A stretch of DNA of 64,000 nucleotides from Stratiformator vulcanicus (GTDB lineage: Bacteria; Planctomycetota; Planctomycetia; Planctomycetales; Planctomycetaceae), in NCBI RefSeq assembly GCF_007744515.1, contig NZ_CP036268.1, forward strand, positions 186,001 through 250,000, in the 5' to 3' direction. Below, piece after piece: positions 1 through 64,000 of this stretch. Each line of letters opens with the position of its first letter. Within the stretch, counting starts at the first letter, position 1. Under the pieces are notes generated by a model, which worked only from the letters and a program-made list of their open reading frames with translations, was not told the origin of the DNA and did no database searches. The translations under genes were made by a program, and so were the position numbers.

Positions 1-2202
1 CATGTAGGTGAATGTGAAGACCGGCCAGAACCAGTGATTGGTCTCACGATAGATGACCATTAACGTGGCAGCGCACTGGGCACACAGAGCGAAGAACACC
101 ATCACCGATAAGGCAACCGGTGCGGTGTAAACGGGGGTGCCGTCCGGATGCGTCGCGTTTCGCATCGTCGCGCGGAGACCTTCATCCTCTTCGTCGACGT
201 CGCCGCCGAGGCTGTAGATCGTGCCGAGCGTGGCGATGATGACCTCCCGCGCGGGAAAAGAGGCGAGAGCCCCGACGCCGATCTTCCAGTCCCAGCCCAG
301 CGGCCGAACGATCGGTTCGATGAGGTGACCAGCACGTCCGAGGAAACTAATTCGAATGAGGCGGGCCTCCTCTCGAGGGATCGCGGCCTGAACGGCCTCG
401 TACTCCTCAGGAATCGTATTCGAGCTCTTGGTTACCTCCGCGTAGAGCGACCAATCCTGTCCTGGAAACTGGATCCCCTTGGGACGTCGATTTTCCGAAA
501 GCATGCTTTCGGCTTGGTGGAGTGTGTTGAGCGGTCGATGATCCCCCGGGAAATATGCCAGGGCCCACACGACAATCGTCGTCGCGAAAATTAAGGTTCC
601 CGCTCTTACCACGAACGCCTTGACGCGGTCGTAAACGTTCCAGAATACGATTCGCCAGGACGGCCATTTGTAACTGGGTAGCTCCATCACGAACGGGGCC
701 GCTTCGCCTTTGAACCAGGTTTTCTTCAGTGTCCAGGCGACCGGAATCGCGACGATCAAACCCAGCGAATACATGACGAACATCACCACCGCTTGCTGAA
801 ACGTCCCTGCGACGAACAACGATGTGAGTAGAATATAGACAGGCAGCCGAGCGCTGCAGCTCATTAGGGGGGCGATGAGGATCGTCACCATCCGGTCGCG
901 ACGGTCTTCAATGACGCGGGTCGCCATCACGCCGGGAATCGCGCACGCATAGCTTGACATTAAGGGTAGAAAGCTCTTGCCCGACAGCCCCAATGGCCGC
1001 ATCAGGCGGTCCATTAAGAACGCCGCGCGAGCCATGTAGCCGCAGTCTTCCAGTAGCGCAATAAATAAGAACAGGATCGCGATTTGCGGGACGAATACGA
1101 TCACACCGCCGACGCCGGCGAGGATGCCGTCATTAATCAGGCTGCGTAATGCTCCGGGGCCCATGACCGCTTCGACCTGTTCCGCGAGCCACGCCGGTCC
1201 TGCTTCCATCAGGTCCATCAGCGGACCGGCACCCGAATAAATCGCGTAGAACACGCCGAACATTAACGCGGCAAAGGCCAACAGTCCGAAGACCCGATGC
1301 GTTAAGAACTGATCGACGCGATCGCTGAACGTCGTGTGCGTTTCGGCCGACCGCGTGACGACGCCTTCGAGCGTGTCACGGATCCATGCGTAGCGAGAGA
1401 TCGCCTCAGTGGCCGGCACCTTCACGCCGTGCTCGGCGAGTTGGCAACGCAATTCGCTTAATTTCTCGTCGAGTCCGTCGATTTTCGAACCGACGACCCG
1501 CTCCGCTTCGCCGCCGACGTCAAGCAGCAGTCGCTCGAGTAAGAAGACCGGCAGTTCGCGACCGTTTTCAGAGCAGAGCGCCCGCAGTTGCTCGACGGCC
1601 CGGTAAAACTTTTCCGGAAAGACGCGCGGCATCGGCGTCGCGTCGGCCCCGGCGGCCTCTTGAATCGCATCCTTTAATTTGTCCAAGCCTTTGCGCCGAT
1701 GGGCCTCGGTCAGCACGACCGGCACGCTGAGCTTTTCGCTCAGCAATTTGAGGTCGATCGAAATGCCGCGATCCCGCGCCGCATCGGCCATGTTCAGCAC
1801 CAGCACGATCGGTCGACCGAGGTCGCGCAGTTGGCTGAACAAGTAGAGGTTTCGCTCCAAGTTCGATGCATCGACGATACAAACGATGGCATCCAGATGC
1901 GGCACGTCGTTCTGTCGGCCGAGCAGCACATCGACGCTGACCATCTCATCGGGCGTTCGCGGCGACAGGCTGTACGTCCCCGGCAGATCGACGAGCAGTA
2001 CTTCCTGCGAACCGAATTTCGCCCGGCCGACCTTTTTCTCCACCGTGCAACCGGGAAAGTTGCCGGTCCGCACGCGGAGCCCCGACAGCGCGCTAAACAG
2101 CGTACTCTTGCCGGTGTTCGGGTTGCCGATCAGGGCGACGGTCAGATGGTCGCGCGAAGTCGACTTTGGCGTCGTTCCTGTCGAGGCGTCGGCAAGAGAC
2201 AT
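1..2202 (-). CDS. feoB: Ferrous iron transporter FeoB (C-terminus cut by window edge)
   Basis: GTP-driven inner-membrane Fe2+ permease. About 734 residues are visible from an ATG at 2202, and the frame is still open at base 1. The N-terminal G domain shows the P-loop GNPNTGKST near residue 27, a DLPG switch II and an NMAD G4 motif. The membrane part contains the family-typical stretch ACAIPGVMATRVIEDRRDR followed by APLMSCSARLPVY (Gate region). The last visible residues (CAQCAATLMVIYRETNHW) match the usual FeoB end, so only a few tens of residues should be missing. It lies 31 bp behind feoA2, and both follow the Fur-like box at 2772-2790, so iron-repressed co-transcription is likely. Identity is seen directly from the motifs; regulation is inferred. 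Confidence 0.96.
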   Translation of the reverse strand, partial: MSLADASTGTTPKSTSRDHLTVALIGNPNTGKSTLFSALSGLRVRTGNFPGCTVEKKVGRAKFGSQEVLLVDLPGTYSLSPRTPDEMVSVDVLLGRQNDVPHLDAIVCIVDASNLERNLYLFSQLRDLGRPIVLVLNMADAARDRGISIDLKLLSEKLSVPVVLTEAHRRKGLDKLKDAIQEAAGADATPMPRVFPEKFYRAVEQLRALCSENGRELPVFLLERLLLDVGGEAERVVGSKIDGLDEKLSELRCQLAEHGVKVPATEAISRYAWIRDTLEGVVTRSAETHTTFSDRVDQFLTHRVFGLLAFAALMFGVFYAIYSGAGPLMDLMEAGPAWLAEQVEAVMGPGALRSLINDGILAGVGGVIVFVPQIAILFLFIALLEDCGYMARAAFLMDRLMRPLGLSGKSFLPLMSSYACAIPGVMATRVIEDRRDRMVTILIAPLMSCSARLPVYILLTSLFVAGTFQQAVVMFVMYSLGLIVAIPVAWTLKKTWFKGEAAPFVMELPSYKWPSWRIVFWNVYDRVKAFVVRAGTLIFATTIVVWALAYFPGDHRPLNTLHQAESMLSENRRPKGIQFPGQDWSLYAEVTKSSNTIPEEYEAVQAAIPREEARLIRISFLGRAGHLIEPIVRPLGWDWKIGVGALASFPAREVIIATLGTIYSLGGDVDEEDEGLRATMRNATHPDGTPVYTAPVALSVMVFFALCAQCAATLMVIYRETNHWFWPVFTFTYM

Positions 2203-2233
2203 GAGCGGAGGGGGTGTTGGCGGGAACGCAAAT

Positions 2234-2503
2234 TCAGGATTCGGAAATCACGACGCGGTCAGCTTCGCTCGCTCGCAGGGAGAGATGGTAGCCGCGGAGC
2301 AGGAACTCGAGTGGGTCGCCCAGCGGAGCCGCCCCGCGGAAAGTCATCGACTCACCTTCGGTGATCCCCATCTCCATCAGGCGGATGGCGACGGCATCCT
2401 CCCCGCGGACCTCGACCACCGTTCCCGTCTCGCCCCGTCCGAGCTGCCTGAGCGTACGCATCGCGGAGGGGTGGTCAGGCAAAGGTGGAAGGTGACGAAT
2501 CAC
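2234..2503 (-). CDS. feoA: FeoA-family protein, second copy (feoA2)
   Basis: Small cytoplasmic SH3-like protein of the Feo ferrous-iron uptake system, thought to assist FeoB. It has 89 aa, normal for the family. Recognisable features are the early L-x2-L-x2-G-E-x-G-x-V-V pattern (RQLGRGETGTVVEV), the RLMEMGITEG turn that is the best conserved FeoA signature, and the terminal GYHLSLR-x4-DRVVI strand. Its start overlaps the end of the upstream FeoA copy by 29 bases, which argues for translational coupling. Having two FeoA proteins next to FeoB is a known arrangement in several phyla; the separate tasks of the copies are not settled. Confidence 0.92.
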   Translation of the reverse strand: MIRHLPPLPDHPSAMRTLRQLGRGETGTVVEVRGEDAVAIRLMEMGITEGESMTFRGAAPLGDPLEFLLRGYHLSLRASEADRVVISES

Positions 2504-2759
2504 GCATCGGTGCCGGTTCGCCGGGAATCAGATCGACGAGCACGGTCGTCGAAGGCTCCGGGCGGAAGCAGAGCCGATGATTGCCGTGCGCCAGGATGAG
2601 CGGCGAACCCGACTGCAATACGCGGATGATCGTGCCGCGCCGCAATCCCATCTCTTCGATCCGGTTCACCGAACCGACGTCGCCGAGAATCTCGGTGACC
2701 TGACCGGCTTCGCCGGACCGGAGCATATCGAGGGGGACGGTAGGGGCAGGACAGATCAC
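2475..2759 (-). CDS. feoA: FeoA-family protein, first copy (feoA1)
   Basis: FeoA domain of 94 aa if started at GTG 2759. Signature elements are LRSGEAGQVTEI, NRIEEMGLRRGTIIRV and the HRLCFR strand. A longer frame reaches 3023, but that would place the Fur-like box and promoter-like elements inside the gene, and the extra N-terminus is low-complexity and unlike FeoA. GTG 2759 has a GAGG ribosome-binding motif 6 bases upstream. An internal ATG at 2726 lacks a Shine-Dalgarno, and the ATG at 2773 is out of frame. First gene of feoA1-feoA2-feoB. It has a short C-terminal tail beyond the FeoA fold (EPAPMRDSSPSTFA). Confidence 0.85.
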   Translation of the reverse strand: MICPAPTVPLDMLRSGEAGQVTEILGDVGSVNRIEEMGLRRGTIIRVLQSGSPLILAHGNHRLCFRPEPSTTVLVDLIPGEPAPMRDSSPSTFA

Positions 2760-2771
2760 GTGGGCCTCGGC

Positions 2772-2790
2772 ATTGAGATTCAGTCTCAAT
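2772..2790 (-). promoter_or_regulatory. Fur-type operator upstream of feoA1
   Basis: Perfect inverted repeat ATTGAGA-TTCAG-TCTCAAT. Read as 7-1-7 it is TGAGACT-G-AATCTCA on the minus strand, close to the classical Fur half-site pattern TGAtAAT-n-ATTaTCA. It lies just downstream of a promoter-like pair and 13 bases ahead of the chosen feoA1 start. The position before an iron-uptake operon makes Fur the obvious regulator. The palindrome is seen; binding is inferred. Confidence 0.8.
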
Positions 2791-2802
2791 TGATATCGGC
2801 CA

Positions 2803-2832
2803 AGTATAGCCCGCCAATCCCCGCATTGTACA
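2803..2832 (-). promoter_or_regulatory. Candidate promoter of the feo operon
   Basis: On the minus strand, TGTACA (2827-2832) and TATACT (2803-2808) are separated by 18 bases. The implied transcription start near 2796 would put the Fur-like palindrome at about +6 to +24, a repressing position. The -35 match is only 4 of 6, so this is a candidate. Confidence 0.45.
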
Positions 2833-3030
2833 GAGGCCCCAAGAGAAAATGTCACTCCGGCGGCGGCGGCGTCGACGCGACGCTTTGTGCCTGCGGCAGC
2901 AACGGGCGGATAAGGTTTAGGAGTTTTTGCCAGAAGAGAATTGGCCGGAGTAAGAATCGCGGAAATGCAACATCTTTTCCTGATGGGACTTCCGTCGATC
3001 GGAACTGGCTTTCTCGCAGCCACTCCGCGG

Positions 3031-3930
3031 CTAGCTGGCTTTGATAAACATGCCGTCAGCGAATGCGGCGAGTTCTCCCATATCGTTGATGATCGTCGGC
3101 GGCGTTTCGCCGAATTCTCGAGCCGAACAGATCGCGTCGCCCATCAAGACGAGCCGACTTCCCTGCTCCGCAGTGAGGCGACCGACCTCCAGCAGGCGTT
3201 TTTTCACGACCTCGGGCTGCGCCTGTTTTCCGCCCATTGCCGAAACCCACACGACATCGGGCTTCACCCGCGAGATCGCGCCGTTGAGAACCGCCTCCGG
3301 CACTGACAGGCCCAGTTGCGTGCAGGTTATCCCGGCATCGGCGAAAACCGTCTCGGCCAGATAAGTCGACAGGCCATCGATCTCGTAGCCGATATCGGCC
3401 AGCAAGGCGGACGGCGCATCGGTCTTCGGTTGGACGACCAACTCCCGGAGTCGCTGCAGAGCGTGAATGCTGTTCGACTGCCCGCGGTGCAGCACGACGC
3501 ACTCTTCGCTCGGGTGCGTGCAACGGCTGCGCAGGTCTCGAAATGCCCAATGCACCGGCTCATCGCAGATCGCGGCGATCGACCGGTCGAGCAGGTGCAG
3601 GTGGCAGACGATGCCTGTCGTGGTCGGCTCGTCGCCCGATTCGAGCGCTTCGAGATACTGCGTGCGAATCTCCGCAGGATCGCTGAAATCGACGGTCGCG
3701 ATCGCCCCGAGACCGAGTGACGCCGGGTCGATCAGCTTCTGATCGTTCTCCCTGATAAAGCGAAACGCATCCCCCATGGCGATGCGTCGGTGACCCCCGG
3801 CCGTTTTCACCGCCTTGAGTTTTCCGTCGTCGATCCAGCGTTTCACCGAGGACTCGCTGGCCGAAATGGCCTTGGCGAGTTCCTTCGGACTGAAGTGCTG
3901 CGATTTTTTCTCAGGTATAGCCACGGACAT
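3031..3930 (-). CDS. HTH (MerR/excisionase-type) regulator with B12-binding-like C-terminus lacking the cobalamin histidine
   Basis: 299 aa. Residues 12-60 form a MerR/excisionase-like winged helix (FSPKELAKAI...SVKRWIDDGKLKAVKTAGGHRRI). Residues 88-165 resemble the helical cap of B12-binding sensors (YLEALESGD ... ALQRLREL), and 170-298 resemble the Rossmann B12-binding domain, as in CarH/LitR photoreceptors. The position that carries the cobalamin-ligating His in those proteins (ExH or DxHxxG) reads G-Y-E-I-D-G-L here, with Asp185. Cobalamin binding in the usual base-off/His-on mode is therefore doubtful. It lies 61 bp downstream of nrdB on the same strand, last in the ribonucleotide reductase cluster, which suggests control of DNA precursor synthesis or of a B12-linked alternative. 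Domain calls are by eye and the target is inferred. Confidence 0.75.
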   Translation of the reverse strand: MSVAIPEKKSQHFSPKELAKAISASESSVKRWIDDGKLKAVKTAGGHRRIAMGDAFRFIRENDQKLIDPASLGLGAIATVDFSDPAEIRTQYLEALESGDEPTTTGIVCHLHLLDRSIAAICDEPVHWAFRDLRSRCTHPSEECVVLHRGQSNSIHALQRLRELVVQPKTDAPSALLADIGYEIDGLSTYLAETVFADAGITCTQLGLSVPEAVLNGAISRVKPDVVWVSAMGGKQAQPEVVKKRLLEVGRLTAEQGSRLVLMGDAICSAREFGETPPTIINDMGELAAFADGMFIKAS

Positions 3931-3991
3931 GTTCGCTTGAAGAAATGCCGGGTTCCGGTGGCAGCCGGAACCCGGCGGAGATCTTCCGACG

Positions 3992-5056
3992 TCAGTCCCA
4001 GCTGAGTGTGCCCGAAGTTTGATATTCGGTCACACGGGTTTCGAAAAAGTTCTTTTCCTTCGCGAGATCGATCGTCTCGCTCATCCACGGGAACGGGTTC
4101 CCGCTGTTGTATTGCGTCGGCAGGCCCAGTCGTTCCAGTCTGCGGTCGGCAATGTGTTGGACGTAATCCTTGAAGAGATCGGCATTTAGGCCCAATACCC
4201 CGTTGGGGAGGCAGTCTTGGGCGTACTCGATCTCCAAGTCGACGGCCTCACGGACACGGGAGATTATTTGCGCCTGGAACTCTTCCGTCCACAAATGCGG
4301 GTTCTCTGACTTGATCCCGTTGATGAGATCGAGTCCGAAATTCAGGTGAATCGTCTCGTCGCGCAGGATGTACTGGAACTGCTCGGCGACGCCGGTCATC
4401 AGGTTCCGGCGGTGGAACGAGAGCATCATCACGAAGCCGCTGTAGAAGAAGATACCCTCCATGATCGCGTAGTAGCCGATCAGGTTCTTCAGGAACGCCT
4501 GAGCCGACTCGTCGGTATCGGTGATGAAATCGGGATCGAGCACCTCGCGGGTCAGCTCCATCTCGAGGTCGTCCTTCTTCGCGATGGCCGGGACTTCCCG
4601 ATACATGTTGAAGACTTCGCTCTCGTCGAGGCCGAGGCTGTCGACGATGTAGAGGAACGTGTGGGTGTGGACCGCTTCTTCGAACGCCTGCCGCAGCAGG
4701 TACTGCCGGCACTCGGCGTTGGTGACGTGCTTGAAGATCGCCAGCACGAGGTTGTTGCCCACGAGGCTCTCGGCGGTCGCGAAGAACCCGAGGTTCCGCA
4801 TGACGACCCGCCGCTCCGCGTCGGAGAGCTTATCGGAGCGCCACGTCTCGATGTCCTTGGTCATCGGGACTTCGGTCGGCATCCAGTGGTTGGCGCAACC
4901 GTTGACGTAATGCTCCCAGGCCCACTTGTACTTCAGCGGCATGAGCTGATTGACGTCGACCGAATTGCAGTTAATGAGCCGCTTCTCCGCGGCATCAAAC
5001 CGCCCGGTGTTTTCGGTGGTCAGTCCCGTTGCGTTTTCTTCCAGTACCGTGGACAT
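3992..5056 (-). CDS. nrdB: Ribonucleoside-diphosphate reductase, class Ic beta subunit
   Basis: 354 aa ferritin-like R2 subunit that generates the radical for NrdA. Metal ligands are E96, E127, H130, E200, E234 and H237. The residue matching the radical tyrosine (Y122 of E. coli) is F134 within [12 protein letters not shown]. All of these sit exactly seven residues after their counterparts in the Chlamydia trachomatis class Ic enzyme (E89, E120, H123, F127, E193, E227, H230), which uses a Mn(IV)/Fe(III) cofactor instead of a tyrosyl radical. The C-terminal tail ends in a Trp-Asp after a Tyr ([11 protein letters not shown]), fitting the docking and electron-transfer tail. Start ATG 5056. It is downstream of nrdA, separated from it by two small genes. 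Confidence 0.96.
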
Positions 5057-5110
5057 AGGAGAGGATTCCTTCTCTCGGGTTGTTGTGTGAAAGCTGTTGG
5101 CTCTCGGCTG

Positions 5111-5842
5111 TCAGCTTTCGGCTTCGGTGTTGATCAGGCCGCTGCCTGATAATGGTGAGTTCGACTTTGTCTTACTGTCTTCAATTTTAGAGACGGTCGC
5201 TTGAAGGACGACGCCGTATTTTGATTGGGGGTGATCAGTTTTGGCATTCAATCGCCGGAGTGTTTCTTCGAGCGTCGGCTCGTTCACGCCGCTCATACCT
5301 TCTTCGGTGGTGAAGAACAGTTGCGTCAGTAGCCGTGATTCCCCCGCGGGAATGAAAAATGGTTCGGCAGGGATACTTGAAGACGTTCCCATCGGCTCGA
5401 TGGGAACCTCCCAACCGCTGCCCCAACCGGAGAGGCTTCCCATGCCGTGCGAACCGACCAAAGTGATGCGTGGTTTGGTTCCCGCTGTCGATGCCTCCGG
5501 CTTAAGGACGGCAAGACCGGCTCGAACGTCGCAAGACGCCCGAGGGACATCGCCGGGTGCGATAATCATCGTGGAAAGCGTTTTCGGATCGAGGTCTTCG
5601 ATCACGATCATTTCCAGTGTCAGTTCGCAGTCTTCGCTCAAGTGACCGCCGACGAAACGCACTTCGGCGCCGGGACCACTTAAAGTTTCAAATTGATCGA
5701 TTGAAAACCCACTCGGGCCCGGCAGCGGGATCTCCCGCGCCGCCAGCCCCACTGCGACGCCCGACACGAGCAGCAGCAAACCGCCGACGAGAGTCAGGAC
5801 CGGCCAACGCCGGGATCGACTTGTCGAAGGTTCCGAGCTCAT
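5111..5842 (-). CDS. Hypothetical single-pass membrane protein in the nrd cluster
   Basis: 243 aa. Basic N-terminus (SRSRRWP) then one transmembrane helix at about residues 14-36, so a membrane anchor or uncleaved signal with the rest outside the cytoplasm. The remainder is mixed alpha/beta without motifs I recognise; it has a Gly/Ser-rich patch (GSHGMGSLSGWGSGWEVP) and a Ser/Asn-rich end. It lies between the DUF559 gene and nrdB on the same strand, 54 bp ahead of nrdB, and so is probably co-transcribed. Nothing links it functionally to nucleotide reduction. A conserved planctomycete unknown is the most that can be said. Confidence 0.6.
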   Translation of the reverse strand: MSSEPSTSRSRRWPVLTLVGGLLLLVSGVAVGLAAREIPLPGPSGFSIDQFETLSGPGAEVRFVGGHLSEDCELTLEMIVIEDLDPKTLSTMIIAPGDVPRASCDVRAGLAVLKPEASTAGTKPRITLVGSHGMGSLSGWGSGWEVPIEPMGTSSSIPAEPFFIPAGESRLLTQLFFTTEEGMSGVNEPTLEETLRRLNAKTDHPQSKYGVVLQATVSKIEDSKTKSNSPLSGSGLINTEAES

Positions 5843-5970
5843 GGTTCTTAGTCCGTAATCAGTGAGTGGAGTCGCCCCGTCTTATTAGATCCCGGCTTTA
5901 AAAACCGGGCCTCCGTGCCCCACGGCCACCCTCCTGGGGCCGCACGACTCCATTCAGATTGATCCCATCT

Positions 5971-6010
5971 TCTCCCCTCTCCTCTGGGGAGAGGGGCCGG
6001 GGGTGAGGGG
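5971..6010. repeat. GC-rich hairpin repeat
   Basis: CCCCTCTCC (5974-5982) and GGAGAGGGG (5988-5996) form a perfect 9-bp stem with a 5-base loop, followed by GCCGGGGGTGAGGGG. This is a common dispersed intergenic hairpin type. It sits just 3' of the DUF559 gene (stop at 6048). Confidence 0.6.
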
Positions 6011-6047
6011 GTCTATGGGATGTTGATCAAAAGCCTCAATTTTTTTG

Positions 6048-6443
6048 CTATTTCTTATTCCGAAATCGATCGTCGATATCTCCCGGGTTCAGTCCAGCCG
6101 CCTTTGCGATTGCCAACAGCGACTCTTCAAGATTCTGCAGGACATCGTCATTAGAAATTCTCAGCATCTTATAGCCCTCGCTCTCGATCCACGACTGCCG
6201 GGCTTTGTCATATTCGCCACGGCTGTCATGGCTCGCGCCGTCGAGTTCGACGACCAGTTTTTTCGCATCGCAGTAGAAGTCGACGATGTAAGGTCCTATC
6301 GGATGTTGTCGGCGAAATTTCAGCCCGGCAAACCGACGGCCGCGAAGCCCGTTCCAGAGCACTCGCTCAGGGCCGGTCAGAGTTTGCCGCAGCTCTTTCG
6401 CACGCCTCTCGGCGAAAGCCGGTCCGTCTCCAGCAGTGTTCAT
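6048..6443 (-). CDS. DUF559 endonuclease-like protein
   Basis: 131 aa, full length for the DUF559 family (PD-(D/E)XK/very-short-patch-repair-like fold). Recognisable elements are [19 protein letters not shown] near residue 22, [16 protein letters not shown] (residues 43-58, with the Asp of the putative nuclease core), [10 protein letters not shown] (E and D of the core) and the closing helix-strand [15 protein letters not shown]559 genes are scattered through genomes and often stand alone. Here it lies between nrdA and the 243-aa membrane protein, possibly transcribed with them. Hairpin repeats flank it on both sides (5971-6010, 6484-6503), suggesting it was inserted into the nrd cluster. Nuclease activity is inferred from the family. 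Confidence 0.85.
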
Positions 6444-6483
6444 CGTTCGTGACGCCCCCGTATCCCCTCATCCGCCTTCGGCA

Positions 6484-6503
6484 CCTTCTCCCGAGGGAGA
6501 AGG
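6484..6503. repeat. Hairpin repeat 3' of nrdA
   Basis: CCTTCTCCC-GA-GGGAGAAGG, perfect 9-bp arms, in the 106 bp between nrdA and the DUF559 gene. A second inverted pair GAGCTG (6528-6533) / CAGCTC (6542-6547) followed by TTTT lies next to it. Similar AGCTGACAGCC-type sequence recurs at about 5097-5117, so these are dispersed repeats. Confidence 0.5.
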
Positions 6504-6549
6504 CCCGCTGTTGGAACTCTTCACTGAGAGCTGACAGCCGACAGCTCTT

Positions 6550-9414
<2,865 letters not shown>

Positions 9415-9936
9415 CGCTCGATTCCTTCCGTCGCTTCTGCTGAAGGTCTGATGGGTTTTGTGTGCGCAGCAATTAGGTCATTGGAACACGGGACATCCCG
9501 TGAAAATTTGATGAAGTCATTTCGCTCGGGACGTGACGGCCCCCGGATGAGAGCAATGGCCGGGCCGGCTCACGGAGCGCGACTGGGGATGCTCTTTCGT
9601 TGCCTGAGAACCCGACAGTCGGCGGCGTGCCGAAGCGGGCGGGTGAGCTTAGGCTGGCGGGCGTGAAGCAGGCATCCCGCGAGAATTGTTCCGTTGGTCG
9701 CGTCCATGTCGTCCTCGGAAGTGGGGCCGGTCGGGCCTGGTCCTGTCTTGGTGATGGTGAACGCCGAGTGACGGATGTTCCCACAATCTGTTGTGGTCGC
9801 AGCCGGCCCGCCGAACAACCTGTTGCCCCCGGAAAACACTGGCTCCGGGCGATTGCCGCCCTGCCAACGGCGTAGGCGACATCAGGTTGTCCATCAATCA
9901 AGAGGCCCAATATAATGTGGTTTACCATTGCGTCAA
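9415..9936 (-). promoter_or_regulatory. Promoter and long leader of the nrd cluster
   Basis: On the minus strand TTGACG (9931-9936) and TATATT (9909-9914) are 16 bases apart, a good sigma-70-like match. This would start transcription near 9905 and leave a leader of about 490 nt before nrdA. Several short inverted pairs are visible in it, for example CCACAA-cagA-TTGTGG on the minus strand. The reading frames here have no protein-like composition. I do not recognise a named riboswitch. Confidence 0.45.
9487..9502 (-). promoter_or_regulatory. Palindrome ahead of nrdA
   Basis: Perfect inverted repeat CACGGGA-CA-TCCCGTG, 73 bases upstream of the nrdA start codon, inside the long leader. It could be an operator or an RNA hairpin in the 5' UTR. 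It does not match the NrdR-box consensus. Confidence 0.4.
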
Positions 9937-10281
9937 CACCAGATGGGGCGGGTTTTCTTCATAAATCGATATTCGCTTTTTCACGAAAAGCTCACGATTT
10001 GGCATCGTCTTCGCTACGTGAAATAGGGGATTGACAACTCGGAATCGCTTGATCCGCCAATACCAGATATAGATCGGCTGGTATAATCGGCCCGCCTCAA
10101 GAATGATACGGGTGTACCGTATCTTTGGCCAAGCTTCCAGCAAATTCGGACCGAATTTTCTGGTCGCGCAGGCGAGGTGATTTGCGGGAGATACGCTCAG
10201 GCCGAAGACCGCATCGGAGCATGATGCGGCGGCTAAAGCGGCATTTGCCGATGTTCGCTCGGAGCGAAAGCACGCACTCGA
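9937..10281. other. Gap between nrdA promoter and pyrH 3' end
   Basis: About 345 bases, noticeably AT-richer than the flanking genes. A TATAAT occurs on the plus strand at 10082, but no plus-strand gene follows. Short frames on the minus strand (up to 73 codons) have no recognisable product. No confident RNA gene or terminator seen. Confidence 0.4.
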
Positions 10282-11031
10282 TCAAGCGTTGCTTGAGATT
10301 TGCGTTGCGGGGAGGACCCGCGTACCGATTCGTTCGCCGGCGACGGCGCGAGCGATGTTGCCCGGCTTTTGGTAGTTGAAAACGACGATCGGGATTTCGG
10401 CTTCCTGGCAGTGGTGAATGGCCGTGACGTCCATCACCTTCAGATTTTGCGACAGGACATCGGCGTAAGAGATTTCCGAGTACAGCACCGCGTGCGGGTT
10501 CTTGAGCGGATCTTCGCTGTAAACGCCATCGACCTTGGTGGCCTTCAGGACGACATCGGCTTCAATCTCTCGGGCTCCCAGAGCCGCGGCGGTGTCGGTC
10601 GTCACAAAGGGGCGCCCGGTGCCGGCGGCGAGGATGACGACGCGGCCTTTTTCCAAATGCCGGTCACAGCGACGTCGGATAAAGGGTTCGGCCACGGAGT
10701 CCATCGGGATGGACGATTGCAGCCGCGTCGGAACGTCGACGCTTTCGAGGGCATCCTGCAGGGCGAGCCCGTTGATGACCGTCGCCAGCATCCCCATGTA
10801 GTGGGCCGTCGGTTGTTTGATGCCGCGACTGACATCGGCGAACTGTTTGCCGCGCAAAATATTCCCACCGCCGCACACAATCGCCAGTTCGACGCCCTGC
10901 TCGGTCACGGCTTTGATTTGATCGACGAGTACGCCGATCTCGGCCATGCTGAGGCCCGATTCGCCACTGCGGCAGAAGCATTCGCCGCTGACTTTGAGCA
11001 GCACGCGTTTGTAGGGAGCAGATTGAGCCAT
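10282..11031 (-). CDS. pyrH: UMP kinase (uridylate kinase)
   Basis: Phosphorylates UMP to UDP in pyrimidine nucleotide synthesis; bacterial hexameric amino-acid-kinase-fold enzyme. From ATG 11031 it is 249 aa, the usual length. Motifs are [11 protein letters not shown] at the start, [11 protein letters not shown] (phosphate-binding Gly loop), the [11 protein letters not shown] segment, [19 protein letters not shown] and [15 protein letters not shown] longer frame begins at 11100, but its extra 23 residues are Arg/Ser-rich and unlike the family. It is not flanked by rpsB, tsf or frr as in many bacteria. UDP also feeds the neighbouring reductase pathway, but no shared transcript is implied. Confidence 0.95.
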
Positions 11032-11139
11032 CGGTTCCGTTCGATCAGCACATCGGTTCGGGGATGTGCGAGTTATCGGCCACTCACTCCGCGAGTGCAA
11101 TCGTGAGGCGACTCGGAGCGGCGTTTATCGATCGAGGGT

Positions 11140-11246
11140 GGCCGTATTTCTTGCGAAACGGCGATCGTGGGCGGGGTGGAGAGTGATGGAACGAGCGGGA
11201 TCTCAATGCGCGCTCGGTCCGCGGTTCTTTCGAACGCGGGGCTTGT
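11140..11246. repeat. Intergenic palindromic repeat, family B (degenerate left end)
   Basis: The left part (TTTCTTGCGAAACGG...) resembles CTTCCTGAGAAACGG of the copy at 40808. The right part CGCTCGGTCCGCGGTTCTTT...CGGGGCTTGT resembles the copies at 30699-30942. It lies 12 bases 3' of the stop of the 440-aa gene (11258). Confidence 0.6.
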
Positions 11247-11257
11247 GGGGCGTTTAA

Positions 11258-12580
11258 CTAGTTGATGGGAGGAGGCGGGAGGAAGTCCGCGGGCGATTCC
11301 TCCGGCATTGGCAGGTCGAGGACATCTTGTCCGCCGGGATTGGAGGTGGCGTCATCTCCCCCGACGAGAGGATGGGTTTGCCGCCACTCGGTCCAGAAGT
11401 CGGCCGGATGTGTCTTCCGCCACAGCGCGAGGGCGTTGCCGACGTGGCTGTAGAAGGTGTAGTGCGAAAGGATCTCCTGCTGCGTTTTAATGCGGGTCGT
11501 CTCGACGATCCAGTCGGCCGCCTTTCGGACGACCTCGCGGGGCGGTTGCAGCTCGGGATAGGCGATCGCCAGCCATTCGAGATGGTGCCCCGTGGCAATG
11601 ACCTGCTTGTATTCCAGTTCGTCTTCAGCCATTGCGATGGCGTCCGCACCGTAAGCCCATGCGGCCGGGGAGCGACCGTCGTCGAGTTGCGAGGCGACCA
11701 TCAGATCTCGCACGCGCTCCAGGTAGTGAAAGATTTCATCCCGTTTTGGAGCCGAGAGGATTTGGAACTCATCGTCGAGCCGCAGCAGCACCATCAGGGA
11801 GTACACGCGATGGGTTCCGCTGCAGACCCCGAAGCGACGATGGCCCCGCATCAGGCGGTCGGCAAGCAAGTTGAAGTCGACCAACCGTCCGTCGCCGTTG
11901 ATCCACTGCTTCGTCGTCGGGGGCAACCAGAATCCGAAAGCCATTGCGGACCATTCGGTCTCCATTTCGTCGGTTTGAAAGTCGCGAAGCGCTTCCTGCA
12001 AGGCATCGGCCAGCGTATCGCCGCGTCGACCGGGACCGAAGATCGGGGTGTCGATCGGGACTCCCGCTTCGGTCAGCGAAGCGAGCCAGTGATCGTGGTG
12101 GACCGAGAGTTCTTCTTTAGCGCCCCAGTTGATCGCGACCCCGTCCGGGCGTTCCATCAGGATCGGTTCGGCATCGTCGCCCCACGATTGAAGGTAAGCG
12201 CCGTGATCGGTCAGGAAGCGGACCATCTCGGGGCCGTCCATCACCGATTCGTCCGGGAAGTCGATAAAGCCGCCCCAAGCCCGCAGGGCGTGTTCGACGT
12301 AGTTCGGGCTGAGGCGAATCAGGTTGAACTTGGGCCGCACCTTTTCGAGTACGAGCGCCAGATTCTCTTCCGAGACGACGGACGGGTCGTCGTACAGCGG
12401 CTCGATCCGCACCGGCACTTCGCGGGCGATCGGAACGGGCCGAAAGGGTTCGGTCGCCGAGACGGCGGCTGCCAACTCTCGTCGGCCCTGTGACGAAAGC
12501 AGGGCGAAGGAAACCGTAATCGCCAGCAGGACGATGACCTGAACGGCGATGACTTGGGAGCGGAGGTCTTGGTGGTTCAT
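11258..12580 (-). CDS. Hypothetical membrane-anchored, helical-repeat protein
   Basis: 440 aa. One transmembrane segment at about residues 10-30 anchors a large soluble part. Its C-terminal half has repeated helical hairpins (HRVYSLMVLLRLDDEF, GHHLEWLAIAYPEL, YSHVGNALALWRKTHP) reminiscent of the alpha/alpha toroid seen in terpene-cyclase-like and glycosidase-like proteins. No catalytic signature is evident. It ends in a Pro-rich tail (MPEESPADFLPPPPIN). It lies 38 bp after the multi-pass membrane protein at 12619-14388 and is probably translated from the same message, so the two may act together on an envelope substrate. Fold assignment is by impression only. Confidence 0.65.
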   Translation of the reverse strand: MNHQDLRSQVIAVQVIVLLAITVSFALLSSQGRRELAAAVSATEPFRPVPIAREVPVRIEPLYDDPSVVSEENLALVLEKVRPKFNLIRLSPNYVEHALRAWGGFIDFPDESVMDGPEMVRFLTDHGAYLQSWGDDAEPILMERPDGVAINWGAKEELSVHHDHWLASLTEAGVPIDTPIFGPGRRGDTLADALQEALRDFQTDEMETEWSAMAFGFWLPPTTKQWINGDGRLVDFNLLADRLMRGHRRFGVCSGTHRVYSLMVLLRLDDEFQILSAPKRDEIFHYLERVRDLMVASQLDDGRSPAAWAYGADAIAMAEDELEYKQVIATGHHLEWLAIAYPELQPPREVVRKAADWIVETTRIKTQQEILSHYTFYSHVGNALALWRKTHPADFWTEWRQTHPLVGGDDATSNPGGQDVLDLPMPEESPADFLPPPPIN

Positions 12581-12618
12581 GGCTCGAAGCCTTGGGACTC
12601 AATAACTGAAAACGTGCT

Positions 12619-14388
12619 TCACTGAATCGGATCGATCCGGGTGAAAACCGAGGCGCGGGTATCGCGATAATCTTGTCGCCAACCCTCGACATCGGCCGAG
12701 AGTGAGGCGATCAGGCTCGCGTGACTGTTGTTGTTCAGGACGATCGTATTGACGCCGTAGCGTTCCAGAGCTTCGTCCCAGCCCGAGGTGCCCCGGATGA
12801 TCCGCATATAGTCCTCCCAGACCAGTGACGGCACGAGGTGCGCGTGCGAGGCGACGAAGACCTCTAGTTCGGGCGGTCCGGCCCACATCAGGTAGTCGCC
12901 CCATTCGTACGGATTGAAGACCTGACCGACGGGCGGATGCTCGATGAGATATTCGGTCACGTCGACGGGAGTGGCCGTGGTATTGCGGACAAAGTGACCG
13001 AAGTATTTGGCCTCCTGTTCGGCATCCGGTCCGCCGAGCGCTCGCATTCCGAAAGGCGAGACGGCGAAGAAAATCCACATCAGACCAGCCGCGGCCACGG
13101 TCCACACGCTGCGACGCACCGGCCGCGCTGCGGCCGGCGAGGGGTCGCCCGGCTTTGCCTTTTTCAGCCGCTTTCTCTTCGCGGCCTGCCAGAGGGCACC
13201 GGCGTGAATCGCCCCGTAGTAAGCGGCGATCGGACCCCACCAAATCAGGAATCGACTCATCCACAAAGAGAGCAAACCGAAACCGATCAGCAGGAAGGGT
13301 TCGACGGTCCGAATGCGGCGCGGCGTCGTGCAGTAAAGCACGACGAGACTGATCGCCGCGAACGCGGCCAGTTGGCCCTGTTGCATCCGAAGTGTCAGCG
13401 GTCGCCATTCTACGAGGTCGGCGAGATTCGGATTGGACCCGAACGTCAGGACGGACGCGTAAAGTTCCAGTCCGTACGGATTGATGAGGGCCGACACCGC
13501 AGCGAGTTCCGCAAACATCACGTAGCGCCAGAATTCGCCGTCGCGAAGCACACGTCGAAATGAGTCCGTGCGGCGCAGGATATCCCCCGCTCGACCGATC
13601 GCGAACACGCCGATCAGCCCGATCCCGACGACAAACGAGCCGTGCAGATTCGCCCAAGCCGCGAACACTGCCGGTATCGCGATCCACTGGAAGATCGATC
13701 GCCGACCGGTCAGCAGGCACAGCGTTGCGACAAAGCACGCCAGCCCCGCCAACTGCGGGCGAATTAATACGGGCAAGAGCAGCCCGGGTAGCCGGAGCGA
13801 AAATACTCCCTCGATGATCTCGGTCAGCGTGAACGACGTCGCGAAGAGTTGTCGGTGATCGACGAGCAGGAACAGCGCGATCGCGACTAATCCGCACCAC
13901 GCTTGCGACGTCGTGCGTGCGGCTCGATAGGCAAGTGCGCCGGCGCAAAAGACCATGAGCGCGGCGGCCAGCGCGGGAAGTGCGGACACGCCGAAGCGTT
14001 CATAGCCGACGTACGCGATCAACTGGCTCAGCCAGGCGGTGTCCACGAATCGGACACCTTCGGCGAGCGGCATGAGCGGAGCGGTTTCGGGGATCGAGCC
14101 GGTCTCGGCGATCAGCCGTCCGTAAGCGAGGTGTCCCCAGAGATCGGTGTACCACAGCGGGCAGAAAGCGAGATAGGTGAACATCGCGCCGAGCAGTAAG
14201 GCGTACCACACGATCGCGCGGGACGTCTTGAACCAGTCGGGCATCCGGTCCTGAAGCGCCGTTTCATCGAGCTTCGTCGGCTTCTGCGCGGTTGTGGCCT
14301 GATCGGCGGCGGGTTTGTTCGACTCCGAAGCCGGCTGACTGTAGGCCCGGCTCGGCGAGTCGAGCTGTTCGGTCACGTGCGTGCTCAT
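12619..14388 (-). CDS. Multi-pass membrane protein, glycosyltransferase-C-like unknown
   Basis: 589 aa from ATG 14388; a GTG at 14601 would add 71 residues. About ten hydrophobic helices lie between residues 55 and 455 of the chosen form. The first loop carries WYTDLWGHLAYGRLIAE with acidic residues after the first helix, followed by DTAWLSQLIAYVGYE, a layout like PMT/ArnT-type GT-C enzymes. The C-terminal soluble part (VGQVFNPYEWGDYLMWAGP, YGVNTIVLNNN) resembles the periplasmic domain of planctomycete GT39-like proteins. A lipid-linked sugar donor is therefore a reasonable guess, not shown. It is upstream of and close to the 440-aa gene. Confidence 0.65.
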   Translation of the reverse strand: MSTHVTEQLDSPSRAYSQPASESNKPAADQATTAQKPTKLDETALQDRMPDWFKTSRAIVWYALLLGAMFTYLAFCPLWYTDLWGHLAYGRLIAETGSIPETAPLMPLAEGVRFVDTAWLSQLIAYVGYERFGVSALPALAAALMVFCAGALAYRAARTTSQAWCGLVAIALFLLVDHRQLFATSFTLTEIIEGVFSLRLPGLLLPVLIRPQLAGLACFVATLCLLTGRRSIFQWIAIPAVFAAWANLHGSFVVGIGLIGVFAIGRAGDILRRTDSFRRVLRDGEFWRYVMFAELAAVSALINPYGLELYASVLTFGSNPNLADLVEWRPLTLRMQQGQLAAFAAISLVVLYCTTPRRIRTVEPFLLIGFGLLSLWMSRFLIWWGPIAAYYGAIHAGALWQAAKRKRLKKAKPGDPSPAAARPVRRSVWTVAAAGLMWIFFAVSPFGMRALGGPDAEQEAKYFGHFVRNTTATPVDVTEYLIEHPPVGQVFNPYEWGDYLMWAGPPELEVFVASHAHLVPSLVWEDYMRIIRGTSGWDEALERYGVNTIVLNNNSHASLIASLSADVEGWRQDYRDTRASVFTRIDPIQ

Positions 14389-14731
14389 GGGTACCGTCAT
14401 TCCGGTCATTTGGGGACGTGTTGCCGAAACGCAACAGCGCACTCTACTGTTTGCCAGCAGGTGATGGGGGCATCGAGCGGAAGATTTTGCCGGACCGTCA
14501 CACTTCCACACCGCCCGGCGGGAGATCGTTGCAATCAGACCGATCCCGCAGAATGAAGCGACGGCAACGATTACGCCGAAAGCGACGTTTCCGGTTTCCA
14601 CACTGATGTTCTAGAAGTACGCGGACAAGCATACGTTCTGGCTATGGCGCGGATGGGAAAACCATGGAGTTTTCCGGCTCAGACGCGACAGCAGCACTCA
14701 GTTCACCGTTCGATCGTCAAGGAGCCGAAAC
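14389..14731. other. Divergent intergenic region
   Basis: 343 bases between the minus-strand membrane protein and the plus-strand RodA-like gene, so it must hold promoters for both. The minus-strand frame of the membrane protein stays open to 14601 and there encodes a hydrophobic stretch, so part of this region may be an N-terminal extension. No clear -35/-10 pair, operator or RNA seen. Confidence 0.4.
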
Positions 14732-15964
14732 GTGCGTCGCCGGCGGGAAGCTGAATGCTCTAGCGGTTACGCCGCCCGGACGGCGTCCCGGCCACACGCT
14801 GACGGCCGAGTCAGCTTGCGGACGACGCATCTCGATCGGTTCCCGTGGCTCGCTGCGATTTGCGTCGTCGGCTTGCTGCTGATCGGGCTCTCCGCAATCG
14901 ATCGCGGGGACGAGATTGCCGGTCAAGGGCGTCTCGCGCTGAAGCAATGCCTCTGGGTGGCGATCTCGCTGCCGGTCGCCATCGCCGCAACCTGCGTCCC
15001 CTACGCGATGCTGAAACGACTGGCGCCTTGGCTGCTGCTAGCCGCGGTCGTGTTGCTGATCGCGGTTTATTTTATGCCGCCGCGCAATGGGGCACGGCGT
15101 TGGATCCCGCTCGGGCCGGTCTTCTTTCAACCGTCCGAACTGGCGAAGATCGCCTTTGTCGCCGCACTCGCGCGTTATCTCACGTTTCGCGAGAGCCATC
15201 GTCGAGTCTGGGGGTTGATCCCGCCCTTTCTATTCGCGTTGGTGCCGGCGTTGTTGATCGTGCGCGAGCCCGATCTTGGGACGTCGCTCGTCTTCTTGCC
15301 GGTGCTGATGGCGATGTTGTTCGCCGCCGGCGCGAAGAAGCGGCATCTCATCGCGGTGACGCTGTTGGGAGTCGCCGCCGCGCCGATCGTATGGTTGGGG
15401 ATGAATGCCGAGCAGAAGTCGCGGGTCGTCACGCTCGTCACGCAGCGCGATCAGGGCGAGGCTCCGCGCGGCGACGGGTATCACCTGTTTCAGTCGAAAC
15501 GCATGCATTCCGTCGGCGGCCTGTGGGGCAGCGAGCTGACCGGTGTGCCGCCGGTCAATCCCGCGATCTATCACCTCCCCGCCGCGCGGACCGACTTCGT
15601 GTTCTGCCTCGTGACGGAGCGGTGGGGCCTCGCCGGGGCCACGCTGACGCTCACCCTGTACGGCCTGCTGTTCTGGAATGCCTTGGGAGTGGCGCGGCGG
15701 ACACACGACCCGTTCGGGCGATTGCTGGTCGTCGGGGTCACGTCGCTGCTCGCCGTGCAGGCGATGATCAACGTCTCGATGACGGTCGGCCTCGCTCCGA
15801 TCACCGGGCTCCCGCTGCCGCTGTTGAGCTACGGGGGTTCGAGTTTACTCTTCACCGTGGTCGCCGTCGGTTTGATCTTCAACGTCGCGTTGCGTCCGGG
15901 CCTCAACGTCGGGCCGGAGGCCTTTCGGTTTGAATCAACCCGGCGGGATCGACCGGCAGCGTGA
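14732..15964 (+). CDS. RodA/FtsW/SpoVE-family peptidoglycan polymerase
   Basis: SEDS-family integral membrane glycosyltransferase that polymerises lipid II. 410 aa with about ten helices. Signature segments are NGARRWIPLGPVFFQPSELAKI (residues 128-149), REPDLGTSLVF with the functionally critical Asp, and the C-terminal GLPLPLLSYGGSSLL. The GTG start at 14732 is chosen because AAGGAG lies 7 bases before it. The N-terminus is long and Arg-rich. RodA versus FtsW cannot be decided from context: no mreBCD, PBP2 or dcw genes are nearby. Downstream, 200 bp away on the same strand, is kdsA, another envelope gene. Confidence 0.9.
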   Translation: MRRRREAECSSGYAARTASRPHADGRVSLRTTHLDRFPWLAAICVVGLLLIGLSAIDRGDEIAGQGRLALKQCLWVAISLPVAIAATCVPYAMLKRLAPWLLLAAVVLLIAVYFMPPRNGARRWIPLGPVFFQPSELAKIAFVAALARYLTFRESHRRVWGLIPPFLFALVPALLIVREPDLGTSLVFLPVLMAMLFAAGAKKRHLIAVTLLGVAAAPIVWLGMNAEQKSRVVTLVTQRDQGEAPRGDGYHLFQSKRMHSVGGLWGSELTGVPPVNPAIYHLPAARTDFVFCLVTERWGLAGATLTLTLYGLLFWNALGVARRTHDPFGRLLVVGVTSLLAVQAMINVSMTVGLAPITGLPLPLLSYGGSSLLFTVVAVGLIFNVALRPGLNVGPEAFRFESTRRDRPAA

Positions 15965-16164
15965 CGGCCCGCCCTGGGGCAGCGTCAGGTAGCGCATTCG
16001 ATTTCCAATTGCGGCGAACCCTCCTACGCTGTGCAGGCAGAGATAGCGAATCGCCTGTGATCCCTGTCGCGGCTATTCGTAATTCTGTCTTACGTTCGCC
16101 AACCGGACCCGAGGGTTTCGGTCCGTTGCACGCCTAATTTTGAGCGCTGTCCAAGGAGGGTTTC

Positions 16165-17010
16165 GTGCCGTCTGATCCCGTCCATATCGGCCCGCACGTG
16201 TGCGGCACCGGTCACCCGCTGGTGTTCATTCTCGGTCCGTGCGTGATTGAATCGCCGGAGCTGATTCACGAAACGTCGAGTCGCATTGCGGAAATCGCCA
16301 ACGATCTCGGAGTGCCGGTCGTATTTAAAGCGAGCTTCGACAAGGCCAATCGGACCAGTATCGACAGCTTCCGCGGGCCCGGATTGGAGCGGGGAATGGC
16401 GATTCTCGCCGAGGCCAAGGAGCGCACCGGTTTGCCGGTCACGACCGATCTGCACGAAGCCGCACAGGCCGAACCGGTGGCCGAAGTGTGCGACTTATTG
16501 CAAATCCCCGCATTTCTGGCCCGACAGACCGATCTGATCGTCGCCTCGGCCGAAGCCGCGAAGAAATATGACCGTGCCGTGAATGTGAAAAAGCCGCAGT
16601 TCGTTGCTCCTGAAGACGTCGCCCACGTCGTCGGCAAATGCAGTGAGGTCGGTTTCGATCGCATGCTGCTGACCGAACGGGGCACGACGTTCGGTTATGG
16701 TCGGCTCGTCAACGACTTTCAGGCCATCCCGGCGATGAAGGCACTCGGCTGCCCCGTTGTTTATGATGCGACGCACAGCGTGCAGCGTCCGGGTGGGAAG
16801 TCGACCGGCGGAAATCGCGCGATGGTTCCCGTGCTCGCCCGCGCGGCCGTGGCGGCCGGGGTTGATGCGGTGTTCATGGAGACTCATCCCGACCCTGATC
16901 AAGCATTTTCGGACGGCCCGAATCAAATTCCGCTCGACCAGATCGCCAACTTGATCGGAGACCTCGTGCGGATGCGGTCGTTGGTATTGGAACTCGATGC
17001 GGCTTCGTGA
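16165..17010 (+). CDS. kdsA: 3-deoxy-8-phosphooctulonate synthase, metal-dependent type
   Basis: Condenses phosphoenolpyruvate with arabinose 5-phosphate to KDO-8-phosphate for lipopolysaccharide inner core; cytoplasmic TIM barrel. 281 aa, usual length. Motifs are [50 protein letters not shown] and [12 protein letters not shown]26 in GPCVIES replaces the Asn of the E. coli-type enzyme; with H204, E239 and D250 it forms the metal site of the metallo class. The start is GTG 16165, with an AAGGAGG motif just upstream. It implies that this organism makes KDO-containing lipid A. A lipoprotein gene follows 53 bp later. Confidence 0.96.
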
Positions 17011-17063
17011 GAGTGATTCGGACGGCTGTCGACGAATGGTGACTGACGATTGAAGTAAGACGA

Positions 17064-18767
17064 TTGGTGACCACGGTGATTGACATCAAGACACAGATTG
17101 AACGTTCGCGGGCCCGGTCGAATTCGGGCGCGACTTCCGTCCTTATGGCGATGTTGCTGGTCGGTGTCGCCTTGGCTCCGCTCGGCTGTACGCGACGCCC
17201 GCCGCCGGTCCAAACCGGGAACGCGGATGAGGATTCGTGTACCGATTTGCTCGACAGCGCGATGCCGTTGTTGGAGCCGGGCACGCTCGGAGTCTCCGCT
17301 GACACCGGACGGGCGGTGCAATTGCTCAGTCAATGGATTTCCAATGACGACTGCGATTTTCAGGACGCAGTCGAACCGCTCGACGAGGAGGACTCCGAAT
17401 TGCTGGAGCGCCTCTTCACGAAGGAGGACGCCGCGACCGTCGCTCAACTTCAATTCGGCGAAGAAGACGTCATCCACGTGCGTGATCGCATCCTCGATCG
17501 CCGGATGGCCGAAGGACTGACGAAAAACCTCGATTCCGATCGCGAACGCATCGCGCATCTGTTCGATTCGGTCGTCCAGAATATCGCTTTGATTCCGCCG
17601 GGCGGGACGGAGATTCCTCTCAGTACGTTCAACATCACGTTGATCGGTCGGGGAACGGCAGCCGATCGGGCTTGGGTTTTCGTAGAACTGCTGCGGCAGT
17701 TGCAGCTCGATTCGGTGATCATTCGCCCGCAACTCGTTGACGGGGACGCTGCCGATGGCGACCGCCTGTTCGTCGGTGTGACGACGCTCGACGGTATTTT
17801 GTTGTTCGATCCCGCGGCCGGTATTCCTGTCCCGTCGGCCGACCAGGTTGCTCCGGCCGATCGATCTGCCGCCGAGTTGGCCGTCACGGCTTCGATCCGT
17901 CCGGCAACCCTCAAAGAGGTCGTGGCCGATCCGACGCTATTAACCGCCTATGATTCGGCGTCGGAACCGATCGCGGCGGAGCAATTAATGCCGCCTCGCG
18001 TTTCGGTCATCGCAACGACCAGTCACGCCCGCGGCGCGGTCGACGTGTTGGAACAATCACTGGCGGGCGAGTACACGGTTCGGCTCTACGACCCGCTACA
18101 TAACTCGTCAGCCGGTCCGGGATTGATCGACCGGATCAGTCGATTCGGCGAGGGGATCTTCACAGCCGATGACGTCACCCTTTGGGATTACCCGCAACGG
18201 CGGATGAAAGAAGCCCGACGACTCTCGGAGTCGGACCAATCGCGATTGCGGCTTCGACTGATCGGGTTTGACGCCCCCGTTGAGATCAATCGCGAAACGC
18301 AGTCCGAGACTCGCACCGGTCGGCAACGCGAGGCGAGACTGGAGATGCTCTCCGGGCGCCCGGTGCAGGCGATCAAGGAATTTCAACTCATTCGAATCGA
18401 CGAACGTTTCGGCAATCAAACGAACGTGCGGCCCGACATCCGAACGATGTATCGGCAGGCGACCGACGATGCGTTCTACTGGACCGCACTGTGTCAGTTC
18501 GAACGGGGCGGTGCGAACTTCCCGACGTCTGCGGCGACGGCAGCGCGATACGTTGAGAATGGTTCCGGTTGGGTGGCCGAGGCCCAACGACTGCAGGCAA
18601 CCGCGTTGGCCGCCAGCGGTGAGTTTGAAAAAGCACTCGAAGTTGTCGACCGCTGTCGGGCCGACGGGATCGATACGACGCGCCTGAATGTGCTTGCCGA
18701 GCGCTGGCGAACCAAGCAGGATGCCGACACGGCTGAAGACAGCGCGGTCGACGAATCCTCGGAATGA
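17064..18767 (+). CDS. Probable lipoprotein with transglutaminase-like and helical-repeat regions
   Basis: 567 aa. An N-terminal hydrophobic segment ends in APLGC (about residue 42), a weak lipobox (Pro at -3). Residues 195-260 resemble a transglutaminase-like core: GTAADRAWVFVELLRQLQLDSVIIRP lines up with the G-x-C-x-D-x-A-x-L-x3-LLR pattern, but Ala replaces the nucleophile Cys, and a later strand has LFDPAAG in place of the usual DPT. The C-terminal 170 residues are alpha-helical and TPR-like (AFYWTALCQFERG, WVAEAQRLQATALAASGEFEKAL). Likely a non-catalytic envelope binding protein. It is 53 bp behind kdsA and may share its transcript. Family unknown to me. Confidence 0.7.
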   Translation: MVTTVIDIKTQIERSRARSNSGATSVLMAMLLVGVALAPLGCTRRPPPVQTGNADEDSCTDLLDSAMPLLEPGTLGVSADTGRAVQLLSQWISNDDCDFQDAVEPLDEEDSELLERLFTKEDAATVAQLQFGEEDVIHVRDRILDRRMAEGLTKNLDSDRERIAHLFDSVVQNIALIPPGGTEIPLSTFNITLIGRGTAADRAWVFVELLRQLQLDSVIIRPQLVDGDAADGDRLFVGVTTLDGILLFDPAAGIPVPSADQVAPADRSAAELAVTASIRPATLKEVVADPTLLTAYDSASEPIAAEQLMPPRVSVIATTSHARGAVDVLEQSLAGEYTVRLYDPLHNSSAGPGLIDRISRFGEGIFTADDVTLWDYPQRRMKEARRLSESDQSRLRLRLIGFDAPVEINRETQSETRTGRQREARLEMLSGRPVQAIKEFQLIRIDERFGNQTNVRPDIRTMYRQATDDAFYWTALCQFERGGANFPTSAATAARYVENGSGWVAEAQRLQATALAASGEFEKALEVVDRCRADGIDTTRLNVLAERWRTKQDADTAEDSAVDESSE

Positions 18768-18865
18768 CCCTGTCGGCGACACGAGGAGTTGTTCCTCCGG
18801 TCGTGAGCGGTCCGGTTGCTTGAAGGCTCGATGGACGAACGAATGATGCTTCGATTGCGGAGCCG

Positions 18866-19948
18866 ATGAGGCGAACGCTCACCAAACATTGGTTTCTCGT
18901 CGGCCTTTCGGTGCTGATCCCGTCGGGTTTGCTGCTCGGCCGGTTCGGCAGTCCGGACCTCGTTTCGCAGGCGGTTGGTTGGATCGATGCGCGGGTCGTC
19001 ACGGCAACGGTGTTGTTCCTCGTCGCGTTCACGCTCGCATCTCGCAAGCTGATGAAAGCTGCCAAGCAACCGGGCCCGGTCGCGGTCGCGTGTATGATCA
19101 ACTCGGTTCTCCTCCCGCTGGCGGCGTGGCCGCTCGCGATCCAATTCGAGTCGCCCGACTTGCGGCTGGGATTAATGGTCGCGGCGGCGGTGCCCTGCAC
19201 TCTCTCGGCCGCGTCGGTCTGGACCCGCCAAGCGGGAGGTAACGACGCGGTCGCACTATTGGTCACGCTCGTGACCAACGCGTTGTGCTTTCTGACGACG
19301 CCCTTCTGGATCGCCAATGCCGCCGGCGTGGCCATCGACCTCGACCCGGCGGCGATGACTCTGCGATTGTTGCTGACGGCGGTGCTCCCGATGGCCATCG
19401 GGCAGGCGGTTCGCGCGGCCCCACCGCTTCGCAACTTTGCCGATCGATTCAAGCAGCCGCTGACGAACACGGCGCAGGCACTCATTCTGACCGTCGTGTT
19501 CGCCGCCGCGGCGGAAGGGGGATTGCAACTGGCCGGGGTCGGCGACGGGGCAGCCTCGAACGCGAAGCCTCCGACCGGTTTGTCGTTTGTACTCGTCGGC
19601 CTCGCCGGCGTGTCACTCCACGTGGTCGCGCTGGTCGGCGGATTCTACGGGTCGAGAGTGTTCGGTATCGCCGCCGTCGATCGGGCGGCTATTGCGTTCG
19701 CCGGCAGCCAGAAGACGATGCCGGTCGCACTGTTGGTTGCGACGTCACCGACGATGTTGGGTGCCGATGACCTGCTGGGACCGGGGGTCGGGGCGCCGTT
19801 CGTTGTCTTTCCCATGCTGATGTACCACACGGCGCAGCTCTTTATTGATACCGCAGCCGCGAAGTACTTCCGCAAAGAGACCGAGGACGTGGCTGAGCCG
19901 GTCACGCCGCCCGCAGCGGATCGGGACGCCGTCGTTCCTCGAACTTGA
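18866..19948 (+). CDS. Bile-acid:sodium-symporter-like (SBF/BASS) transporter
   Basis: 360 aa with about nine to ten hydrophobic segments spread over residues 8-335. The segment AIAFAGSQKTMPVALL (about residues 273-288) is the best conserved stretch of the SBF-like family (YfeH/SLC10A7 type). Other family traits are VAAAVPCTLSAASVWTRQAGGNDAVALLVTL and the crossover-rich second half. Members move organic anions with sodium; the substrate here cannot be told. The hydrophilic C-terminal tail (KETEDVAEPVTPP) is cytoplasmic or disordered. ATG 18866 is the start. It stands alone between a lipoprotein gene and a convergent small membrane gene. Confidence 0.88.
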   Translation: MRRTLTKHWFLVGLSVLIPSGLLLGRFGSPDLVSQAVGWIDARVVTATVLFLVAFTLASRKLMKAAKQPGPVAVACMINSVLLPLAAWPLAIQFESPDLRLGLMVAAAVPCTLSAASVWTRQAGGNDAVALLVTLVTNALCFLTTPFWIANAAGVAIDLDPAAMTLRLLLTAVLPMAIGQAVRAAPPLRNFADRFKQPLTNTAQALILTVVFAAAAEGGLQLAGVGDGAASNAKPPTGLSFVLVGLAGVSLHVVALVGGFYGSRVFGIAAVDRAAIAFAGSQKTMPVALLVATSPTMLGADDLLGPGVGAPFVVFPMLMYHTAQLFIDTAAAKYFRKETEDVAEPVTPPAADRDAVVPRT

Positions 19949-19978
19949 GCGTCTGCGACGAACGGGCGACGAAACCTC

Positions 19979-20284
19979 TTATGTCGACTCCGACTCGGGT
20001 GAGGAGCTGCCTCGCCTCCGCATGCGTTTAATCCCCGCGCCGACCCAACGTCCGACGACCCGCATCGCACCGGGCAATTGCGGCTCGAATAATCGGATCA
20101 GCACCGCGAGGATCAAGATCGCGATAAAGATGCCGCTCGTCGTCCAGCCGATGATGTCCGGCGCGAAGAGCATCACGACGATCAAGGCCTGCATTGAGGC
20201 GATGATCGCGACGAGCCACAGCGTCGCGGTCGACTTTCGTTCGAGCCGCTCCAGCTTCCGTTCGAGTCGGTCGAAGTCGCTCAC
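19979..20284 (-). CDS. Small two-helix membrane protein
   Basis: 101 aa. The N-terminal heptad-like charged segment (DFDRLERKLERLERK) suggests a short coiled coil. Two membrane helices follow, at about 20-42 (TLWLVAIIASMQALIVVML) and 48-66 (SGIFIAILILAVLIRLF), then a basic, Ser/Glu-rich tail. No family recognised. It lies 56 bp downstream of the vWA gene at 20341-22227 on the same strand, so it could be the last gene of that unit. Real coding is supported by the sharply structured hydrophobic pattern; function unknown. Confidence 0.55.
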   Translation of the reverse strand: MSDFDRLERKLERLERKSTATLWLVAIIASMQALIVVMLFAPDIIGWTTSGIFIAILILAVLIRLFEPQLPGAMRVVGRWVGAGIKRMRRRGSSSPESEST

Positions 20285-20340
20285 GCCTGCACCAAGTAGA
20301 AGTTGACTGTCGCGGCTGGCACAGTTTCGGCGCGTTTGCT

Positions 20341-22227
20341 CTAGAACTTCGGCACTTTAACGTTCGGCCGGTCGTAGTTCGGGTCGCGGTAAACATCTCG
20401 GAATTCGATCCCGAATCCTTTTTTCAATTCGGATTGCGCGGTGCGCGACCACGGAGTGTTGGGGTGCTCTTCAATCACGAATTTCAAGAGGTCGACGGCA
20501 TCGGCGCGCTGCTGCTCCAGCTCGCCGATATCGACTTTGGTGACTTCGACCTGTTCCGGGGTCGGCTCGATCATCTTCTTCGTGTGACTGAGGTTCCAGC
20601 GGTTCGACTTCTCTTTCTTCGGCTCCGGCATCTCGCGGAGCGCCGCATCGGCCGAGAGCATGAATTGGAACAGGCGGAAGCGGTAGGTCAAAAGCTGTGC
20701 GAGAATCAGATCGTAATGGGCCCGCCATCGCCGAGAGGTTTCCAGGTCTCGCTGAGGTTTGGCCTGCTCCAGCATGGCGATCGCCTGATTGACCAATCCC
20801 AATCCCCGCTGGGCTTTCCCGAAGCTGTCGCGTACTTCAGATTGAAAGGCCGCTCTTTCGCCGGGATAGTTCCACCATTTGATGCCGAGCTGCTTGTCCT
20901 TGTTAGAGTCCATCCGCGTGATGACGTCGAGAATCGTCTTTCGAAACGGCGATTTAAGGACGAGTTGGTCATACTCCCGGCGCGATCGCAGTTCGGGCTG
21001 ATATTCCTTCATGTCGAGGAAGTCGTAGACCCGTTCTTCGTTGCGCGCTTCGCCGGCCAAGGCTTCCTCGTCACCGGGGAGCAAGAAGAAAATGCCGCCC
21101 GATTCTTTGGCGAGCCGAACCTGCTCGTAAGGCCCGAAGCCACTGGAGCGGGAATCCCGGCGATTGCCGAATCCGTTCCACTGCAGCGACTCGGCCCGGG
21201 CCGTCTCGGGGCCCCGCCGCACGTTGATCCAGTGGTTCAAGCCGTATTCGGGATCCTTCCAACTCATGCGAGCGAACGGATAGCCGAAGACCGCCTGACG
21301 GCCCAACACGTAAACGGGCGAGTTGGCCCGGTTCGTCATTTGAATCGCTTCTTCCACGAATTCGCCGTCGTCACCCGACTCGTCGGAAACGATGATCATG
21401 ACCAACCGGCGCTTCTGACGGACCGCCAACGGCCCGTACTTGTTGACGACTTCGCGGATCGCCTGATTGAGGTTTTCGTCGCCGGTCGTATCGATGCTGA
21501 TCGCGTCGATCGCGGCGGTGATCTTGTCTAAATCGGCGGTCGGCTGAGGCGTCAGTTCCTTGACCGTCCGGCCGTAGCCGAGGATCGCCGTAAGGATCAA
21601 CTCGTCCGGTCCCTGAGCGCGGCGTTTGAGGTCCTCTTTTTTCTCTTGAGCGATTCCCAGCTCCGCATAAATTTTGGCGAAGTTGTCTCGGATCTCCTGC
21701 TGGTCGTCCTTCATGCTCTCGGACTCGTCGAACATCCAGACAGCCATCACCCTTGACTCACGCATTAGCCGGATGAGCTCGCGAGAGACGCGACTCAGGG
21801 CGGCACCGTAACCTTCAACGACCGCTCCCGTCTCGCCGGCGACGGCCTGCTCACCGAGGTCTTCGCCGAGCAGATTATCGCTGGGAATCGTGAATTCGTT
21901 GATGTTCACCGCGGCCAGCGGATCGGCGACTTTCTCGGAGACTTCAATTCGATCCTGCCGGACGGGCGGCTTCTCGGGGGCACCGACTGCCGTGGAGACT
22001 TTCCCGCCCGAGACCCGGCTCAGGCTGTCGGAGACCGTTGTGTCGAGCTCGAGTTCCTGGCTGAACTCTTCCTGCACCCGTTCTTCGCTGAAGACGGTTT
22101 CGACGAGCAGCTCCGGCCTTTTATTGACGATGTCGAAGAAGATCGTCGCTAACGCAATCAGGACGATCACATGCACGGCGAATGAGACGCCGACGGCGGA
22201 CGCAGTGCTGATTTGGCGGGAGTTCAT
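20341..22227 (-). CDS. von Willebrand factor A protein with TonB-like membrane anchor (paralog 1)
   Basis: 628 aa. Residues 11-31 form a transmembrane helix with S15-x3-H19 (VSFAVHV), the same Ser-x3-His spacing as the TonB anchor that contacts ExbB/ExbD. A Glu/Ser-rich linker follows, then a vWA domain from about 160 to 390 with MIDAS DxSxS (D167, S169, S171 in [11 protein letters not shown]) and a [15 protein letters not shown] strand with the distal acidic residues. The C-terminal third is helical with TPR-like character and an end segment [24 protein letters not shown]. It is paralogous to the next gene (22331-24280), 103 bp upstream. Such proteins are frequent in planctomycetes; role unknown, likely periplasmic, metal-dependent protein contacts. 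Confidence 0.8.
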
Positions 22228-22330
22228 GAGGCGCTCTGAGAAAAAGTCGGTGCGACCAGAATCAATCGACCGAGAAATAAGTCCACAAAGTCATACCGCG
22301 AAGTCCGCCGAACGGGCTGCGGCCGGCAGA

Positions 22331-24280
22331 TTATAATTTCGGCAAGTTACGTTTCGGTTTGGGCGTTGCAGTACGTTCTTCCCGTCGCTGCTCTTCCTCG
22401 GCAAGCAGCAGTCGAACCACGTCGGGATCGCGGGCTCGCTCTCCGAACCGTTCGACCATTGAGTACTGTTCCTGCCAGGCCCAGCCCATGGGAATGCTGA
22501 GTTCGCGCTCGGCGATCATCGCCCACGGCGTGCCGGAGTGATCATCGATCACGCTCTTGAGATACTCTTCCGCCTTCTCAGCGATCTTGCGGACACGCGG
22601 CCCGCCGGCGATTTCGGTCGAAGGCACGAGTCGCCACTGGTCGCTTTGCGGACCCTGGAAGGGTTTTGGTGAGCTCTTCATGTCGGCGAGCACGACGTTG
22701 TAACCGAAGGCCCGGGCCTGTTGAGCGAGTGCCCGCCCCATCGCCAGATCGAAGCTGGCCTGCCAGCGCGGCTCGGTCAATTTCGGGCGATCCTTTTCCC
22801 CTTCCGAAAGCAGCGCGACGAGCCGGTTGACGTGATACTCATATACGGCGATCGGCTGCTGGGCATCGGTCACGGCCCGCCGAAGCTCGTTGTCGTCCTT
22901 GGCCGGGAAGAGCAACGTCGGTTGCGGTACGCTGTCGGCCTGCGTTGCGGTCGCCGACTGAACCAAAGCGGCCTTGGCCTTGTTGACGACCAGTGCCCGC
23001 TCGTAAATGGCGATGGGCCGATAATCGGGCAGGTAGCGCCGCATGATCGTCGGGTCGAACCGCACTCGGGGTTCATCCGTGAGCAGATACAGCCCGCCCG
23101 TTTCAGCGCACAACCGCGTCAATGCGTAGGGGCCGTAGCCGGACGACATCAACTCCAGATCGTTGAACCGGCCGCCCCAGAAGCCGAGTTGCAGTCGCTC
23201 GGGGTAGACGGTTTCGGGTCCCTGGTCGACCGGCAGCATCATCGTGTCCCCTTCCGGCATCACGTACGCTTTGCGGCCCTTCTCGCGGCCGAACGGGGCG
23301 GCGTCTCCGACGCAGTAGGTCTTAATGCTGTATCGCTTGAGCTTCGAAACGGTCGGTTCGACGAGGGCGTAGTCATCGCCCCGTTCGTCGGTGACGACGA
23401 TCAGCATCATGTTCTTGCGAGCCCGAGTCCGTTCCCGCAGGAAGCGATCGGTGACGTGATTGACTGCCATGAAGACGCTTTCGTTGCCCGATTCGTCCGC
23501 CGGGATGTTGCGGACCTTTTCGGCCAACTCGGCAATATCGCTCGTCGGACGCTCTGTCAGAACGGCCACGTCATTCCCGAAGATCGCGATGACCGTTTCG
23601 AGAGCCGACTTGCTGCGTTCCTCTTCGAGTTGTCCTAACTGGGCATAGATCGATTCGAACCGATCGGCGATCGCATCGCGACGGTCTTTGAGCGAAAGCG
23701 ACGCATCGAACAGCCAGATCACGACCGTCTCACGCTCGCGCAGCGAAGCGGCGATTTCCTGCGTCAGAATATCGACGGCCCCTTCAACGCCGCCGGGGTG
23801 TTCCGTCGTTCCGGAAAGATCGAGTTGCTCGACCAATTCCATCTGATTGGGAGGGGGGATTTCGTCGAGGACCGGTGTTTCGACCTTGGCGATTTCCTTG
23901 TGAATCTGCTGCTGCATTTCGACTTGCGGCTTCATCCCCGCTTCGGTGGCGGCCGCTTTCGACGGGCTGGCGATGTTGATCGGGCTGTCGTTGCCGATCT
24001 CTTCGGTCACCACCGCGTTTTCGAACTTGTATTCCTCGAAATCGACCTCTTCCATCTCGCTGGTGATATCGGGGACCGTTTCGATCACGATCTCGTAGTA
24101 GATACCCCCAAAACAGAGCAGCAATGCGAGGTGAACGGCGGCGCTGATCGCCCATGCCGGGGCTGCGCCGACGCGATCACCCAAATCGTGGAAGAACGGT
24201 TTCTCGCGACCCTGCGGTGGCTCCGGTGTAGGAGCACTCGCGGTTGCGGTCGAAACCGGATGGATGGCTTGAGAACTCAC
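22331..24280 (-). CDS. von Willebrand factor A protein with TonB-like membrane anchor (paralog 2)
   Basis: 649 aa from GTG 24280, which has AGGA 7 bases upstream. A TTG at 24379 would add 33 residues but its Shine-Dalgarno touches the codon. Layout mirrors the downstream paralog: Pro-rich cytoplasmic stretch, membrane helix with S46-x3-H50 ([10 protein letters not shown]), Glu-rich linker ([20 protein letters not shown]), vWA domain with [15 protein letters not shown] and [13 protein letters not shown], then a helical C-terminal part ending [27 protein letters not shown]. The matching [13 protein letters not shown] and [13 protein letters not shown] segments confirm the duplication. It is first of the pair; both may bind each other or a common envelope motor. 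Confidence 0.8.
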
Positions 24281-24746
24281 GCGGAAATCCTCAGGGAAAC
24301 TTGGATGGAATTCGGGCGAGGCTGCAGCGTCGATCAATGCGAATCCTACCAATCTAATCCGCCCGATGCGTTGCCGCAACCTCCTTTTATATCAGAAGAT
24401 GCAGTGCATCAGCCCGATGTCGAGCCGAACGCGCCGCTTCGGATGATCGCGGTTCGAGCAATGACGCTGACTCGCTCCCCTCTATACATACCCGATTCGC
24501 GGGCGATCTGTTCGTCGAAATGCTCGAAATTTGCCCGGACGATCACCCGGTCGGGTGGTAGCGATTTTGCGACAAATGCCGATTTCGCCGACTTTGCGGG
24601 CAGTTTCGGTACAGACCTGCCCGACGATTTTCGATATTCAACGGTACGGGCGGATTTGACCGTCACCGGGCATCGGGCCCTTGGTTAATCGTCACTTGGC
24701 TGGATACAGCTCGCCTCGGCGGCGCACGGAAACGGGGTGCCCATTG
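24281..24746. other. Divergent intergenic region
   Basis: 466 bases between the minus-strand vWA gene and the plus-strand hydrolase. On the minus strand a TATAAA occurs at 24386-24391, next to an AAAGGAGG, without a good -35. An 85-codon minus-strand frame (24409-24666) shows no recognisable protein. On the plus strand the hydrolase frame is open from 24681. Nothing else seen. Confidence 0.4.
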
Positions 24747-25610
24747 GTGCGTTACGAGGAGTCGCTCGTCTCCGCGAACGACCATACGCGTCTGTTCGTC
24801 AGAACGTACACGCCGTGCGACGGTAGCGATCGCTCGATCGTGCTGCTGCATGGGGCGACCGAACACGGCGGGCGGCTCGAGCCGCTGGCGCGATATTTCT
24901 GCCATGCCGGCTGGCGCGTCATCGTTCCCGATCATCGCGGTCACGGTCGTTCATCGGGACGCCCGACCCACCTGCGCCGGTTCACCGACTACCTGTTCGA
25001 CGTCGAAGCAATTTGCCGGATGCAGGGCGTCCACCCGGCCCGTTCGGCGATGGTCGGCATCAGCATGGGTGGACTCGTCGCGATTCGCCACGCCCAGCGC
25101 TTTCCCGGGCGATTTGCCGCGGTGGGACTGATCTCTCCGCTGCTCGGACTCGGGTTCGAAGTCCCTCCCGCGCTCATCAATGCCGGGCGGCTGTTTTCAA
25201 AAATCTGGCCCCGAGCTCGATTTCGATCCATTCTCGATCCCGCCGACGTTTCGAAATTTCCCGCCAGCCTCGAAGGCGAAGGGGCCGATCCGCTGATTCA
25301 CCGCTCGGTCACGGCCGGATGGTACTTCTCCACACGCAAAGCACTCCGGCAGGCATGGACCCAGGGACACAGCATCCAGTGCCCGTTCTACGTGATGCAG
25401 GCCGAGATTGACCGGGTGGTCGACGTCGAATCGAGCTACCGCTGGGCCGCGATGATGGGCCTTGTCCCCGATTCCTATCGGTTACTGCGAGGCCAATATC
25501 ACGATCTGCTGGCGGAGCCGTCGTGGCGATCCGATGCCGCGATTTTGGCGGATTGGATGGACGAACAAGTCCCGCAGCAACTCCGCTCCTACCGCCTGCA
25601 GGCCGCGTAA
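24747..25610 (+). CDS. Alpha/beta hydrolase, monoacylglycerol lipase / lysophospholipase-like
   Basis: 287 aa from GTG 24747; a TTG at 24681 gives 309 aa. Classical serine hydrolase of the S33/Hydrolase_4 group. LLHGATEHGGR carries the oxyanion HG; PDHRGHGRSSG is the family-typical second strand; GISMGG holds the nucleophilic Ser; the Asp lies in MQAEIDRVVD and the His in GQYHDLL. The cap region (KIWPRARFRSILDPADVSKF) is normal for lysophospholipase PldB or monoglyceride lipases. Cytoplasmic, no signal peptide. It stands alone; its stop codon is two bases from a family A palindromic repeat, beyond which a convergent methyltransferase gene ends. Confidence 0.88.
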   Translation: MRYEESLVSANDHTRLFVRTYTPCDGSDRSIVLLHGATEHGGRLEPLARYFCHAGWRVIVPDHRGHGRSSGRPTHLRRFTDYLFDVEAICRMQGVHPARSAMVGISMGGLVAIRHAQRFPGRFAAVGLISPLLGLGFEVPPALINAGRLFSKIWPRARFRSILDPADVSKFPASLEGEGADPLIHRSVTAGWYFSTRKALRQAWTQGHSIQCPFYVMQAEIDRVVDVESSYRWAAMMGLVPDSYRLLRGQYHDLLAEPSWRSDAAILADWMDEQVPQQLRSYRLQAA

Positions 25611-25612
25611 AC

Positions 25613-25680
25613 ACAAGCCGCGCACGAAGTAAGCGGATGGGAGTCATCCCCAAGATCCGCTTACTTCGTGCGCGGCTTGT
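25613..25680. repeat. Palindromic repeat, family A
   Basis: ACAAGCCGCGCACGAAGTAAG (first 20 at 25613-25632) and its reverse complement ending at 25680 form 25-bp near-perfect arms around a 17-base centre. A 19-base part of the right end (TTCGTGCGCGGCTTGTTC) is then repeated up to about 25701. The same element occurs at 34187-34342 and 40925-41000. Confidence 0.85.
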
Positions 25681-26387
25681 TCGTTCGTGCGCGGCTTGTT
25701 CTCTTCGCGTTTCGCCATCACAACTCGGCAGAATGTCATCGTTCCGGGCTTCTCGATCGGCCGGCCCTCGCCATCGAACAGCCGATAGCGAAGGCCTTCG
25801 TCCGATACCATTTCGAGGAACTCCGGCAGTCGGGCCCGACCGGGGTCGCCGAGCCAGAACTCGCCGTCGTCGGGCAGTAATCGATTGATCGATTGCAGCA
25901 GCGGTCGGTGCAGGTCGGAAAAGTAGACGAGATCGCTGCCGACGATCCAAGGCCACTGGCGTTTTGGTGGCTGCCGCCAGTTGAGGACCAAACCCTCGGC
26001 ATTTTGTAAGCCGTTCCGGCGAGCATTGACGAGTGCGGTGCGGACGGCATCGGGCTGCTCGTCGCTGAATGCCACTGTCCTTCCCGCCGCGGCTGCCGCG
26101 AGGCCCACCAGTCCGGTCCCGCATCCCAGTTCAAGCACGTCCCCTTGCTTACGCCGGGCTTCGGTCGAAACGATGCGCGCCATCGGCTCCGCGGCCGACC
26201 ACGTGTAGAGCCAATAGGGGTCGCTGCGCTCGTTCTCCCATGCTTCGGCCAACTCGGGATCATCGAGAGAGGCATCGGGATTGGCCGGCACGAACAAACG
26301 CAGTTCGCGGCCCCCGATCGACCAATTACGCTCGGACCAACCGCCGGGCACGTCGGGAAGATCGTATCCGATCGTGTTGGCTTTCAT
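25644..26387 (-). CDS. Class I SAM-dependent methyltransferase, lysine-methyltransferase-like
   Basis: 247 aa. Motif I is VLELGCGTGLVGLAAA (about residues 84-99); motif II FSDEQPDAV; post-II NARRNGL; and the family-specific motif IVGSDLVYFSDLHRPLL has the D-x2-Y of the METTL21/ETFB-type protein lysine methyltransferases. The start WENERSDPYWLYTWSAAEPMA (a Trp/Tyr-rich segment before motif I) also fits that family. The last 18 or so residues (after MAKREE) are encoded by the family A repeat at 25613-25701, so the natural end of the protein was probably overwritten or extended by the repeat. Methylated substrate unknown. Confidence 0.85.
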   Translation of the reverse strand: MKANTIGYDLPDVPGGWSERNWSIGGRELRLFVPANPDASLDDPELAEAWENERSDPYWLYTWSAAEPMARIVSTEARRKQGDVLELGCGTGLVGLAAAAAGRTVAFSDEQPDAVRTALVNARRNGLQNAEGLVLNWRQPPKRQWPWIVGSDLVYFSDLHRPLLQSINRLLPDDGEFWLGDPGRARLPEFLEMVSDEGLRYRLFDGEGRPIEKPGTMTFCRVVMAKREENKPRTNEQAAHEVSGSWG

Positions 26388-26458
26388 GTCAGTTGGACAT
26401 GTTGGTAAGTCATGTTGGTTGGGATTTCGTCAAACGTATTGGGAACCTTTTGGTCAGG

Positions 26459-26483
26459 TCCCTTGCTTGCGCTGCGGGCTTGT
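26459..26483. repeat. Repeat, family C half-element
   Basis: TCCCTTGCTTGCGCTGCGGG followed by CTTGT. The exact reverse complement occurs at 34224-34248 inside a family A copy. It sits 13 bases 3' of the stop of the LURP-one-like gene (26497). Confidence 0.7.
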
Positions 26484-26496
26484 GTTTGGGAGTCCG

Positions 26497-27060
26497 TTAT
26501 TTCTGACGGCCTTCGATGGCGACGAGCAGGATGCCCGCGGCGAGCGGGAGAAACGGATGCAGTGGGCAATCGCCTTCGACCGTGACCGTCATCTTCTGCA
26601 CGAACGGGTTGAAGTGCCTTCGAAACTCGGCCCACGCATTTCCTTCGCCGTCTCGCAGCGTGAAGTTCTGCGGAACCAGATCCGCGAGAAATCGCCGGAC
26701 CAGAGCCATCGCGAGGCTGTCTTCCTGAATCGTGCCGACCGGAGTGCCCTGCTGGTCAAGCAGCGACCATTCGTCACGGAGGATCGAGGTCATCCCCTTG
26801 CGGCGGAGCGTGCCGATGTGCTCGTTGTCCGCCGCCACGAAGACGTCATAAGCGGCGCTGAAGTCGATGATGCTGCGGGCCTTGATCACGACCCACTCTT
26901 CCGTCTGAGCATCGTCGCGATAGACCCTGATGTCCTCTTTGAGCCGAAATGCTTTCTGGCGGGAAAATCCCACCATGTCGCCGTCGGCGTTGAAGACCTC
27001 GAATTTGGTGTCGGGGAACGAGAACAGACGCTTGCGGATCGTGTATTCGGCGGCGGACAT
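26497..27060 (-). CDS. LURP-one-related / scramblase-like beta-barrel protein
   Basis: 187 aa from ATG 27060; a longer frame to 27240 adds an Arg/Ser-rich stretch overlapping the LeuA-like gene and is rejected. Short beta-strand repeats such as YTIRKRLFSF, FEVFNADGDMVGFSRQK, VVIKARSIIDFSAAYDVF, HIGTLRRKGMTSILRDEW and FTLRDGEGNAW are the pattern of the LURP-one-related (DUF567)/tubby-like barrel. It ends with a hydrophobic helix (PFLPLAAGILLVAIEG) that may tether it to the membrane, as in phospholipid scramblases. Molecular role is not established in bacteria. It is 88 bp downstream of the LeuA-like gene on the same strand. Confidence 0.75.
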   Translation of the reverse strand: MSAAEYTIRKRLFSFPDTKFEVFNADGDMVGFSRQKAFRLKEDIRVYRDDAQTEEWVVIKARSIIDFSAAYDVFVAADNEHIGTLRRKGMTSILRDEWSLLDQQGTPVGTIQEDSLAMALVRRFLADLVPQNFTLRDGEGNAWAEFRRHFNPFVQKMTVTVEGDCPLHPFLPLAAGILLVAIEGRQK

Positions 27061-27148
27061 CGATTCCTCGGGGCAGCGAATAAAGCGGGCCTGTCCGGCA
27101 GAGAATAACGCCGGACGCTCTTGGGAACGATCATCCGCCCGACTCGGT

Positions 27149-28351
27149 TCACCCGGCGAGATCGCGGAGGCGCGATTCGTCCACAACTTCGCCCTTCGGC
27201 AACTCCTCGATGCGATCAAGGATGCGGACGACGCGACCATCGTCTGCTTCCAGACCGAGTTCGGTCAGGCGGTGCGCGACGGCCTTGCGACCGCTATGAC
27301 GCCCGAGCACGAATTCGATGCCCTCAGCCCCCACCCGCTCGGGACGATAGGGCAGATAGGTATCGGGATTCTTGAGCAGGCCGTCCTGATGGATGCCCGC
27401 TTCGGTCGCGAAGACGTTTCGCCCGGCGACCGGTTTCATGGGGCTGATCGCAATGCCGGTCAGATCGGCGACGAGGCGGCACAACGGGGCAAGTTTTGCC
27501 ATGTCGAGTTTGAAATCGCGATCGTATTGATCCCGATTCATGTCCAAGGCGATCGCGACTTCTTCCAACGCGGCATTGCCGCAGCGTTCGCCGATCCCGC
27601 CGACGGTGCACTGCACGACGTTGGCCCCCTCGGCGACGCAGGCGAGCGTATTGGCGACGGCGAGCCCGTAATCGTTGTGCATGTGCACGGCGAGCAGGGC
27701 TTTATCGAGATTGGGGATGCCCGCTCTGAGTGTCCGCATCCACTCGGCGGCCTTCTCGGGCGTGAGCACGCCGACGGTGTCGGGAAAGCCGACCGTCGTC
27801 GCGCCGCATTCAATGGCAAGTTCGTAGCATTGGCACAGGAAATCAGGTTCCGTCCGAGTCGCGTCTTCGCCGGCGAAGCTGACGATCGGGAACTTCGAAC
27901 TCGCGTAGGTGACGGTCTCCCGAATGATCGCGAGGATCTCGTCTTTGGTCTTGTTGAGCTTGTGTTCGCGATGGAGCGGGCTCGTCCCGCAGAACAGGCT
28001 CACGCCCCGTTTGTGCGATGCCTGACCTTTGAGGGCCTTGTCCGCGGCATCGATGTCGGCCGTGACCGTGCGGCACAGGCAAGTCAGCACCGGTTTGCGG
28101 ACGACGCCGATCATCCGGCGGATCGCTTCGACGTCGGCTTCGCTGCTGGCCGGAAAACCCGCGTCGAGCGAATGCACCCCGGCATCCTGCAGCGCCAGTG
28201 CGATCTTCACCTTGTCGTCGGGCTCGAGCGTCGCCCCCGGCATCTGCTCGCCGTCGCGAAGCGTCGTGTCGGAAAAGAGAATCTTGTTCGAACGCTTGTG
28301 ATGCCCGATGACCGCGCGCTTGATCGTCGTTTCGATGGCTTTGAGCAGCAT
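27149..28351 (-). CDS. 2-isopropylmalate / homocitrate synthase-family enzyme without regulatory domain
   Basis: 400 aa from ATG 28351, which has AGGA 7 bases upstream; a longer frame to 28405 overlaps the toxin stop. Condenses acetyl-CoA with a 2-oxo acid. [13 protein letters not shown] (metal Asp and catalytic Arg) and [15 protein letters not shown] with [10 protein letters not shown] are the hallmark segments of the DRE-TIM family. The subdomain with [17 protein letters not shown] is present, but the 110-residue C-terminal leucine-binding domain of classical LeuA is missing. It may therefore be a feedback-insensitive LeuA, a homocitrate synthase or a citramalate-type synthase. The substrate-binding residues do not let me decide. 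No other leucine genes are in the window. Confidence 0.85.
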
Positions 28352-28404
28352 GGGGCGATCCTGCCGGAGAGGCGAAAGCGGCGAAAAGGGGGTGAGCCTT
28401 CTCA

Positions 28405-28713
28405 TTACTTCGCCGGAAAGTCCCGCAAAATTGCGTCAATATCGCGCGCTGCGTGAAGTATCCGAATGATCTCGACTCCGTCCGGCGCTTCCCGATAACA
28501 AATCACGTAAGGCTTAACCGGAAATACCCGCACACCCTGACTCTCAAATGGCGGGTGGTGGGGCGCCATTCGGGGATTCCGAGCCAAATCCTGAGTCACG
28601 GTCAGGAGTCGATCACGAAGTCGCACCGCGGAAGACGACCGTCGCTGAGTAATGTATTCGAAAAGTTCAAGCAGGTCTTTTTCTGCCAGCGGTGAGAACC
28701 GGGCTTCAGCCAT
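28405..28713 (-). CDS. ParE/RelE-superfamily toxin
   Basis: 102 aa. ParE-type pattern: F-S-P-x-A-E-K-D-L at the N-terminus ([17 protein letters not shown]), an Arg-rich middle helix, [32 protein letters not shown] as the beta-sheet, and a terminal helix with R-D-I-D. ParE members poison DNA gyrase; RelE members cleave mRNA. The R[11 protein letters not shown] pattern is ParE-like. It overlaps the upstream antitoxin gene by 8 bases, the typical toxin-antitoxin layout with the antitoxin first. Its stop is 53 bases before the LeuA-like start, so readthrough into that gene is possible. Activity is inferred from the family. Confidence 0.85.
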
Positions 28714-28951
28714 CGGTTGGTACCCGTTCGGCGATCAACCGGTCAATTCGCGCGAATACCTCTGCGGATGAAATGCTCTTGCCCGCATCGAGTTCAGCCA
28801 GGCCCAGTTCAATTTTATGTTCAATCGATGTCTCCGCCGTCGCCCGGCGGAGCGATTCTTCAATCGCTTCAGCGTCGGACGAAAACTCACCCCGGCTGAC
28901 CAACTCCTTCGCCAGTTCGGCGGCGGCGTCGCTGATTTCAACACTCTTCAT
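28706..28951 (-). CDS. ParD-like antitoxin
   Basis: 81 aa from ATG 28951; a longer frame to 29029 is unlikely because the ribbon-helix-helix-like start MKSVEISDAAAELAKELVSR fits the antitoxin N-terminus. SDAEAIEESLRRA is the second helix, like the FxSxSEVIREALR of ParD/CopG proteins. The C-terminal half (LAELDAGKSISSAEVFARID) is the extended toxin-wrapping tail, with the D-x-G pattern common in this antitoxin type. Expected to bind and neutralise the overlapping ParE and to repress its own promoter upstream of 28951. Confidence 0.82.
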   Translation of the reverse strand: MKSVEISDAAAELAKELVSRGEFSSDAEAIEESLRRATAETSIEHKIELGLAELDAGKSISSAEVFARIDRLIAERVPTDG

Positions 28952-29047
28952 TGTGGAACTTTCTGCGAAAAATCGTATTCGCAACATGAGGTCGACGGTT
29001 GAACGTGTGCCCCAATCGGCATCGGCCAATCTCCCTGAGAATAACGC

Positions 29048-29332
29048 ATGGACCCCGTCCGCACATACAACTTGATCGAAACGGTCTGGTGGTGCGGGCT
29101 TGGGCTGGCGACCCTGCTACTCGAACGTCGCTCGTCCGTCTCACTGGTCGTTCGCTACTCGCTGGCGGTAACTCTGTTCGTGTTCGGCCTGTCCGACCTC
29201 GTCGAGATATCGACCGGAGCCTGGTGGAAGCCATGGCCGCTCGCGGTGCTCAAATTCGCCTGCGGATCCGGGATCTCCCTATTGGCACTCGCTTGGTGGC
29301 GACAGACGCGTAGGGGAAAAGCCGAAATTTAA
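29048..29332 (+). CDS. Small three-helix membrane protein
   Basis: 94 aa. Three hydrophobic segments at about 8-25 (LIETVWWCGLGLATLLLE), 31-54 (VSLVVRYSLAVTLFVFGLSDLVE) and 62-84, then a basic tail. ATG 29048 start. It diverges from the ParD-like gene and precedes the GT4 gene by 70 bases. The family is not recognised, but the periodic hydrophobicity and charge placement look like a real protein. Confidence 0.6.
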   Translation: MDPVRTYNLIETVWWCGLGLATLLLERRSSVSLVVRYSLAVTLFVFGLSDLVEISTGAWWKPWPLAVLKFACGSGISLLALAWWRQTRRGKAEI

Positions 29333-29370
29333 TGTCAGCGGGCGGTAATCGCTCTGGATCGCTTGCACTC

Positions 29371-29402
29371 TCCCTCGCATTCTTAGAATGCGAAGTGAGG
29401 GA
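29371..29402 (+). promoter_or_regulatory. Hairpin over the GT4 translation start
   Basis: TCCCTC (29371-29376) and CGCATTC (29376-29382) pair with GAATGCG (29386-29392) and GAGGGA (29397-29402), with only AAGT unpaired. The structure covers ATG 29388 and the GAGGGA purine tract before ATG 29403/29412, so it could limit ribosome access. Candidate translational control; may also be part of a repeat. Confidence 0.4.
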
Positions 29403-30686
29403 ATGGCGGCGATGAATATCTTGATGCTCACCAACATCTACGACCCGCTCGTCGGCGGGATCACGGAGAGCATTCATCGGTTTACCGATGAATACCGCCG
29501 CCGGGGACATCGCGTCGTCGTTGTGGCGCCCGAATTCGAAGGGGTGGTGCCCGGTGAAGAAACCGACGTCGTTCGCTTTCCCGCCTTGTTCAAGGCTTAC
29601 AAGCGGCGGTATTCGATTCCACTCCCCCTGCCCGGTCTGATCGCCGCGACGCTCAGCGAATTCGATCCTGACGTCATTCACTCGCATCATCCGTTCTTGA
29701 TCGGCCGCGTTGCACAGCGGGGCGCTAGCGTTTGGAACGTGCCCCTCGTCTACACGCATCACTCACGCTACGAGATTTACGCCGAGACCGAAGGGCTGAG
29801 TCAGTCGGTGCAGCGGATGCTGTGGGGGTTGACGCACTCATACTGCAACGCCTGCGATGCGGTCGTCGCGCCGAGCGAGAGCATTCGGCGTGACCTGCGG
29901 GCCCATAACGTCGACAGCCGGATCGAGATTATCCCGACCGGGGTCGACGTCGAGAAGTTCGGCGCCGGCGACGGGAGCCGCGTCCGAAAGCGATTCGGCG
30001 TTCCGGCGGATGCCTTCGTGGTCGGGCACGTCGGTCGAATCGCGAAGGAGAAGAACTGCGGATTCCTCGGCGATGCGGTCTCAGAATTCCTTCAGTCGAC
30101 GCCGGATGCCCGCTTCCTATGCGTCGGCGAAGGGGATGCGCTGGCGGAGATTCAGTCGATTTTCCGAACGGCGGGCCTTGAGAACCGGCTCGTCACGCCG
30201 GGCCGACTGAGTGGACAGGATCTGATCGATGCCTATCACGCGATGGACGTGTTCGCCTTCGCCTCGCAAAGCGAAACGCAGGGGATGGTGCTCACCGAGG
30301 CCATGGCGGCCGGGGTCCCGGTCGTCGCCGTGGCGGCCAGCGGGGTGCGGGACGTGATGCGGGATGAAGTCAACGGTCGCATGTTACAGACCGAAGATCG
30401 AGAATCGTTCGCCGCCGCGCTGCGGTGGGTGCGGGAAGCACCGGCGGATCGCTTGGAGAAGCTCTCCGCCGGCGTCGCCGAGACCGCCCGCGAATTCTCC
30501 ATTCGCACAACGGCGCAGCGAGCCCTCGACCTTTATGACCTGGTCGTCAAACGCCGCACGGAAAAAGACGCCGAGCAGCAGTGGTCGGCGTTCGATGTGC
30601 TTGAAGCCGAGTGGAACGCGTTCAGCGGCAACCTCGAAGCGATCGGCAAAGCGATTTTGCCCAAGTCGCGTCGTACGACGGAGTAA
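29403..30686 (+). CDS. GT4 glycosyltransferase, diglucosyl/sulfoquinovosyl-lipid synthase-like
   Basis: 427 aa from ATG 29403 (ATG 29388 and 29412 are alternatives). Retaining GT-B enzyme: TNIYDPLVGGITESIH is the N-terminal acceptor loop; HSHHPFLIGRVAQ and THHSRYEIYAE are typical of glycolipid-making GT4 members; VGHVGRIAKEKN starts the nucleotide-sugar domain; and E-x7-E is in SETQGMVLTEAMAAGVPVVA. Similar enzymes add sugars to diacylglycerol or other lipids at the cytoplasmic membrane face. The neighbour on the other strand, 3' to 3', is hpnH, so a membrane-lipid theme is plausible but not shown. Two family B repeats separate them. Confidence 0.88.
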   Translation: MAAMNILMLTNIYDPLVGGITESIHRFTDEYRRRGHRVVVVAPEFEGVVPGEETDVVRFPALFKAYKRRYSIPLPLPGLIAATLSEFDPDVIHSHHPFLIGRVAQRGASVWNVPLVYTHHSRYEIYAETEGLSQSVQRMLWGLTHSYCNACDAVVAPSESIRRDLRAHNVDSRIEIIPTGVDVEKFGAGDGSRVRKRFGVPADAFVVGHVGRIAKEKNCGFLGDAVSEFLQSTPDARFLCVGEGDALAEIQSIFRTAGLENRLVTPGRLSGQDLIDAYHAMDVFAFASQSETQGMVLTEAMAAGVPVVAVAASGVRDVMRDEVNGRMLQTEDRESFAAALRWVREAPADRLEKLSAGVAETAREFSIRTTAQRALDLYDLVVKRRTEKDAEQQWSAFDVLEAEWNAFSGNLEAIGKAILPKSRRTTE

Positions 30687-30698
30687 TCGAGCGATTCA

Positions 30699-30808
30699 CA
30701 CAAACACCGCGTCCTGAGACGCGTGGCCGAGCGCGGCGTGAGGTTGGTCGAGCGGAACGGGGTTCCTCCCCGCGTTCGGTCCGCAGATCTTTCGAACGCG
30801 CGGCTTGT
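30699..30808. repeat. Palindromic repeat, family B
   Basis: Starts ACAAACACCGCGTCCTGAGA and ends GAACGCGCGGCTTGTGG. The outer arms and the inner GGCCGAGCGCGG / CCGCGTTCGG... parts pair. It begins 12 bases after the GT4 stop and is directly followed by a second copy at 30835. Confidence 0.75.
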
Positions 30809-30834
30809 GGGGCGAAGGGATCGTTCGGTTCAAC

Positions 30835-30942
30835 ACAAGCACCGCGTCCTGAGACGCGTGGCCGAGCGCGGGATGAGGTTGGTAGAGGGAACAGGGTCGC
30901 TCCCCGCGCTCGTTCCGCGGTTCTTGCGAACGCGCGGCTTGT
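30835..30942. repeat. Palindromic repeat, family B (tandem copy)
   Basis: Starts ACAAGCACCGCGTCCTGAGA and ends CGAACGCGCGGCTTGT. It shares nearly the whole sequence of the 30699 copy, 26 bases away in direct orientation, and ends 10 bases before the stop of hpnH, so both copies sit between two convergent stop codons. Confidence 0.75.
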
Positions 30943-30952
30943 ATCGACGCTG

Positions 30953-32095
30953 TTAAACATCGATTTGAACAAGTTCGCGATCTTCCACACGATTACGATG
31001 CGGGGCTGGGACACGCGACTCCGGCACGCTCAACGGGGTGACGATCGGTTCGCTCGCAACGGGCGTTGCCTCGCGAAGCGGCTTCAACCCGCCCAACGTC
31101 ACCGCGGCGGCGCGGGCGAGACCGCCGAGGCTGCCGAACGTGGCAGAGACGGCAGTCGGTTCGTAGCCGCAGTGGACCATGCAGTCGGTGCAGCGGGGGT
31201 TGCCGCTCGATTTGCCGTACGCGTCCCAGTCGGTCGTCGCCATCAATTCGTCGAACGTGTCGACGTATCCGTCCTGCAGCAGGTAGCAGGGCTTTTGCCA
31301 GCCGAAGATGTTGTAAGTCGGACTGCCCCACGGCGTGCACTCGAGATTCCAATTGCCTCGGAGGAACTCCAAGAACAAAGGTGACTGATTGAAGACCCAC
31401 CGCCGTTTCGGTCGGTCCAATATCCGGCGAAACAGCTCGACCGTTTCGCCCAAATGCAGAAAGTGCTCCTGATCGGGAGCCTTTTCGTAGGGGTAACCGG
31501 GCGAGAGCATCATTCCTTCGACGCCGAGGTCGGTGAGCTCATCGAACATTTCACGCAGCCGCTGCGGGTCGGCATTGTTGAAGACGGTCGTGTTCGTCGT
31601 GACGCGAAACCCGCGTCCCACCGCGGCCCGAATCGCATTGACGGCGATGTCGTAAACGCCTTCGCGGCAAACGGCTTCGTCGTGCTCTTCCCGCGGCCCG
31701 TCGATGTGAATCGAAAACGAGAGCTGCTTGTTCGGTTCGAACAGATCGAGCTTCTTCTCCAATTGCAGCGCGTTAGTGCACAGATAGATGTACTTCCCGC
31801 GGGCAATCAGTCCGTCGACGATCTCGTCGATTTGCGGATGAAGCAGCGGCTCGCCGCCGGGGATCGAGACGATGGGAGCCCCGCACTCCTCGGCGGCCTT
31901 GACGCAGTCTTCCGGCGATAGGTTCTTCCGGAGAATTTCGACCGGATGCTGGATCTTACCGCAACCTGCGCAGGCAAGATTGCAGCGAAACAGCGGCTCG
32001 AGCATGAGGACCAAAGGATAGCGCTTCCGACCGCGCGCCTTCTGGCCCAGCACGTAGCTCGCCACGGTCCACATCTGCGATACGGGAACGCCCAT
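30953..32095 (-). CDS. hpnH: Hopanoid-associated radical SAM protein HpnH (adenosyl-hopene transferase)
   Basis: Joins the 5'-deoxyadenosyl group to diploptene, the first step toward extended C35 hopanoids. 380 aa from ATG 32095 (GGAG nine bases upstream; a longer frame begins at 32161). The radical-SAM cluster is CNLACAGC (C-x3-C-x2-C). The start [22 protein letters not shown] and the segments [24 protein letters not shown] and [17 protein letters not shown] are strongly HpnH-like. A C-terminal Cys set ([15 protein letters not shown]) is a family trait. About 60 extra residues at the end are low-complexity. No squalene-hopene cyclase is in the window. Confidence 0.95.
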
Positions 32096-32287
32096 CGGTC
32101 CGGACTCCTTCCGCCACGGGTCGATTCGAATGCGGTCAATACCGCGTGAAGAATCATTCAATTGTCCGGTCTATAACAGACTTGGCCGCAGAAGTCAGCA
32201 CGACACCCGTCGGTCAAAAGGTCGGATGCGGCAACGAATCGCTCGACGAGCTGGCATATCCGAAGAGGTCGAACCCACAATCGTGTC

Positions 32288-33001
32288 ATGAATCAATCTC
32301 CCATCGGCTCGACCTCAGTCGACGATCACCCTCCGCTGCGAGCCGTCGTCTTTGATGCCGTCGGCACCGTGCTCCATCCGCAGCCCGACGTCGTGACCGC
32401 CTATCACGAGATCGGGCGGCAGCACGGCTCATCGCTCAGTCGCGACGAGGTCGGTCGCCGTTTTCGAGAAGCATTTACGTCGCGGGCGGAGACCGAACTC
32501 GAAACCAGTGACGCGATCGAATACGAGTTCTGGCGGTATGTCGTCGGCAAAGTCTTTCGAGATGTCGTTGACCCGGAGGCCTGCTTTCGGCAACTGCATG
32601 AGCACTTCGCTCAGCCAACGTCCTGGCGGTTCGATTCGGAGACCGAACGGGTATTGACGGCCCTCGGTCTCCGGGGTGTCGTGCGATGTATCGCGTCGAA
32701 CTTCGACGCCCGGCTCGATGGGATTCTCGACGCCTCACCGGTGGGTCCGCTCTTCGATCATCGGGTTATTTCGTCGAAAATCGGCTACCGCAAACCTCAT
32801 CGCAGGTTTTATGAAATCGTCCTCGAAACCTGCGGCACCACTGCGGCTGAGACGCTATTCATTGGGGATGAACCGGCGGCCGATCGCGAAGGTCCGGCAC
32901 AGCTCGGCTGCCGCGCGCTTCTGCTTGATCCCGGCTGCTCCGGCGAAGAAAACTGTGTCACGCAGCTCCGCGACGTTCTCTGCTTTTTGGAAGCGAATTG
33001 A
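32288..33001 (+). CDS. HAD-superfamily hydrolase, HDHD3/REG-2-like
   Basis: 237 aa. Motif I is VVFDAVGTVLHP: the nucleophile Asp is present, but the second Asp of DxDxT/V is Val, which is usual in the REG-2/HDHD3-like subgroup rather than a defect specific to this protein. Motif II Ser is in CIASNFDARLD; motif III Lys is in SSKIGYRKPHRRFYE; motif IV is FIGDEPAADREGPAQLG. The small helical cap lies between residues 36 and 110. Cytoplasmic; substrate unknown. It is divergent from hpnH with about 190 bp between, and is followed by the DUF1559 gene. Confidence 0.88.
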   Translation: MNQSPIGSTSVDDHPPLRAVVFDAVGTVLHPQPDVVTAYHEIGRQHGSSLSRDEVGRRFREAFTSRAETELETSDAIEYEFWRYVVGKVFRDVVDPEACFRQLHEHFAQPTSWRFDSETERVLTALGLRGVVRCIASNFDARLDGILDASPVGPLFDHRVISSKIGYRKPHRRFYEIVLETCGTTAAETLFIGDEPAADREGPAQLGCRALLLDPGCSGEENCVTQLRDVLCFLEAN

Positions 33002-33134
33002 TGCGGTGCGCTGTTAGCTCGGGCGGAGTGGATCGTCTACAGGGTCGGTGGCGTCCATGCCGCTGATGAACTGTCCCGCCCCCAGCCGGCACACGCGGGT
33101 CTTGTGCCTCTCCCTTCTTGATGGATGGACTGCC

Positions 33135-34175
33135 ATGCGCCGCCGATACGGTTTCACCCTCATCGAATTGCTCGTGGTGATCGCGATCATCGCGATCCTC
33201 ATCGCCCTGTTATTGCCCGCCGTGCAACAGGCGCGCGAAGCGGCACGGCGATCCCAGTGCAAAAACAACCTGAAGCAATTGGGACTGGCGGTTCACAATT
33301 ACTTCGAGGTCGCCTCGGCGTTGCCGCCGCTATCGTGCTGGTCGATCGGCGGCTCGCTCGGCAGCAACAACGGATCGTGGTCGGTGCACGGTCGCATTTT
33401 ACCGATGCTGGAACAGGGCAACCTGTTCTCGCAGGTCGATCTTGATGAAGCGTGGGACACCCAGCCCGAAATCAGCGGTATTAAGATTTCGACGTACGCC
33501 TGTCCGACCGACCCGCAGGCCCACGTCGTGCGTGACCCGGGTAGCGGTCGACCTCTGCTCTACCCGACCACCTACGCTTTTAATGCCGGTACGTGGTTCG
33601 TGTGGAACCCCGAGGACAACGCGATCGGTAACGGGATGTTTCATCCGAACGCCAAGCTTGGTTTTCGCGACTGTACCGACGGCACATCGAACACGCTGAT
33701 GGTGGCCGAGGTGAAAGCGTGGACCTCCTACGTTCGCAATGACGACACGGTTCCGTCCGCTACGGTGCCGGCCGACGCGGCTTCCACGTTGGCTCAGCTC
33801 GACACGGCGATCAATGCCGGGATCGGCGATTATAAAGTTGAGCCCGGCAAGGCGACCGGCCATACCGAATGGCCCGACGGACGCGTTCACCACGGCGGGT
33901 TTACCGTTATGCTTGGACCCAACACTCGTGTGCCGCTCACACACAGTGGCGTCGAATACGATGTCGACTACAACAGCCAGCAAGAAGGCAAAACCTCTTG
34001 CTCCGATATGTTTTGCGACACCTATGCGGCGATTACCTCCCGCAGCTATCACACCGGCGGCGTTCAAGTCACATTAATGGACGGCTCGGTTCGCTTCATC
34101 TCGGAGAACCTGGACCTCACCATCTGGCGAAATCTCGGCGCAAGAAACGACGGCCAGGTCATCGGCGAATTCTAA
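33135..34175 (+). CDS. DUF1559 type IV pilin-like protein
   Basis: 346 aa from ATG 33135 ([15 protein letters not shown]). Class III signal: the prepilin peptidase cuts before Phe in [21 protein letters not shown] and the following helix would anchor it. [25 protein letters not shown] is the hallmark of DUF1559, a family hugely expanded in planctomycetes. The end [17 protein letters not shown] matches the prepilin-associated H-X9-DG motif. The middle beta-rich domain carries paired Cys. Function is thought to lie in the envelope or pseudopili; unproven. Upstream in-frame codons from 33048 are unlikely to be translated. A palindromic repeat starts 11 bases after the stop. Confidence 0.95.
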
Positions 34176-34186
34176 GGTGTTTAACG

Positions 34187-34342
34187 CCAAGCCACGTACG
34201 AAATAAGCGGACATCGCCCCCACACAAGCCCGCAGCGCAAGCAAGGGATTCCTACGCAAGTCTTCCCTGCATCCTTCAAGGTATCTTTTCAGTACTTAAT
34301 AACGCCAAGATATCTCGATCCGCTTACTTCGTGCGCGGCTTA
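34187..34342. repeat. Palindromic repeat, family A with family C element inside
   Basis: Left end CCAAGCCACGTACGAAATAA and right end CTTACTTCGTGCGCGGCTTA are a degenerate family A pair. Between them ACAAGCCCGCAGCGCAAGCA (34224-34243, family C) and about 70 other bases are inserted, giving 156 bp against 68-76 in simple copies. It looks like one repeat type nested in another. Confidence 0.75.
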
Positions 34343-34377
34343 TGGTTCGAATTCAAACACTGACGATTGCCCGAAGA

Positions 34378-35145
34378 ATGCCAGCTCCAGTCATCAAAGC
34401 CGCGTCGGTCATCGCTGTTTGTATCGTCGCTGCCTGCTGCGGTTGCGGCGCACCGATTGCTGAAACCGCGGATCCGAGTCCTGACACCGAGAAAGACGTC
34501 CCGATGCACATCGTCCTTCTCGGTGACTCGATCTTCGACAACGGCGTCTATGTCGGCGATGACCCGTCGGTCATTGAGCAGCTCGATGCCGCTCTTCCCG
34601 AAGGCAGCGTGGCAACGCTTCTCGCCGTCGACGGAGATACGACCGTTGACGTGGCCGCGCAATTAAAACACGTGCCGGACGACGCCACGCATCTCATCGT
34701 GAGCGTGGGCGGAAACGATGCGTTGCAGTCGTCCTACATTCTGGCGGAAGAAGCATCGTCGGTCGGCGAAGCGGTCTTGAAACTCGCGGAGCTGCAAGAC
34801 GACTTCAGAAAGACTTACGAGAAAATGCTCGACGGCGTGCTTGACCGCGAGCTTCCGACCACTGTGCTTACGATTTACGACCCGAATTTCGGGGAGGGCA
34901 CCCAGCAACGCATGTCGGTGACCGCCCTCGCACTATTTAATGACGTCATCACCCGCGCGGCAATTAAGAGAAAACTTAACGTGATTGACCTGCGCACGTT
35001 ATTCGACAATCAGGCCGACTATGCCAACCCGATCGAACCATCGGCGAAAGGCGGGGAGAAACTGGTCGAGGCGATTCAGCGATCCGTGAACACGGACCGC
35101 GGTCGAGCTGATATCGCCGTCTTCGGTATCACTTACGCTCAATAA
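34378..35145 (+). CDS. SGNH/GDSL-type hydrolase, probable lipoprotein
   Basis: 255 aa from ATG 34378; ATG 34342 overlaps the last bases of the repeat. Hydrophobic signal with VAAC lipobox (about residue 20), so probably lipid-anchored outside the cytoplasm. Block I is VLLGDSIFDNG (catalytic Ser); block III is SVGGNDALQ (Gly/Asn of the oxyanion hole). The block V position, usually DxxHP, reads NPIEPSAKGG, with Glu where the His is expected. Such an IEPS ending may define a subfamily, but it makes catalysis by the usual triad uncertain. Stands alone. Converges with the SOUL-like gene with only 13 bases between. Confidence 0.82.
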   Translation: MPAPVIKAASVIAVCIVAACCGCGAPIAETADPSPDTEKDVPMHIVLLGDSIFDNGVYVGDDPSVIEQLDAALPEGSVATLLAVDGDTTVDVAAQLKHVPDDATHLIVSVGGNDALQSSYILAEEASSVGEAVLKLAELQDDFRKTYEKMLDGVLDRELPTTVLTIYDPNFGEGTQQRMSVTALALFNDVITRAAIKRKLNVIDLRTLFDNQADYANPIEPSAKGGEKLVEAIQRSVNTDRGRADIAVFGITYAQ

Positions 35146-35158
35146 CTCTCGACGTTAA

Positions 35159-35872
35159 TTAATTCGCCTGCACTGGCAATTGGATTTCCCACCAGCGATT
35201 CTTTCGGGGAATGTTGGGGCCATTATATCCCATCGTCCGCGGGTCGCCGGCGACTTGCCACTTCTCCGACTTCTCGATCGCCTCTCGCAATTCTTGAAGT
35301 CCCGCCTGCAAGGCTTCGCCGTCCATATCTCCGCGGTGACCTATTGAGATCACCGTCACCGGTTCGGCGTCGACCACATCAACGATCACGCCGTCGTTCG
35401 TCGGGCCCTGATCCAGCCTTCGATACAGAAACGACATCGACCACTCAATCTCACCGTCTGCGTCATCGAGGTCGCTGTAGTCGAGTTCGACGGGCGCGGT
35501 CATCGCGATCCCGCGCGACTTGATGTGGGCGAACAACGGCCAGAACGCGCCCGTCGTGCCGCGCATCGGATCTAGGGCACTCTTGCCCTTCCCGCCGACC
35601 GTTGCCCGACGGACCTTGGGGTACTGCTTAATTTCAATCACCCCCGGCGGTGTGGGCGGCGGATACCCGACCGGTAGCGGCGTGTCGACTTTGCTTTCGC
35701 CGGCGACGTAAATCGTCTTGTCGTCGGACTGTTCGATCTTCAACTCCGCGTCGCCGGAGATACGGGAGATGACTTTGCCCACCTCCACCGAATCTTCGAG
35801 ATCCTCCGCATTCGCCGCCATGCTCACTCCGAGCGCAAAGAACCCCGCCATCGCGATCCGCAAACCGAACAT
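35159..35872 (-). CDS. Exported SOUL-family heme-binding-like protein
   Basis: 237 aa from ATG 35872, with GGAGG 6 bases upstream; a longer frame to 35968 runs into mutS. Signal peptide MFGLRIAMAGFFALGVSMAANA, likely cut after ANA. The segment FWPLFAHIKSRGIAMTAPVELDY is the core SOUL/HBP signature (F-x3-I-x-NxIAMTAPV), and IEIKQYPKVRRATVGG is the family's first strand. SOUL proteins bind heme or other tetrapyrroles. It lacks a clear axial His in the core, so ligand binding is open. It lies 62 bp downstream of mutS on the same strand, with a hairpin in between. Confidence 0.85.
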   Translation of the reverse strand: MFGLRIAMAGFFALGVSMAANAEDLEDSVEVGKVISRISGDAELKIEQSDDKTIYVAGESKVDTPLPVGYPPPTPPGVIEIKQYPKVRRATVGGKGKSALDPMRGTTGAFWPLFAHIKSRGIAMTAPVELDYSDLDDADGEIEWSMSFLYRRLDQGPTNDGVIVDVVDAEPVTVISIGHRGDMDGEALQAGLQELREAIEKSEKWQVAGDPRTMGYNGPNIPRKNRWWEIQLPVQAN

Positions 35873-35897
35873 ATTCGCCTCCACGTGAGATGATTTT

Positions 35898-35919
35898 CCC
35901 ACGCGGTGTGACGCGTGGG
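35898..35919. terminator. Hairpin between mutS and the SOUL-like gene
   Basis: CCCACGCG (35898-35905) and CGCGTGGG (35912-35919), 8-bp GC stem with a 6-base loop. On the minus strand it follows the mutS stop by 14 bases but is followed by AAAATC rather than a T-run, so it would be a weak terminator or a processing/stability hairpin. Confidence 0.4.
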
Positions 35920-35933
35920 CTTTGCTTGAAGCA

Positions 35934-38534
35934 TTATTCGCTACGAAGTCGCTCGCGGATGCGGGCAATTTCCTGGAGTGCTTCTAGTGGCGTCATCGCA
36001 TCGACGTCCAACTCCCGCAGGTGGGAGATCATAGGATGCTCTTCGGTAGCGAACAGCGGGATTTGCTTTTCCTTACGCGTCCGCTTGGGTCCGGGGCGAC
36101 GTTTGGCGTTTCCTTCCGCCGGCTCGGCTTCGAGGCTTTCCAAAATTTGATCAGCCCGGTCGACGACCTGCTTCGGGACGCCGGCGAGTGAGGCGACGTG
36201 CAGGCCGTAGCTGCGATTTGTGGCGCCGCGGACGATCTTGTGCAGGAAGGTGATCTCGCCGTCGGCTTCATGGACGGCCACGTGCCAATTGCCGGCTCGG
36301 CTGAGGCTCTTCGGCAGGTCGGTCAGCTCGTGATAGTGCGTGGCGAACAGCGTGCGGCAATCGACGGAGTCGTGTAGATATTCAGTAACCGACCACGCGA
36401 GGGAGAGGCCGTCGTAGGTGCTCGTGCCGCGGCCGATCTCGTCGAGAATAACGAGACTTCGCTTCGTCGCGGCATGCAGGATGCGGGCGGTCTCGGTCAT
36501 TTCGACCATGAAGGTACTCTGCCCGCGGCCCACGTCGTCACTGGCCCCGACGCGGGCGAAAACACGATCGGCCACGCCGATTGTTGCCGATGTCGCCGGG
36601 ACGAACGATCCCAATTGTGCGAGGATCGTTAAGAGGGCCGACTGACGAATATAGGTGCTCTTACCCGCCATGTTGGGGCCGGTCAGAACGACGATCGCCT
36701 CGTGCTCACCCCCCAGATGAATGTCGTTGGGAACAAATTCGCCCGACGGTCTTAAGCGATCGAGCACGGGGTGACGACCGTCTGTAATATCGAGCACGGG
36801 TTCGTCGGTCATTTCCGGTCGGCAATAGTCGCGCGACCCGGCGAGTGTTGCCAGTCCCGCCAGCACATCGAGCGACGCGAGCACCACGGACGTCTGCTGC
36901 AACCGCGGGACGTATTCGGCCACGCGAGTCTTTAAGGCATCGAATAACTGCTGTTCCAGTGCGATCGCCTTTTCCTCAGCGCCGAGGACCTTGTCTTCGT
37001 ATTCCTTTAGCTCCGGTGTGATATAGCGTTCTTGATTCTTAAGAGTCTGCTTGCGAATGAAGTCGTCGGGGACCTTGTCGCGATGGGCTGCCGTCACTTC
37101 GAGGTAGTAGCCGAAGACTTTATTAAAGCCGACCTTAAGATTGGGGATGCCGGTCCGTTCGCTCTGCTTTGCTTGGTATTTGGCAATCCATGCCTTGCCG
37201 CCGCGGGCCAATTCGCGGAGTTCGTCGAGCCGGGTGTCAACGCCCGGCCTGATCATATTGCCTTCGGACGTTAACAGCGGCGGGTCTTCAACCAGCAACT
37301 TTTCGATGTCGGTTCGGACCTCCGGACAAAGATCGAGCTTGGCTTCCAAGGAATTCAGCAGCGAGGCGCCCCGTCCGCTCAGTTTCGCTTTTAGTTTTGG
37401 AAGCAGCGCGAGTGTTTTGCCCAAGCAGACGAGGTCTTTCGGACTCGTCCGCCCCGTCGCAACGCGTCCCGTGAGCCGCTCCAGGTCATAGGCTTCGTCG
37501 AGTTGCTCTCGAACGTTCCGGCACAGCGCCGTTTCGCGTCGCAATTCTTCGACGGCGTCGAGGCGGGCGTTGATTGCTTTCACGTCGGTTAATGGTCCGG
37601 ATAGCCAATCGGCCAGCAACCGTGCTCCCATCGAAGTGACGGTTTCATCGATGACGGCGAGCAACGATCCGGCCCGTTCGCCGTCGCGGATCGTCCGCGT
37701 CAGTTCAAGGCTTCGGCGGGTTGCCTCGTCGATGATTAATCGCTCGCCCCGGCGGTGCGGTTCGATTATTGTAATGTGCCCGAGGGCGGTCTTCTGCGTT
37801 TCGCGAACGTAGTCGAGCAGCGCCCCCGCCGCCGTCACGCCGGGGCCGGCGTCGTCGAGGTCAAACCCTTCCAGCGTGGCGGTGCCGAAGTGCTCGTTGA
37901 GCAACCGGCGCGATTCGTCATTGCCGAACGACCAAGGCTGACGGGGGGTGTAAAGCGGCGTGCCCTCCCACTGCTGCCGGACCGAGACGACCGCTTTCGG
38001 CTGCTCCTCGGAGATCAAGACCTCCGAAGGGTCGAGTCGGGCGAGTTCGTCGATGACGTGCGCTTCGGGTAAATCGGCGGCCACGAATCGGCCCGTGGAG
38101 ATATCGATCCACGCGAGGCCGCACGTGCCCGATTTGTCGGCGTGCAGGGCGCACAGGAAGTTGCTCTCCCGCGGGTCGAGCAGGTCGTCGTCGGTCAGCG
38201 TGCCGGGCGTGACGACCTGAGTCACTTCCCGCTTGACCATGCCCTTGGCCGTCTTGGGGTCCTCCACCTGTTCGCAAACGGCAACCCGGAAGCCCTGGCG
38301 AATCAATTTTTGCAGGTGGGGCCGCAGGGCGTGATAGGGGAACCCGGCCATCGGCACGGGGTTGTCCGAGTTCTTATCCCGGCTGGTCAGCGTCAGTCCG
38401 AGCGATTTCGCCGCGACCTCGGCGTCTTCGTAGAACAGCTCGTAGAAGTCGCCCATCCGAAACAGCAGCAGTGCCTCGGGGTTCTCCCGTTTCACCTCCT
38501 GATAGCGCTGCATCATGGGGGTGAGTTTGGGCAT
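35934..38534 (-). CDS. mutS: DNA mismatch repair protein MutS
   Basis: 866 aa from ATG 38534 ([18 protein letters not shown]); the 76 upstream codons would run through the repeat in the divergent gap and are not MutS-like. Mismatch contact is the F-x-E of [13 protein letters not shown] near residue 25. The connector, clamp and lever domains follow, and the ABC ATPase has the P-loop [13 protein letters not shown], signature [11 protein letters not shown], Walker [19 protein letters not shown] and the switch His in [11 protein letters not shown]. The C-terminal dimerisation end is present ([18 protein letters not shown]). Normal length for MutS1. Divergent from serC. Confidence 0.97.
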
Positions 38535-38575
38535 TGCTACAGTCGAGGGTCGAGAGGCGAGAGTCGAGAGTCCGT

Positions 38576-38620
38576 TTAGCCGCGACCGATAGGGAGCGCT
38601 CCCTGCCGGTCGCGGCTTAA
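38576..38620. repeat. Perfect nested palindrome between mutS and serC
   Basis: Outer arms TTAGCCGCGACCG and CGGTCGCGGCTTAA enclose AGGGAGC-GCTCCCT (itself a perfect palindrome) with AT/GC spacers. A strong cruciform or hairpin-type dispersed repeat. It is preceded by a purine-rich GTCGAGGGTCGAGAGGCGAG-type stretch (38541-38571), and a similar GAGTCGAGAGGCCAGTGGCT occurs at 39831-39850. Confidence 0.7.
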
Positions 38621-38742
38621 CAATCGCCGTTTGGGGCGAAATCTCAACCCTGCGGCCCCTGCGTTGCAAACGGAGAATCGAGACGCGATAACAAAATCGC
38701 TTGGACTTCCCGCACTCTTTCTCTTCCCACCGGAGCGCCCCG

Positions 38743-39831
38743 ATGGCGACCGCCGACCGCATTTACAACTTCTCCGCAGGCCCCGCGACGATGCCGGTGC
38801 CGGTGCTGCAGCAGACCGCCGAAGCTCTGATCGACGTCAACGGCACGGGTATCGGAATTGCCGAACATTCCCACCGCAGCAAGACCTTCACCGCGATCTG
38901 CGAAGGAGCCGAGGCCGCCTGCCGTGAACTCGCGAATATCCCCGACGATTACCACGTGTTTTTCGTGCAGGGCGGTGCGAGCCTGATGTTCGGGCAGGTG
39001 CCGATGAACTTCCTCACGCCCGACAAAACCGCCGACTACCTCAACACCGGCTCGTGGTCGAAGAAGGCGATCAAAGAGGCCAAGCTGTTCGGCAACGTAA
39101 ATGTCGCGTGCAGCAGCGAGGATCGCAACTTCTGCTACATCCCCAAGGACGTCAGTTACAGCGACTCGCCGACCTACGTGCATTTTACGTCGAACAACAC
39201 GATCTTCGGGACGCAGTTCGCCGTCGAACCGGAGTGCCCGGACGGGGCGTATCTCGTCACTGATGCATCGAGCGACATCTTCAGCCGACCGATCGACGTC
39301 ACGAAGTACGGCCTGATTTACGCCGGGGCCCAAAAGAACCTCGGCCCCGCCGGCGTCACGCTGATCATCGCCCGCAAAGACGTTGTCGACAGCGGCTCAG
39401 GCGACCTGACCACGATGCTGCAATACCGCACGCAGGCGGAGGCGGGCAGCCTGTCGAACACGCCGCCGACGCTCGGCATCTATATGATGAAGCTCGTATT
39501 CGAATGGATCAAAGGCCAAGGCGGCCTCGCCGCGGTCGCCGAGCGGAACGAAGCTCAGGCGACGAAGCTCTACGCCGCCCTCGAAGCAAGCTCGCTGTTT
39601 AGCGGCACCGCCGACGTCGACAGCCGGTCGAAAATGAATGCTTGCTTCGTCACCGGCGATGCCGACAAAGACGCGGAGTTCGTCGCCTTCTGCAAGCAGC
39701 GCGGCATGGACGGCCTCAAAGGGCACCGCAGCGTCGGCGGCATGCGGGCCAGCATCTACAACGCCTTCCCCGATGAAGGAATCGACGCGTTAATTGAGGC
39801 CATGAAAGACTTTGAGGCTGAAAAAGGCTAG
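38743..39831 (+). CDS. serC: Phosphoserine aminotransferase
   Basis: PLP enzyme that makes O-phosphoserine from 3-phosphohydroxypyruvate and glutamate (serine and vitamin B6 synthesis). 362 aa from ATG 38743 with GGAG 8 bases upstream; an upstream in-frame ATG (38701) has no such site. [10 protein letters not shown] begins the protein as usual, [10 protein letters not shown] is the phosphate-binding loop, [10 protein letters not shown] carries the PLP-binding Asp, and the PLP-lysine is in [13 protein letters not shown]. The closing [15 protein letters not shown] is also typical. No other serine genes are adjacent. It shares a divergent gap with mutS. Confidence 0.97.
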
Positions 39832-39896
39832 AGTCGAGAGGCCAGTGGCTAGAGAAGACTTGGCGAGCCGTAAGCGTCAGCGCCCGGAGATCGAAA

Positions 39897-40799
39897 ATGA
39901 AAACGCAACTACTCTGCATTGTACTCTTTACTGCCCCCGCAATCGGGCTGGCTGCCGAGCCGGATGTTGTCCTCGATGTGTGGCCCGGCAAGCCGCCGGG
40001 GGAGATGAAGGAAATCGGGCCGGAGAAGGCGGAGACGGTCACCGACGTCAAGACGATCATCCGCGTCTCGAATGTCTCAAAGCCGACGATTTCGGTCTAC
40101 AAGCCGGAGAACCCCAACGGGGCGGCTGTCGTGATCTGCCCGGGAGGCGGGTATCACATTTTAGCTTGGGATCTCGAAGGGACCGAGGTTGCCGAGTGGC
40201 TCAATGAGAACGGCGTCACGGGCATCGTGCTGAAATACCGCGTGCCCCGGCGGGACAAGCTCACCTTTTGGAAGCCGCCGCTGCAGGATGCGCAGCGGGC
40301 GATGAGCCTCGTCCGCAGCAAGGCCGATGAATGGGGCCTCGACCCGGAACGCATCGGCGTTCTCGGTTTTTCAGCCGGGGGCAATCTCACCGTCCGCACG
40401 GCGACGCAGTTCGGCGAGCGGATGTATGAATCGATCGACGAGGTTGACGAAGTCAGTTGTCGGCCTGACTTCGCGCTGCCGATTTACGCAGCCTATCTCT
40501 CCGGCGAAGACGCGCTCTCGGCGAAGTCGACCCTCAACGTGCCGGAAGACACCCCGCCGATGTTCATGGTCCACACGTTCGACGACGGCCGCGACGGCAA
40601 ACGGGCTTCGACCCACGTCAACGGCGTGATGATGTTCGGGATGGCGCTGCGGGATGCCGACGTACCGTTCGAGATGCACGTCTTCCCCACCGGCGGCCAC
40701 GGCTACGGCCTTCGCCCCAGCGAACACGCCGTCACCGGCTGGCCGAAACTCGCCGAAGTGTGGATGCAAAAGAACGGCGTGATCCCCGAAGCGGAGTGA
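39897..40799 (+). CDS. Secreted alpha/beta hydrolase, carbohydrate-esterase-like (BD-FAE type)
   Basis: 300 aa with signal peptide (MKTQLLCIVLFTAPAIGLAA, cut before EP). VVLDVWPGKPPGE is a segment common in planctomycete sialate-O-acetylesterase/xylan-esterase-like proteins. CPGGGYHILAWDLEG is the oxyanion and ordering segment of the BD-FAE (feruloyl/acetyl esterase) group, GFSAGGN holds the Ser, FDDGRDG contains a candidate Asp, and TGGHGYGL holds the His. Likely removes acyl groups from polysaccharides in the periplasm. Substrate is inferred only. It is 65 bp behind serC, and a repeat cluster follows its stop by 8 bases. Confidence 0.88.
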   Translation: MKTQLLCIVLFTAPAIGLAAEPDVVLDVWPGKPPGEMKEIGPEKAETVTDVKTIIRVSNVSKPTISVYKPENPNGAAVVICPGGGYHILAWDLEGTEVAEWLNENGVTGIVLKYRVPRRDKLTFWKPPLQDAQRAMSLVRSKADEWGLDPERIGVLGFSAGGNLTVRTATQFGERMYESIDEVDEVSCRPDFALPIYAAYLSGEDALSAKSTLNVPEDTPPMFMVHTFDDGRDGKRASTHVNGVMMFGMALRDADVPFEMHVFPTGGHGYGLRPSEHAVTGWPKLAEVWMQKNGVIPEAE

Positions 40800-40807
40800 G
40801 CCCGATC

Positions 40808-40914
40808 ACAAGCCCCGCTTCCTGAGAAACGGTGGCCGAGCGCGGGGGGATGCAGGTTAAGTTCCTCGAGGTTTGACCGCGCTCGCCTCGCGGTTCACAG
40901 GAACCTCGGCTTGT
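40808..40914. repeat. Palindromic repeat, family B
   Basis: Starts ACAAGCCCCGCTTCCTGAGA and ends CACAGGAACCTCGGCTTGT. Inner GGCCGAGCGCGG and CCGCGCTCGCC pair. It begins 8 bases after the esterase stop. First of four elements filling 40808-41349. Confidence 0.8.
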
Positions 40915-40924
40915 TGTATGGCCG

Positions 40925-41000
40925 ACAAGCCGCGCACGAAGTAAGCGGATCGATGTATCCTAAAGCCTCGCTCTATCCGCTTACTACATGCGCGGCTTGT
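40925..41000. repeat. Palindromic repeat, family A
   Basis: ACAAGCCGCGCACGAAGTAA (40925-40944) with GCGGAT pairs with its reverse complement ending CGCGGCTTGT at 41000; the centre of about 25 bases is unpaired. 76 bp in total. It matches the 25613-25680 copy at both ends. Confidence 0.85.
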
Positions 41001-41026
41001 GAGGAGAATTAATATGGCATCCATCA

Positions 41027-41136
41027 ACAAGCCGCACTTCCTGAGAAGTGCGGATCGAACACGGGGTGAGGCGGGAAGGTGTTGTCGACATGAGTCCCCG
41101 CGCTCGGCCACCGTTTCTCAGGAACCTCGGCTTGCT
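41027..41136. repeat. Palindromic repeat, family B
   Basis: Starts ACAAGCCGCACTTCCTGAGA and ends TCAGGAACCTCGGCTTGCT, with GCGCTCGGCCACCGTTTCTC on the right arm. Third element of the cluster. Confidence 0.8.
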
Positions 41137-41145
41137 GGGAATAGG

Positions 41146-41349
41146 GTGCCGGGGTGCGTGTCGCCCCCGTCTCTGGGTGTTCGTGGGCTTCTTGCACTGC
41201 TTTGCTTCCCGGCAGGTTTTTAGGCTTCGTAATAGGTGCGATGCAAGAAGCGGGCCGAGTCTGCCCTGCGGGGGCGACACGCCCCCGGCACTCTGTGAGC
41301 GAGCGTTGCCGCGCGCTCGTTTCGCGGTTCTCAGGAACCTCGGCTTGTT
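41146..41349. repeat. Composite repeat: nested inverted repeats plus a family B right end
   Basis: Two nested inverted pairs: GTGCCGGGGTGCGTGTCGCC (41146-) with GGGGGCGACACGCCCCCGGC (41270-), and GCTTCTTGCA (41187-41196) with TGCAAGAAGC (41242-41251). They are followed by GCGCTCGTTTCGCGGTTCTC...CTCGGCTTGT, a family B right end at 41349. It looks like a hairpin element inserted next to or within a family B copy. Confidence 0.65.
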
Positions 41350-41432
41350 GGGCGCGAGGATTTGCCCTCGTGTTCGGTCGGGGTAGAGTTCATTCTTGAA
41401 CACCTCGTCTTCGATCGAATCCGACCTGCTCA

Positions 41433-42380
41433 ATGAGTGAAACGCAGGGTACATCCTGGGCACAAACGCACTCGGGCGAACCGCCGGTGACGCACTGGTC
41501 CTTTACGACCGATGCACCGTTGGTCGACGTGTCGCTGGCCCGCGAGACCGATGAGGTCGTGTTGGCGGACGAATCGGGCGGCGTCTATCTGCTCGACCGT
41601 GACGGGCACGTGGCTGCGGTCACGCGGGGGCTGAAGGGCTTATCGAAAGTCGCGATTTCGGACTCGGGTGATTCGATCGCCGCCAGTCACGGACGCAATC
41701 GCGTTTCTTTATTGAACCGGAAGCTCGGGGTCACGAAGTCGATCGATCTGCCCGATCCGGTTCACGGCTTGGCCCTCGATCCGTTCGGCCGGAATCTCGC
41801 AGTGGCGCTGGGGAACTCACAGGTTCGCATCGTGAGTACCGAGTCGGGCAAGCTGAAGACGGTCGCCGAATTCGCCACGATCCGGCCGATCGCCCACATC
41901 GTATTTCTGGCGACGAAGCCGACGCTGATCGAAGCCGCCGAATACGGTCTGCTGTGCGAACACTCGCTCAAAGGCAAAGCGTTGTGGGACGAGAAACTGT
42001 GGAGCAACATTGGGGCGATCGGTGTCTCCGGCAGCGGCAGTCTCATTGCGACGGCGGCGTTCGCCCATGGGATTCAACTCTTCGGCCGGGGCGGGCGAAA
42101 TCGGGGCGCGTTGCAAATCGAGGGCACTCCGCATCGCGTGGCCGTCACCTACGACGGGCGTTACATCATCGCCACGACGCTTGAGCGGCACATCTATCGG
42201 CTGACCACGAAGGGCAAAGTCATTTGGACCGGCCTGGCACCGCGTGAAGTCAAGTTTCTACGAGCCGACGCCTTCGGGCATTCGATCGTGTGCGGAACGG
42301 AAGGGGGCCGGGTCGCGCGGCTGGCGTGGACGCCGCTGGGCCCGCAAGATTCCGACGACTTTACCGGCGGCGACGCTTGA
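41433..42380 (+). CDS. Cytoplasmic WD40/PQQ-like beta-propeller protein
   Basis: 315 aa without signal peptide. A series of short four-strand blades, each with a pattern like V-x-V-S-L-A-R-E-T-D-E-V-V-L-A-D-E-S-G (DVSLARETDEVVLADESGG, KVAISDSGDSIAASHGRN, GLALDPFGRNLAVALGNS, AVTYDGRYIIATTLERH). This suggests a six- or seven-bladed propeller of the quinoprotein/WD40 type. No enzyme residues. It lies 120 bp before the Ser/Thr kinase gene, so it may be co-expressed and serve as a scaffold. Family name uncertain. Confidence 0.75.
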   Translation: MSETQGTSWAQTHSGEPPVTHWSFTTDAPLVDVSLARETDEVVLADESGGVYLLDRDGHVAAVTRGLKGLSKVAISDSGDSIAASHGRNRVSLLNRKLGVTKSIDLPDPVHGLALDPFGRNLAVALGNSQVRIVSTESGKLKTVAEFATIRPIAHIVFLATKPTLIEAAEYGLLCEHSLKGKALWDEKLWSNIGAIGVSGSGSLIATAAFAHGIQLFGRGGRNRGALQIEGTPHRVAVTYDGRYIIATTLERHIYRLTTKGKVIWTGLAPREVKFLRADAFGHSIVCGTEGGRVARLAWTPLGPQDSDDFTGGDA

Positions 42381-42500
42381 GAATTCGCCTTTGATTGGGC
42401 GGGTGTTCCGATCGCGGTCGAATTTCGGGTGGCGGTTCGGTTATTCTCACTGGGTACTCTTCCGTTCGCGTTCCGCTTTTCACTTCGCGCGGGCTTATCA

Positions 42501-45500
42501 ATGTCGACCGATTCCGACGAGCAGGAAAGCTCGGAGCAAGTCACCTTGCAACCGGGCATGCAGCTCGGACGTTATTTGATTAAGAAGCGGCTTGGCGAAG
42601 GGGGCATGGGGACGGTTTGGCTGGCCGAAGATACGCAGTTGAGCCGATCGGTCGCGCTCAAGGTTTTGAAGACCGCCAAGGGGACGCCGCCGAACCTGAT
42701 CGCGCGGTTCCAATCGGAGGCCCGGGCGGCGGCGAATCTCAAGCACCCGAGTATCGTCTCCGTTTACGACACCGGTGAGATCGAAGGCGTGCTGTTCATC
42801 GCGTTGGAATACGTCGAGGGAATCGACGTCGAACGCCTGATGGAAAAGAAGGGGCCGATCCCGTATCGCCGAACGGTCTCCATTATCGGCCAGATCGCCG
42901 ATGCCCTCGACCACCTGCACGGGCAGGGGTTTGTGCATCGCGACATTAAGCCTTCGAACATTTTGATTCGAAAAGACGGCTCGGTCACGCTGACCGATCT
43001 CGGTCTGGCCCGCGCCGTCGAGGAAGAGTCTGAATCGCGGATCACGCGGGCCGGACACACGGTCGGGACGGTCGACTATATGCCGCCCGAACAGGCCCGC
43101 AGCAGTCGCTCCGCCGATATCCGCAGCGACATCTATTCGCTGGGCTGCACCTGGTATCACATGCTGACCGGCGACGTGCCCTATCGGGCCGATAGCCTGA
43201 CGAATCGTCTCCGCGCCCATGCCGAAGAGCCGATTCCCGATCCGCGAAAAGCTCAGTCCGATACCCCGGAAGCAGTCGTGGCAGTGCTGCGTCGGATGAT
43301 GGCGAAGAAGCCGTCCGATCGGTATCAGACGCCCTCGGCGCTCAGCAAAGACATTACCAAGGCATCGCAGCGCCGCTCGTCTGTTTCCGTCGACGATCTG
43401 GCCGCGCTCTCCGGTAGCGACACGGCCTCCGCCGACAGCAGAGACGAAGGTCCGCTTTCGGATGCGTCGATGGGGGCATCAAAGATCAGTGATGGGGCTC
43501 TGCCGAGTCGCAAGGCCCGCCCGCAACGTCGTTCGAAGAGTAAGTCGAGTCCGCGCGTGGCCGCGGCCCCGCCGCCGGGACGAAGGCCGCTCAAGCACGA
43601 GATGAAAGCCTCGGGCAAACCGACCGGTCAGGATTCGGCGATCGTCGTTGCCGGCGTGGTGGGATTTATTTTGTTCGCGCTCGTGGCGTGGTGGCTGGTG
43701 ATCGAAGTCGGGGGCTCTTACGTCAAGCTGTCCGACGAGGGGGGCGAGGTCACCAACGTCGATCCGCGGATCAACGAAGGCGGCCCGTTGACTGGCAATG
43801 GCTCCGGCAATGGCATCGGCAACGGACAGCAAGACCCCGCGGGAACGCAGCGCGATTCGCCGAACGGGCAATCAGGACAGCCGACCGGTCCCGAACCCGG
43901 AGGCACATCGCCGAACCCGACCCGATTCCCCGATGTCGGGGGCGGAACAGGGACGAATCCGAATCAACCGACCGTGTTGGTGCCGACGCGCCCGGACAAG
44001 ACCGACGACCCGAGTGAGGCCGCCCCGACGCCACCTCCGCTGTCGATCGGGACCGAACAGGAACGACCGCACTTTCCCGAATGGGTCGCGACCGTCGCCA
44101 CCGCGGAGCGGCCGCATCCGTGGAATCAGCCCGGAACGGAAATCAGCGTCGGACGTTCGGACCGCACGTCGACCGACTACGTCAACCTGAGCGAAGCCTT
44201 CGCCAATCTGCCGGGCACGACCGCAACGATTCGGCTGCACGGGGACGGGCCGTTCGTCTGGAAGCTGCCCGCCGCCCGGGTTACGGCTCCGCTGACGATC
44301 GTGGCCGCAACCGGTTCTCGGCCGGTGATCACGTTCGTCGGTTCCGAGGTGCAGGGGGCCTCGGATGCGTTGCTTGAAATCGATGGTGCAGAACTCGCTT
44401 TCATTGGCGTCGACCTGACCTTTGACCTCGCACACGCTCCACTGAATGCCGCCGACGTGTTCGCAGTCGCCGAGGGGTTGCTGGCTCTGCGGGACACCAC
44501 GATCTCGGTCGAACGGAGCGACGCGACGGCGGTTGAAAACCTTGTCCGCCTGCGACAGTTGGATGCCGACCCTGAAGAGCGCCGCCCCGCCGGTCGAGTG
44601 TTGTTCGATCGCTGCGTGATCGACTCCCGCGGCACGCGACTGGTTGACGTCGAACCGCTCCAGGCCGACGTCGTGGTTTCAAACAGTGTTGCCGTCCTTC
44701 GTGATGCCGGGGCCTTTCGTGTGCCCATCCCGAGCGGCTTTGACCCAATGAGCAATCCGGGCCGGGAGGTCGAACAGGTCGAACCGACGCTGCGGCTCGC
44801 CCTGTTCTCTTCATCGTGCTTTTCGTCCGAATCATTCCTGCGGGCCGAACCCGTACCGGGCTTTACCGTCGGGTCGCAACCAGCGATGTCGTTCCGCGCG
44901 ATGAACTCGGTCGCCGCGAGTTTTCGGGGCGGTGAATCGCAGCCCCTCCTCTCCTTGGGGCAGGCCTCTTCGACCTATCGCCCCGAGAACGTTATCCGGT
45001 GGAACACCGATCGATTCGCGTTCGGGGTGTGGAAGCCGCTGATCGCGATGGACGGTCAGACCCAGCCCATCGCGGCTGGGCCGTCGAGTTGGCAGCGGAC
45101 TTGGAACGACTACACGCCACCGCTGCTGATCCCGCTGTCGAGCCTTCCGCGATCGGAGTCTGATTCGGCAACCCCGATCGACAAAATCGATCAATTCGCG
45201 CGGGTGTCGAGCCATCCGGATGTCGGTGCCGACCCCGCGTTGCTGCCGGAGCGATCGGAGCGGAATTTCGTCGCTGGCCTGTTCGAAGCGAAGCTCCCCC
45301 TCCCCGTCCGCATTCCCGACCCATCGCAGACGATCAACTTCAATTTGGGCAGCGGCGATCTCGGCAGCTTCGTCAATTCGGGCAACTGGCCCGATGGTGC
45401 TCGCATCATCGCGTCGGGCAGCGGTCCCGTGCCGTCGAGTTCCTTCGCGATCGCCGGCCGAACACTGACGATTGAATTTGAGACGGCGGGCGAATCGCCG

Positions 45501-46412
45501 CCAACCCTACGGCCGCGACTGGTGCCGGAGTCCTCGCCCCCTGCCCCATTTATCAGCGTCAGGAATGGCCGACTTCGACTCATTAATCCGAACGTCGTGA
45601 TGACCGGTTCGACCCGCCGGCGCGGCCCGAACTACTTCCTTGAAACGGCTGACGCCACGGTGCTGATCGAGTCGGGCGAAATACGCGGTCCGGAACGAGG
45701 CAGCCTCGGGCATGTCGGCATGTTTCGCCTGCGATCGGCCGACGCGAATGCCACCAGCTTCGGGAACTCGCGCGGGACCGTCGAACTGCGCGACACGTTC
45801 CTCACGGCGGAATCGCCGGTCGTGACGATCGCCTATGAAAGTTCCCCGCTGCGGCTGACGAACTGCGGGATTGTCACGACTGACGACATCTTGCGATTGC
45901 AGACGACGAGCGGAACCGGAAGCATGACGGCAATGATCGAACACTGTTCGCTGTCGGCCGGACGCGCGACCGCCTTATTCGCCGGGCAGAACGTCGGGCG
46001 AAGTGCGACTGACACGGTCCGAGTTTCGATTCGAGATACGGTGATCCTTCCGCCGCTGGGAATCCGCCCCCCGTCCCCTCCCGCGGTGATCTTCGATCAG
46101 GACCAGACATTCCCGACCGATGTCGTCCACTGGCGTGACCGTCACCTTGCCGTTGCGATTGACGACGTGCGGCTGCTGGCCGGCCCCGGCGTTTATCTGG
46201 ACGAACAACGCTCCGAAACGAGGTGGCGGTTATACGCCGGCAAATTCGGGACGTCGGAACTGCATCTATCGAAGGACGCGGTCCGCCTCGCCTCCCGGCC
46301 GCAGATCGATCGCGTCGTCGAAATTGAGCCGAGGGATCTGAAGCTCGACCCAGCGTGCGAAGCGGCAAGTGCCGGACGCGGAGGCAAGCCGCTCGGCTTT
46401 ACGATGCCTTAG
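42501..46412 (+). CDS. Receptor-like Ser/Thr protein kinase with large extracytoplasmic region
   Basis: 1303 aa from ATG 42501. Hanks-type kinase domain about 22-285: Gly loop GEGGMG (32-37), K54 in VALK, HRD 146-148 (FVHRDIKPSN), DLG at 166-168 (DFG variant), and PPE in MPPEQ as the activation-loop end. A Ser/Arg-rich juxtamembrane stretch follows, then one membrane helix at about 380-402 (VVAGVVGFILFALVAWWLV), a Gly/Asn/Pro linker, and some 750 residues of short beta-strand repeats (for example RVLFDRCVIDSRGTRLVDV, VELRDTFLTAESPVVTI) like a right-handed parallel beta-helix. Such layouts are planctomycete-typical. The outer part could bind a polysaccharide or wall signal. Its stop overlaps that of the convergent next gene. 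Confidence 0.92.
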   Translation: MSTDSDEQESSEQVTLQPGMQLGRYLIKKRLGEGGMGTVWLAEDTQLSRSVALKVLKTAKGTPPNLIARFQSEARAAANLKHPSIVSVYDTGEIEGVLFIALEYVEGIDVERLMEKKGPIPYRRTVSIIGQIADALDHLHGQGFVHRDIKPSNILIRKDGSVTLTDLGLARAVEEESESRITRAGHTVGTVDYMPPEQARSSRSADIRSDIYSLGCTWYHMLTGDVPYRADSLTNRLRAHAEEPIPDPRKAQSDTPEAVVAVLRRMMAKKPSDRYQTPSALSKDITKASQRRSSVSVDDLAALSGSDTASADSRDEGPLSDASMGASKISDGALPSRKARPQRRSKSKSSPRVAAAPPPGRRPLKHEMKASGKPTGQDSAIVVAGVVGFILFALVAWWLVIEVGGSYVKLSDEGGEVTNVDPRINEGGPLTGNGSGNGIGNGQQDPAGTQRDSPNGQSGQPTGPEPGGTSPNPTRFPDVGGGTGTNPNQPTVLVPTRPDKTDDPSEAAPTPPPLSIGTEQERPHFPEWVATVATAERPHPWNQPGTEISVGRSDRTSTDYVNLSEAFANLPGTTATIRLHGDGPFVWKLPAARVTAPLTIVAATGSRPVITFVGSEVQGASDALLEIDGAELAFIGVDLTFDLAHAPLNAADVFAVAEGLLALRDTTISVERSDATAVENLVRLRQLDADPEERRPAGRVLFDRCVIDSRGTRLVDVEPLQADVVVSNSVAVLRDAGAFRVPIPSGFDPMSNPGREVEQVEPTLRLALFSSSCFSSESFLRAEPVPGFTVGSQPAMSFRAMNSVAASFRGGESQPLLSLGQASSTYRPENVIRWNTDRFAFGVWKPLIAMDGQTQPIAAGPSSWQRTWNDYTPPLLIPLSSLPRSESDSATPIDKIDQFARVSSHPDVGADPALLPERSERNFVAGLFEAKLPLPVRIPDPSQTINFNLGSGDLGSFVNSGNWPDGARIIASGSGPVPSSSFAIAGRTLTIEFETAGESPPTLRPRLVPESSPPAPFISVRNGRLRLINPNVVMTGSTRRRGPNYFLETADATVLIESGEIRGPERGSLGHVGMFRLRSADANATSFGNSRGTVELRDTFLTAESPVVTIAYESSPLRLTNCGIVTTDDILRLQTTSGTGSMTAMIEHCSLSAGRATALFAGQNVGRSATDTVRVSIRDTVILPPLGIRPPSPPAVIFDQDQTFPTDVVHWRDRHLAVAIDDVRLLAGPGVYLDEQRSETRWRLYAGKFGTSELHLSKDAVRLASRPQIDRVVEIEPRDLKLDPACEAASAGRGGKPLGFTMP

Positions 46413-48409
46413 GCCGCTTTGAGGGGTCGAGCCGATTGCGACCAATCGATCCAGTCGCCTACTTCCTCGACCGTCGGTGACTTCCCGCTGCGAAGAATCC
46501 GCTGGCCTTCTTCCGACTCGCAGAAGGGCGCCACCAGTTCGAACAACTCTTCGGCGTCCAGCGCGACGAGATCGGTCGGGTCGGTCACGCCGCACGCGAC
46601 GAGGATTTGCGAGTCGTGACCGCGGAGGTTCGGAATCTGACAGCACAACCGAGCCTGGCGTTGCCAGTCGCGAAAGACTTCGGCGGTGATATAGGTCACG
46701 CCGAGACGTGCAGCGACGCCGGTCGCATTGGCCCCCAGAAGATCGGCGACCGTGCGGATGCCGACGCCTTCGAGTCGACTCGCTGTCTTCGGTCCGATCG
46801 ACGGCGCATCGACGACCGGGCAGTTCCGATCGAGATAGAACTTCGGCCCGTCCGATTCGCCGCTTGCGTCGGCGGTCGATTCCGTGTTCGGCCGCAGCTC
46901 CGGCGGCAATGAATCTTTGAGCGAAATCGTCGGCTTTTGCGGCGGTTCTGCGGGGGGTTGTTTGGCCGTCGTGTTGCCGCCCCGCGGTGTCTCAGCCTGG
47001 GGGTCAATGATCTTCCGCATTGAGCCGAAGTCGGCGAACGGGTCGGCCGGGTTGATCTTCTTGGCTTCCGGACGGGCGAAGTTTGCCGGCTTGCTCTGCG
47101 TCGTTGCGGTCGTCGATTGCGCGGTCTTTGCTGGCGTGCCCGAAGCAATCGTCCGCGCCAGATTTTGAGCCGGGGACGATGTCGTCGAAACGGCCTGCGG
47201 CTTGGCCGGTTGAGCCGGTGCCACACGGGGTGTCACCGGGGGTCGGCCGGCCGTGTTGACCGTCCGTTGCGGCGGCGACTGCTTGACGTTCGCAACCGCC
47301 GGAGTCGGTTGTTCGACTTTGCGAGCCGTTGGTGCGGGTTCAGTTCTCGCCGCGGGCTTCGCAATTCCGGACTCTTTTCCGACCGGCTTGCCGTATTGGG
47401 TTCCGATCGGTCGCAGCGGCTTCTCATCAAGTTCGGCGAGGGGCACGTTGAGCACTTCGCGGGCGTGTGCTTCGCGGACGGCGTACTCATCTTCGGGCAG
47501 ATAGGTGAGGACTCGTCCGGTTTGTTGATACTCGCGATAGATCATTTCCACGATCTTTCGCTGCCGCGAATTGTGCATCCGCTTGGTGACCCAGAAGATC
47601 GGCACCGTCAATTTCGAAAGCACCCCGATGAGCGTGATACCTTTGCGCGGCGGGGCGACGCCGGCGTCGACGAAAGCGCGGTCGAGAATTCGGCTGAACC
47701 CGACAGTCGCGTGACCGAGACATCGCGCGATGCGAATGCGGAGGTCCTCGTCGAGGCCTTCGACCGGTCGTTTCCGGCCGACCTCGAAGTCGTAGCGCTC
47801 AATGAGTGCTTCGTAATGCGGATTGGATACGCAGGCGCCTTCGATGACCATCTGCTCGAGCCAGTCGCCGCCGGAGGGGACCGCGACGTCGGGATAGCCG
47901 AGTTCGTCGATCAGCATTCCTCGCAACGTGTCGTACGACTTTGTCATGCTCCACTCGGCGGCGCGGTGGATGACGGTCTCTTCCTCACTCTGCCCGGTGT
48001 GAAAGGGCATCAGCGGGTCGGTGTAGTAGTGGCTCAGCACCCCGGCTGCGTAAATCGCGTCGTTCCAGTCTTTGTTCGCGAGCAACTCAACGGTTTTGTC
48101 ATACCACTTCGCTGCCGCACGCGGGGCACCGCCCCAGTTGTTGTCACGCACGTGCAGCACGTGATTGGTGAAGTCCTTGAAGCGGGTGTCGGGGGCCTTG
48201 GCCCCTTCGAGGTACGCTTCGATGTTCCGCAAGAATAAATTCCGCCAGCGCGGAGCGTGTTCGTTCTTGAGGTGCAGCAGTGAGTCGAGCGCGAGCTTAT
48301 GGTGCGTGCTCTTGCACTTCTCGGCGAACAACACATTGAACAGTAGCGACATCGGCCCGGCCCGCCTGCGAACGAGATTGTCCCATTCTGACAATTCATC
48401 GAAATTCAT
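46409..48409 (-). CDS. Zinc-dependent phospholipase C-like domain fused to DUF4332 helix-hairpin-helix domain
   Basis: 666 aa. Residues 20-260 resemble the zinc-dependent phospholipase C/P1 nuclease helical fold: HHKLALDSLLHL, NHVLHVRDNN, SHYYTDPLMPFHTG (like H-x-x-x-D-x-x-x-P-x-H) and E-E-E-T-V-I-H supply the His/Asp/Glu set. A roughly 200-residue Pro/Ala/Thr linker follows. Residues 545-660 form a DUF4332 pair of helix-hairpin-helix motifs (APSIGPKTASRLEGVGIRTVADLL, then a second HhH). No signal peptide, so cytoplasmic despite the PLC-like fold. The role may be nucleic-acid related given the HhH part. Convergent with the kinase; the two stop codons overlap (TTAG). Confidence 0.78.
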   Translation of the reverse strand: MNFDELSEWDNLVRRRAGPMSLLFNVLFAEKCKSTHHKLALDSLLHLKNEHAPRWRNLFLRNIEAYLEGAKAPDTRFKDFTNHVLHVRDNNWGGAPRAAAKWYDKTVELLANKDWNDAIYAAGVLSHYYTDPLMPFHTGQSEEETVIHRAAEWSMTKSYDTLRGMLIDELGYPDVAVPSGGDWLEQMVIEGACVSNPHYEALIERYDFEVGRKRPVEGLDEDLRIRIARCLGHATVGFSRILDRAFVDAGVAPPRKGITLIGVLSKLTVPIFWVTKRMHNSRQRKIVEMIYREYQQTGRVLTYLPEDEYAVREAHAREVLNVPLAELDEKPLRPIGTQYGKPVGKESGIAKPAARTEPAPTARKVEQPTPAVANVKQSPPQRTVNTAGRPPVTPRVAPAQPAKPQAVSTTSSPAQNLARTIASGTPAKTAQSTTATTQSKPANFARPEAKKINPADPFADFGSMRKIIDPQAETPRGGNTTAKQPPAEPPQKPTISLKDSLPPELRPNTESTADASGESDGPKFYLDRNCPVVDAPSIGPKTASRLEGVGIRTVADLLGANATGVAARLGVTYITAEVFRDWQRQARLCCQIPNLRGHDSQILVACGVTDPTDLVALDAEELFELVAPFCESEEGQRILRSGKSPTVEEVGDWIDWSQSARPLKAA

Positions 48410-48556
48410 TCGCGCGGGTTGTCTCAGATGCCGCCCTTGCCGACAAGATCGATCGCGACACGAATGTGATCAGTTGACCAGAAAGAGGCCGCCGGGCGAC
48501 GAACGTCTTCGGCCCATGAATCGCACGACCGAAATGGAAACAGGCGATCAGGCCGA

Positions 48557-48585
48557 TTGAGCAAGACCGGCCCTCGCGGTATTGT
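48557..48585 (+). promoter_or_regulatory. Candidate promoter of the 615-aa secreted protein
   Basis: TTGAGC (48557-48562), 17-base spacer, TATTGT (48580-48585), followed by a T-rich start region, about 30 bases before the AGGAGGA ribosome-binding site of the next gene. Good spacing, moderate hexamers. Confidence 0.45.
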
Positions 48586-48624
48586 ATTTTTAACGAAAAG
48601 GCTCGCGTTCAGGAGGAACCATCA

Positions 48625-50472
48625 ATGCCCAAGTTACGCAACTTCGCTTTGTTTCCAACGAGATCGTCAAGCGGAACGCGATCGATGTGTTCGCGGGCCG
48701 TCAGCCAACTGATGGTCGGCTTGATCGTTGCGGGGGCGTGTCTGGCTCCGGCAACCACTGCCATCGCAGAGCCTCCACCGCTTCCGGCAGACGCCGACGT
48801 GATCGTGCGGTTCGAGACACCGCGCCGGACGCTTCAACGGGTCGACCGTCTATCACGCCAGTTCCTGCCGAACGTTCTGCGGTTCGCCGATGGCAAAGGT
48901 CTGGCCGCAGGCCTCGAACCGCTGCATAAGCAGTGGGTGAAATTTCTGGGCGAGACGGATGATCTTGATCATGCTGCCGACTGGTACGGCGTGGGCTATC
49001 TCACCGCGGACCTCAACCTGCAATTTGCGGTACTGTTTCCGTTAGGAGAAGCGGAGGAGCAAGCGGCTTCGAACCTGCGGAGTCGGCTACCAGCCGGTTG
49101 GTCGGGTGAGGCGTCGGGCCGCTGGCTCATTGCATCGGCCGAGCCGCGGATCGTGGTGCGTGTTGCCGATGCGGCGGACGATGCCTCGGCCAAATTCGAG
49201 TTTCAGTCCGGGTCCGCGCGGGACGCCTTCACCGAGAGCGACTTCGCCGTGTGGGTCAATATCCCGGCCCTGCGCGCGAAGTTTGGTAGTGACAAAAAAA
49301 CCGTCATGCGGCAGATCGGCCAAGTCCTGCAGCAATCTGCCGAAGCCAATGGCAATGACGAAAATGAAGAAGAGAACAGCGGCTTTATTGAAACTATTCG
49401 TAAGAACGCTGCGGTCATTAAATTAATGCTCGGCATGCTTCTGGCCGACGCCGGCGATGCCGAAGCGATCGTTGCCGCGGCGAATTTCGACAACGACGGG
49501 CTGGGCAGCCGGCTTATCTACTCCGCCGCAGCCGATTCTGAACTGGCGGCCGCAATCTCGACACGTCGGCTCTCGGCATTTCCCCAGTTGGCCGAACTTC
49601 CGACGAACGCCCTGTATTACGTTCTGGCAACGGGAGAGGAACCGGAGTGGGTTGCCTCATTAATATCCTCCCTCGCGATGCTCGAAGGCGAAGAATTTAA
49701 AGCCTTAAAGAAAAAGTTAATGACGATTCTTAACGAGCGTCCCGTCGGCGACTTCGCGGCTGCGATCTGGACGGAGCCTTTGGCAAAGTCGAAGTTGCGT
49801 GCGGCAGCGATTGTCGAACTTAAAGATGACGAGGGCGTGATTCAGGAATGCCTCGGCACGGTCGAATCGATTGCGTCGTCGGCCCTTCGCGGGGGTGTCT
49901 CCGCGCGGACCACTCACTTTGAGGAAACACTGCCCGATCAGCACGGCGATGCCGCCACCCTTCAAGTGACCCGTCGCATCTCTCTTCAACATAGCGGTAC
50001 GAAAAACGAGAAGTCGAGCATCTGGCTCTCAGCGTATGAAGCCCTTTCCGGCAACGAAGGATGGATTATCAGTTCGCGGCAGAACCGGACCCACGCGACG
50101 ATCTCTGTAAGTTTGAACGACCCATTGCCGCTGCCCGAACATCGACTCGACGTTCAAGAATTCAGCCAGCCGGTCGAAGCCTCTCGGACGATCGGTCCGC
50201 GGCTTTCCGCTCCCGCTCGGTATGCCGCCTACCTCGATCTTGCCGGGCTTGCTCGGGAAGCGCTAACGATGTTCGCCATTGCCCAAGCCGATCAATTTCC
50301 GTTTCCGCTGGAGCAGCTTGATGCGCTTGAGCTCGAGCGAGACTTCGTTCGGCTGCGGGCCGATCACACAGAACGGGCCGTCCGCTGGGAATTCATCATG
50401 CCCGCGACGCAATTCACCGGCATCGACTCGATCGTCGGTCTGCTGTTCTCGACCGGTGCGCTGAAGCTCTGA
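48625..50472 (+). CDS. Hypothetical secreted protein
   Basis: 615 aa. AGGAGGA lies 8 bases before ATG 48625. Long signal peptide: basic N-terminus, hydrophobic segment SQLMVGLIVAGACLAPA, probable cleavage after AIA. The mature part alternates beta strands and helices without metal or catalytic motifs that I recognise. It contains an acidic Asn/Glu patch (NGNDENEEENS) and a repeated pattern of VIVRFETPRRTLQRVDRLSRQFLP / WVNIPALRAKFG helices. Planctomycete genomes hold many such large exported unknowns. It stands alone between the PLC-like gene (divergent) and the HNR-like gene (convergent). Confidence 0.75.
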   Translation: MPKLRNFALFPTRSSSGTRSMCSRAVSQLMVGLIVAGACLAPATTAIAEPPPLPADADVIVRFETPRRTLQRVDRLSRQFLPNVLRFADGKGLAAGLEPLHKQWVKFLGETDDLDHAADWYGVGYLTADLNLQFAVLFPLGEAEEQAASNLRSRLPAGWSGEASGRWLIASAEPRIVVRVADAADDASAKFEFQSGSARDAFTESDFAVWVNIPALRAKFGSDKKTVMRQIGQVLQQSAEANGNDENEEENSGFIETIRKNAAVIKLMLGMLLADAGDAEAIVAAANFDNDGLGSRLIYSAAADSELAAAISTRRLSAFPQLAELPTNALYYVLATGEEPEWVASLISSLAMLEGEEFKALKKKLMTILNERPVGDFAAAIWTEPLAKSKLRAAAIVELKDDEGVIQECLGTVESIASSALRGGVSARTTHFEETLPDQHGDAATLQVTRRISLQHSGTKNEKSSIWLSAYEALSGNEGWIISSRQNRTHATISVSLNDPLPLPEHRLDVQEFSQPVEASRTIGPRLSAPARYAAYLDLAGLAREALTMFAIAQADQFPFPLEQLDALELERDFVRLRADHTERAVRWEFIMPATQFTGIDSIVGLLFSTGALKL

Positions 50473-50496
50473 TCGCGTGTTATAATCTTTAATTAA

Positions 50497-51246
50497 TCAA
50501 CCGCTTCCGGTCGGCCACGTCTTTATTTCACTCGGCAAGATCGGTCCCAGCGGCGGTAGCGGGGGGAAGTCGAACAGGCTCGGCTTCGGCTCGATCTTCT
50601 CCTCAGGCGGGTCGAGTACCGGGTCAGGCACCGCGCCGGTCGACTGATACTGCTCCCAATTAAAATGCAGCGCCCGCATCGACGGATAGCTCGCAAAGAT
50701 CGTCGTCACCGATATTCCGCAGTGCCGCCTGAGCTGACTTCGCGTCGGCCGCCCCCCTCCCAGATACTCCCGCACCTCGCCGTACGCGTCGAGAATCTGC
50801 TCCAGCGAATAACTGGTATTGGCCGGCGTCGCCCAAGCCGGATCAAGCCCCGCCGACTCCTTTAAACCGGACCAACCCTCCCGGCCCGCGAGTCGTTTCA
50901 AGGTAGTCAGACCAACCCCCGACCACTCGCAAAAATCATCTTGCCGCGGACACTCCTCCCCCGTCTCGGCGGCGTAACGTTTTAAATGCTCCACAATCAT
51001 CGGCCGGCTCCACGCCCCGGCCCGCGGGGCCGACCGCCGCTGCCCTGCCTGCGGATCGCTCCGCCCGATCTGCTCCAGCCAGGCCAGCCGCAGCAGCTCC
51101 GCCCAACCCCCCTCGGGGAAATGCCGCCCGACGGTATTCTTGCCGACCCGCATCCGCTGCTGAAAATCAACATGCGTCATCGCCACCCCCGGCAACCCCA
51201 CATAAGCCTGCACCTTCTTAATTAAAGTCGCCCGCGTATATCGCAT
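50497..51246 (-). CDS. Protein of three tandem HNR (homing-endonuclease-associated repeat)-like modules
   Basis: 249 aa. Three copies of a three-helix module of about 53 residues are visible at 6-58, 81-135 and 147-200. Each has an early amphipathic helix (LIKKVQAYV, MIVEHLKRYAAETG, QILDAYGEVREYLGG), a G-x-P/E-C-P-like turn, then a helix-turn-helix-like end (VGKNTVGRHFPEGGWAELLRLA, VGLTTLKRLAGREGWSGLKE, ISVTTIFASYPSMRAL). This is the pattern of repeats found next to HNH nucleases in homing endonucleases and phage proteins, where they bind DNA. No nuclease domain is present. The tail is Pro-rich (FDFPPLPPLGPILP). Likely a DNA-binding protein; target unknown. Confidence 0.65.
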   Translation of the reverse strand: MRYTRATLIKKVQAYVGLPGVAMTHVDFQQRMRVGKNTVGRHFPEGGWAELLRLAWLEQIGRSDPQAGQRRSAPRAGAWSRPMIVEHLKRYAAETGEECPRQDDFCEWSGVGLTTLKRLAGREGWSGLKESAGLDPAWATPANTSYSLEQILDAYGEVREYLGGGRPTRSQLRRHCGISVTTIFASYPSMRALHFNWEQYQSTGAVPDPVLDPPEEKIEPKPSLFDFPPLPPLGPILPSEIKTWPTGSG

Positions 51247-51339
51247 GGTTACAAGTGGGTTAAAGTGGTGATGATCCCACCCTACTCAACTTTGTTGCGC
51301 ACGCGTCCGCGTGTTTGTGCCTGCGGCAGCCCGTTCATC

Positions 51340-51478
51340 GGGTGGCCCGGGTCCAATCGAGCCGGGCGGCACAGCCGAAAGAGGCCTTGGGGAAGAATGA
51401 GCCAGTGCCGTGACTCGGGGCACCCCACCACGACCTCTTGTTGCTCCGCAACCCGGACGTATAGCGTCCGGGCCACCC
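51340..51478. repeat. Palindromic intergenic element (139 bp)
   Basis: GGGTGGCCCGG (51340-51350) and CCGGGCCACCC (51468-51478) are perfect terminal inverted repeats. The right end also contains a hairpin CCCGGACG-tatag-CGTCCGGG (51452-51472). MITE-like. The 101-codon minus-strand frame over it is a consequence of the repeat, not a gene. Next to it TGTGCCTGCGGCAGC (51316-51330) repeats a string found at 2886-2900; its reverse is near 56864. The rest of the 367-base gap (51247-51613) shows nothing recognisable. Confidence 0.65.
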
Positions 51479-51613
51479 TGCGTATCAACTTCAGGCTGCA
51501 TGCTCCTTTGCATTGCGGTTCGGCAAAGTGATTCTGCCTCTTTGGTACTATTGTTCGGTCATCATAAACGATCGTACGAATTCTCAAGACCTTTTAAGCT
51601 GACGATCGAGAAC

Positions 51614-52348
51614 CTACGGTGTTCTCAATTCTTCTTTTGCCCGATCGGACGCCTTTCGCCGCCGCGCGCGATTCTTTACCACCTCAATGATCTGACGGAC
51701 GTATTCGAGATCCTGTTTGCCTGACAATTGGTCCCAGCCGTCGAGTTCAAAGCTCTCTAGTTGATCCATCAGAAGGAGACGCTCGTACTGTTCAATGCTC
51801 AGTTCCGGGGCACCTTCGCCGAAGTAAAAGTGCTTTAAACGTTCGCTTTTGAAAAAGTCAGCGAGCAGATCGGGGTCTATTTGCGATCCGAAAACGAAAG
51901 AAAGGCTTCGCAGCTTACTATTGAGTACGCCGACCGCCTCAAAGTCCGCTTTGGTGGGCTTGCCCGCGAATGACCCGACGTGCAACTCGAAATACAAAAG
52001 TTCGATATCTTGAAATGCCGAAATTGATTGCAGGGCGGATGTCGAAAGATGCCCTTTGAAGTCAAAGAATTTAAGGCCGGGCATTTTTCCGAATAATGAC
52101 AGGCCGCCTTTCTCCGGAAAACGGCAGTTCTTAACAATCAGGGTGTGAATGCAATCGGATGTTGCGAGGTCATTCATTTGAGAGGATGTGAAGCGGTGAT
52201 TACTGATGGAGAACTGGCGGTCCGCTGCATTGAACCGGCCCTTTTTCATCCATTTAAATGGTGGGCTTTCGTCTAAATCCTCGGAACACGTGTAAGTGCA
52301 AGACACCATGCTTATGGCGAATGCCAGTACTGTAGCCAAACGTATCAT
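51614..52348 (-). CDS. LRR-like lipoprotein, paralog 2 of the 51.6-56.1 kb locus
   Basis: 244 aa. Short signal with lipobox MVSC (about residue 17), so probably a lipoprotein. Irregular leucine-rich-repeat-like strands follow (HTLIVKNCRFPEKGGLSLF, MPGLKFFDFKGHLSTSALQSI, LRSLSFVFGSQIDPDLLADF, LKHFYFGEGAPEL), then YERLLLMDQLESFELDGWDQL and a basic helical end (VVKNRARRRKASDRAK). It is paralogous to the protein at 52974-53738: Y-E-x-LLLMD-x-L-x5-L-x-GW-x-QLS and the charged tail are shared, while the first half is strongly diverged. The start overlaps the stop of the orphan module by four bases (ATGA). GC content is visibly lower than in surrounding genes. Confidence 0.75.
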   Translation of the reverse strand: MIRLATVLAFAISMVSCTYTCSEDLDESPPFKWMKKGRFNAADRQFSISNHRFTSSQMNDLATSDCIHTLIVKNCRFPEKGGLSLFGKMPGLKFFDFKGHLSTSALQSISAFQDIELLYFELHVGSFAGKPTKADFEAVGVLNSKLRSLSFVFGSQIDPDLLADFFKSERLKHFYFGEGAPELSIEQYERLLLMDQLESFELDGWDQLSGKQDLEYVRQIIEVVKNRARRRKASDRAKEELRTP

Positions 52349-52959
52349 TCTACAATTTCCTTGACACGAATGTTACTGTAAATTACCCCGCTGCCCCAGT
52401 GCTGCTGAAACAAAATTGTGTCACTTTTGGGACGCGTTTTCCCTCCGCCTGTCCCGCCCTCAATTGTTCCGTAGTCGATCCAATCGCCATCGCCGAGCTT
52501 GACGAGAACACTATAAGTGTTATTTGAAGGTTCGTTGTCATCCGTCCTCAATCGCTGAATTCGCATTGTAATGGAGCCACCGCCCTGAGGAGCGTTTTGC
52601 AAGTCAGTCAGTAATGTCGCGTCCGTTTCATTGTAAGGCACTCCGGTGATCAGAGAAGCCACATCCTCCTGCAACCATGGCTTCGTTCCACCGGTCATAT
52701 CGACCTTCCCGCCGACGACGGTTCCGCTCACATTGGCAGTGTTCCCCCCAATAATAACCTGCCCGGCAGTCATGGCAGCCAGCAGAGACGCGGTATCGAA
52801 GATTTGAACCTCTACCTTGTTATCAAAGTAGACGCCACCGTTCGAGAAGAAGCCCGGCTTGCTCTTATGATAATCCGCATCTACATAATTTCCGGCTGTC
52901 ACTCCCGGGCGGCCGTCCTCAAGACTATAGTCGGGCGAAAGTTCATAACTCAGGCACAC
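52345..52959 (-). CDS. Orphan copy of the C-terminal lectin/DUF1080-like module
   Basis: 204 aa from GTG 52959, the only start available after the frame opens. It aligns along its full length with the last about 198 residues of the 794-aa protein: SLEDGRPGVTAGNYVDAD / SFENGRPGITTGHYVEAD, KPGFFSNGGVYFDNK / KPGFFANGGVYFDNK, LITGVPYNE / LISGVPYAS, ILFQQHWGSGVIYSNIRVKEI / IHFQQHWGSGVIYSNINIKEI. The GVYFDNKxExQIxD and closing segments resemble DUF1080-type concanavalin-like domains. There is no export signal, so it may be silent, translated by coupling, or a recombination reserve for the large gene. It lies 14 bases after the first LRR gene and overlaps the second by four. Confidence 0.75.
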   Translation of the reverse strand: MCLSYELSPDYSLEDGRPGVTAGNYVDADYHKSKPGFFSNGGVYFDNKVEVQIFDTASLLAAMTAGQVIIGGNTANVSGTVVGGKVDMTGGTKPWLQEDVASLITGVPYNETDATLLTDLQNAPQGGGSITMRIQRLRTDDNEPSNNTYSVLVKLGDGDWIDYGTIEGGTGGGKTRPKSDTILFQQHWGSGVIYSNIRVKEIVE

Positions 52960-52973
52960 ATCATTTCGACCGA

Positions 52974-53738
52974 TTAAGAGGGGCCAGCACCGTCATTGCG
53001 AAGTTTGCTTCGCTTTCGATTGAAGAAGGCGCGGGAGCGTCGTTGAGCACGAGCTTCGGCAACTTCCATGATGATCTTGACGTACCGGCGATCGGGATCG
53101 CTCAGCTGCTCCCACCCGCTGAGATTGACGGTTCTTAATTCATCCATCAGAAGCAAATTCTCGTAAGTCCTGACCGGCAAACCAGGTATTGGATCTTCGA
53201 TTGAAAAGCCAGTTAACTTGGGGTTGGCAAGAAGTAGTTGGATCAGCTTTACGTTGGGTTGAATACCGACCTCGATACCAAATCCTTTCAAATGCTTGTT
53301 CAGAGCGGGAATCGCTTGCAGCTCGCTCGGGCGCGCGGTGTTCCATTGCGAATAACTAGAAAGCGACACATTAAACGACTCGAGCGATTGGATTTTCGCC
53401 ATGGTGGCAAACATGTCTTCGGGAACCGTCGAATAGAAGTCGAATGACTTGACGGAAGGCATCGAAGCAAGCGGTTCGATCGAATTATCCGGGAATGAAC
53501 AGTTAATGAAAATGATATACGGCACATGATCCAGTTTGGACAATTGTTCTAACTGGCATTTGTCGAAGGATCTTCGTTCAAATCTCAGCGCACCTTCTTG
53601 GAGAACCTCGTCCGGCTTAACCCACGACAAAAGACTGTCATCCGCCGCAACAGGGTGTTGGCTCGCCGAGTACGCGAGAGCGTGGCAAATAACTAGTAAT
53701 GAAGCCGCTTTACATAGGCCCCAAAGTCCCGCGCCCAT
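52974..53738 (-). CDS. Exported LRR-like protein, paralog 1
   Basis: 254 aa. N-terminal hydrophobic signal (LWGLCKAASLLVICHALAYSAS), probable cleavage before QHPVAADD. LRR-like strands follow (PYIIFINCSFPDNSIEPLASM, VKSFDFYSTVPEDMFATMAKI, LESFNVSLSSYSQ, LTGFSIEDPIPGLP), then YENLLLMDELRTVNLSGWEQLSD and a basic tail (EARAQRRSRAFFNRKRSK). The start codon overlaps the stop of the 794-aa gene by one base (TGATG), so translation is probably coupled. One such LRR protein is paired with each copy of the DUF1080-like module, implying that it works with, or protects against, that module. Confidence 0.75.
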   Translation of the reverse strand: MGAGLWGLCKAASLLVICHALAYSASQHPVAADDSLLSWVKPDEVLQEGALRFERRSFDKCQLEQLSKLDHVPYIIFINCSFPDNSIEPLASMPSVKSFDFYSTVPEDMFATMAKIQSLESFNVSLSSYSQWNTARPSELQAIPALNKHLKGFGIEVGIQPNVKLIQLLLANPKLTGFSIEDPIPGLPVRTYENLLLMDELRTVNLSGWEQLSDPDRRYVKIIMEVAEARAQRRSRAFFNRKRSKLRNDGAGPS

Positions 53739-56122
53739 CAGATTTCCTTAATATTAATGTTGGAGTAAATCACGCCGCTGCCCCAATGTTGCTGGAAGTG
53801 AATCTTCCCATTGGGAACGCGCCGTTTGCTTGATCCGCTAGTTCCACCGTCGATTCTAGTCCATTCACCCCAGTCGCCGTCTCCGACGAGTGTGCGAATT
53901 TCGTAGATGCTGTCGACTCCGTCAGCCTCTATTCTGCGAAATTGAATTGCTATTTGACCGCCTCCCTGAGGCGCAGTCTCCAGATCAGTCATAGAATTCA
54001 AAGAACTGTCGCTCGCGTACGGCACACCACTAATCAAGGTGTTCACACTTTCCTGCCTCCAAGGCTTGGAGCCACCAGAGAGATTCGTCACACTTCCGTT
54101 CAACCCGCCATTAAGTGTCACCTGATTTCCGCCGATTACCACGGGTGTTCCATTAATTGCCGCAAGCAATGCAGCAGTGTCGTATATCTGTAGTTCAGCT
54201 TTGTTGTCAAAGTAAACACCGCCATTCGCAAAAAAGCCCGGTTTACTGTCTGCATTGTCAGCTTCGACATAGTGCCCGGTTGTTATACCGGGGCGACCAT
54301 TCTCAAAAGAATACTCAAACGAAATCTCGTAGGCGTAACTGCCAGCTTGATCAATGTCAAACGTCACGTCGTATGTACTACCAAGGTTCTTACCCAACCA
54401 CTGCCCGGTCGATTCATTCTTCACTGGCCCCGGCGTGCGGAGTTGAGCGGGTGTTCCGCCTGCGATCGTCGCCAATGACCCGATGACTTTCCAGCCGGTC
54501 GGCACATCGACGGTATTGTCCCAATGCGATGTATCGAGACTCAAGTCGGTCGCGGGGTCGACTGCGATTTTCAGAGCTTCGACGCTGACACTGATCGTAT
54601 CTCGCTCGATGATTGTGGCACGGTCTTCGGAGTAGAGCCGCAAGTGGACCTTAAAATCACCTTCGCCATAACCTTCCACATAGACCGTGCTCGGGAGACT
54701 GCTTTGCCCATCGGCGCCGATCTTCCAATAACGACGTGACCCCTGTGTTACAGTCGGATCATACCCAGTTAGCGACGACTTCTGCTGATTGCTATACAAG
54801 CGAAGCTGGGTTGCTTCCAAAGCAATCCATTTCCCGGCGTTGGCTGCGACATGGACTTCCGAAAGATCAAGCGACACTTCGAGCAGGTCATCGTCGATAA
54901 AAGTGCCGAAACTTGTATATGTTGCAGAGGAATCTGATGAGTCGGCTACTCCGTTCAAATTGTCATCATCAACATTAACGAAAGTTCGCAGGCCGAGACC
55001 ATTTGAGGGGTCTTCCGCGGCGTCATCGTCCTCATCGATATCGCCGTCTCCGTCAATATCGGCCCCCAAATCAATCCCGGTCATATCCGCAACCGAAACC
55101 ACCACCCGTCCACTCGCCGCATCAAAGCCGGCTGCGCCGCCCTGTGTCGCAGTCACTTCAAACGCTTCGGTGAAGCCGACGCCTTTCCAGGACTTGCCGT
55201 CGATGTAGCCGGTCGATTCATAGTCGAGCTGTTTAATTAATGTCAGCTTGTGCTCGCCGTCGATCTCTTCGATTTCGAAGTATTCGCTATTGCTGAGCGA
55301 GACCGAGAACGGATCGGACGCCCATTCGGCGGGGAGGGTAGCGACATAGGTGCCGACGGCCGTGTCTTCGCTCAGCGTAATATTAATGTCGCCGACGACC
55401 GCGATCTTAACGCCCGCGGAGTCGCTCGAAACGCCATCGGTCACCGTGTAAGACAATTCATCCACGCCGAGGTAGTCGGCGTCGGGTTTATAGAACAGGC
55501 CGCCGCGTTTGCTCAGCCATTTCGCGACACCGCCGTCGGTCGAGACGTCGCGCTGCGTCGTCGTGGTGAGGTCATCGCCGTCCGAGTCGTTGTCGTTATC
55601 GAATAACGGCCCGCGCCAGCCGGTGTAAATGTCGTCTTCATTATTAATGACGAATGCGTCGTCGGCCGCCGTGACGGCGCTATTTTTAAGTTTAATATTG
55701 ACCGTCGCGTCGTAGGTGTCGGTGCCGTTGTCGACGGTGATATCGAAGGACGCGACGAGTTCGTCGTCCGCGTTGGTGCTGAAATTCTTAGGCGCGATCC
55801 AGTCGATGCCGCCCCACTTACTAACCCATCTTAATTGTCCGCCGTCGACGCCGTTGGCGGGTGTGAAATTGCTATGCCCGGTAATTTGGGCCGACGGGTC
55901 GTTTAATTCATCGAGTAGTAACGAGTCGCGCCAGCCGGTCGAGATCCGCTTTTGGGTTTGATGCCAGTCGATGTCGATCGTCTGCGGGTTGGTCGCGGTG
56001 CCCGAAAGCATCACCCGCTGCTCCAGCGGTTCGATTGCGGTGAAGCCGCGTCGACGGCGTCGCGGGCGAAAGGAATTTGCGGAATCAACGTAGAGGGAGC
56101 GCAGCCAGTCCGTGACGACCAT
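53738..56122 (-). CDS. LEPR-XLL-type exported multidomain protein with C-terminal lectin/DUF1080-like module
   Basis: 794 aa. The N-terminus has Arg-rich RRRRR then FTAIEPLEQRVMLSG (residues 27-41), a LEPR-XLL-like element that marks large exported planctomycete proteins. Residues 75-160 and 180-260 are two Ig/cadherin-like tandem domains (VSKWGGIDWIAP..., LSKRGGLFYKP..DELSYTVTDG). About 262-360 is a cadherin-like domain (INITLSEDTAVGTYVATLP). DIDGDGDIDEDDD is a dockerin/EF-hand-like calcium loop. A beta region follows, then from about residue 597 the DUF1080-like module that is duplicated downstream. Probably surface or periplasmic, calcium-stabilised, carbohydrate-binding. Base composition falls toward the 3' part, as if the module came from elsewhere. 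Confidence 0.82.
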   Translation of the reverse strand: MVVTDWLRSLYVDSANSFRPRRRRRGFTAIEPLEQRVMLSGTATNPQTIDIDWHQTQKRISTGWRDSLLLDELNDPSAQITGHSNFTPANGVDGGQLRWVSKWGGIDWIAPKNFSTNADDELVASFDITVDNGTDTYDATVNIKLKNSAVTAADDAFVINNEDDIYTGWRGPLFDNDNDSDGDDLTTTTQRDVSTDGGVAKWLSKRGGLFYKPDADYLGVDELSYTVTDGVSSDSAGVKIAVVGDINITLSEDTAVGTYVATLPAEWASDPFSVSLSNSEYFEIEEIDGEHKLTLIKQLDYESTGYIDGKSWKGVGFTEAFEVTATQGGAAGFDAASGRVVVSVADMTGIDLGADIDGDGDIDEDDDAAEDPSNGLGLRTFVNVDDDNLNGVADSSDSSATYTSFGTFIDDDLLEVSLDLSEVHVAANAGKWIALEATQLRLYSNQQKSSLTGYDPTVTQGSRRYWKIGADGQSSLPSTVYVEGYGEGDFKVHLRLYSEDRATIIERDTISVSVEALKIAVDPATDLSLDTSHWDNTVDVPTGWKVIGSLATIAGGTPAQLRTPGPVKNESTGQWLGKNLGSTYDVTFDIDQAGSYAYEISFEYSFENGRPGITTGHYVEADNADSKPGFFANGGVYFDNKAELQIYDTAALLAAINGTPVVIGGNQVTLNGGLNGSVTNLSGGSKPWRQESVNTLISGVPYASDSSLNSMTDLETAPQGGGQIAIQFRRIEADGVDSIYEIRTLVGDGDWGEWTRIDGGTSGSSKRRVPNGKIHFQQHWGSGVIYSNINIKEI

Positions 56123-56911
56123 CGGGAAATTCCTTCGGCAGGGAGGGCAAATGCGGCACAGCCGCGGCTGGGATTAAATGCGCGTACAGTAGTGAACGTT
56201 GAGTTGGTGGGGAGAATATCGCCACGTTTCTGCAACGCAACCGCAATCGAGAAAAAACCGCCCGAGGGGGGGTGACAGATTCTGTCACCCCTCTGCCGAA
56301 GTGCGTTGAAAATAACGAGTTGCAATCGGCGATTATTTTGGAGAAATTTTGGAGTTTTGCGACCAGCCGGGCTTAGAAGAGTCTCCGCACGGTTGTTTTA
56401 TCGATCGATGTCGAAACGCAACTCTTAACTTCGCCTCTTCCGGACAAATCGAATTTGTCAGGGGCACGGTCAGGCCCGGCGAGTGTGATGATGTGGCTGG
56501 TGGCCAATCTGCGCGGCGAAATCGCTTCCCAAACAATCCCAACACTTTCCCATTTTCCTGTTTGAAAGTTGCGCCGGGCGGTGGGGAATCGCCCCTTTTT
56601 ACCTGTTGATGTGAACCGGTGGACGCCGGGGCGTCAAGGGTGGGGGAGAGGTTGGAGGTGAGAGGTGAGTGGTGAGTGGTGAGTGGTTAGAGGGAGTGCT
56701 GGCTTCGCTCGGTTTTGTGTTTGTGCTGCGGTGGGGTTGGTCGCGCAACGGGATGGGGCGGGGGTGATTTGCATCAGTCCGCGGGGGGGATGCTCCTTCG
56801 GAGTTTAGAGTCTAGGGGCGAGTGGCTAGTGGAAGGAAGGAGCTTCCACTGGAACGCTGCCGCAGGCACAGAGGGACGAACGTCCCCCGCAGGCACAGGG
56901 ACGCGGATGCG
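56123..56911. other. Long intergenic region upstream of the LEPR-XLL gene
   Basis: 789 bases holding a perfect 21-nt palindrome (56270-56290) and a degenerate tandem run GTGAGTG-GTGAGTG-GTGAGTG at about 56661-56690. A GAGTGGCTAGTGG-type purine stretch lies near 56818-56835, related to those at 38541 and 39831. The small repeated string CCGCAGGCACAG appears twice (56865 and 56889). No protein-like frame or RNA gene seen. Confidence 0.5.
56270..56290 (-). promoter_or_regulatory. Perfect 21-nt palindrome upstream of the LEPR-XLL gene
   Basis: GGGTGACAGA-T-TCTGTCACCC, 10-bp perfect arms with a single central base, 148 bases upstream of ATG 56122. On the minus strand it is followed by a GC-rich stretch and TTTTTT (56251-56256 region), so it may be a terminator of transcription arriving from comM, or an operator for the locus. 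Confidence 0.5.
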
Positions 56912-58453
56912 TCACCAGTATTTGCGGTCGAGGGCTCGGTAGTTGATGGCTTCGGAGAGATGATCGGCAGCGATTTGGTCTTGTCCGGCCAGGTCAGCGA
57001 TGGTCCGGCTGACGCGGAGAATGCGGTCGTGGGCGCGTGCGGAGAGTCCCATCGAGTCCATTGCGGCTTTGAGAAGCTGCTCGGCATCGTGGGTGAGGGA
57101 GCAATGTTGGCGGACTTCGCGGGCGGACATGCGACCGTTGAGCAGGGTCGGATCAGGAGTGTTCTGGAAGCGTTGCCGTTGTCGGGAGCGGGCCTCTAAG
57201 ACCTGATGGCGCATCGTGTTACTGTCGGTGCCGGGCTTCTTGCCGGAGAGCTCGCGGAAGGGGACCTGGGGGACTTCGAGGTGGATGTCGATGCGGTCCA
57301 GAAGGGGGCCGGAGATGCGGCTGAGATACCGCTGGGTCGCGATGGAACTGTCGGCCTTGTGCCCGGTGTCGTCTCCCTTGTGATAGCCGGAGGGGGTGGG
57401 ATTCATCGCGGCGACGAGCATGAATTTCGCGGGGAATGTGGCCGAGCCGATGGCTCGTGAAATCGTGACGACGCCTTCTTCAAGCGGCTGGCGCAGGACT
57501 TCGAGCGTGGTGCGGCTGAACTCGGGGAGCTCGTCGAGAAAGAGGACGCCGTTGTGGGCCATCGAGATTTCGCCCGGTCGGGGGATCGACCCGCCGCCGA
57601 CGAGTCCGGCTTGAGAAATCGTGTGATGCGGAGCCTGAAAGGGCCGCTTGAGCACGAGCGGGGCTTCGTTTTCGAGACGGCCGACGGCAGACCAGATCCG
57701 CGTGGTTTGCAGTGATTCTTCGGGCGAGAGGTCCGGCATGATGGTCCCGATCCGGCTGGCGAGCAGCGTTTTCCCGGTGCCGGGCGGACCGATCATCAGG
57801 GCGTGATGAGCTCCCGCTGCTGCGACGGTCATGGCTCGTTTGGCGAATTCCTGGCCTTTGACGTCGGCGTAGTCGATCTCGTAGCTGCCCCAGCGTTCGA
57901 CGGCGGTGTCCCATTCGAACGGGGAGGGTTCGATGGTGAGCTGGCCGGTCATGAAGCCGACGGCTTCGGTCAGAGAGCTGACCGGGATGACGTCGATCTC
58001 GCGAACTACTGCTGCTTCCTTCGCGTTTTCGGCGGGGACCATCAGTCCGCGGAGGTTCTTTTCGCGTGCGGCGAGAGCCATCGATAGCGTGCCCTTGGCG
58101 GGGCGGAGTTTGCCGTCGAGGGCGAGTTCGCCGATGCAGGCGAATTCGGCGAAGCGGTCTTCGGGCAGTTGCTGGCTGGCGGAGAGGATGCCGAGGGCGA
58201 TCGGCAGGTCGAGTGAGGCGGCCTCTTTGGGCAGGTCAGCCGGGGAGAGATTGATGACGATGCGATCGAACGGCCGGTGATAGCCGCTGTTGACGAGGGC
58301 TCGCTCGATGCGGTGCGTGCTCTCTTTGACGGCTGCTTCGGCCAGGCCGACGAGTATCGTCTTCGGTAACCCGGCCGGGCTGATATCGACCTCGACTTCG
58401 ACGGCTTTGGCGTCAATCCCGTAGAGGGTGAAGCTATGAAGCTGGGCGAGCAT
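56912..58453 (-). CDS. comM: ComM/YifB-family Mg-chelatase-like AAA+ ATPase lacking the zinc-finger cysteines
   Basis: 513 aa, full length. The N-terminal Lon-S5-like domain (INLSPADLPKEAASLDLPIALGIL) is followed by AAA+ with Walker A GPPGTGKTLLASR, Walker B VLFLDELPEFSR and the sensor segment. Family segments FQAPHHTISQAGLVGGG, SRISGPLLDRIDIHLEVP and the C-terminal lid (LGLSARAHDRILRVSRTIADL) are all there. ComM helps integrate DNA during natural transformation by branch migration. The usual Cys pairs (CPCG...C-x-C between sensor 1 and SRISGP) are replaced: NPTPSGYHKGDD...KADSSIATQ. So zinc binding at that site is lost in this protein. Start ATG 58453; no neighbours on its strand. Confidence 0.93.
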   Translation of the reverse strand: MLAQLHSFTLYGIDAKAVEVEVDISPAGLPKTILVGLAEAAVKESTHRIERALVNSGYHRPFDRIVINLSPADLPKEAASLDLPIALGILSASQQLPEDRFAEFACIGELALDGKLRPAKGTLSMALAAREKNLRGLMVPAENAKEAAVVREIDVIPVSSLTEAVGFMTGQLTIEPSPFEWDTAVERWGSYEIDYADVKGQEFAKRAMTVAAAGAHHALMIGPPGTGKTLLASRIGTIMPDLSPEESLQTTRIWSAVGRLENEAPLVLKRPFQAPHHTISQAGLVGGGSIPRPGEISMAHNGVLFLDELPEFSRTTLEVLRQPLEEGVVTISRAIGSATFPAKFMLVAAMNPTPSGYHKGDDTGHKADSSIATQRYLSRISGPLLDRIDIHLEVPQVPFRELSGKKPGTDSNTMRHQVLEARSRQRQRFQNTPDPTLLNGRMSAREVRQHCSLTHDAEQLLKAAMDSMGLSARAHDRILRVSRTIADLAGQDQIAADHLSEAINYRALDRKYW

Positions 58454-59063
58454 CGGGACGCGGATCGGACAGGAATCGGACTGTGCGGTCGAACAGCGAG
58501 AGGCTCAGCGATTGTGGGCAGGGAGTAAAGCGACTGCAACGGTCCGGTCCCGTAGATTCCCGCGATCTTGATGGACTTCGGAATGCACAACGGCTGCGAA
58601 TGGTCGGCGATCACTGGAGATTGCCACACAGTTGAGAAGTGTTGGTTGAGTTCGAATCGAAGTGTGGTTAACCCCCTGCCCCGTAGTAAGCCAGGTTGGT
58701 TGCGCGGCCACCAACGCGGGACAAAGATTACGTCCAAAACCAGCGAATATAAGGATTTTGGCGACTGGCACGGCCTATGCACCCTTCAGAGGCAAGCGGA
58801 TAACGACCGGGGTGTCGTCGGAAACGATTCCACCACACACAGCTTGAAATGTAAGGAGGCAGACGCAGTCGGCCCAATTGATAAGAGAATCAATGGGTGC
58901 TCAGCAGATTTTGACTTGAAGGTTTGCACCAGTACGACTGCGGCCAATTCACTTCCCCTGTCATTTCATCCGTGACGTTTGAGTCGCGATCGATCGCGGC
59001 TCGCCGGCCAAATGGTTTGTGCCGGGACACGCAATTCGCGCCTGTCAGATTGAGGAGAGATTT
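58454..59063. other. Divergent intergenic region comM / SOD-like gene
   Basis: 610 bases. Must contain the promoters of both flanking genes. A 135-codon plus-strand frame (58568-58975) has no protein-like features. GAGGAGA before ATG 59064 is the ribosome-binding site of the next gene. No terminator, RNA gene or repeat recognised. Confidence 0.45.
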
Positions 59064-60362
59064 ATGAAAAAGTGGACACTCACCGCATTTGCGACGATGC
59101 TGGTTGCCGGACTTGGCACCAGTATGGCGGTCGCTCAGTCCGAGCCGCTGGAAAAAGACCCGGTCGAAAAACGACTGAGGGGCGGGACCTCGGATGAATT
59201 GCTCGAACGCCGTGGGCGATTCGATGCCGTTGACGTCGATCGCGTCGAGATCAACGACTCCGACGAGTACCGCGGTACCAACGAGCGTCGTCAGGCCGAT
59301 CGCTTCGACGCCAGCCGATTTGAAGGCTACGACGAAGTCGAAGCCGACGGCCGGTACTATTACCGGGACGGACGGCGTCGTTTGGTCGATCCGAACTCGG
59401 GTCAGCCGGCACGAGTCCGAAGCGGCGTCGTGATTCAGGTCATTCCGAAAGGAACGATCGAAGGGCTGATGAATCGCTCTAGTCACGACGGCCAACGACG
59501 CAATCGCGGGAACGAGCAGTATGGCTCGAACCAACCGCAGAACCGCGTCAACGCCGCCGTTGTTGTGTTCTCGCCGATGCGGGATTCACAAATTGACGGA
59601 CACGTTCGCATGGAACGCAACGGTGACCAGGTTCGCTGCTGGGGCGACGTCTCAGGGCTGAGCCAAGGCCAGTATTGCCTCTGCGTGCACCAGTTCGGCA
59701 ACATGCTCGATAGTGCCGAGGGCCAGGGAATCGGCGACCAGTATCAGTGGCGTCAAAACAACTCTGATCAAAGGCAGAGCAACAATGCCAAGCGGGGTCA
59801 GTTCGCGACCTTTAAGGTCAACAAGAACGGTAAGGCTCAGTTCGATAAGACAGCCAGCCTTCCGCTCGGTGAATTCGTCGGACGTTCGGTCGTAATTCAC
59901 GAACTTGGTAATAATGGCCAGCCTAAAAAGGCCGTCGCCTTTGGTATCGTTGGCATTACCGACGAAGCGACCGGTTCACGGCGTGGCCAGAAAGAACGGA
60001 CTTCCGGCTATCGCGGAACCGACAGCGAGCAATCCGCTGACGACCGCGACGAGCAAAAACGGAACGCGGAAGATCGCGAACAGAATCGCGATCAGGCCGA
60101 TAACCGAGAAGCCGCACGTAAAGAGCGTCAGCGAAATCGTGACCGCCAGCAGAACGACAATCGCGAACGTAATCGCGACCAGTCGAACGCTGCGGACGAG
60201 ACTCGGAATGAGTCAGAATCGGACCGCGCACTGACGGTGCCCGAGCGTGATTCGAACGAGTCTTCAAGCTCGGTGGACCGGACAAAGACCTCGAATGACT
60301 CGACTTCGGGTCCGAATAGTGCGGCCGGTCGCTCAAACCGAAACGGTCAGAATCAAGAGTAA
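59064..60362 (+). CDS. Exported protein with degenerate Cu/Zn-superoxide-dismutase-like domain and highly charged tail
   Basis: 432 aa from ATG 59064 with GAGGAGA upstream. Signal peptide MKKWTLTAFATMLVAGLGTS, cut after VAQ or nearby. Residues 163-300 follow the Cu/Zn SOD beta-barrel: NAAVVVFSPMRDSQIDGHVRM, CWGDVSGLSQGQYCLCVHQFGNM (like GDVSGLxPGxHGFHIHEFGD), GQFATFKVNKNGKAQ, FVGRSVVIHELGNN (like VGRAVVVH) and AFGIVGI. Of the metal ligands H46 is Cys207, H48 is H209 and H120 is H279; the H63/H71/H80 loop is lost. Enzyme activity is therefore unlikely. About 130 C-terminal residues are almost only Arg, Asp, Glu, Asn and Gln, expected to be disordered. A terminator follows. Confidence 0.8.
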   Translation: MKKWTLTAFATMLVAGLGTSMAVAQSEPLEKDPVEKRLRGGTSDELLERRGRFDAVDVDRVEINDSDEYRGTNERRQADRFDASRFEGYDEVEADGRYYYRDGRRRLVDPNSGQPARVRSGVVIQVIPKGTIEGLMNRSSHDGQRRNRGNEQYGSNQPQNRVNAAVVVFSPMRDSQIDGHVRMERNGDQVRCWGDVSGLSQGQYCLCVHQFGNMLDSAEGQGIGDQYQWRQNNSDQRQSNNAKRGQFATFKVNKNGKAQFDKTASLPLGEFVGRSVVIHELGNNGQPKKAVAFGIVGITDEATGSRRGQKERTSGYRGTDSEQSADDRDEQKRNAEDREQNRDQADNREAARKERQRNRDRQQNDNRERNRDQSNAADETRNESESDRALTVPERDSNESSSSVDRTKTSNDSTSGPNSAAGRSNRNGQNQE

Positions 60363-60401
60363 TTGATTCGCATCGGATTTAATTTTGTTGGACCCCGTTA
60401 G

Positions 60402-60435
60402 GCGGGAAGGCACCGGAGGCCTTCCCGCTTTATTT
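60402..60435. terminator. Rho-independent terminator between convergent genes
   Basis: GCGGGAAGGC (60402-60411), 7-base loop, GCCTTCCCGC (60419-60428), then TTTATTT. A perfect 10-bp GC-rich stem 39 bases after the stop of the SOD-like gene. It serves the plus strand clearly and may help the convergent cytochrome gene. Confidence 0.9.
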
Positions 60436-60456
60436 GCGCGCTGTCAGTCAACTCCC

Positions 60457-62019
60457 TCACATGTCCCCGTAGTGTTCGGTAATGCCTAAGAGGTCTTCAT
60501 CTTCGGTTTGCGGTGCATCGATGATTGGAAGGGGTCGCCAGTCGAACCATTCGCTGTGCGGAATCTTTCCTTCCTCGATCGGCGGAGGTAAGAAAGCTGC
60601 TGCGTAGAGGTGGTTCATCCAAATTTCTGATTCGTCAGATACGATGCCGGAATCGACCTTTAAACGATAGGAAGCGGCGAAGGCCGGGCGATTTCCCGTG
60701 TAGATATAAATCACACCGCTTAGGTCGCAATCGTCTAACTCTTCGTGTTGACTGATTGGGTAAGCAACCTCGAAGGCCTCAAACGGCTCAATCGTTTTGA
60801 ATGTCAACGAATTCGAGTCCTCTTCCGCCTTCGATCGATCGTAGGTCTCGCTGACGAGCACCCGATTAAAGATTTCAGGCTTAAAGAGTTCTTTCGTGGC
60901 GTTGGGGGCGCGGCGAATTTGGATGTTCACAGAAGCAGCGTTTCCCGACGGGAATTCATTGCCGGGAACTAGCGTCTCGCGATTCGGTCCGATGAGTGAA
61001 ATTTCGAAGATCGCCGTCGCGTAGTTGCCTTGATTAAATAATTTCGGGTCGCGTTCGTTGTTGCCGCGATAGTAAGTGTGCTCCGTACGCCGCGGGTGTG
61101 TCATCCGGACGGGCAGTGGCGGGTTCCCATAAAGATCGGTGGTCGAAAGAGTTTTCCCGGATAATTCGGCAACCTGTGTGTTTAACTCGCTCACGCGGGA
61201 TTCGAGTATCGGGATCAGGGCTACTTGTTTGTCGAGAACGAAAATTCGACCGAGCAACCCGAGGGTTACGGTTGTCAATATCAGCAGCAATCCACTGCGG
61301 CGTCCGATTCCGGCAGCCGCTTTGCCTAACCATGATGGGGGCGTTCTATTTTTCTTCTGCAATTCGCGCTCGTATCGTTGCGCGATCGCTAAGACAATCA
61401 ACACGCAAAGACAGGTGGCGGACAGCCCAAACAAATGGGGAATCGCAGACGCGAAGGTGAATAGTGAATCGATCCAATCCGCACTCAGAATGAGAACCCA
61501 CAATGGGGGTGGGCTAAACTCGGAATCGGCACTCTCTAAAAGAGGATTTTGCTCGAACTTAAGATCATCCGGCCAATTGGTACCCTCGGCAACCCACCGC
61601 TCCAGTATGGCGAGCTCGTCATCAGATAGTCTTTCGGTATCGCGAGGCATCCTGTAGTTGGGGTCGTTACTTAAGACACGTGACAGAATTTCGTTCGAAT
61701 CGAGGTCACCCCCCAAGAGTGCGATCCCGGAATGACCACCGGCTTGAGCGAACTGGCGCGTGTGCAGCCTCAGCCCGCCTTTATCGTGAAGCGGTCCGTG
61801 ACATTGATAGCAGTGGCGGGCGAAGATCGGGCGGACATCAGTGACGAAATCGATGTCCGCAGTTTCGCTCAACTTCGTCGCCGAGTCGGATTCGGCCTGC
61901 GTGGGACGCTGCGCTTCAATCGGCGGGGCGGCGGCAGAGTCTTTAGCGGTGGCAAGGCAGGCAAGACCGCAAGAGGCGGTCGCGACCAGGCAGAGTGCGA
62001 TTCGGAGAACGTAAGGCAT
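60457..62019 (-). CDS. Membrane-anchored planctomycete-type cytochrome c protein
   Basis: 520 aa from ATG 62019; a frame to 62073 adds 18 residues. Signal peptide or anchor MPYVLRIALCLVATASCGLA. VRPIFARHCYQCHGPLHDKGGLRLHTR is the planctomycete cytochrome c (PSCyt1) segment with one CxxCH heme site (CYQCH) and the distal Met likely in YRMPRDTERLSDDELAILERWV. Two membrane helices follow (about 195-225 and 260-282), a short coiled coil (ILESRVSELNTQVAELSG), then a beta-rich domain with charged ends. The usual PSD1/DUF1549 partners are missing. Function is probably in periplasmic electron transfer; the partner is unknown. Confidence 0.82.
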   Translation of the reverse strand: MPYVLRIALCLVATASCGLACLATAKDSAAAPPIEAQRPTQAESDSATKLSETADIDFVTDVRPIFARHCYQCHGPLHDKGGLRLHTRQFAQAGGHSGIALLGGDLDSNEILSRVLSNDPNYRMPRDTERLSDDELAILERWVAEGTNWPDDLKFEQNPLLESADSEFSPPPLWVLILSADWIDSLFTFASAIPHLFGLSATCLCVLIVLAIAQRYERELQKKNRTPPSWLGKAAAGIGRRSGLLLILTTVTLGLLGRIFVLDKQVALIPILESRVSELNTQVAELSGKTLSTTDLYGNPPLPVRMTHPRRTEHTYYRGNNERDPKLFNQGNYATAIFEISLIGPNRETLVPGNEFPSGNAASVNIQIRRAPNATKELFKPEIFNRVLVSETYDRSKAEEDSNSLTFKTIEPFEAFEVAYPISQHEELDDCDLSGVIYIYTGNRPAFAASYRLKVDSGIVSDESEIWMNHLYAAAFLPPPIEEGKIPHSEWFDWRPLPIIDAPQTEDEDLLGITEHYGDM

Positions 62020-62121
62020 GGCGAAGGACAAAAGACGCCGGGAGCAACTGCATTGAACGATAGCGATCAGCACGGCGGAGTCACGCCCTACCGATATGAA
62101 TTTCTTGCAAGCCGCTGTTCA

Positions 62122-63252
62122 TCACGGGTGAAACCAGAACACGACCGCGAAGAACAAGTAAACCGCCAGGAACATCGCCCCTTCAATCCAATTTGACTCG
62201 CCATCGTTGAGGGCAGCCGAACTGACGAGTACCGCCGCCCCGAGCGATGCGATCTCGAACAGGCTGAATGTCAGTGACATCGGTTCGGAGGCGAGAAAAT
62301 ACGATGCGATCACGAGCACCGGAGCGACGAGCAACGCCACCTGCAGGCACGAGCCCATCGCGATTTGAAAGCTGAGTTCCATCTTGTTGTCGCGGGCGAC
62401 CCACACCGCGACCATCCCTTCGGCCGCATTGCCGACGACCGCGACGATAATCACGCCGATAAACAGTTCGCTCATTTGAAGCGTCCCGGCTTCCCGCATG
62501 TGCTCGATCGCGCCGACGAACGATTCCGAAAGGAAGGCCACGCACAGCGTCGCCCCCAGCAATATCCCGGCCGAGAGTTCCTTGGACCACTCAGCGGTTT
62601 CGTGATGCTCGACATCGGGGCGGAGCAGAAAGCGATGCGTCCGGAGCGAAAACACGAGCGTCAGCCCGTAGAGAATCAGCAACAGGATCGCCGCGGTCAG
62701 TGACGATTCCTGCACGAACGTGCTCGCCCACTCCGGATGCTCGACGAAGACCGGGTCGACCTGCGGGAGCAGCGTGATAACCGTCGGCACGCTGAGCATA
62801 ATCAGCGTGACCCACAACATGCCGACGTTGACGTGGGCGCCGGTCCGGCTGAAACTCTGCGTCTGGTACTTCGTTCCGCCGTAAAGCATTGCGGCGCCGA
62901 GCACCAGCAGCAGGTTGCCGAGAATCGACCCCGTGATGCTCGCCAGTACGACCGGGTACATCGTCGGGCCCGCGACGAGCCCGAACATCGCGATAATGAG
63001 TTCGGTAATGTTGCCGAACGTCGCGTTGAGCAGCCCGCCCCACAGCGGGCCGGCATACACGGCGATTTCCTCGGTCGCTTTTCCGATCAGCGTCACCGTG
63101 CCGAGAATGGCGATTCCCGAGCAGATGAAAATCGCGATCGGGTCGGCGTGTGCGATTTTCAGCACGATGACCACCGGCAGGAATATCAGCAGGTACGACA
63201 ACTTGGGGATTGTCGCGAGGAAGGCGCGGGGCTGGTCGGCGTCAGTGTTCAT
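62122..63252 (-). CDS. Ca2+/H+ antiporter, CaCA family (Cax/ChaA-like)
   Basis: 376 aa from ATG 63252 (a frame to 63303 adds 17 residues). Eleven or so membrane helices. The two alpha-repeats carry GGLLNATFGNITELIIAMFGL (first) and VVGNAAEGMVAVWVARDNKMELSFQIAMGSCLQVALLVAP (second), with the acidic residues that move Ca2+; an acidic central loop (RPDVEHHETAEWSKE) sits between. It exports Ca2+ in exchange for protons. Single gene, no operon partners; the upstream gap (63253-63528) shows nothing notable. Confidence 0.93.
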   Translation of the reverse strand: MNTDADQPRAFLATIPKLSYLLIFLPVVIVLKIAHADPIAIFICSGIAILGTVTLIGKATEEIAVYAGPLWGGLLNATFGNITELIIAMFGLVAGPTMYPVVLASITGSILGNLLLVLGAAMLYGGTKYQTQSFSRTGAHVNVGMLWVTLIMLSVPTVITLLPQVDPVFVEHPEWASTFVQESSLTAAILLLILYGLTLVFSLRTHRFLLRPDVEHHETAEWSKELSAGILLGATLCVAFLSESFVGAIEHMREAGTLQMSELFIGVIIVAVVGNAAEGMVAVWVARDNKMELSFQIAMGSCLQVALLVAPVLVIASYFLASEPMSLTFSLFEIASLGAAVLVSSAALNDGESNWIEGAMFLAVYLFFAVVFWFHP

Positions 63253-63528
63253 GAGGGATTCTTGGAAGCGCGTCGCGCGTCTTACATTGAACGGGATTCG
63301 CATTCCTCCGATGAATCGGAGATCGTTGCGCCGCCGGCTCGGAGTTTACACCGAAGTTGAACGCGATGTCGCCTCAACACACTACGAGACCGGTGCCAGC
63401 CGAAGCGAACTGCCCTGCGCCGAAAAGCCGGGAATTCATCTTTGGCGGGCGATTTCATGACCTAAACTCTGATGCGGGCCCGGTCGTCGTAGATGTCGTT
63501 CTGACACTGCGCCACGGAGCCATTCGGC

Positions 63529-64000
63529 ATGTCTTTCAAAGTTGATGCATTTCTGGAACGTCGCAGGTCCGCGGGCTGGGACTGCGCGCTGCCTCGGCTC
63601 GAATTGAACGTGAGCCGGGAACTGCACGCGATTCTGTTCGGTTTCAGCGAGAACGGGGAGCACAACGCGCTCGCGGAGCGATTTCACCTTGAGCCCCGCC
63701 CTCTGCCGGACGACCTCTCGATCGAAACGAACGTCGAAGTCGTTGAGCAATCGCAGCGCGAGCGGCCGCGCCAGGTGGTGCTTCCGGCCGAGGCATGGGA
63801 CCTCTATCGGCAGATGTCCCGCAAACTCGATCCGAGCGTCGTCGCGAGTACGGGGCTGCCAAAATTCCTGGAAGAAATCGCGACAGCCTTGCTCAAGGCG
63901 GAAGGCAAAAGCCCGATGCTGGCGACGTCGCGGGCTTGGATGAAGAGCCGAGCGACAGGGCGACCGTTTACAGGGACCCGGCTTTGCGGCTCAGAAGTGC
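63529..64000 (+). CDS. Unknown protein, 3' end cut by window edge
   Basis: 157 codons are visible from ATG 63529 (GGAG about 9 bases upstream), with no stop before the window end. It starts MSFKVDAFLERRRSAGWDC, is rich in Glu/Arg/Leu, and later has LPAEAWDLYRQMSRKLDPS and FLEEIATALLKAEGK. Soluble and apparently helical. No family recognised. Clean codon pattern and Shine-Dalgarno support coding. Confidence 0.65.
   Translation, partial: MSFKVDAFLERRRSAGWDCALPRLELNVSRELHAILFGFSENGEHNALAERFHLEPRPLPDDLSIETNVEVVEQSQRERPRQVVLPAEAWDLYRQMSRKLDPSVVASTGLPKFLEEIATALLKAEGKSPMLATSRAWMKSRATGRPFTGTRLCGSEV

Follow-up and report, generated by a model that had tools for sequence, protein, structure and literature searches.

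This locus raises the question of why a module that ends a large, presumably surface-displayed protein reappears, detached, behind an LRR-like gene and in front of a second gene of the same kind. The preliminary description read this arrangement chiefly as the orphan-cassette geometry of polymorphic secreted systems. Here, exchange of C-terminal tails, both within the genome of Stratiformator vulcanicus and across planctomycetes, supported that reading, and the explanation taken as a whole, a polymorphic toxin-type locus of a planctomycete, is considered probable. The four open reading frames first described were all found where they had been placed on the minus strand of the window (the entire 64,000-nt stretch analyzed), with overlaps of 1 nt (TGATG) between the carrier gene and LRR1 and 4 nt (ATGA) between the orphan and LRR2. 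The features are as follows.

53738 to 56122, minus strand: gene for the 794-aa carrier protein (P0001), with an LEPR-XLL-type N-terminus, a Big_9/cadherin-like domain, a pre-domain, and a DUF1080-like C-terminal module
56123 to 56193, minus strand: carrier 5' flank, kept with the paralogue G000:C1:1044315-1046360 (blastn, 93.3%, window 56193 to 55098)
55085 to 56122, minus strand: constant N-terminal part of the carrier (aa 1 to 346), present three times in the genome, GC3 of about 0.75
55081 to 55168, minus strand: carrier junction zone, containing the ends of paralogue identity (55098 and 55081) and the GC3 change-point (55168)
54566 to 55084, minus strand: pre-domain with the motif DxDxDNxG ... 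FVNxDDDNxNGxxD, which precedes several unrelated C-terminal domains in planctomycetes
53738 to 54565, minus strand: C-terminal effector-like module, assigned to the DUF1080 fold by sequence alignment and structural comparison
52974 to 53738, minus strand: LRR1, a 254-aa LRR-like partner with predicted export, overlapping the carrier gene by 1 nt
52345 to 52974, minus strand: orphan, a second, 5'-truncated module whose frame opens at the LRR1 stop codon; the GTG at 52959, listed as its start, lies inside that frame
51614 to 52348, minus strand: LRR2, a 244-aa LRR-like partner with predicted export and a weak lipobox (MVSC), sharing a 4-nt ATGA overlap with the orphan

The 794-aa protein had been described as exported. 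It has no classical signal peptide, and the basis for export is instead its LEPR-XLL/planctomycete-extracellular motif. The LEPR-XLL model NF012209 scored 16.2 bits against P0001 (cutoff, 17) and 17.6 bits, above that cutoff, against L100, its 94%-identical paralogue. A Pfam scan of P0001 returned Big_9/Cadherin only and none of the TpsA, RHS, FilH, VgrG, and WXG secretion markers. A promoter and terminator scan gave nothing above chance. The locus is not a catalogued anti-phage system, since PADLOC returned no matches.

One LEPR-type N-terminus is present in this genome in three near-identical copies, each of which passes at the same position into a different, unrelated C-terminal region. The two further copies share 93 to 94% DNA identity with the carrier, including 71 nt of the 5' flank, and this identity stops at window positions 55098 and 55081, beyond which the tails are unrelated. 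Close to the junction, the GC3 of the carrier falls from 0.75 to 0.54 (change-point at 55168; permutation P of ~0.002), and both paralogues also show a drop past their own junctions. The tail of one paralogue is an AHH nuclease (PF14412; 37.3 bits versus a cutoff of 22.3) that keeps the motif residues AHH, N, H, H, and Y. It is followed by a 224-aa gene overlapping it by 29 nt and then by a SUKH gene (PF09346; 53 bits). Tox-AHH is a listed polymorphic toxin with the same motif residues, and SUKH is a major immunity superfamily (Zhang et al. 2012, PMC3482391).

Similar exchange was observed in related planctomycetes. The pre-domain is joined to PT-HINT toxin tails accompanied by CPCC genes in genomes G172 and G227 and to lipase-like tails in G166, G157, G204, and G172. 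Between G326 and G166, similarity extends over 522 aa of N-terminus and pre-domain (E = 2e-59), after which the tails are unrelated. Comparison of G759 with G377, from the same genus, gave no homology beyond short pieces when used as a test of a constant N-terminus, and a phage tblastn search with the G326 carrier returned SdrD-type repeats only. The preliminary description had proposed looking for variable modules behind a constant N-terminus; this is what was found, with three copies and three tails in the same genome and again across planctomycetes, and the opposite outcome, the same fixed four genes everywhere, is contradicted by the relatives.

DUF1080-like tails were found in 11 planctomycete genomes by profile search, the only route by which the relatives' modules were reached; single-sequence searches with the module found none in 99 relatives, GTDB contigs, viral contigs, plasmids, phages, or the PDB. 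Matches in G328 and G269 were left out of the module set because they lie in or beside ordinary DUF1080 proteins, as was a weak match in G355. A structure model built from 14 sequences reached a pLDDT of 70, and an earlier one from 8 sequences (pLDDT of 52) was set aside. Ranking by VIA-align placed DUF1080 proteins, confirmed as such, in the top 11 positions (Z up to 11.0), followed by lectins. Foldseek alone had put alginate lyase first, with poor TM-scores, and this candidate was rejected after the VIA-align re-ranking. In addition, hhalign of the module against 12 DUF1080 domains of its own genome gave a probability of 96.7%. The early guess of a DUF1080/concanavalin-like domain was therefore right, and the modelled structure points to the DUF1080 fold (3-keto-glycoside eliminase/hydratase). 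The module shares the jelly-roll fold of this 3-keto-disaccharide hydrolase family (PF06439; PDB 4qhz, 9fbe, 8rr2, and 8tda), and the strand motifs N-S/G-G-V (NxGV), E-x-Q-I (ExQI), and the final Q-x-H...NI (QxH) are recognizable. Unlike the family, it is accompanied by partner genes and a pre-domain, its EWN tryptophan region is not recognizable, and it mostly lacks a significant Pfam match: of the 14 members, 2 matched PF06439 at E ≤ 0.1 (lowest, 1.5e-4), and the top score was 22.3 bits versus the curated cutoff of 26.8. The relationship to DUF1080 structures is remote, at 15 to 21% identity. DUF1080 domains are common non-toxin enzymes, with 16 in the S. vulcanicus genome, and this was counted against the toxin reading.

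At all 13 module loci where the next gene was readable, it encoded a same-strand partner with predicted export, which was LRR, pentapeptide, FGE-like, or HEAT-like. The matching of partner to module that had been suggested is supported at the genetic level, since the partner family follows the module clade (LRR in 7/7 loci of one clade and 0/6 of the other). As described, LRR1 and LRR2 are paralogous (30% identity over 193 aa; E = 2e-27), and both carry N-terminal hydrophobic signal-like segments, predicting export. The "LRR" label is based on the repeat pattern and on weak similarity to clearer LRR partners in other genomes; Pfam gave no LRR match. Unlike these partners, those of the nuclease and HINT tails are non-exported.

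Export of all partners would also suit surface recognition or adhesion, with the module as a glycan- or partner-binding tip, the exported LRR and pentapeptide proteins as receptors or cofactors, and tip exchange serving kin recognition or attachment without killing. The Big_9/cadherin-like adhesin domains of the carrier and the lectin-like fold, with lectins next in the structural ranking, are consistent with this. However, the same N-terminus bears an AHH nuclease, close to a SUKH gene, elsewhere in this genome, and the same pre-domain bears PT-HINT toxins with CPCC genes in relatives. We therefore regard adhesion as unlikely, although it is the strongest of the alternatives. For the same locus, a system serving envelope variation rather than antagonism was not supported.

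The reappearance of the module after LRR1 was confirmed: alignment of the two modules gave 52% identity across 204 aa (E = 2e-63), which rules out chance similarity. The homology was said to begin at the module boundary, but the fold starts earlier, at about aa 520 to 575 of the carrier, and the orphan lacks the first ~80 residues. Likewise, the 14 nt described as a gap before the orphan are an in-frame remnant of the old frame, which reads IGRND-V directly from the LRR1 stop codon. This remnant aligns with the module interior (WLGKN...DV in the main copy and WIGRNDV in G763); therefore, the GTG at 52959 encodes an internal Val, and judging from the sequence, the orphan might lack independent translation. 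As noted originally, it has no N-terminal hydrophobic signal-like segment. The idea that it can simply be switched in was not supported, since the pre-domain and first strands are missing. No DNA repeats besides the module itself were found at the orphan junction. Two truncated orphan modules with partners also occur in G377, and a lipase cassette is displaced behind a DUF1080-type locus in G772. A fragment in G127 was rejected as a true orphan, because it belongs to a single gene that an IS interrupts.

The reading frame of the window orphan is unbroken, despite a dN of 0.38 and saturated synonymous sites. This fits a plain in-place tandem duplication of module-tail and LRR, in which the truncated module persists as a functional protein with its own translation (a decoy or regulator of LRR2). 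Each of the two modules is most closely related to the other, as is each of the two partners, and the ATGA overlap is compatible with translational coupling. Against this, neither the opening strands of the fold nor a native start is present in the orphan, the G377 orphans are more decayed than the window orphan (one with an in-frame stop), and a displaced allele would look equally intact without selection on the fragment. Such a duplication is thus judged improbable, slightly more so than adhesion. A system without any conflict role, in which a common extracellular enzyme processes sugars with the help of surface proteins, is very improbable. In its favor, DUF1080 domains are abundant in the genome, and a G075 protein that has no pre-domain carries at its end a typical DUF1080 domain scoring above the Pfam cutoff. 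However, the patchy distribution (1/99 relatives), the low GC3, the exchange of tails behind a single N-terminus, and the matching of partners are not typical of housekeeping sugar metabolism.

The polymorphic toxin-type locus was compared with known systems. As in CdiA-CT/CdiI systems and Rhs orphans (Poole et al. 2011, PMC3150448), a constant N-terminus precedes a variable tail with the partner directly 3', and detached downstream tail fragments without translation initiation signals are each found with an intact partner gene. Unlike in those systems, the partners are predicted to be exported, the orphan opens inside a domain and not at a shared pre-toxin motif, and there is no VENN/DPxGL mark. 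The defining features of CDI (TpsA secretion domain, filamentous FilH repeats, and CdiB partner) and of Rhs (RHS/YD repeats) were not found by the Pfam scan of P0001. Features of polymorphic toxin systems at large are present, namely, variable tails, a 3' partner, known toxin domains on the carrier type, and displaced cassettes. Systems with Imm-LRR, Imm-HEAT, and Imm-Ank (PMC3482391) share the toxin-then-immunity gene order, the swapping of tail together with partner, immunity folds to which the LRR-like and HEAT-like partners would correspond, and Tox-AHH, which here is borne by the same carrier, close to a SUKH gene. The tail differs from that repertoire in being DUF1080-like, as do the pentapeptide and FGE-like partners; the text of Zhang et al. 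mentions none of DUF1080, concanavalin, jelly roll, cadherin, or pentapeptide. The N-terminal motif of the carrier resembles, and that of its paralogue matches, the motif of LEPR-XLL/planctomycete extracellular proteins (NF012209 and PF07595), a family defined by its N-terminus alone, with no conflict role attached.

In the proposed mechanism, the carrier would display or deliver its C-terminal module to neighboring cells. The module would act outside the cytoplasm, in the periplasm, on envelope glycan, or at the cell surface, since its partners are always exported and those of the nuclease tail are not. It would most likely act on, or bind, a glycan; toxicity, catalysis, and immunity by the partners are putative functions. 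LRR1 would be the cognate immunity protein. The orphan and LRR2 would be left over from an older toxin-immunity cassette that lost its place as recombination brought a new one into the carrier gene's 3' end. By analogy, LRR2 was probably retained as immunity against relatives still using the old module. More tentatively, the module might represent a novel class of antibacterial toxin that acts on the envelope. With its DUF1080 fold, it would be either an enzyme of the 3-keto-glycoside eliminase/hydratase type or a domain that binds glycan, and its target would be a surface glycan. Neutralization would take place outside the cytoplasm, through immunity proteins of solenoid or FGE fold (LRR, pentapeptide, FGE-like, and HEAT-like), whole families of which would change along with the module clade. 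The LEPR-type carrier would be specific to planctomycetes.

Planctomycetes abound in giant surface proteins of the LEPR type. Because one N-terminus carries three tails in one genome, this locus is direct genomic evidence that at least some of them carry swappable, putative toxins. The candidate polymorphic-toxin repertoire gains a DUF1080-fold tail and exported pentapeptide, LRR, and FGE-like partners, and each pairing of module and partner can be tested directly as a candidate toxin with its immunity protein. In addition, the exported partners of DUF1080-type tails versus the non-exported partners of nuclease and HINT tails predict the site of action of each toxin.

The host is a planctomycete whose genome is a single contig of 5.23 Mb, and the following ORFs and domain were located in the window:

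Window 56122-53738, minus strand: carrier, 794 aa (constant N-terminus at aa 1-346, pre-domain and C-terminal DUF1080-like module)
Window 54566-55084: pre-domain, linking the constant part to the module
Window 53738-52974, minus strand: LRR1, LRR-like protein, 254 aa, abutting the carrier gene
Window 52959-52345, minus strand: orphan ORF (detached second module copy), 204 aa, third of the four abutting genes
Window 52348-51614, minus strand: LRR2, LRR-like protein, 244 aa, last of the four

The C-terminal 200 residues of the carrier were 52% identical to the orphan, and LRR1 was 30% identical to LRR2, which bears out the duplicated module and duplicated partner of the preliminary description. 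These two module copies were the only ones in the host genome.

When aa 40-349 of the carrier were searched against 99 genomes, matches were confined to the host genome, where three were found, the carrier and two paralogues:

C1:1044315-1046360 (host contig; within L100:5155-8360 = C1:1043155-1046360, which also takes in its partner gene): first paralogue, 681 aa, a full-length carrier with a further Big_9 domain and a ~240-aa tail
C1:4539745-4542980 (host contig; L101:6745-9980): locus of the second paralogue, a fragment of the constant N-terminus fused to an AHH nuclease, with the two genes that follow it

DNA identity with the carrier was 93.3% for the first, over a stretch that begins 71 nt before the start codon and ends at window 55098, and 94.3% for the second (C1:4539.7-4541.6 kb), as far as window 55081. 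Beyond these points, the three carrier proteins were mutually unrelated. Thus, one N-terminus is followed by three unrelated tails; variable modules behind a constant N-terminus were what the preliminary description had named as support for its reading. The junction is also compositional: in the window carrier gene, GC3 dropped from 0.75 to 0.54, the change-point lying at codon 318 (p about 0.002), and in both paralogues it likewise fell past the constant part. Low GC3 (0.54-0.57) was common to the carrier 3' part, LRR1, the orphan and LRR2, against 0.66-0.78 in neighboring genes.

The gene next after the first paralogue encodes a 371-aa protein predicted to be membrane anchored or exported; neither it nor the ~240-aa tail had a Pfam match beyond Big_9/cadherin. 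The AHH tail of the second paralogue (PF14412, 37.3 bits; cut-off, 22.3) was followed by a 224-aa partner gene with a 29-nt overlap and then by a SUKH protein (PF09346, 53.2 bits). The second paralogue is truncated at its 5' end immediately after the stop codon of a 222-aa ORF, which makes this locus another orphan-type cassette. Tox-AHH, with the same motif residues, is listed among the domains of polymorphic toxins, and SUKH is one of the major immunity superfamilies of these systems (Zhang et al. 2012, PMC3482391).

A profile of the pre-domain retrieved proteins of other planctomycetes with several differing tails: in G172 and G227, a PT-HINT pre-toxin domain and tail, with a Cys-rich CPCC protein encoded next; in G166, G157, G204 and G172, an alpha/beta-hydrolase-like tail that contains GxSxGG; in G172, a tail whose HEAT-like partners stand in tandem; and in G377, yet another tail. 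G227 carries two such proteins, one of the DUF1080 type and one of the PT-HINT type. The DUF1080-type protein of G326 and the lipase-type protein of G166 were homologous over 522 aa (E 2e-59; LEPR motif, dockerin-like, SdrD_B and pre-domain) and unrelated thereafter, the kind of tail exchange that the preliminary description had suggested looking for in related planctomycetes. At L060:32-5444 (G172), a pre-domain protein precedes three tandem related genes (349, 333 and 142 aa), possibly a tandem immunity array; two of them matched HEAT weakly.

Further copies of the module, sought as the preliminary description had suggested, brought the total to 11 genomes by profile searches. The next gene could be read at 13 module loci; in all 13 it lay on the same strand, mostly overlapping or within about 150 nt, and encoded a protein with an N-terminal hydrophobic or lipobox segment (a few start codons are uncertain). 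The partners were as follows:

LRR-like: G000 (the host) twice, G255, G765 twice, G763, G820 (second gene)
Pentapeptide repeat: G326, G227, G759, G772 twice, G820
FGE-sulfatase-like: G377 twice, G326 (second gene)
HEAT-like: G127

The module tree had two clades (100/100 support), and LRR-like partners accompanied 7/7 modules of one and 0/6 of the other (p about 6e-4, a simple count ignoring relatedness). Partners of nuclease and PT-HINT tails were without the hydrophobic or lipobox segment. Partner location would fit the expected site of action of the tail, as a toxin-immunity system predicts. In G127, a C-terminal module piece with an identical 299-aa partner occurs at two sites (L019:9629-11008 and L055:5591-6799), both near the same 317-aa transposase; at the L019 site the carrier gene is cut by another IS. 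This partner cassette was apparently copied along with an IS.

A structure model of the module (pLDDT, 70.2; pTM, 0.74) pointed to a DUF1080-like fold (PF06439). The top 11 of 50 structural matches were DUF1080 or 3-keto-glycoside eliminase/hydratase proteins (4qhz at Z 11.0, with 167 residues aligned, and 9fbe at Z 10.1), with lectins ranking next, in agreement with the earlier likening to DUF1080/concanavalin-like domains. A profile of 12 host-genome DUF1080 domains retrieved the same PDB entries and aligned with the module profile over the last 52 columns at 96.7% probability; one module member matched PF06439 at E 1.5e-4, below the cut-off. A 672-aa Calx-beta/SdrD_B surface protein without the pre-domain (L062:5933-7951, G075) ends in a DUF1080 domain (39.9 bits); the module may derive from it or be related to it.

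The homology of the orphan had been placed at the module boundary; in a 14-sequence alignment, its first residue instead fell ~80 residues inside the module, and the initial strands of the predicted fold are missing. The frame is open without interruption from the LRR1 stop codon onward (IGRND-V...), and the codons between that stop and the listed start match the module interior, e.g., WIGRNDV in G763, so the listed GTG is an internal codon. By its sequence, the orphan is a truncated remnant of a second module. Similarly, detached CdiA-CT fragments lack initiation signals and are followed by an intact immunity gene (Poole et al. 2011, PMC3150448); the orphan, too, is without its own start and is followed by a partner gene.

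Insertion of new tail-partner cassettes ahead of old ones has been proposed (Zhang et al. 2012, PMC3482391), and remnants in two other genomes are as expected from it. In G377 (L018:6964-14242), a carrier of 1588 aa that bears a different tail, together with a partner of 161 aa, precedes a truncated DUF1080-type module with an FGE-like lipoprotein gene and then a shorter, decayed module piece with a second FGE-like gene. In G772, a DUF1080-type carrier and two tandem pentapeptide genes precede a headless pre-domain plus alpha/beta-hydrolase-like (lipase) cassette (L080:10406-11524). The orphan and LRR2 probably arose by displacement rather than by in-place duplication.

We infer a carrier that would be displayed or exported, with a tail acting antibacterially outside the cytoplasm, LRR1 as its putative immunity protein and LRR2 as probable retained immunity. 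No known secretion or processing markers were found in the 794-aa protein. Polymorphic toxin systems, Imm-LRR and Imm-HEAT are already known; the papers searched, an incomplete collection, yielded no mention of the DUF1080-like tail class, of the LEPR-type carrier and its pre-domain, or of exported partners of the pentapeptide or FGE-like kind.

Three other proteins of the window were noted:

Window 50497-51246, beside the cassette, same strand: 249 aa, sub-threshold HNH_repeat and HTH matches
Window 46409-48409: 666 aa, Zn-dependent phospholipase C-like domain fused to a DUF4332 helix-hairpin-helix region
Window 59019-60362: 447 aa, highly polar and low-complexity, containing a Cu/Zn superoxide dismutase-type domain

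What the first reader, a model, noticed from the sequence alone, without database searches (positions are those of the whole stretch)
59064..60362. Degenerate Cu/Zn SOD barrel on an exported protein with a ~130-residue charge-only tail
SOD-like strands are clear, but the copper/zinc loop is gone and one ligand His is Cys. The tail is almost pure Arg/Asp/Glu/Asn/Gln. It may be a scaffold, metal chaperone or condensate-forming envelope protein derived from SOD.
Basis: partly seen in the sequence, partly recalled or inferred. Interest (0 to 1): 0.55.

Follow-up and report, generated by a model that had tools for sequence, protein, structure and literature searches.

The report
Exported superoxide dismutase that lost its metals

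Summary
Window 59064-60362 (+) encodes a 432-aa protein with a signal-peptide-like start and a Cu/Zn-SOD barrel (Sod_Cu E 1.8e-11; AlphaFold2 barrel; Z 16.2 to solved SODs). Five of seven metal ligands are lost: H46->Cys, H63->Gln, H71->Ser, H80->Lys, D83->Gln; H48 and H120 remain. The active-site Arg is lost too. The 132-residue tail is 60% R/D/E/N/Q, not 'almost pure'.
The genome is Stratiformator vulcanicus Pan189 by exact length. No ortholog appeared in 59, 170, 397 and 392 overlapping planctomycete genomes; all 115 other SOD rows read there keep six His. By Pfam profile, 84 of 86 class-level places score as canonical; the window and one other pseudo-SOD (G020) fall far below.
Best reading: a lineage-specific exported pseudo-SOD with a dead dismutase site. 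C205-x-C207-x-H209 plus H279 could hold a soft metal such as Cu(I); unproven. Metal-site-losing SOD relatives are known (YojM, CCS, dominin), so this is a new variant of a known kind.

The parts
59064..60362 (+). Whole gene, 432 aa pseudo-SOD
   Evidence: ATG preceded by GAGGAG at 59052-59057 (by eye)
59064..59135 (+). Signal-peptide-like start, residues 1-24, AVA/Q cut
   Evidence: read by eye; no signal-peptide program was run
59136..59375 (+). N-terminal charged region, residues 25-104 (51% R/D/E/N/Q), mostly low confidence in the model
   Evidence: no credible homolog
59544..59963 (+). Cu/Zn-SOD barrel, residues 161-300
59676..59690 (+). C205-x-C207-x-H209 at the place of G44-x-H46-x-H48 (human SOD1 numbers) of the copper site
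59700..59810 (+). Degraded zinc loop (loop IV), residues 213-249; H63, H71, H80 and D83 are Q226, S234, K243 and Q246
   Evidence: residues 232-240 below pLDDT 50
59898..59900 (+). H279, equivalent of copper ligand H120 (kept)
59901..59933 (+). Shortened electrostatic loop (loop VII), residues 280-290; active-site Arg143 position is Ala
59964..60359 (+). Polar polyampholyte tail, residues 301-432; AlphaFold2 draws 324-388 as one helix
   Evidence: residues 304-432 have no other match in the own genome better than E 0.045
60400..60430 (+). 12-pair hairpin followed by a T-rich stretch, likely terminator between convergent genes
   Evidence: z -3.14; not reported by the consensus scan

Best explanation
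A lineage-specific, exported pseudoenzyme of the Cu/Zn-SOD family. Shown: the domain is homologous to Cu/Zn SOD and is predicted to fold as its barrel; five of seven metal ligands and the catalytic Arg are replaced; conserved columns are lost more in the two metal loops than in the barrel; long polar extensions without detected homologs flank it. Inferred: it is exported, lacks normal SOD activity and the zinc site; the barrel is kept as a binding module in the envelope, with the polar arms as tethers. It may still bind one soft metal ion through C207, H209 and H279 (perhaps C205). This statement covers both the scaffold and the copper-handling readings listed as rivals.
For: Sod_Cu E 1.8e-11. 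AlphaFold2 barrel of eight strands matching human SOD1 D124V at Z 16.2, rmsd 2.0 over 123 residues, and a Bacteroidetes SOD at Z 16.2 over 133; Foldseek also lists human SOD1 with loops IV and VII deleted, TM 0.80-0.83 on the target. Ligand table: 115 of 115 other rows keep six His, 114 of 115 D83 and 114 of 115 Arg143. Bimodal Pfam scores in the class: 84 of 86 places at 131.5-171.6 bits, window 47.8, G020 36.3. Of 38 columns conserved in 90% or more of 110 distinct canonical rows, 17 are kept; losses fall on the two loops (14 of 19) more than on the barrel (7 of 19), Fisher P 0.049, classes drawn afterwards. Open frame of 432 codons despite a branch length of 10 in the tree. No other Cu/Zn SOD in the genome, one Fe/Mn SOD.
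Against: No ortholog, so purifying selection cannot be measured. No conserved neighbours and no partner gene seen. Ligand and Arg losses alone are not significantly enriched over other conserved columns (6 of 8 against 15 of 30, P 0.26), so general decay is not excluded by that test. The AlphaFold2 model used an alignment of canonical SODs, which may push it towards their fold; the alignment-free run was not returned. Export was not tested with a program. No activity or metal data.
Confidence: 0.8

Rival explanations
1. Copper-handling protein: the old copper site has become a thiolate site (C207, H209, H279, perhaps C205) that holds Cu(I) in the envelope for delivery or buffering.
For: Two of the three Cys and two of the four His of the whole protein lie at copper-face positions (the 'face' is recalled SOD structure). 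Two or more of three random Cys on five such positions: 0.003, positions chosen after seeing them. The three non-bridging copper ligands are all Cys/His while all four zinc-loop ligands are lost (0.029 by random choice).
Against: No coordinates were available, so ligand distances were not measured. None of the eight window proteins scanned (42.4-63.3 kb, not all neighbours) matches a copper family by name. No family to show that the Cys are conserved. Keeping two copper-only His out of seven ligands is not unusual by itself (0.14).
Confidence: 0.25
2. Metal-free binding scaffold: the barrel and the polar arms bind other envelope or matrix molecules, like oyster dominin, a SOD-like extracellular protein without enzyme activity.
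For: Barrel columns kept more than loop columns (predicted barrel); long polar arms on both sides; known precedent (PMC6530089 passages; PMC13017621 passages). A second pseudo-SOD with different losses in the same family, G020.
Against: No binding partner or phenotype; does not explain the paired Cys at the copper face.
Confidence: 0.45
3. Decaying gene on its way out: the genome lost Cu/Zn SOD function and this is an intact-looking relic.
For: Single genome, very long branch, ligand loss not significantly sharper than loss of other conserved columns. Cu/Zn SOD is dispensable in the family: 143 of 170 family genomes, some incomplete, have no match over the cut-off.
Against: 432 codons without a stop, ribosome-site-like stretch (by eye) and hairpin terminator, signal-like start kept, barrel columns kept more than loop columns.
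Confidence: 0.15
4. Still a dismutase with an unusual Cys/His copper centre, a remote kind of Cu-only SOD.
For: Zinc site and electrostatic loop degraded and a signal-like start, as in Cu-only SODs (PMC13017621 section 6).
Against: Only two of four copper His remain; the bridging His is Gln, the Asp kept by Cu-only SODs is Gln and the Glu position is Lys, Arg143 is Ala.
Confidence: 0.05

Closest known systems
Planctomycete Cu/Zn SODs (mostly 'group 3b' of PMC8382915, passages)
   Same: Same barrel; 21-29% identity to the 21 planctomycete rows (32% to Alienimonas over the match)
   Different: They keep all six His ligands (115 of 115 rows); the open frames printed end soon after the domain, without such a tail. 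The paper says group 3b lacks the intrasubunit disulfide; I did not test that on these rows
Bacillus subtilis YojM, a SOD-like protein with a disrupted copper site and no activity (PMC10432803 section 10)
   Same: Bacterial, SOD-derived, copper site broken
   Different: YojM's own paper was not held and its sequence was not compared here, so the ligand patterns are not contrasted
Cu-only SODs (Candida SOD5 type; PMC13017621 section 6)
   Same: Zinc site lost, electrostatic loop shortened, outside the cell
   Different: They keep an intact copper site and an E/D pair; here two His and one Cys, with Lys and Gln at the E/D places
CCS domain II (PMC13017621 passages)
   Same: SOD domain with altered copper site; human CCS chains are among the fold matches
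   Different: CCS dII keeps the zinc ligands and is fused to copper-binding domains; here the zinc ligands are gone and there is no Cys outside residues 192-207
Oyster dominin/cavortin (PMC6530089 passages)
   Same: Extracellular SOD-like protein without SOD activity
   Different: Animal plasma protein; ligands not compared here

Membership tests
Sod_Cu (PF00080) homologous superfamily | Profile score over the curated cut-off | tested here: met
   45 bits against 28.9
Sod_Cu (PF00080) homologous superfamily | Eight-stranded SOD barrel | tested here: met
   predicted only: eight strands in residues 164-298, Z 16.2; the model used SOD relatives as its alignment
Cu/Zn superoxide dismutase (enzyme) | Four His copper ligands | tested here: not met
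   H46->C, H63->Q; H48 and H120 kept
Cu/Zn superoxide dismutase (enzyme) | Three His and one Asp zinc ligands | tested here: not met
   Q, S, K, Q
Cu/Zn superoxide dismutase (enzyme) | Active-site Arg143 | tested here: not met
   Ala at the aligned column, Lys at the two residues before it
Cu/Zn superoxide dismutase (enzyme) | Dismutase activity | not testable with these tools
   needs protein
Cu-only SOD | Zinc site absent and electrostatic loop short | tested here: met
Cu-only SOD | Intact copper site and the E/D pair | tested here: not met
   two of four His; K243 and Q246 at the E/D places
CCS copper chaperone | Zinc ligands kept in domain II; fused copper-binding domains | tested here: not met
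   zinc ligands lost; only Cys are 192, 205, 207
YojM-type bacterial pseudo-SOD | SOD barrel with disrupted copper site, no activity | tested here: inconclusive
   copper site disrupted; direct comparison with YojM not made, activity untested

The most novel reading that the evidence does not exclude
The old SOD copper site has been rebuilt into a natural thiolate metal site (Cys-His-His, or Cys2His2 with C205) on the SOD barrel: an exported Cu(I) carrier or a copper-cysteinate electron-transfer protein that nature made by the same His46-to-Cys exchange that chemists once engineered into yeast SOD (the engineering work is recalled, not seen in any call).
Probability: 0.15. Interest if true: 0.7.

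Novelty: new variant of a known kind. Interest (0 to 1): 0.36.

Why it matters
SOD-derived proteins that lost the enzyme are documented in eukaryotes and in a few Firmicutes. This adds planctomycetes, with two cases in one family (the window and G020, probably independent) against a background of canonical enzymes. If the Cys-x-Cys-x-His site binds copper, it would be a natural test of how a catalytic histidine site turns into a thiolate site.

Tried and rejected
N-terminal region as a shared domain: rejected. Residues 63-144, searched in 170 family genomes, found only G119 at E 0.0056 with a stop inside besides itself. Matches of residues 35-105 in G516 and 70-140 in G739 lie in a protein that looks by eye like a sulfatase and in a charged frame opposite other reading frames: taken as chance low-complexity matches.

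Tail paralogs in the own genome: one match at E 0.045 with two stops inside: rejected.

Conserved neighbourhood: comM, next to the gene here, is far from the SOD genes of G007, G060, G068 and G184 or on another contig. Of 14 window proteins compared at E 1e-5 with eight regions of 4 to 19.5 kb, only comM, the SOD domain and one kinase match appeared; comM and the SOD domain never in the same region.

Tree placement: 121 rows, the window's branch is 10, which I take to be the program's ceiling; place unresolved.

Single alpha-helix tail: the predicted helix 324-388 has no excess of opposite charges at i+3 (11 against 10.1) or i+4 (8 against 10.0) over shuffles; rejected as a salt-bridged single helix, though a helix is not excluded.

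G020 as an ortholog: in phmmer against 117 rows the window ranks 112th for G020, and G020 117th for the window. Against this, the two share five rare residues, more than the window shares with any canonical row (at most four, mean 1.3), so a common origin is unlikely but not excluded.

Plasmids: no tblastn match; phages and viral contigs were not searched. NCBIfam: only a chance hit, E 1.4. Consensus promoter scan: nothing. Paper searches for a natural His46-to-Cys or pseudo-SOD in bacteria and for this organism's SOD: no natural His46-to-Cys SOD in the titles and abstracts listed; two searches listed only 12 of 786 and 10 of 80 papers.

The first genome-contig scan with the protein alone found no relative. 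The second used a pattern that demands the canonical motif, so its 80 loci were left out of the ligand count; 43 of the 80 were used in the alignment for the structure prediction.

Full report
WHAT IS THERE. Window 59064-60362 (+) is an open frame of 432 codons with a ribosome-site-like GAGGAG six bases before the ATG (by eye), a signal-peptide-like start (by eye), and a 12-pair hairpin with a T-rich end at 60400-60430 (z -3.14; the consensus scan did not list it). Neighbours are comM on the left (name from its sequence, recalled) and, convergent on the right, a planctomycete cytochrome c protein (PSCyt1) and a Na/Ca exchanger. The genome is a single contig of 5,228,745 bases, the length given for the closed genome of Stratiformator vulcanicus Pan189, CP036268, a slow-growing member of the Planctomycetaceae from a red biofilm near Panarea (PMC10509075, passages and section 13). 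The identification rests on that exact length.

THE DOMAIN. Pfam gives one family, Sod_Cu, E 1.8e-11, residues 178-286. phmmer against solved structures finds 97 distinct sequences at E <= 10, best 1.6e-8; the 60 shown are SODs and CCS. AlphaFold2 with 43 relatives gives 10 of the 14 ten-residue blocks in 161-300 a mean pLDDT of 90 or more, with dips in the loops, and eight strands. VIA gives Z 16.2, rmsd 2.0 over 123 residues to human SOD1 D124V, and Z 16.2 over 133 to a Bacteroidetes Cu/Zn SOD. Foldseek lists 246 matches at E <= 0.001. The model rests on an alignment of canonical SODs; an alignment-free run was queued but had not returned.

THE METAL SITE. On a profile of canonical planctomycete SODs the window reads, in human SOD1 numbers (recalled): H43->Y204, G44->C205, H46->C207, H48 kept as H209, H63->Q226, H71->S234, H80->K243, D83->Q246, H120 kept as H279, R143->A290. 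So five of seven ligands and the active-site Arg are gone. Lack of the usual intrasubunit disulfide is nothing special here: the mainly planctomycete 'group 3b' SODs are described as lacking it (PMC8382915 passages). The protein's only Cys are 192, 205, 207, and its only His 141, 180, 209, 279. From recalled SOD structure, positions 44, 46 and 48 alternate to the copper side of one strand, with H120 on a neighbouring strand. C205, C207, H209 and H279 could therefore face one another; no coordinates were available to check. The chance figures (0.003 for the Cys, 0.029 for the ligand pattern, 0.14 for the two kept His alone) used positions chosen after seeing the result.

SURVEY. With the window protein as query, matches at E <= 0.001 came from 14 of 59 relatives, 26 of 170 family genomes, 78 of 397 class genomes and 44 of 392 phylum genomes; each tally includes the own genome, the sets overlap, and two of the 44 are the chance N-terminal matches. 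The loci of all these matches were read: 118 of the 122 loci examined gave a SOD row, 119 rows in all, four of them the window itself; the four loci without a row are chance matches of the N-terminal arm. Of the 115 others, 115 keep all six His, 114 keep D83 and 114 keep Arg143. Some of the 115 are the same place fetched twice; 110 distinct rows remain after removing these. The 80 named loci were left out because their pattern demands the canonical motif. A Pfam-profile search, which does not depend on the window, found 86 places in 82 of 397 class genomes: 84 at 131.5-171.6 bits, the window at 47.8 and G020 at 36.3. In the family, 27 of 170 genomes have a place over the cut-off; of these 31 places 29 score 134.6-156.3 bits and two are the window and G020; further matches down to E 1 lie below the cut-off and were not read. 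G271, G292 and G285, found only by the profile, show the canonical ligands.

A SECOND PSEUDO-SOD. G020 (L221:3040-3693) reads YRFLVAEFGD at the copper strand; none of the five alignable His ligand positions holds His, while the D83 column holds Asp, and the alignment ends before H120. It lacks the Cys pair. Each of the two degenerate proteins scores better against nearly all canonical rows than against the other, so two separate losses are likelier than one, although five rare residues are shared.

DECAY OR CHANGE OF JOB. For a working protein: 432 codons without a stop (about 2e-7 by chance) despite a branch length of 10, and losses heavier in the two metal loops (14 of 19 conserved columns) than in the barrel (7 of 19), P 0.049 with classes drawn afterwards. 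Against: the ligands plus Arg are not lost significantly more than other conserved columns (P 0.26), and no ortholog was found with which to measure selection. The genome has one Fe/Mn SOD and no other Cu/Zn SOD.

THE ARMS. Residues 25-104 are 51% and the tail 301-432 60% R/D/E/N/Q. Neither has a credible homolog in what was searched. AlphaFold2 draws 324-388 as one helix, at block means of 72 to 98 over residues 321-380, but opposite charges at i+3 and i+4 are no more common than in shuffles, and Asp and Asn, poor helix formers (recalled), make up 20 of its 65 residues. A flexible polyampholyte tether is at least as likely.

HOW IT MOST LIKELY WORKS. Inferred: exported, anchored or spaced by its polar arms, with the barrel used as a binding module; dismutation is lost. 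Whether the Cys/His cluster binds a metal is open. I put a metal-free scaffold at 0.45, a copper-handling site at 0.25, a relic at 0.15 and a residual dismutase at 0.05. These are shares among functions; the broader statement 'exported pseudo-SOD with a job' stands at 0.8.

KNOWN OR NEW. Cu/Zn-SOD derivatives that lost metal sites are reviewed for eukaryotes (CCS, Cu-only SODs, CSRP, dominin; PMC13017621, passages and section 6). For bacteria, YojM and an untested pneumococcal protein are mentioned (PMC10432803, passages and section 10). I saw no natural His46-to-Cys SOD in the listings, which are partial; the library lacks most subscription journals. Verdict: a new variant of a known kind, of moderate to low interest unless the thiolate site is shown to bind metal.

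Noticed in passing
L221:3040-3693 (genome G020, same family): A second degenerate Sod_Cu protein, 217 aa; none of the five alignable His ligand positions holds His (the D83 column holds Asp), and its frame seems to leave the SOD reading near the end. Corrects the wording of notebook entry 3.
   Followed up: partly
L027:610-1983 (genome G148): A SOD domain with canonical ligands fused behind two PDZ domains in one 458-aa protein.
   Followed up: partly
G077, G084 and G086 (genus g58): Two canonical SOD genes lie about 8.5 kb apart in each of these genomes.
   Followed up: no
window 51614-56122: A two-gene unit looks duplicated in tandem: 52345-52959 matches the C-terminal end of 53738-56122 at 53% identity, and 51614-52348 matches 52974-53738 at 30%; 52345-52959 corresponds only to the C-terminal quarter of the larger protein.
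   Followed up: partly
L169 (G298) and L187 (G486): SOD domains in very long open frames (1067 and 588 codons); possible fusions or merely open flanking sequence.
   Followed up: no
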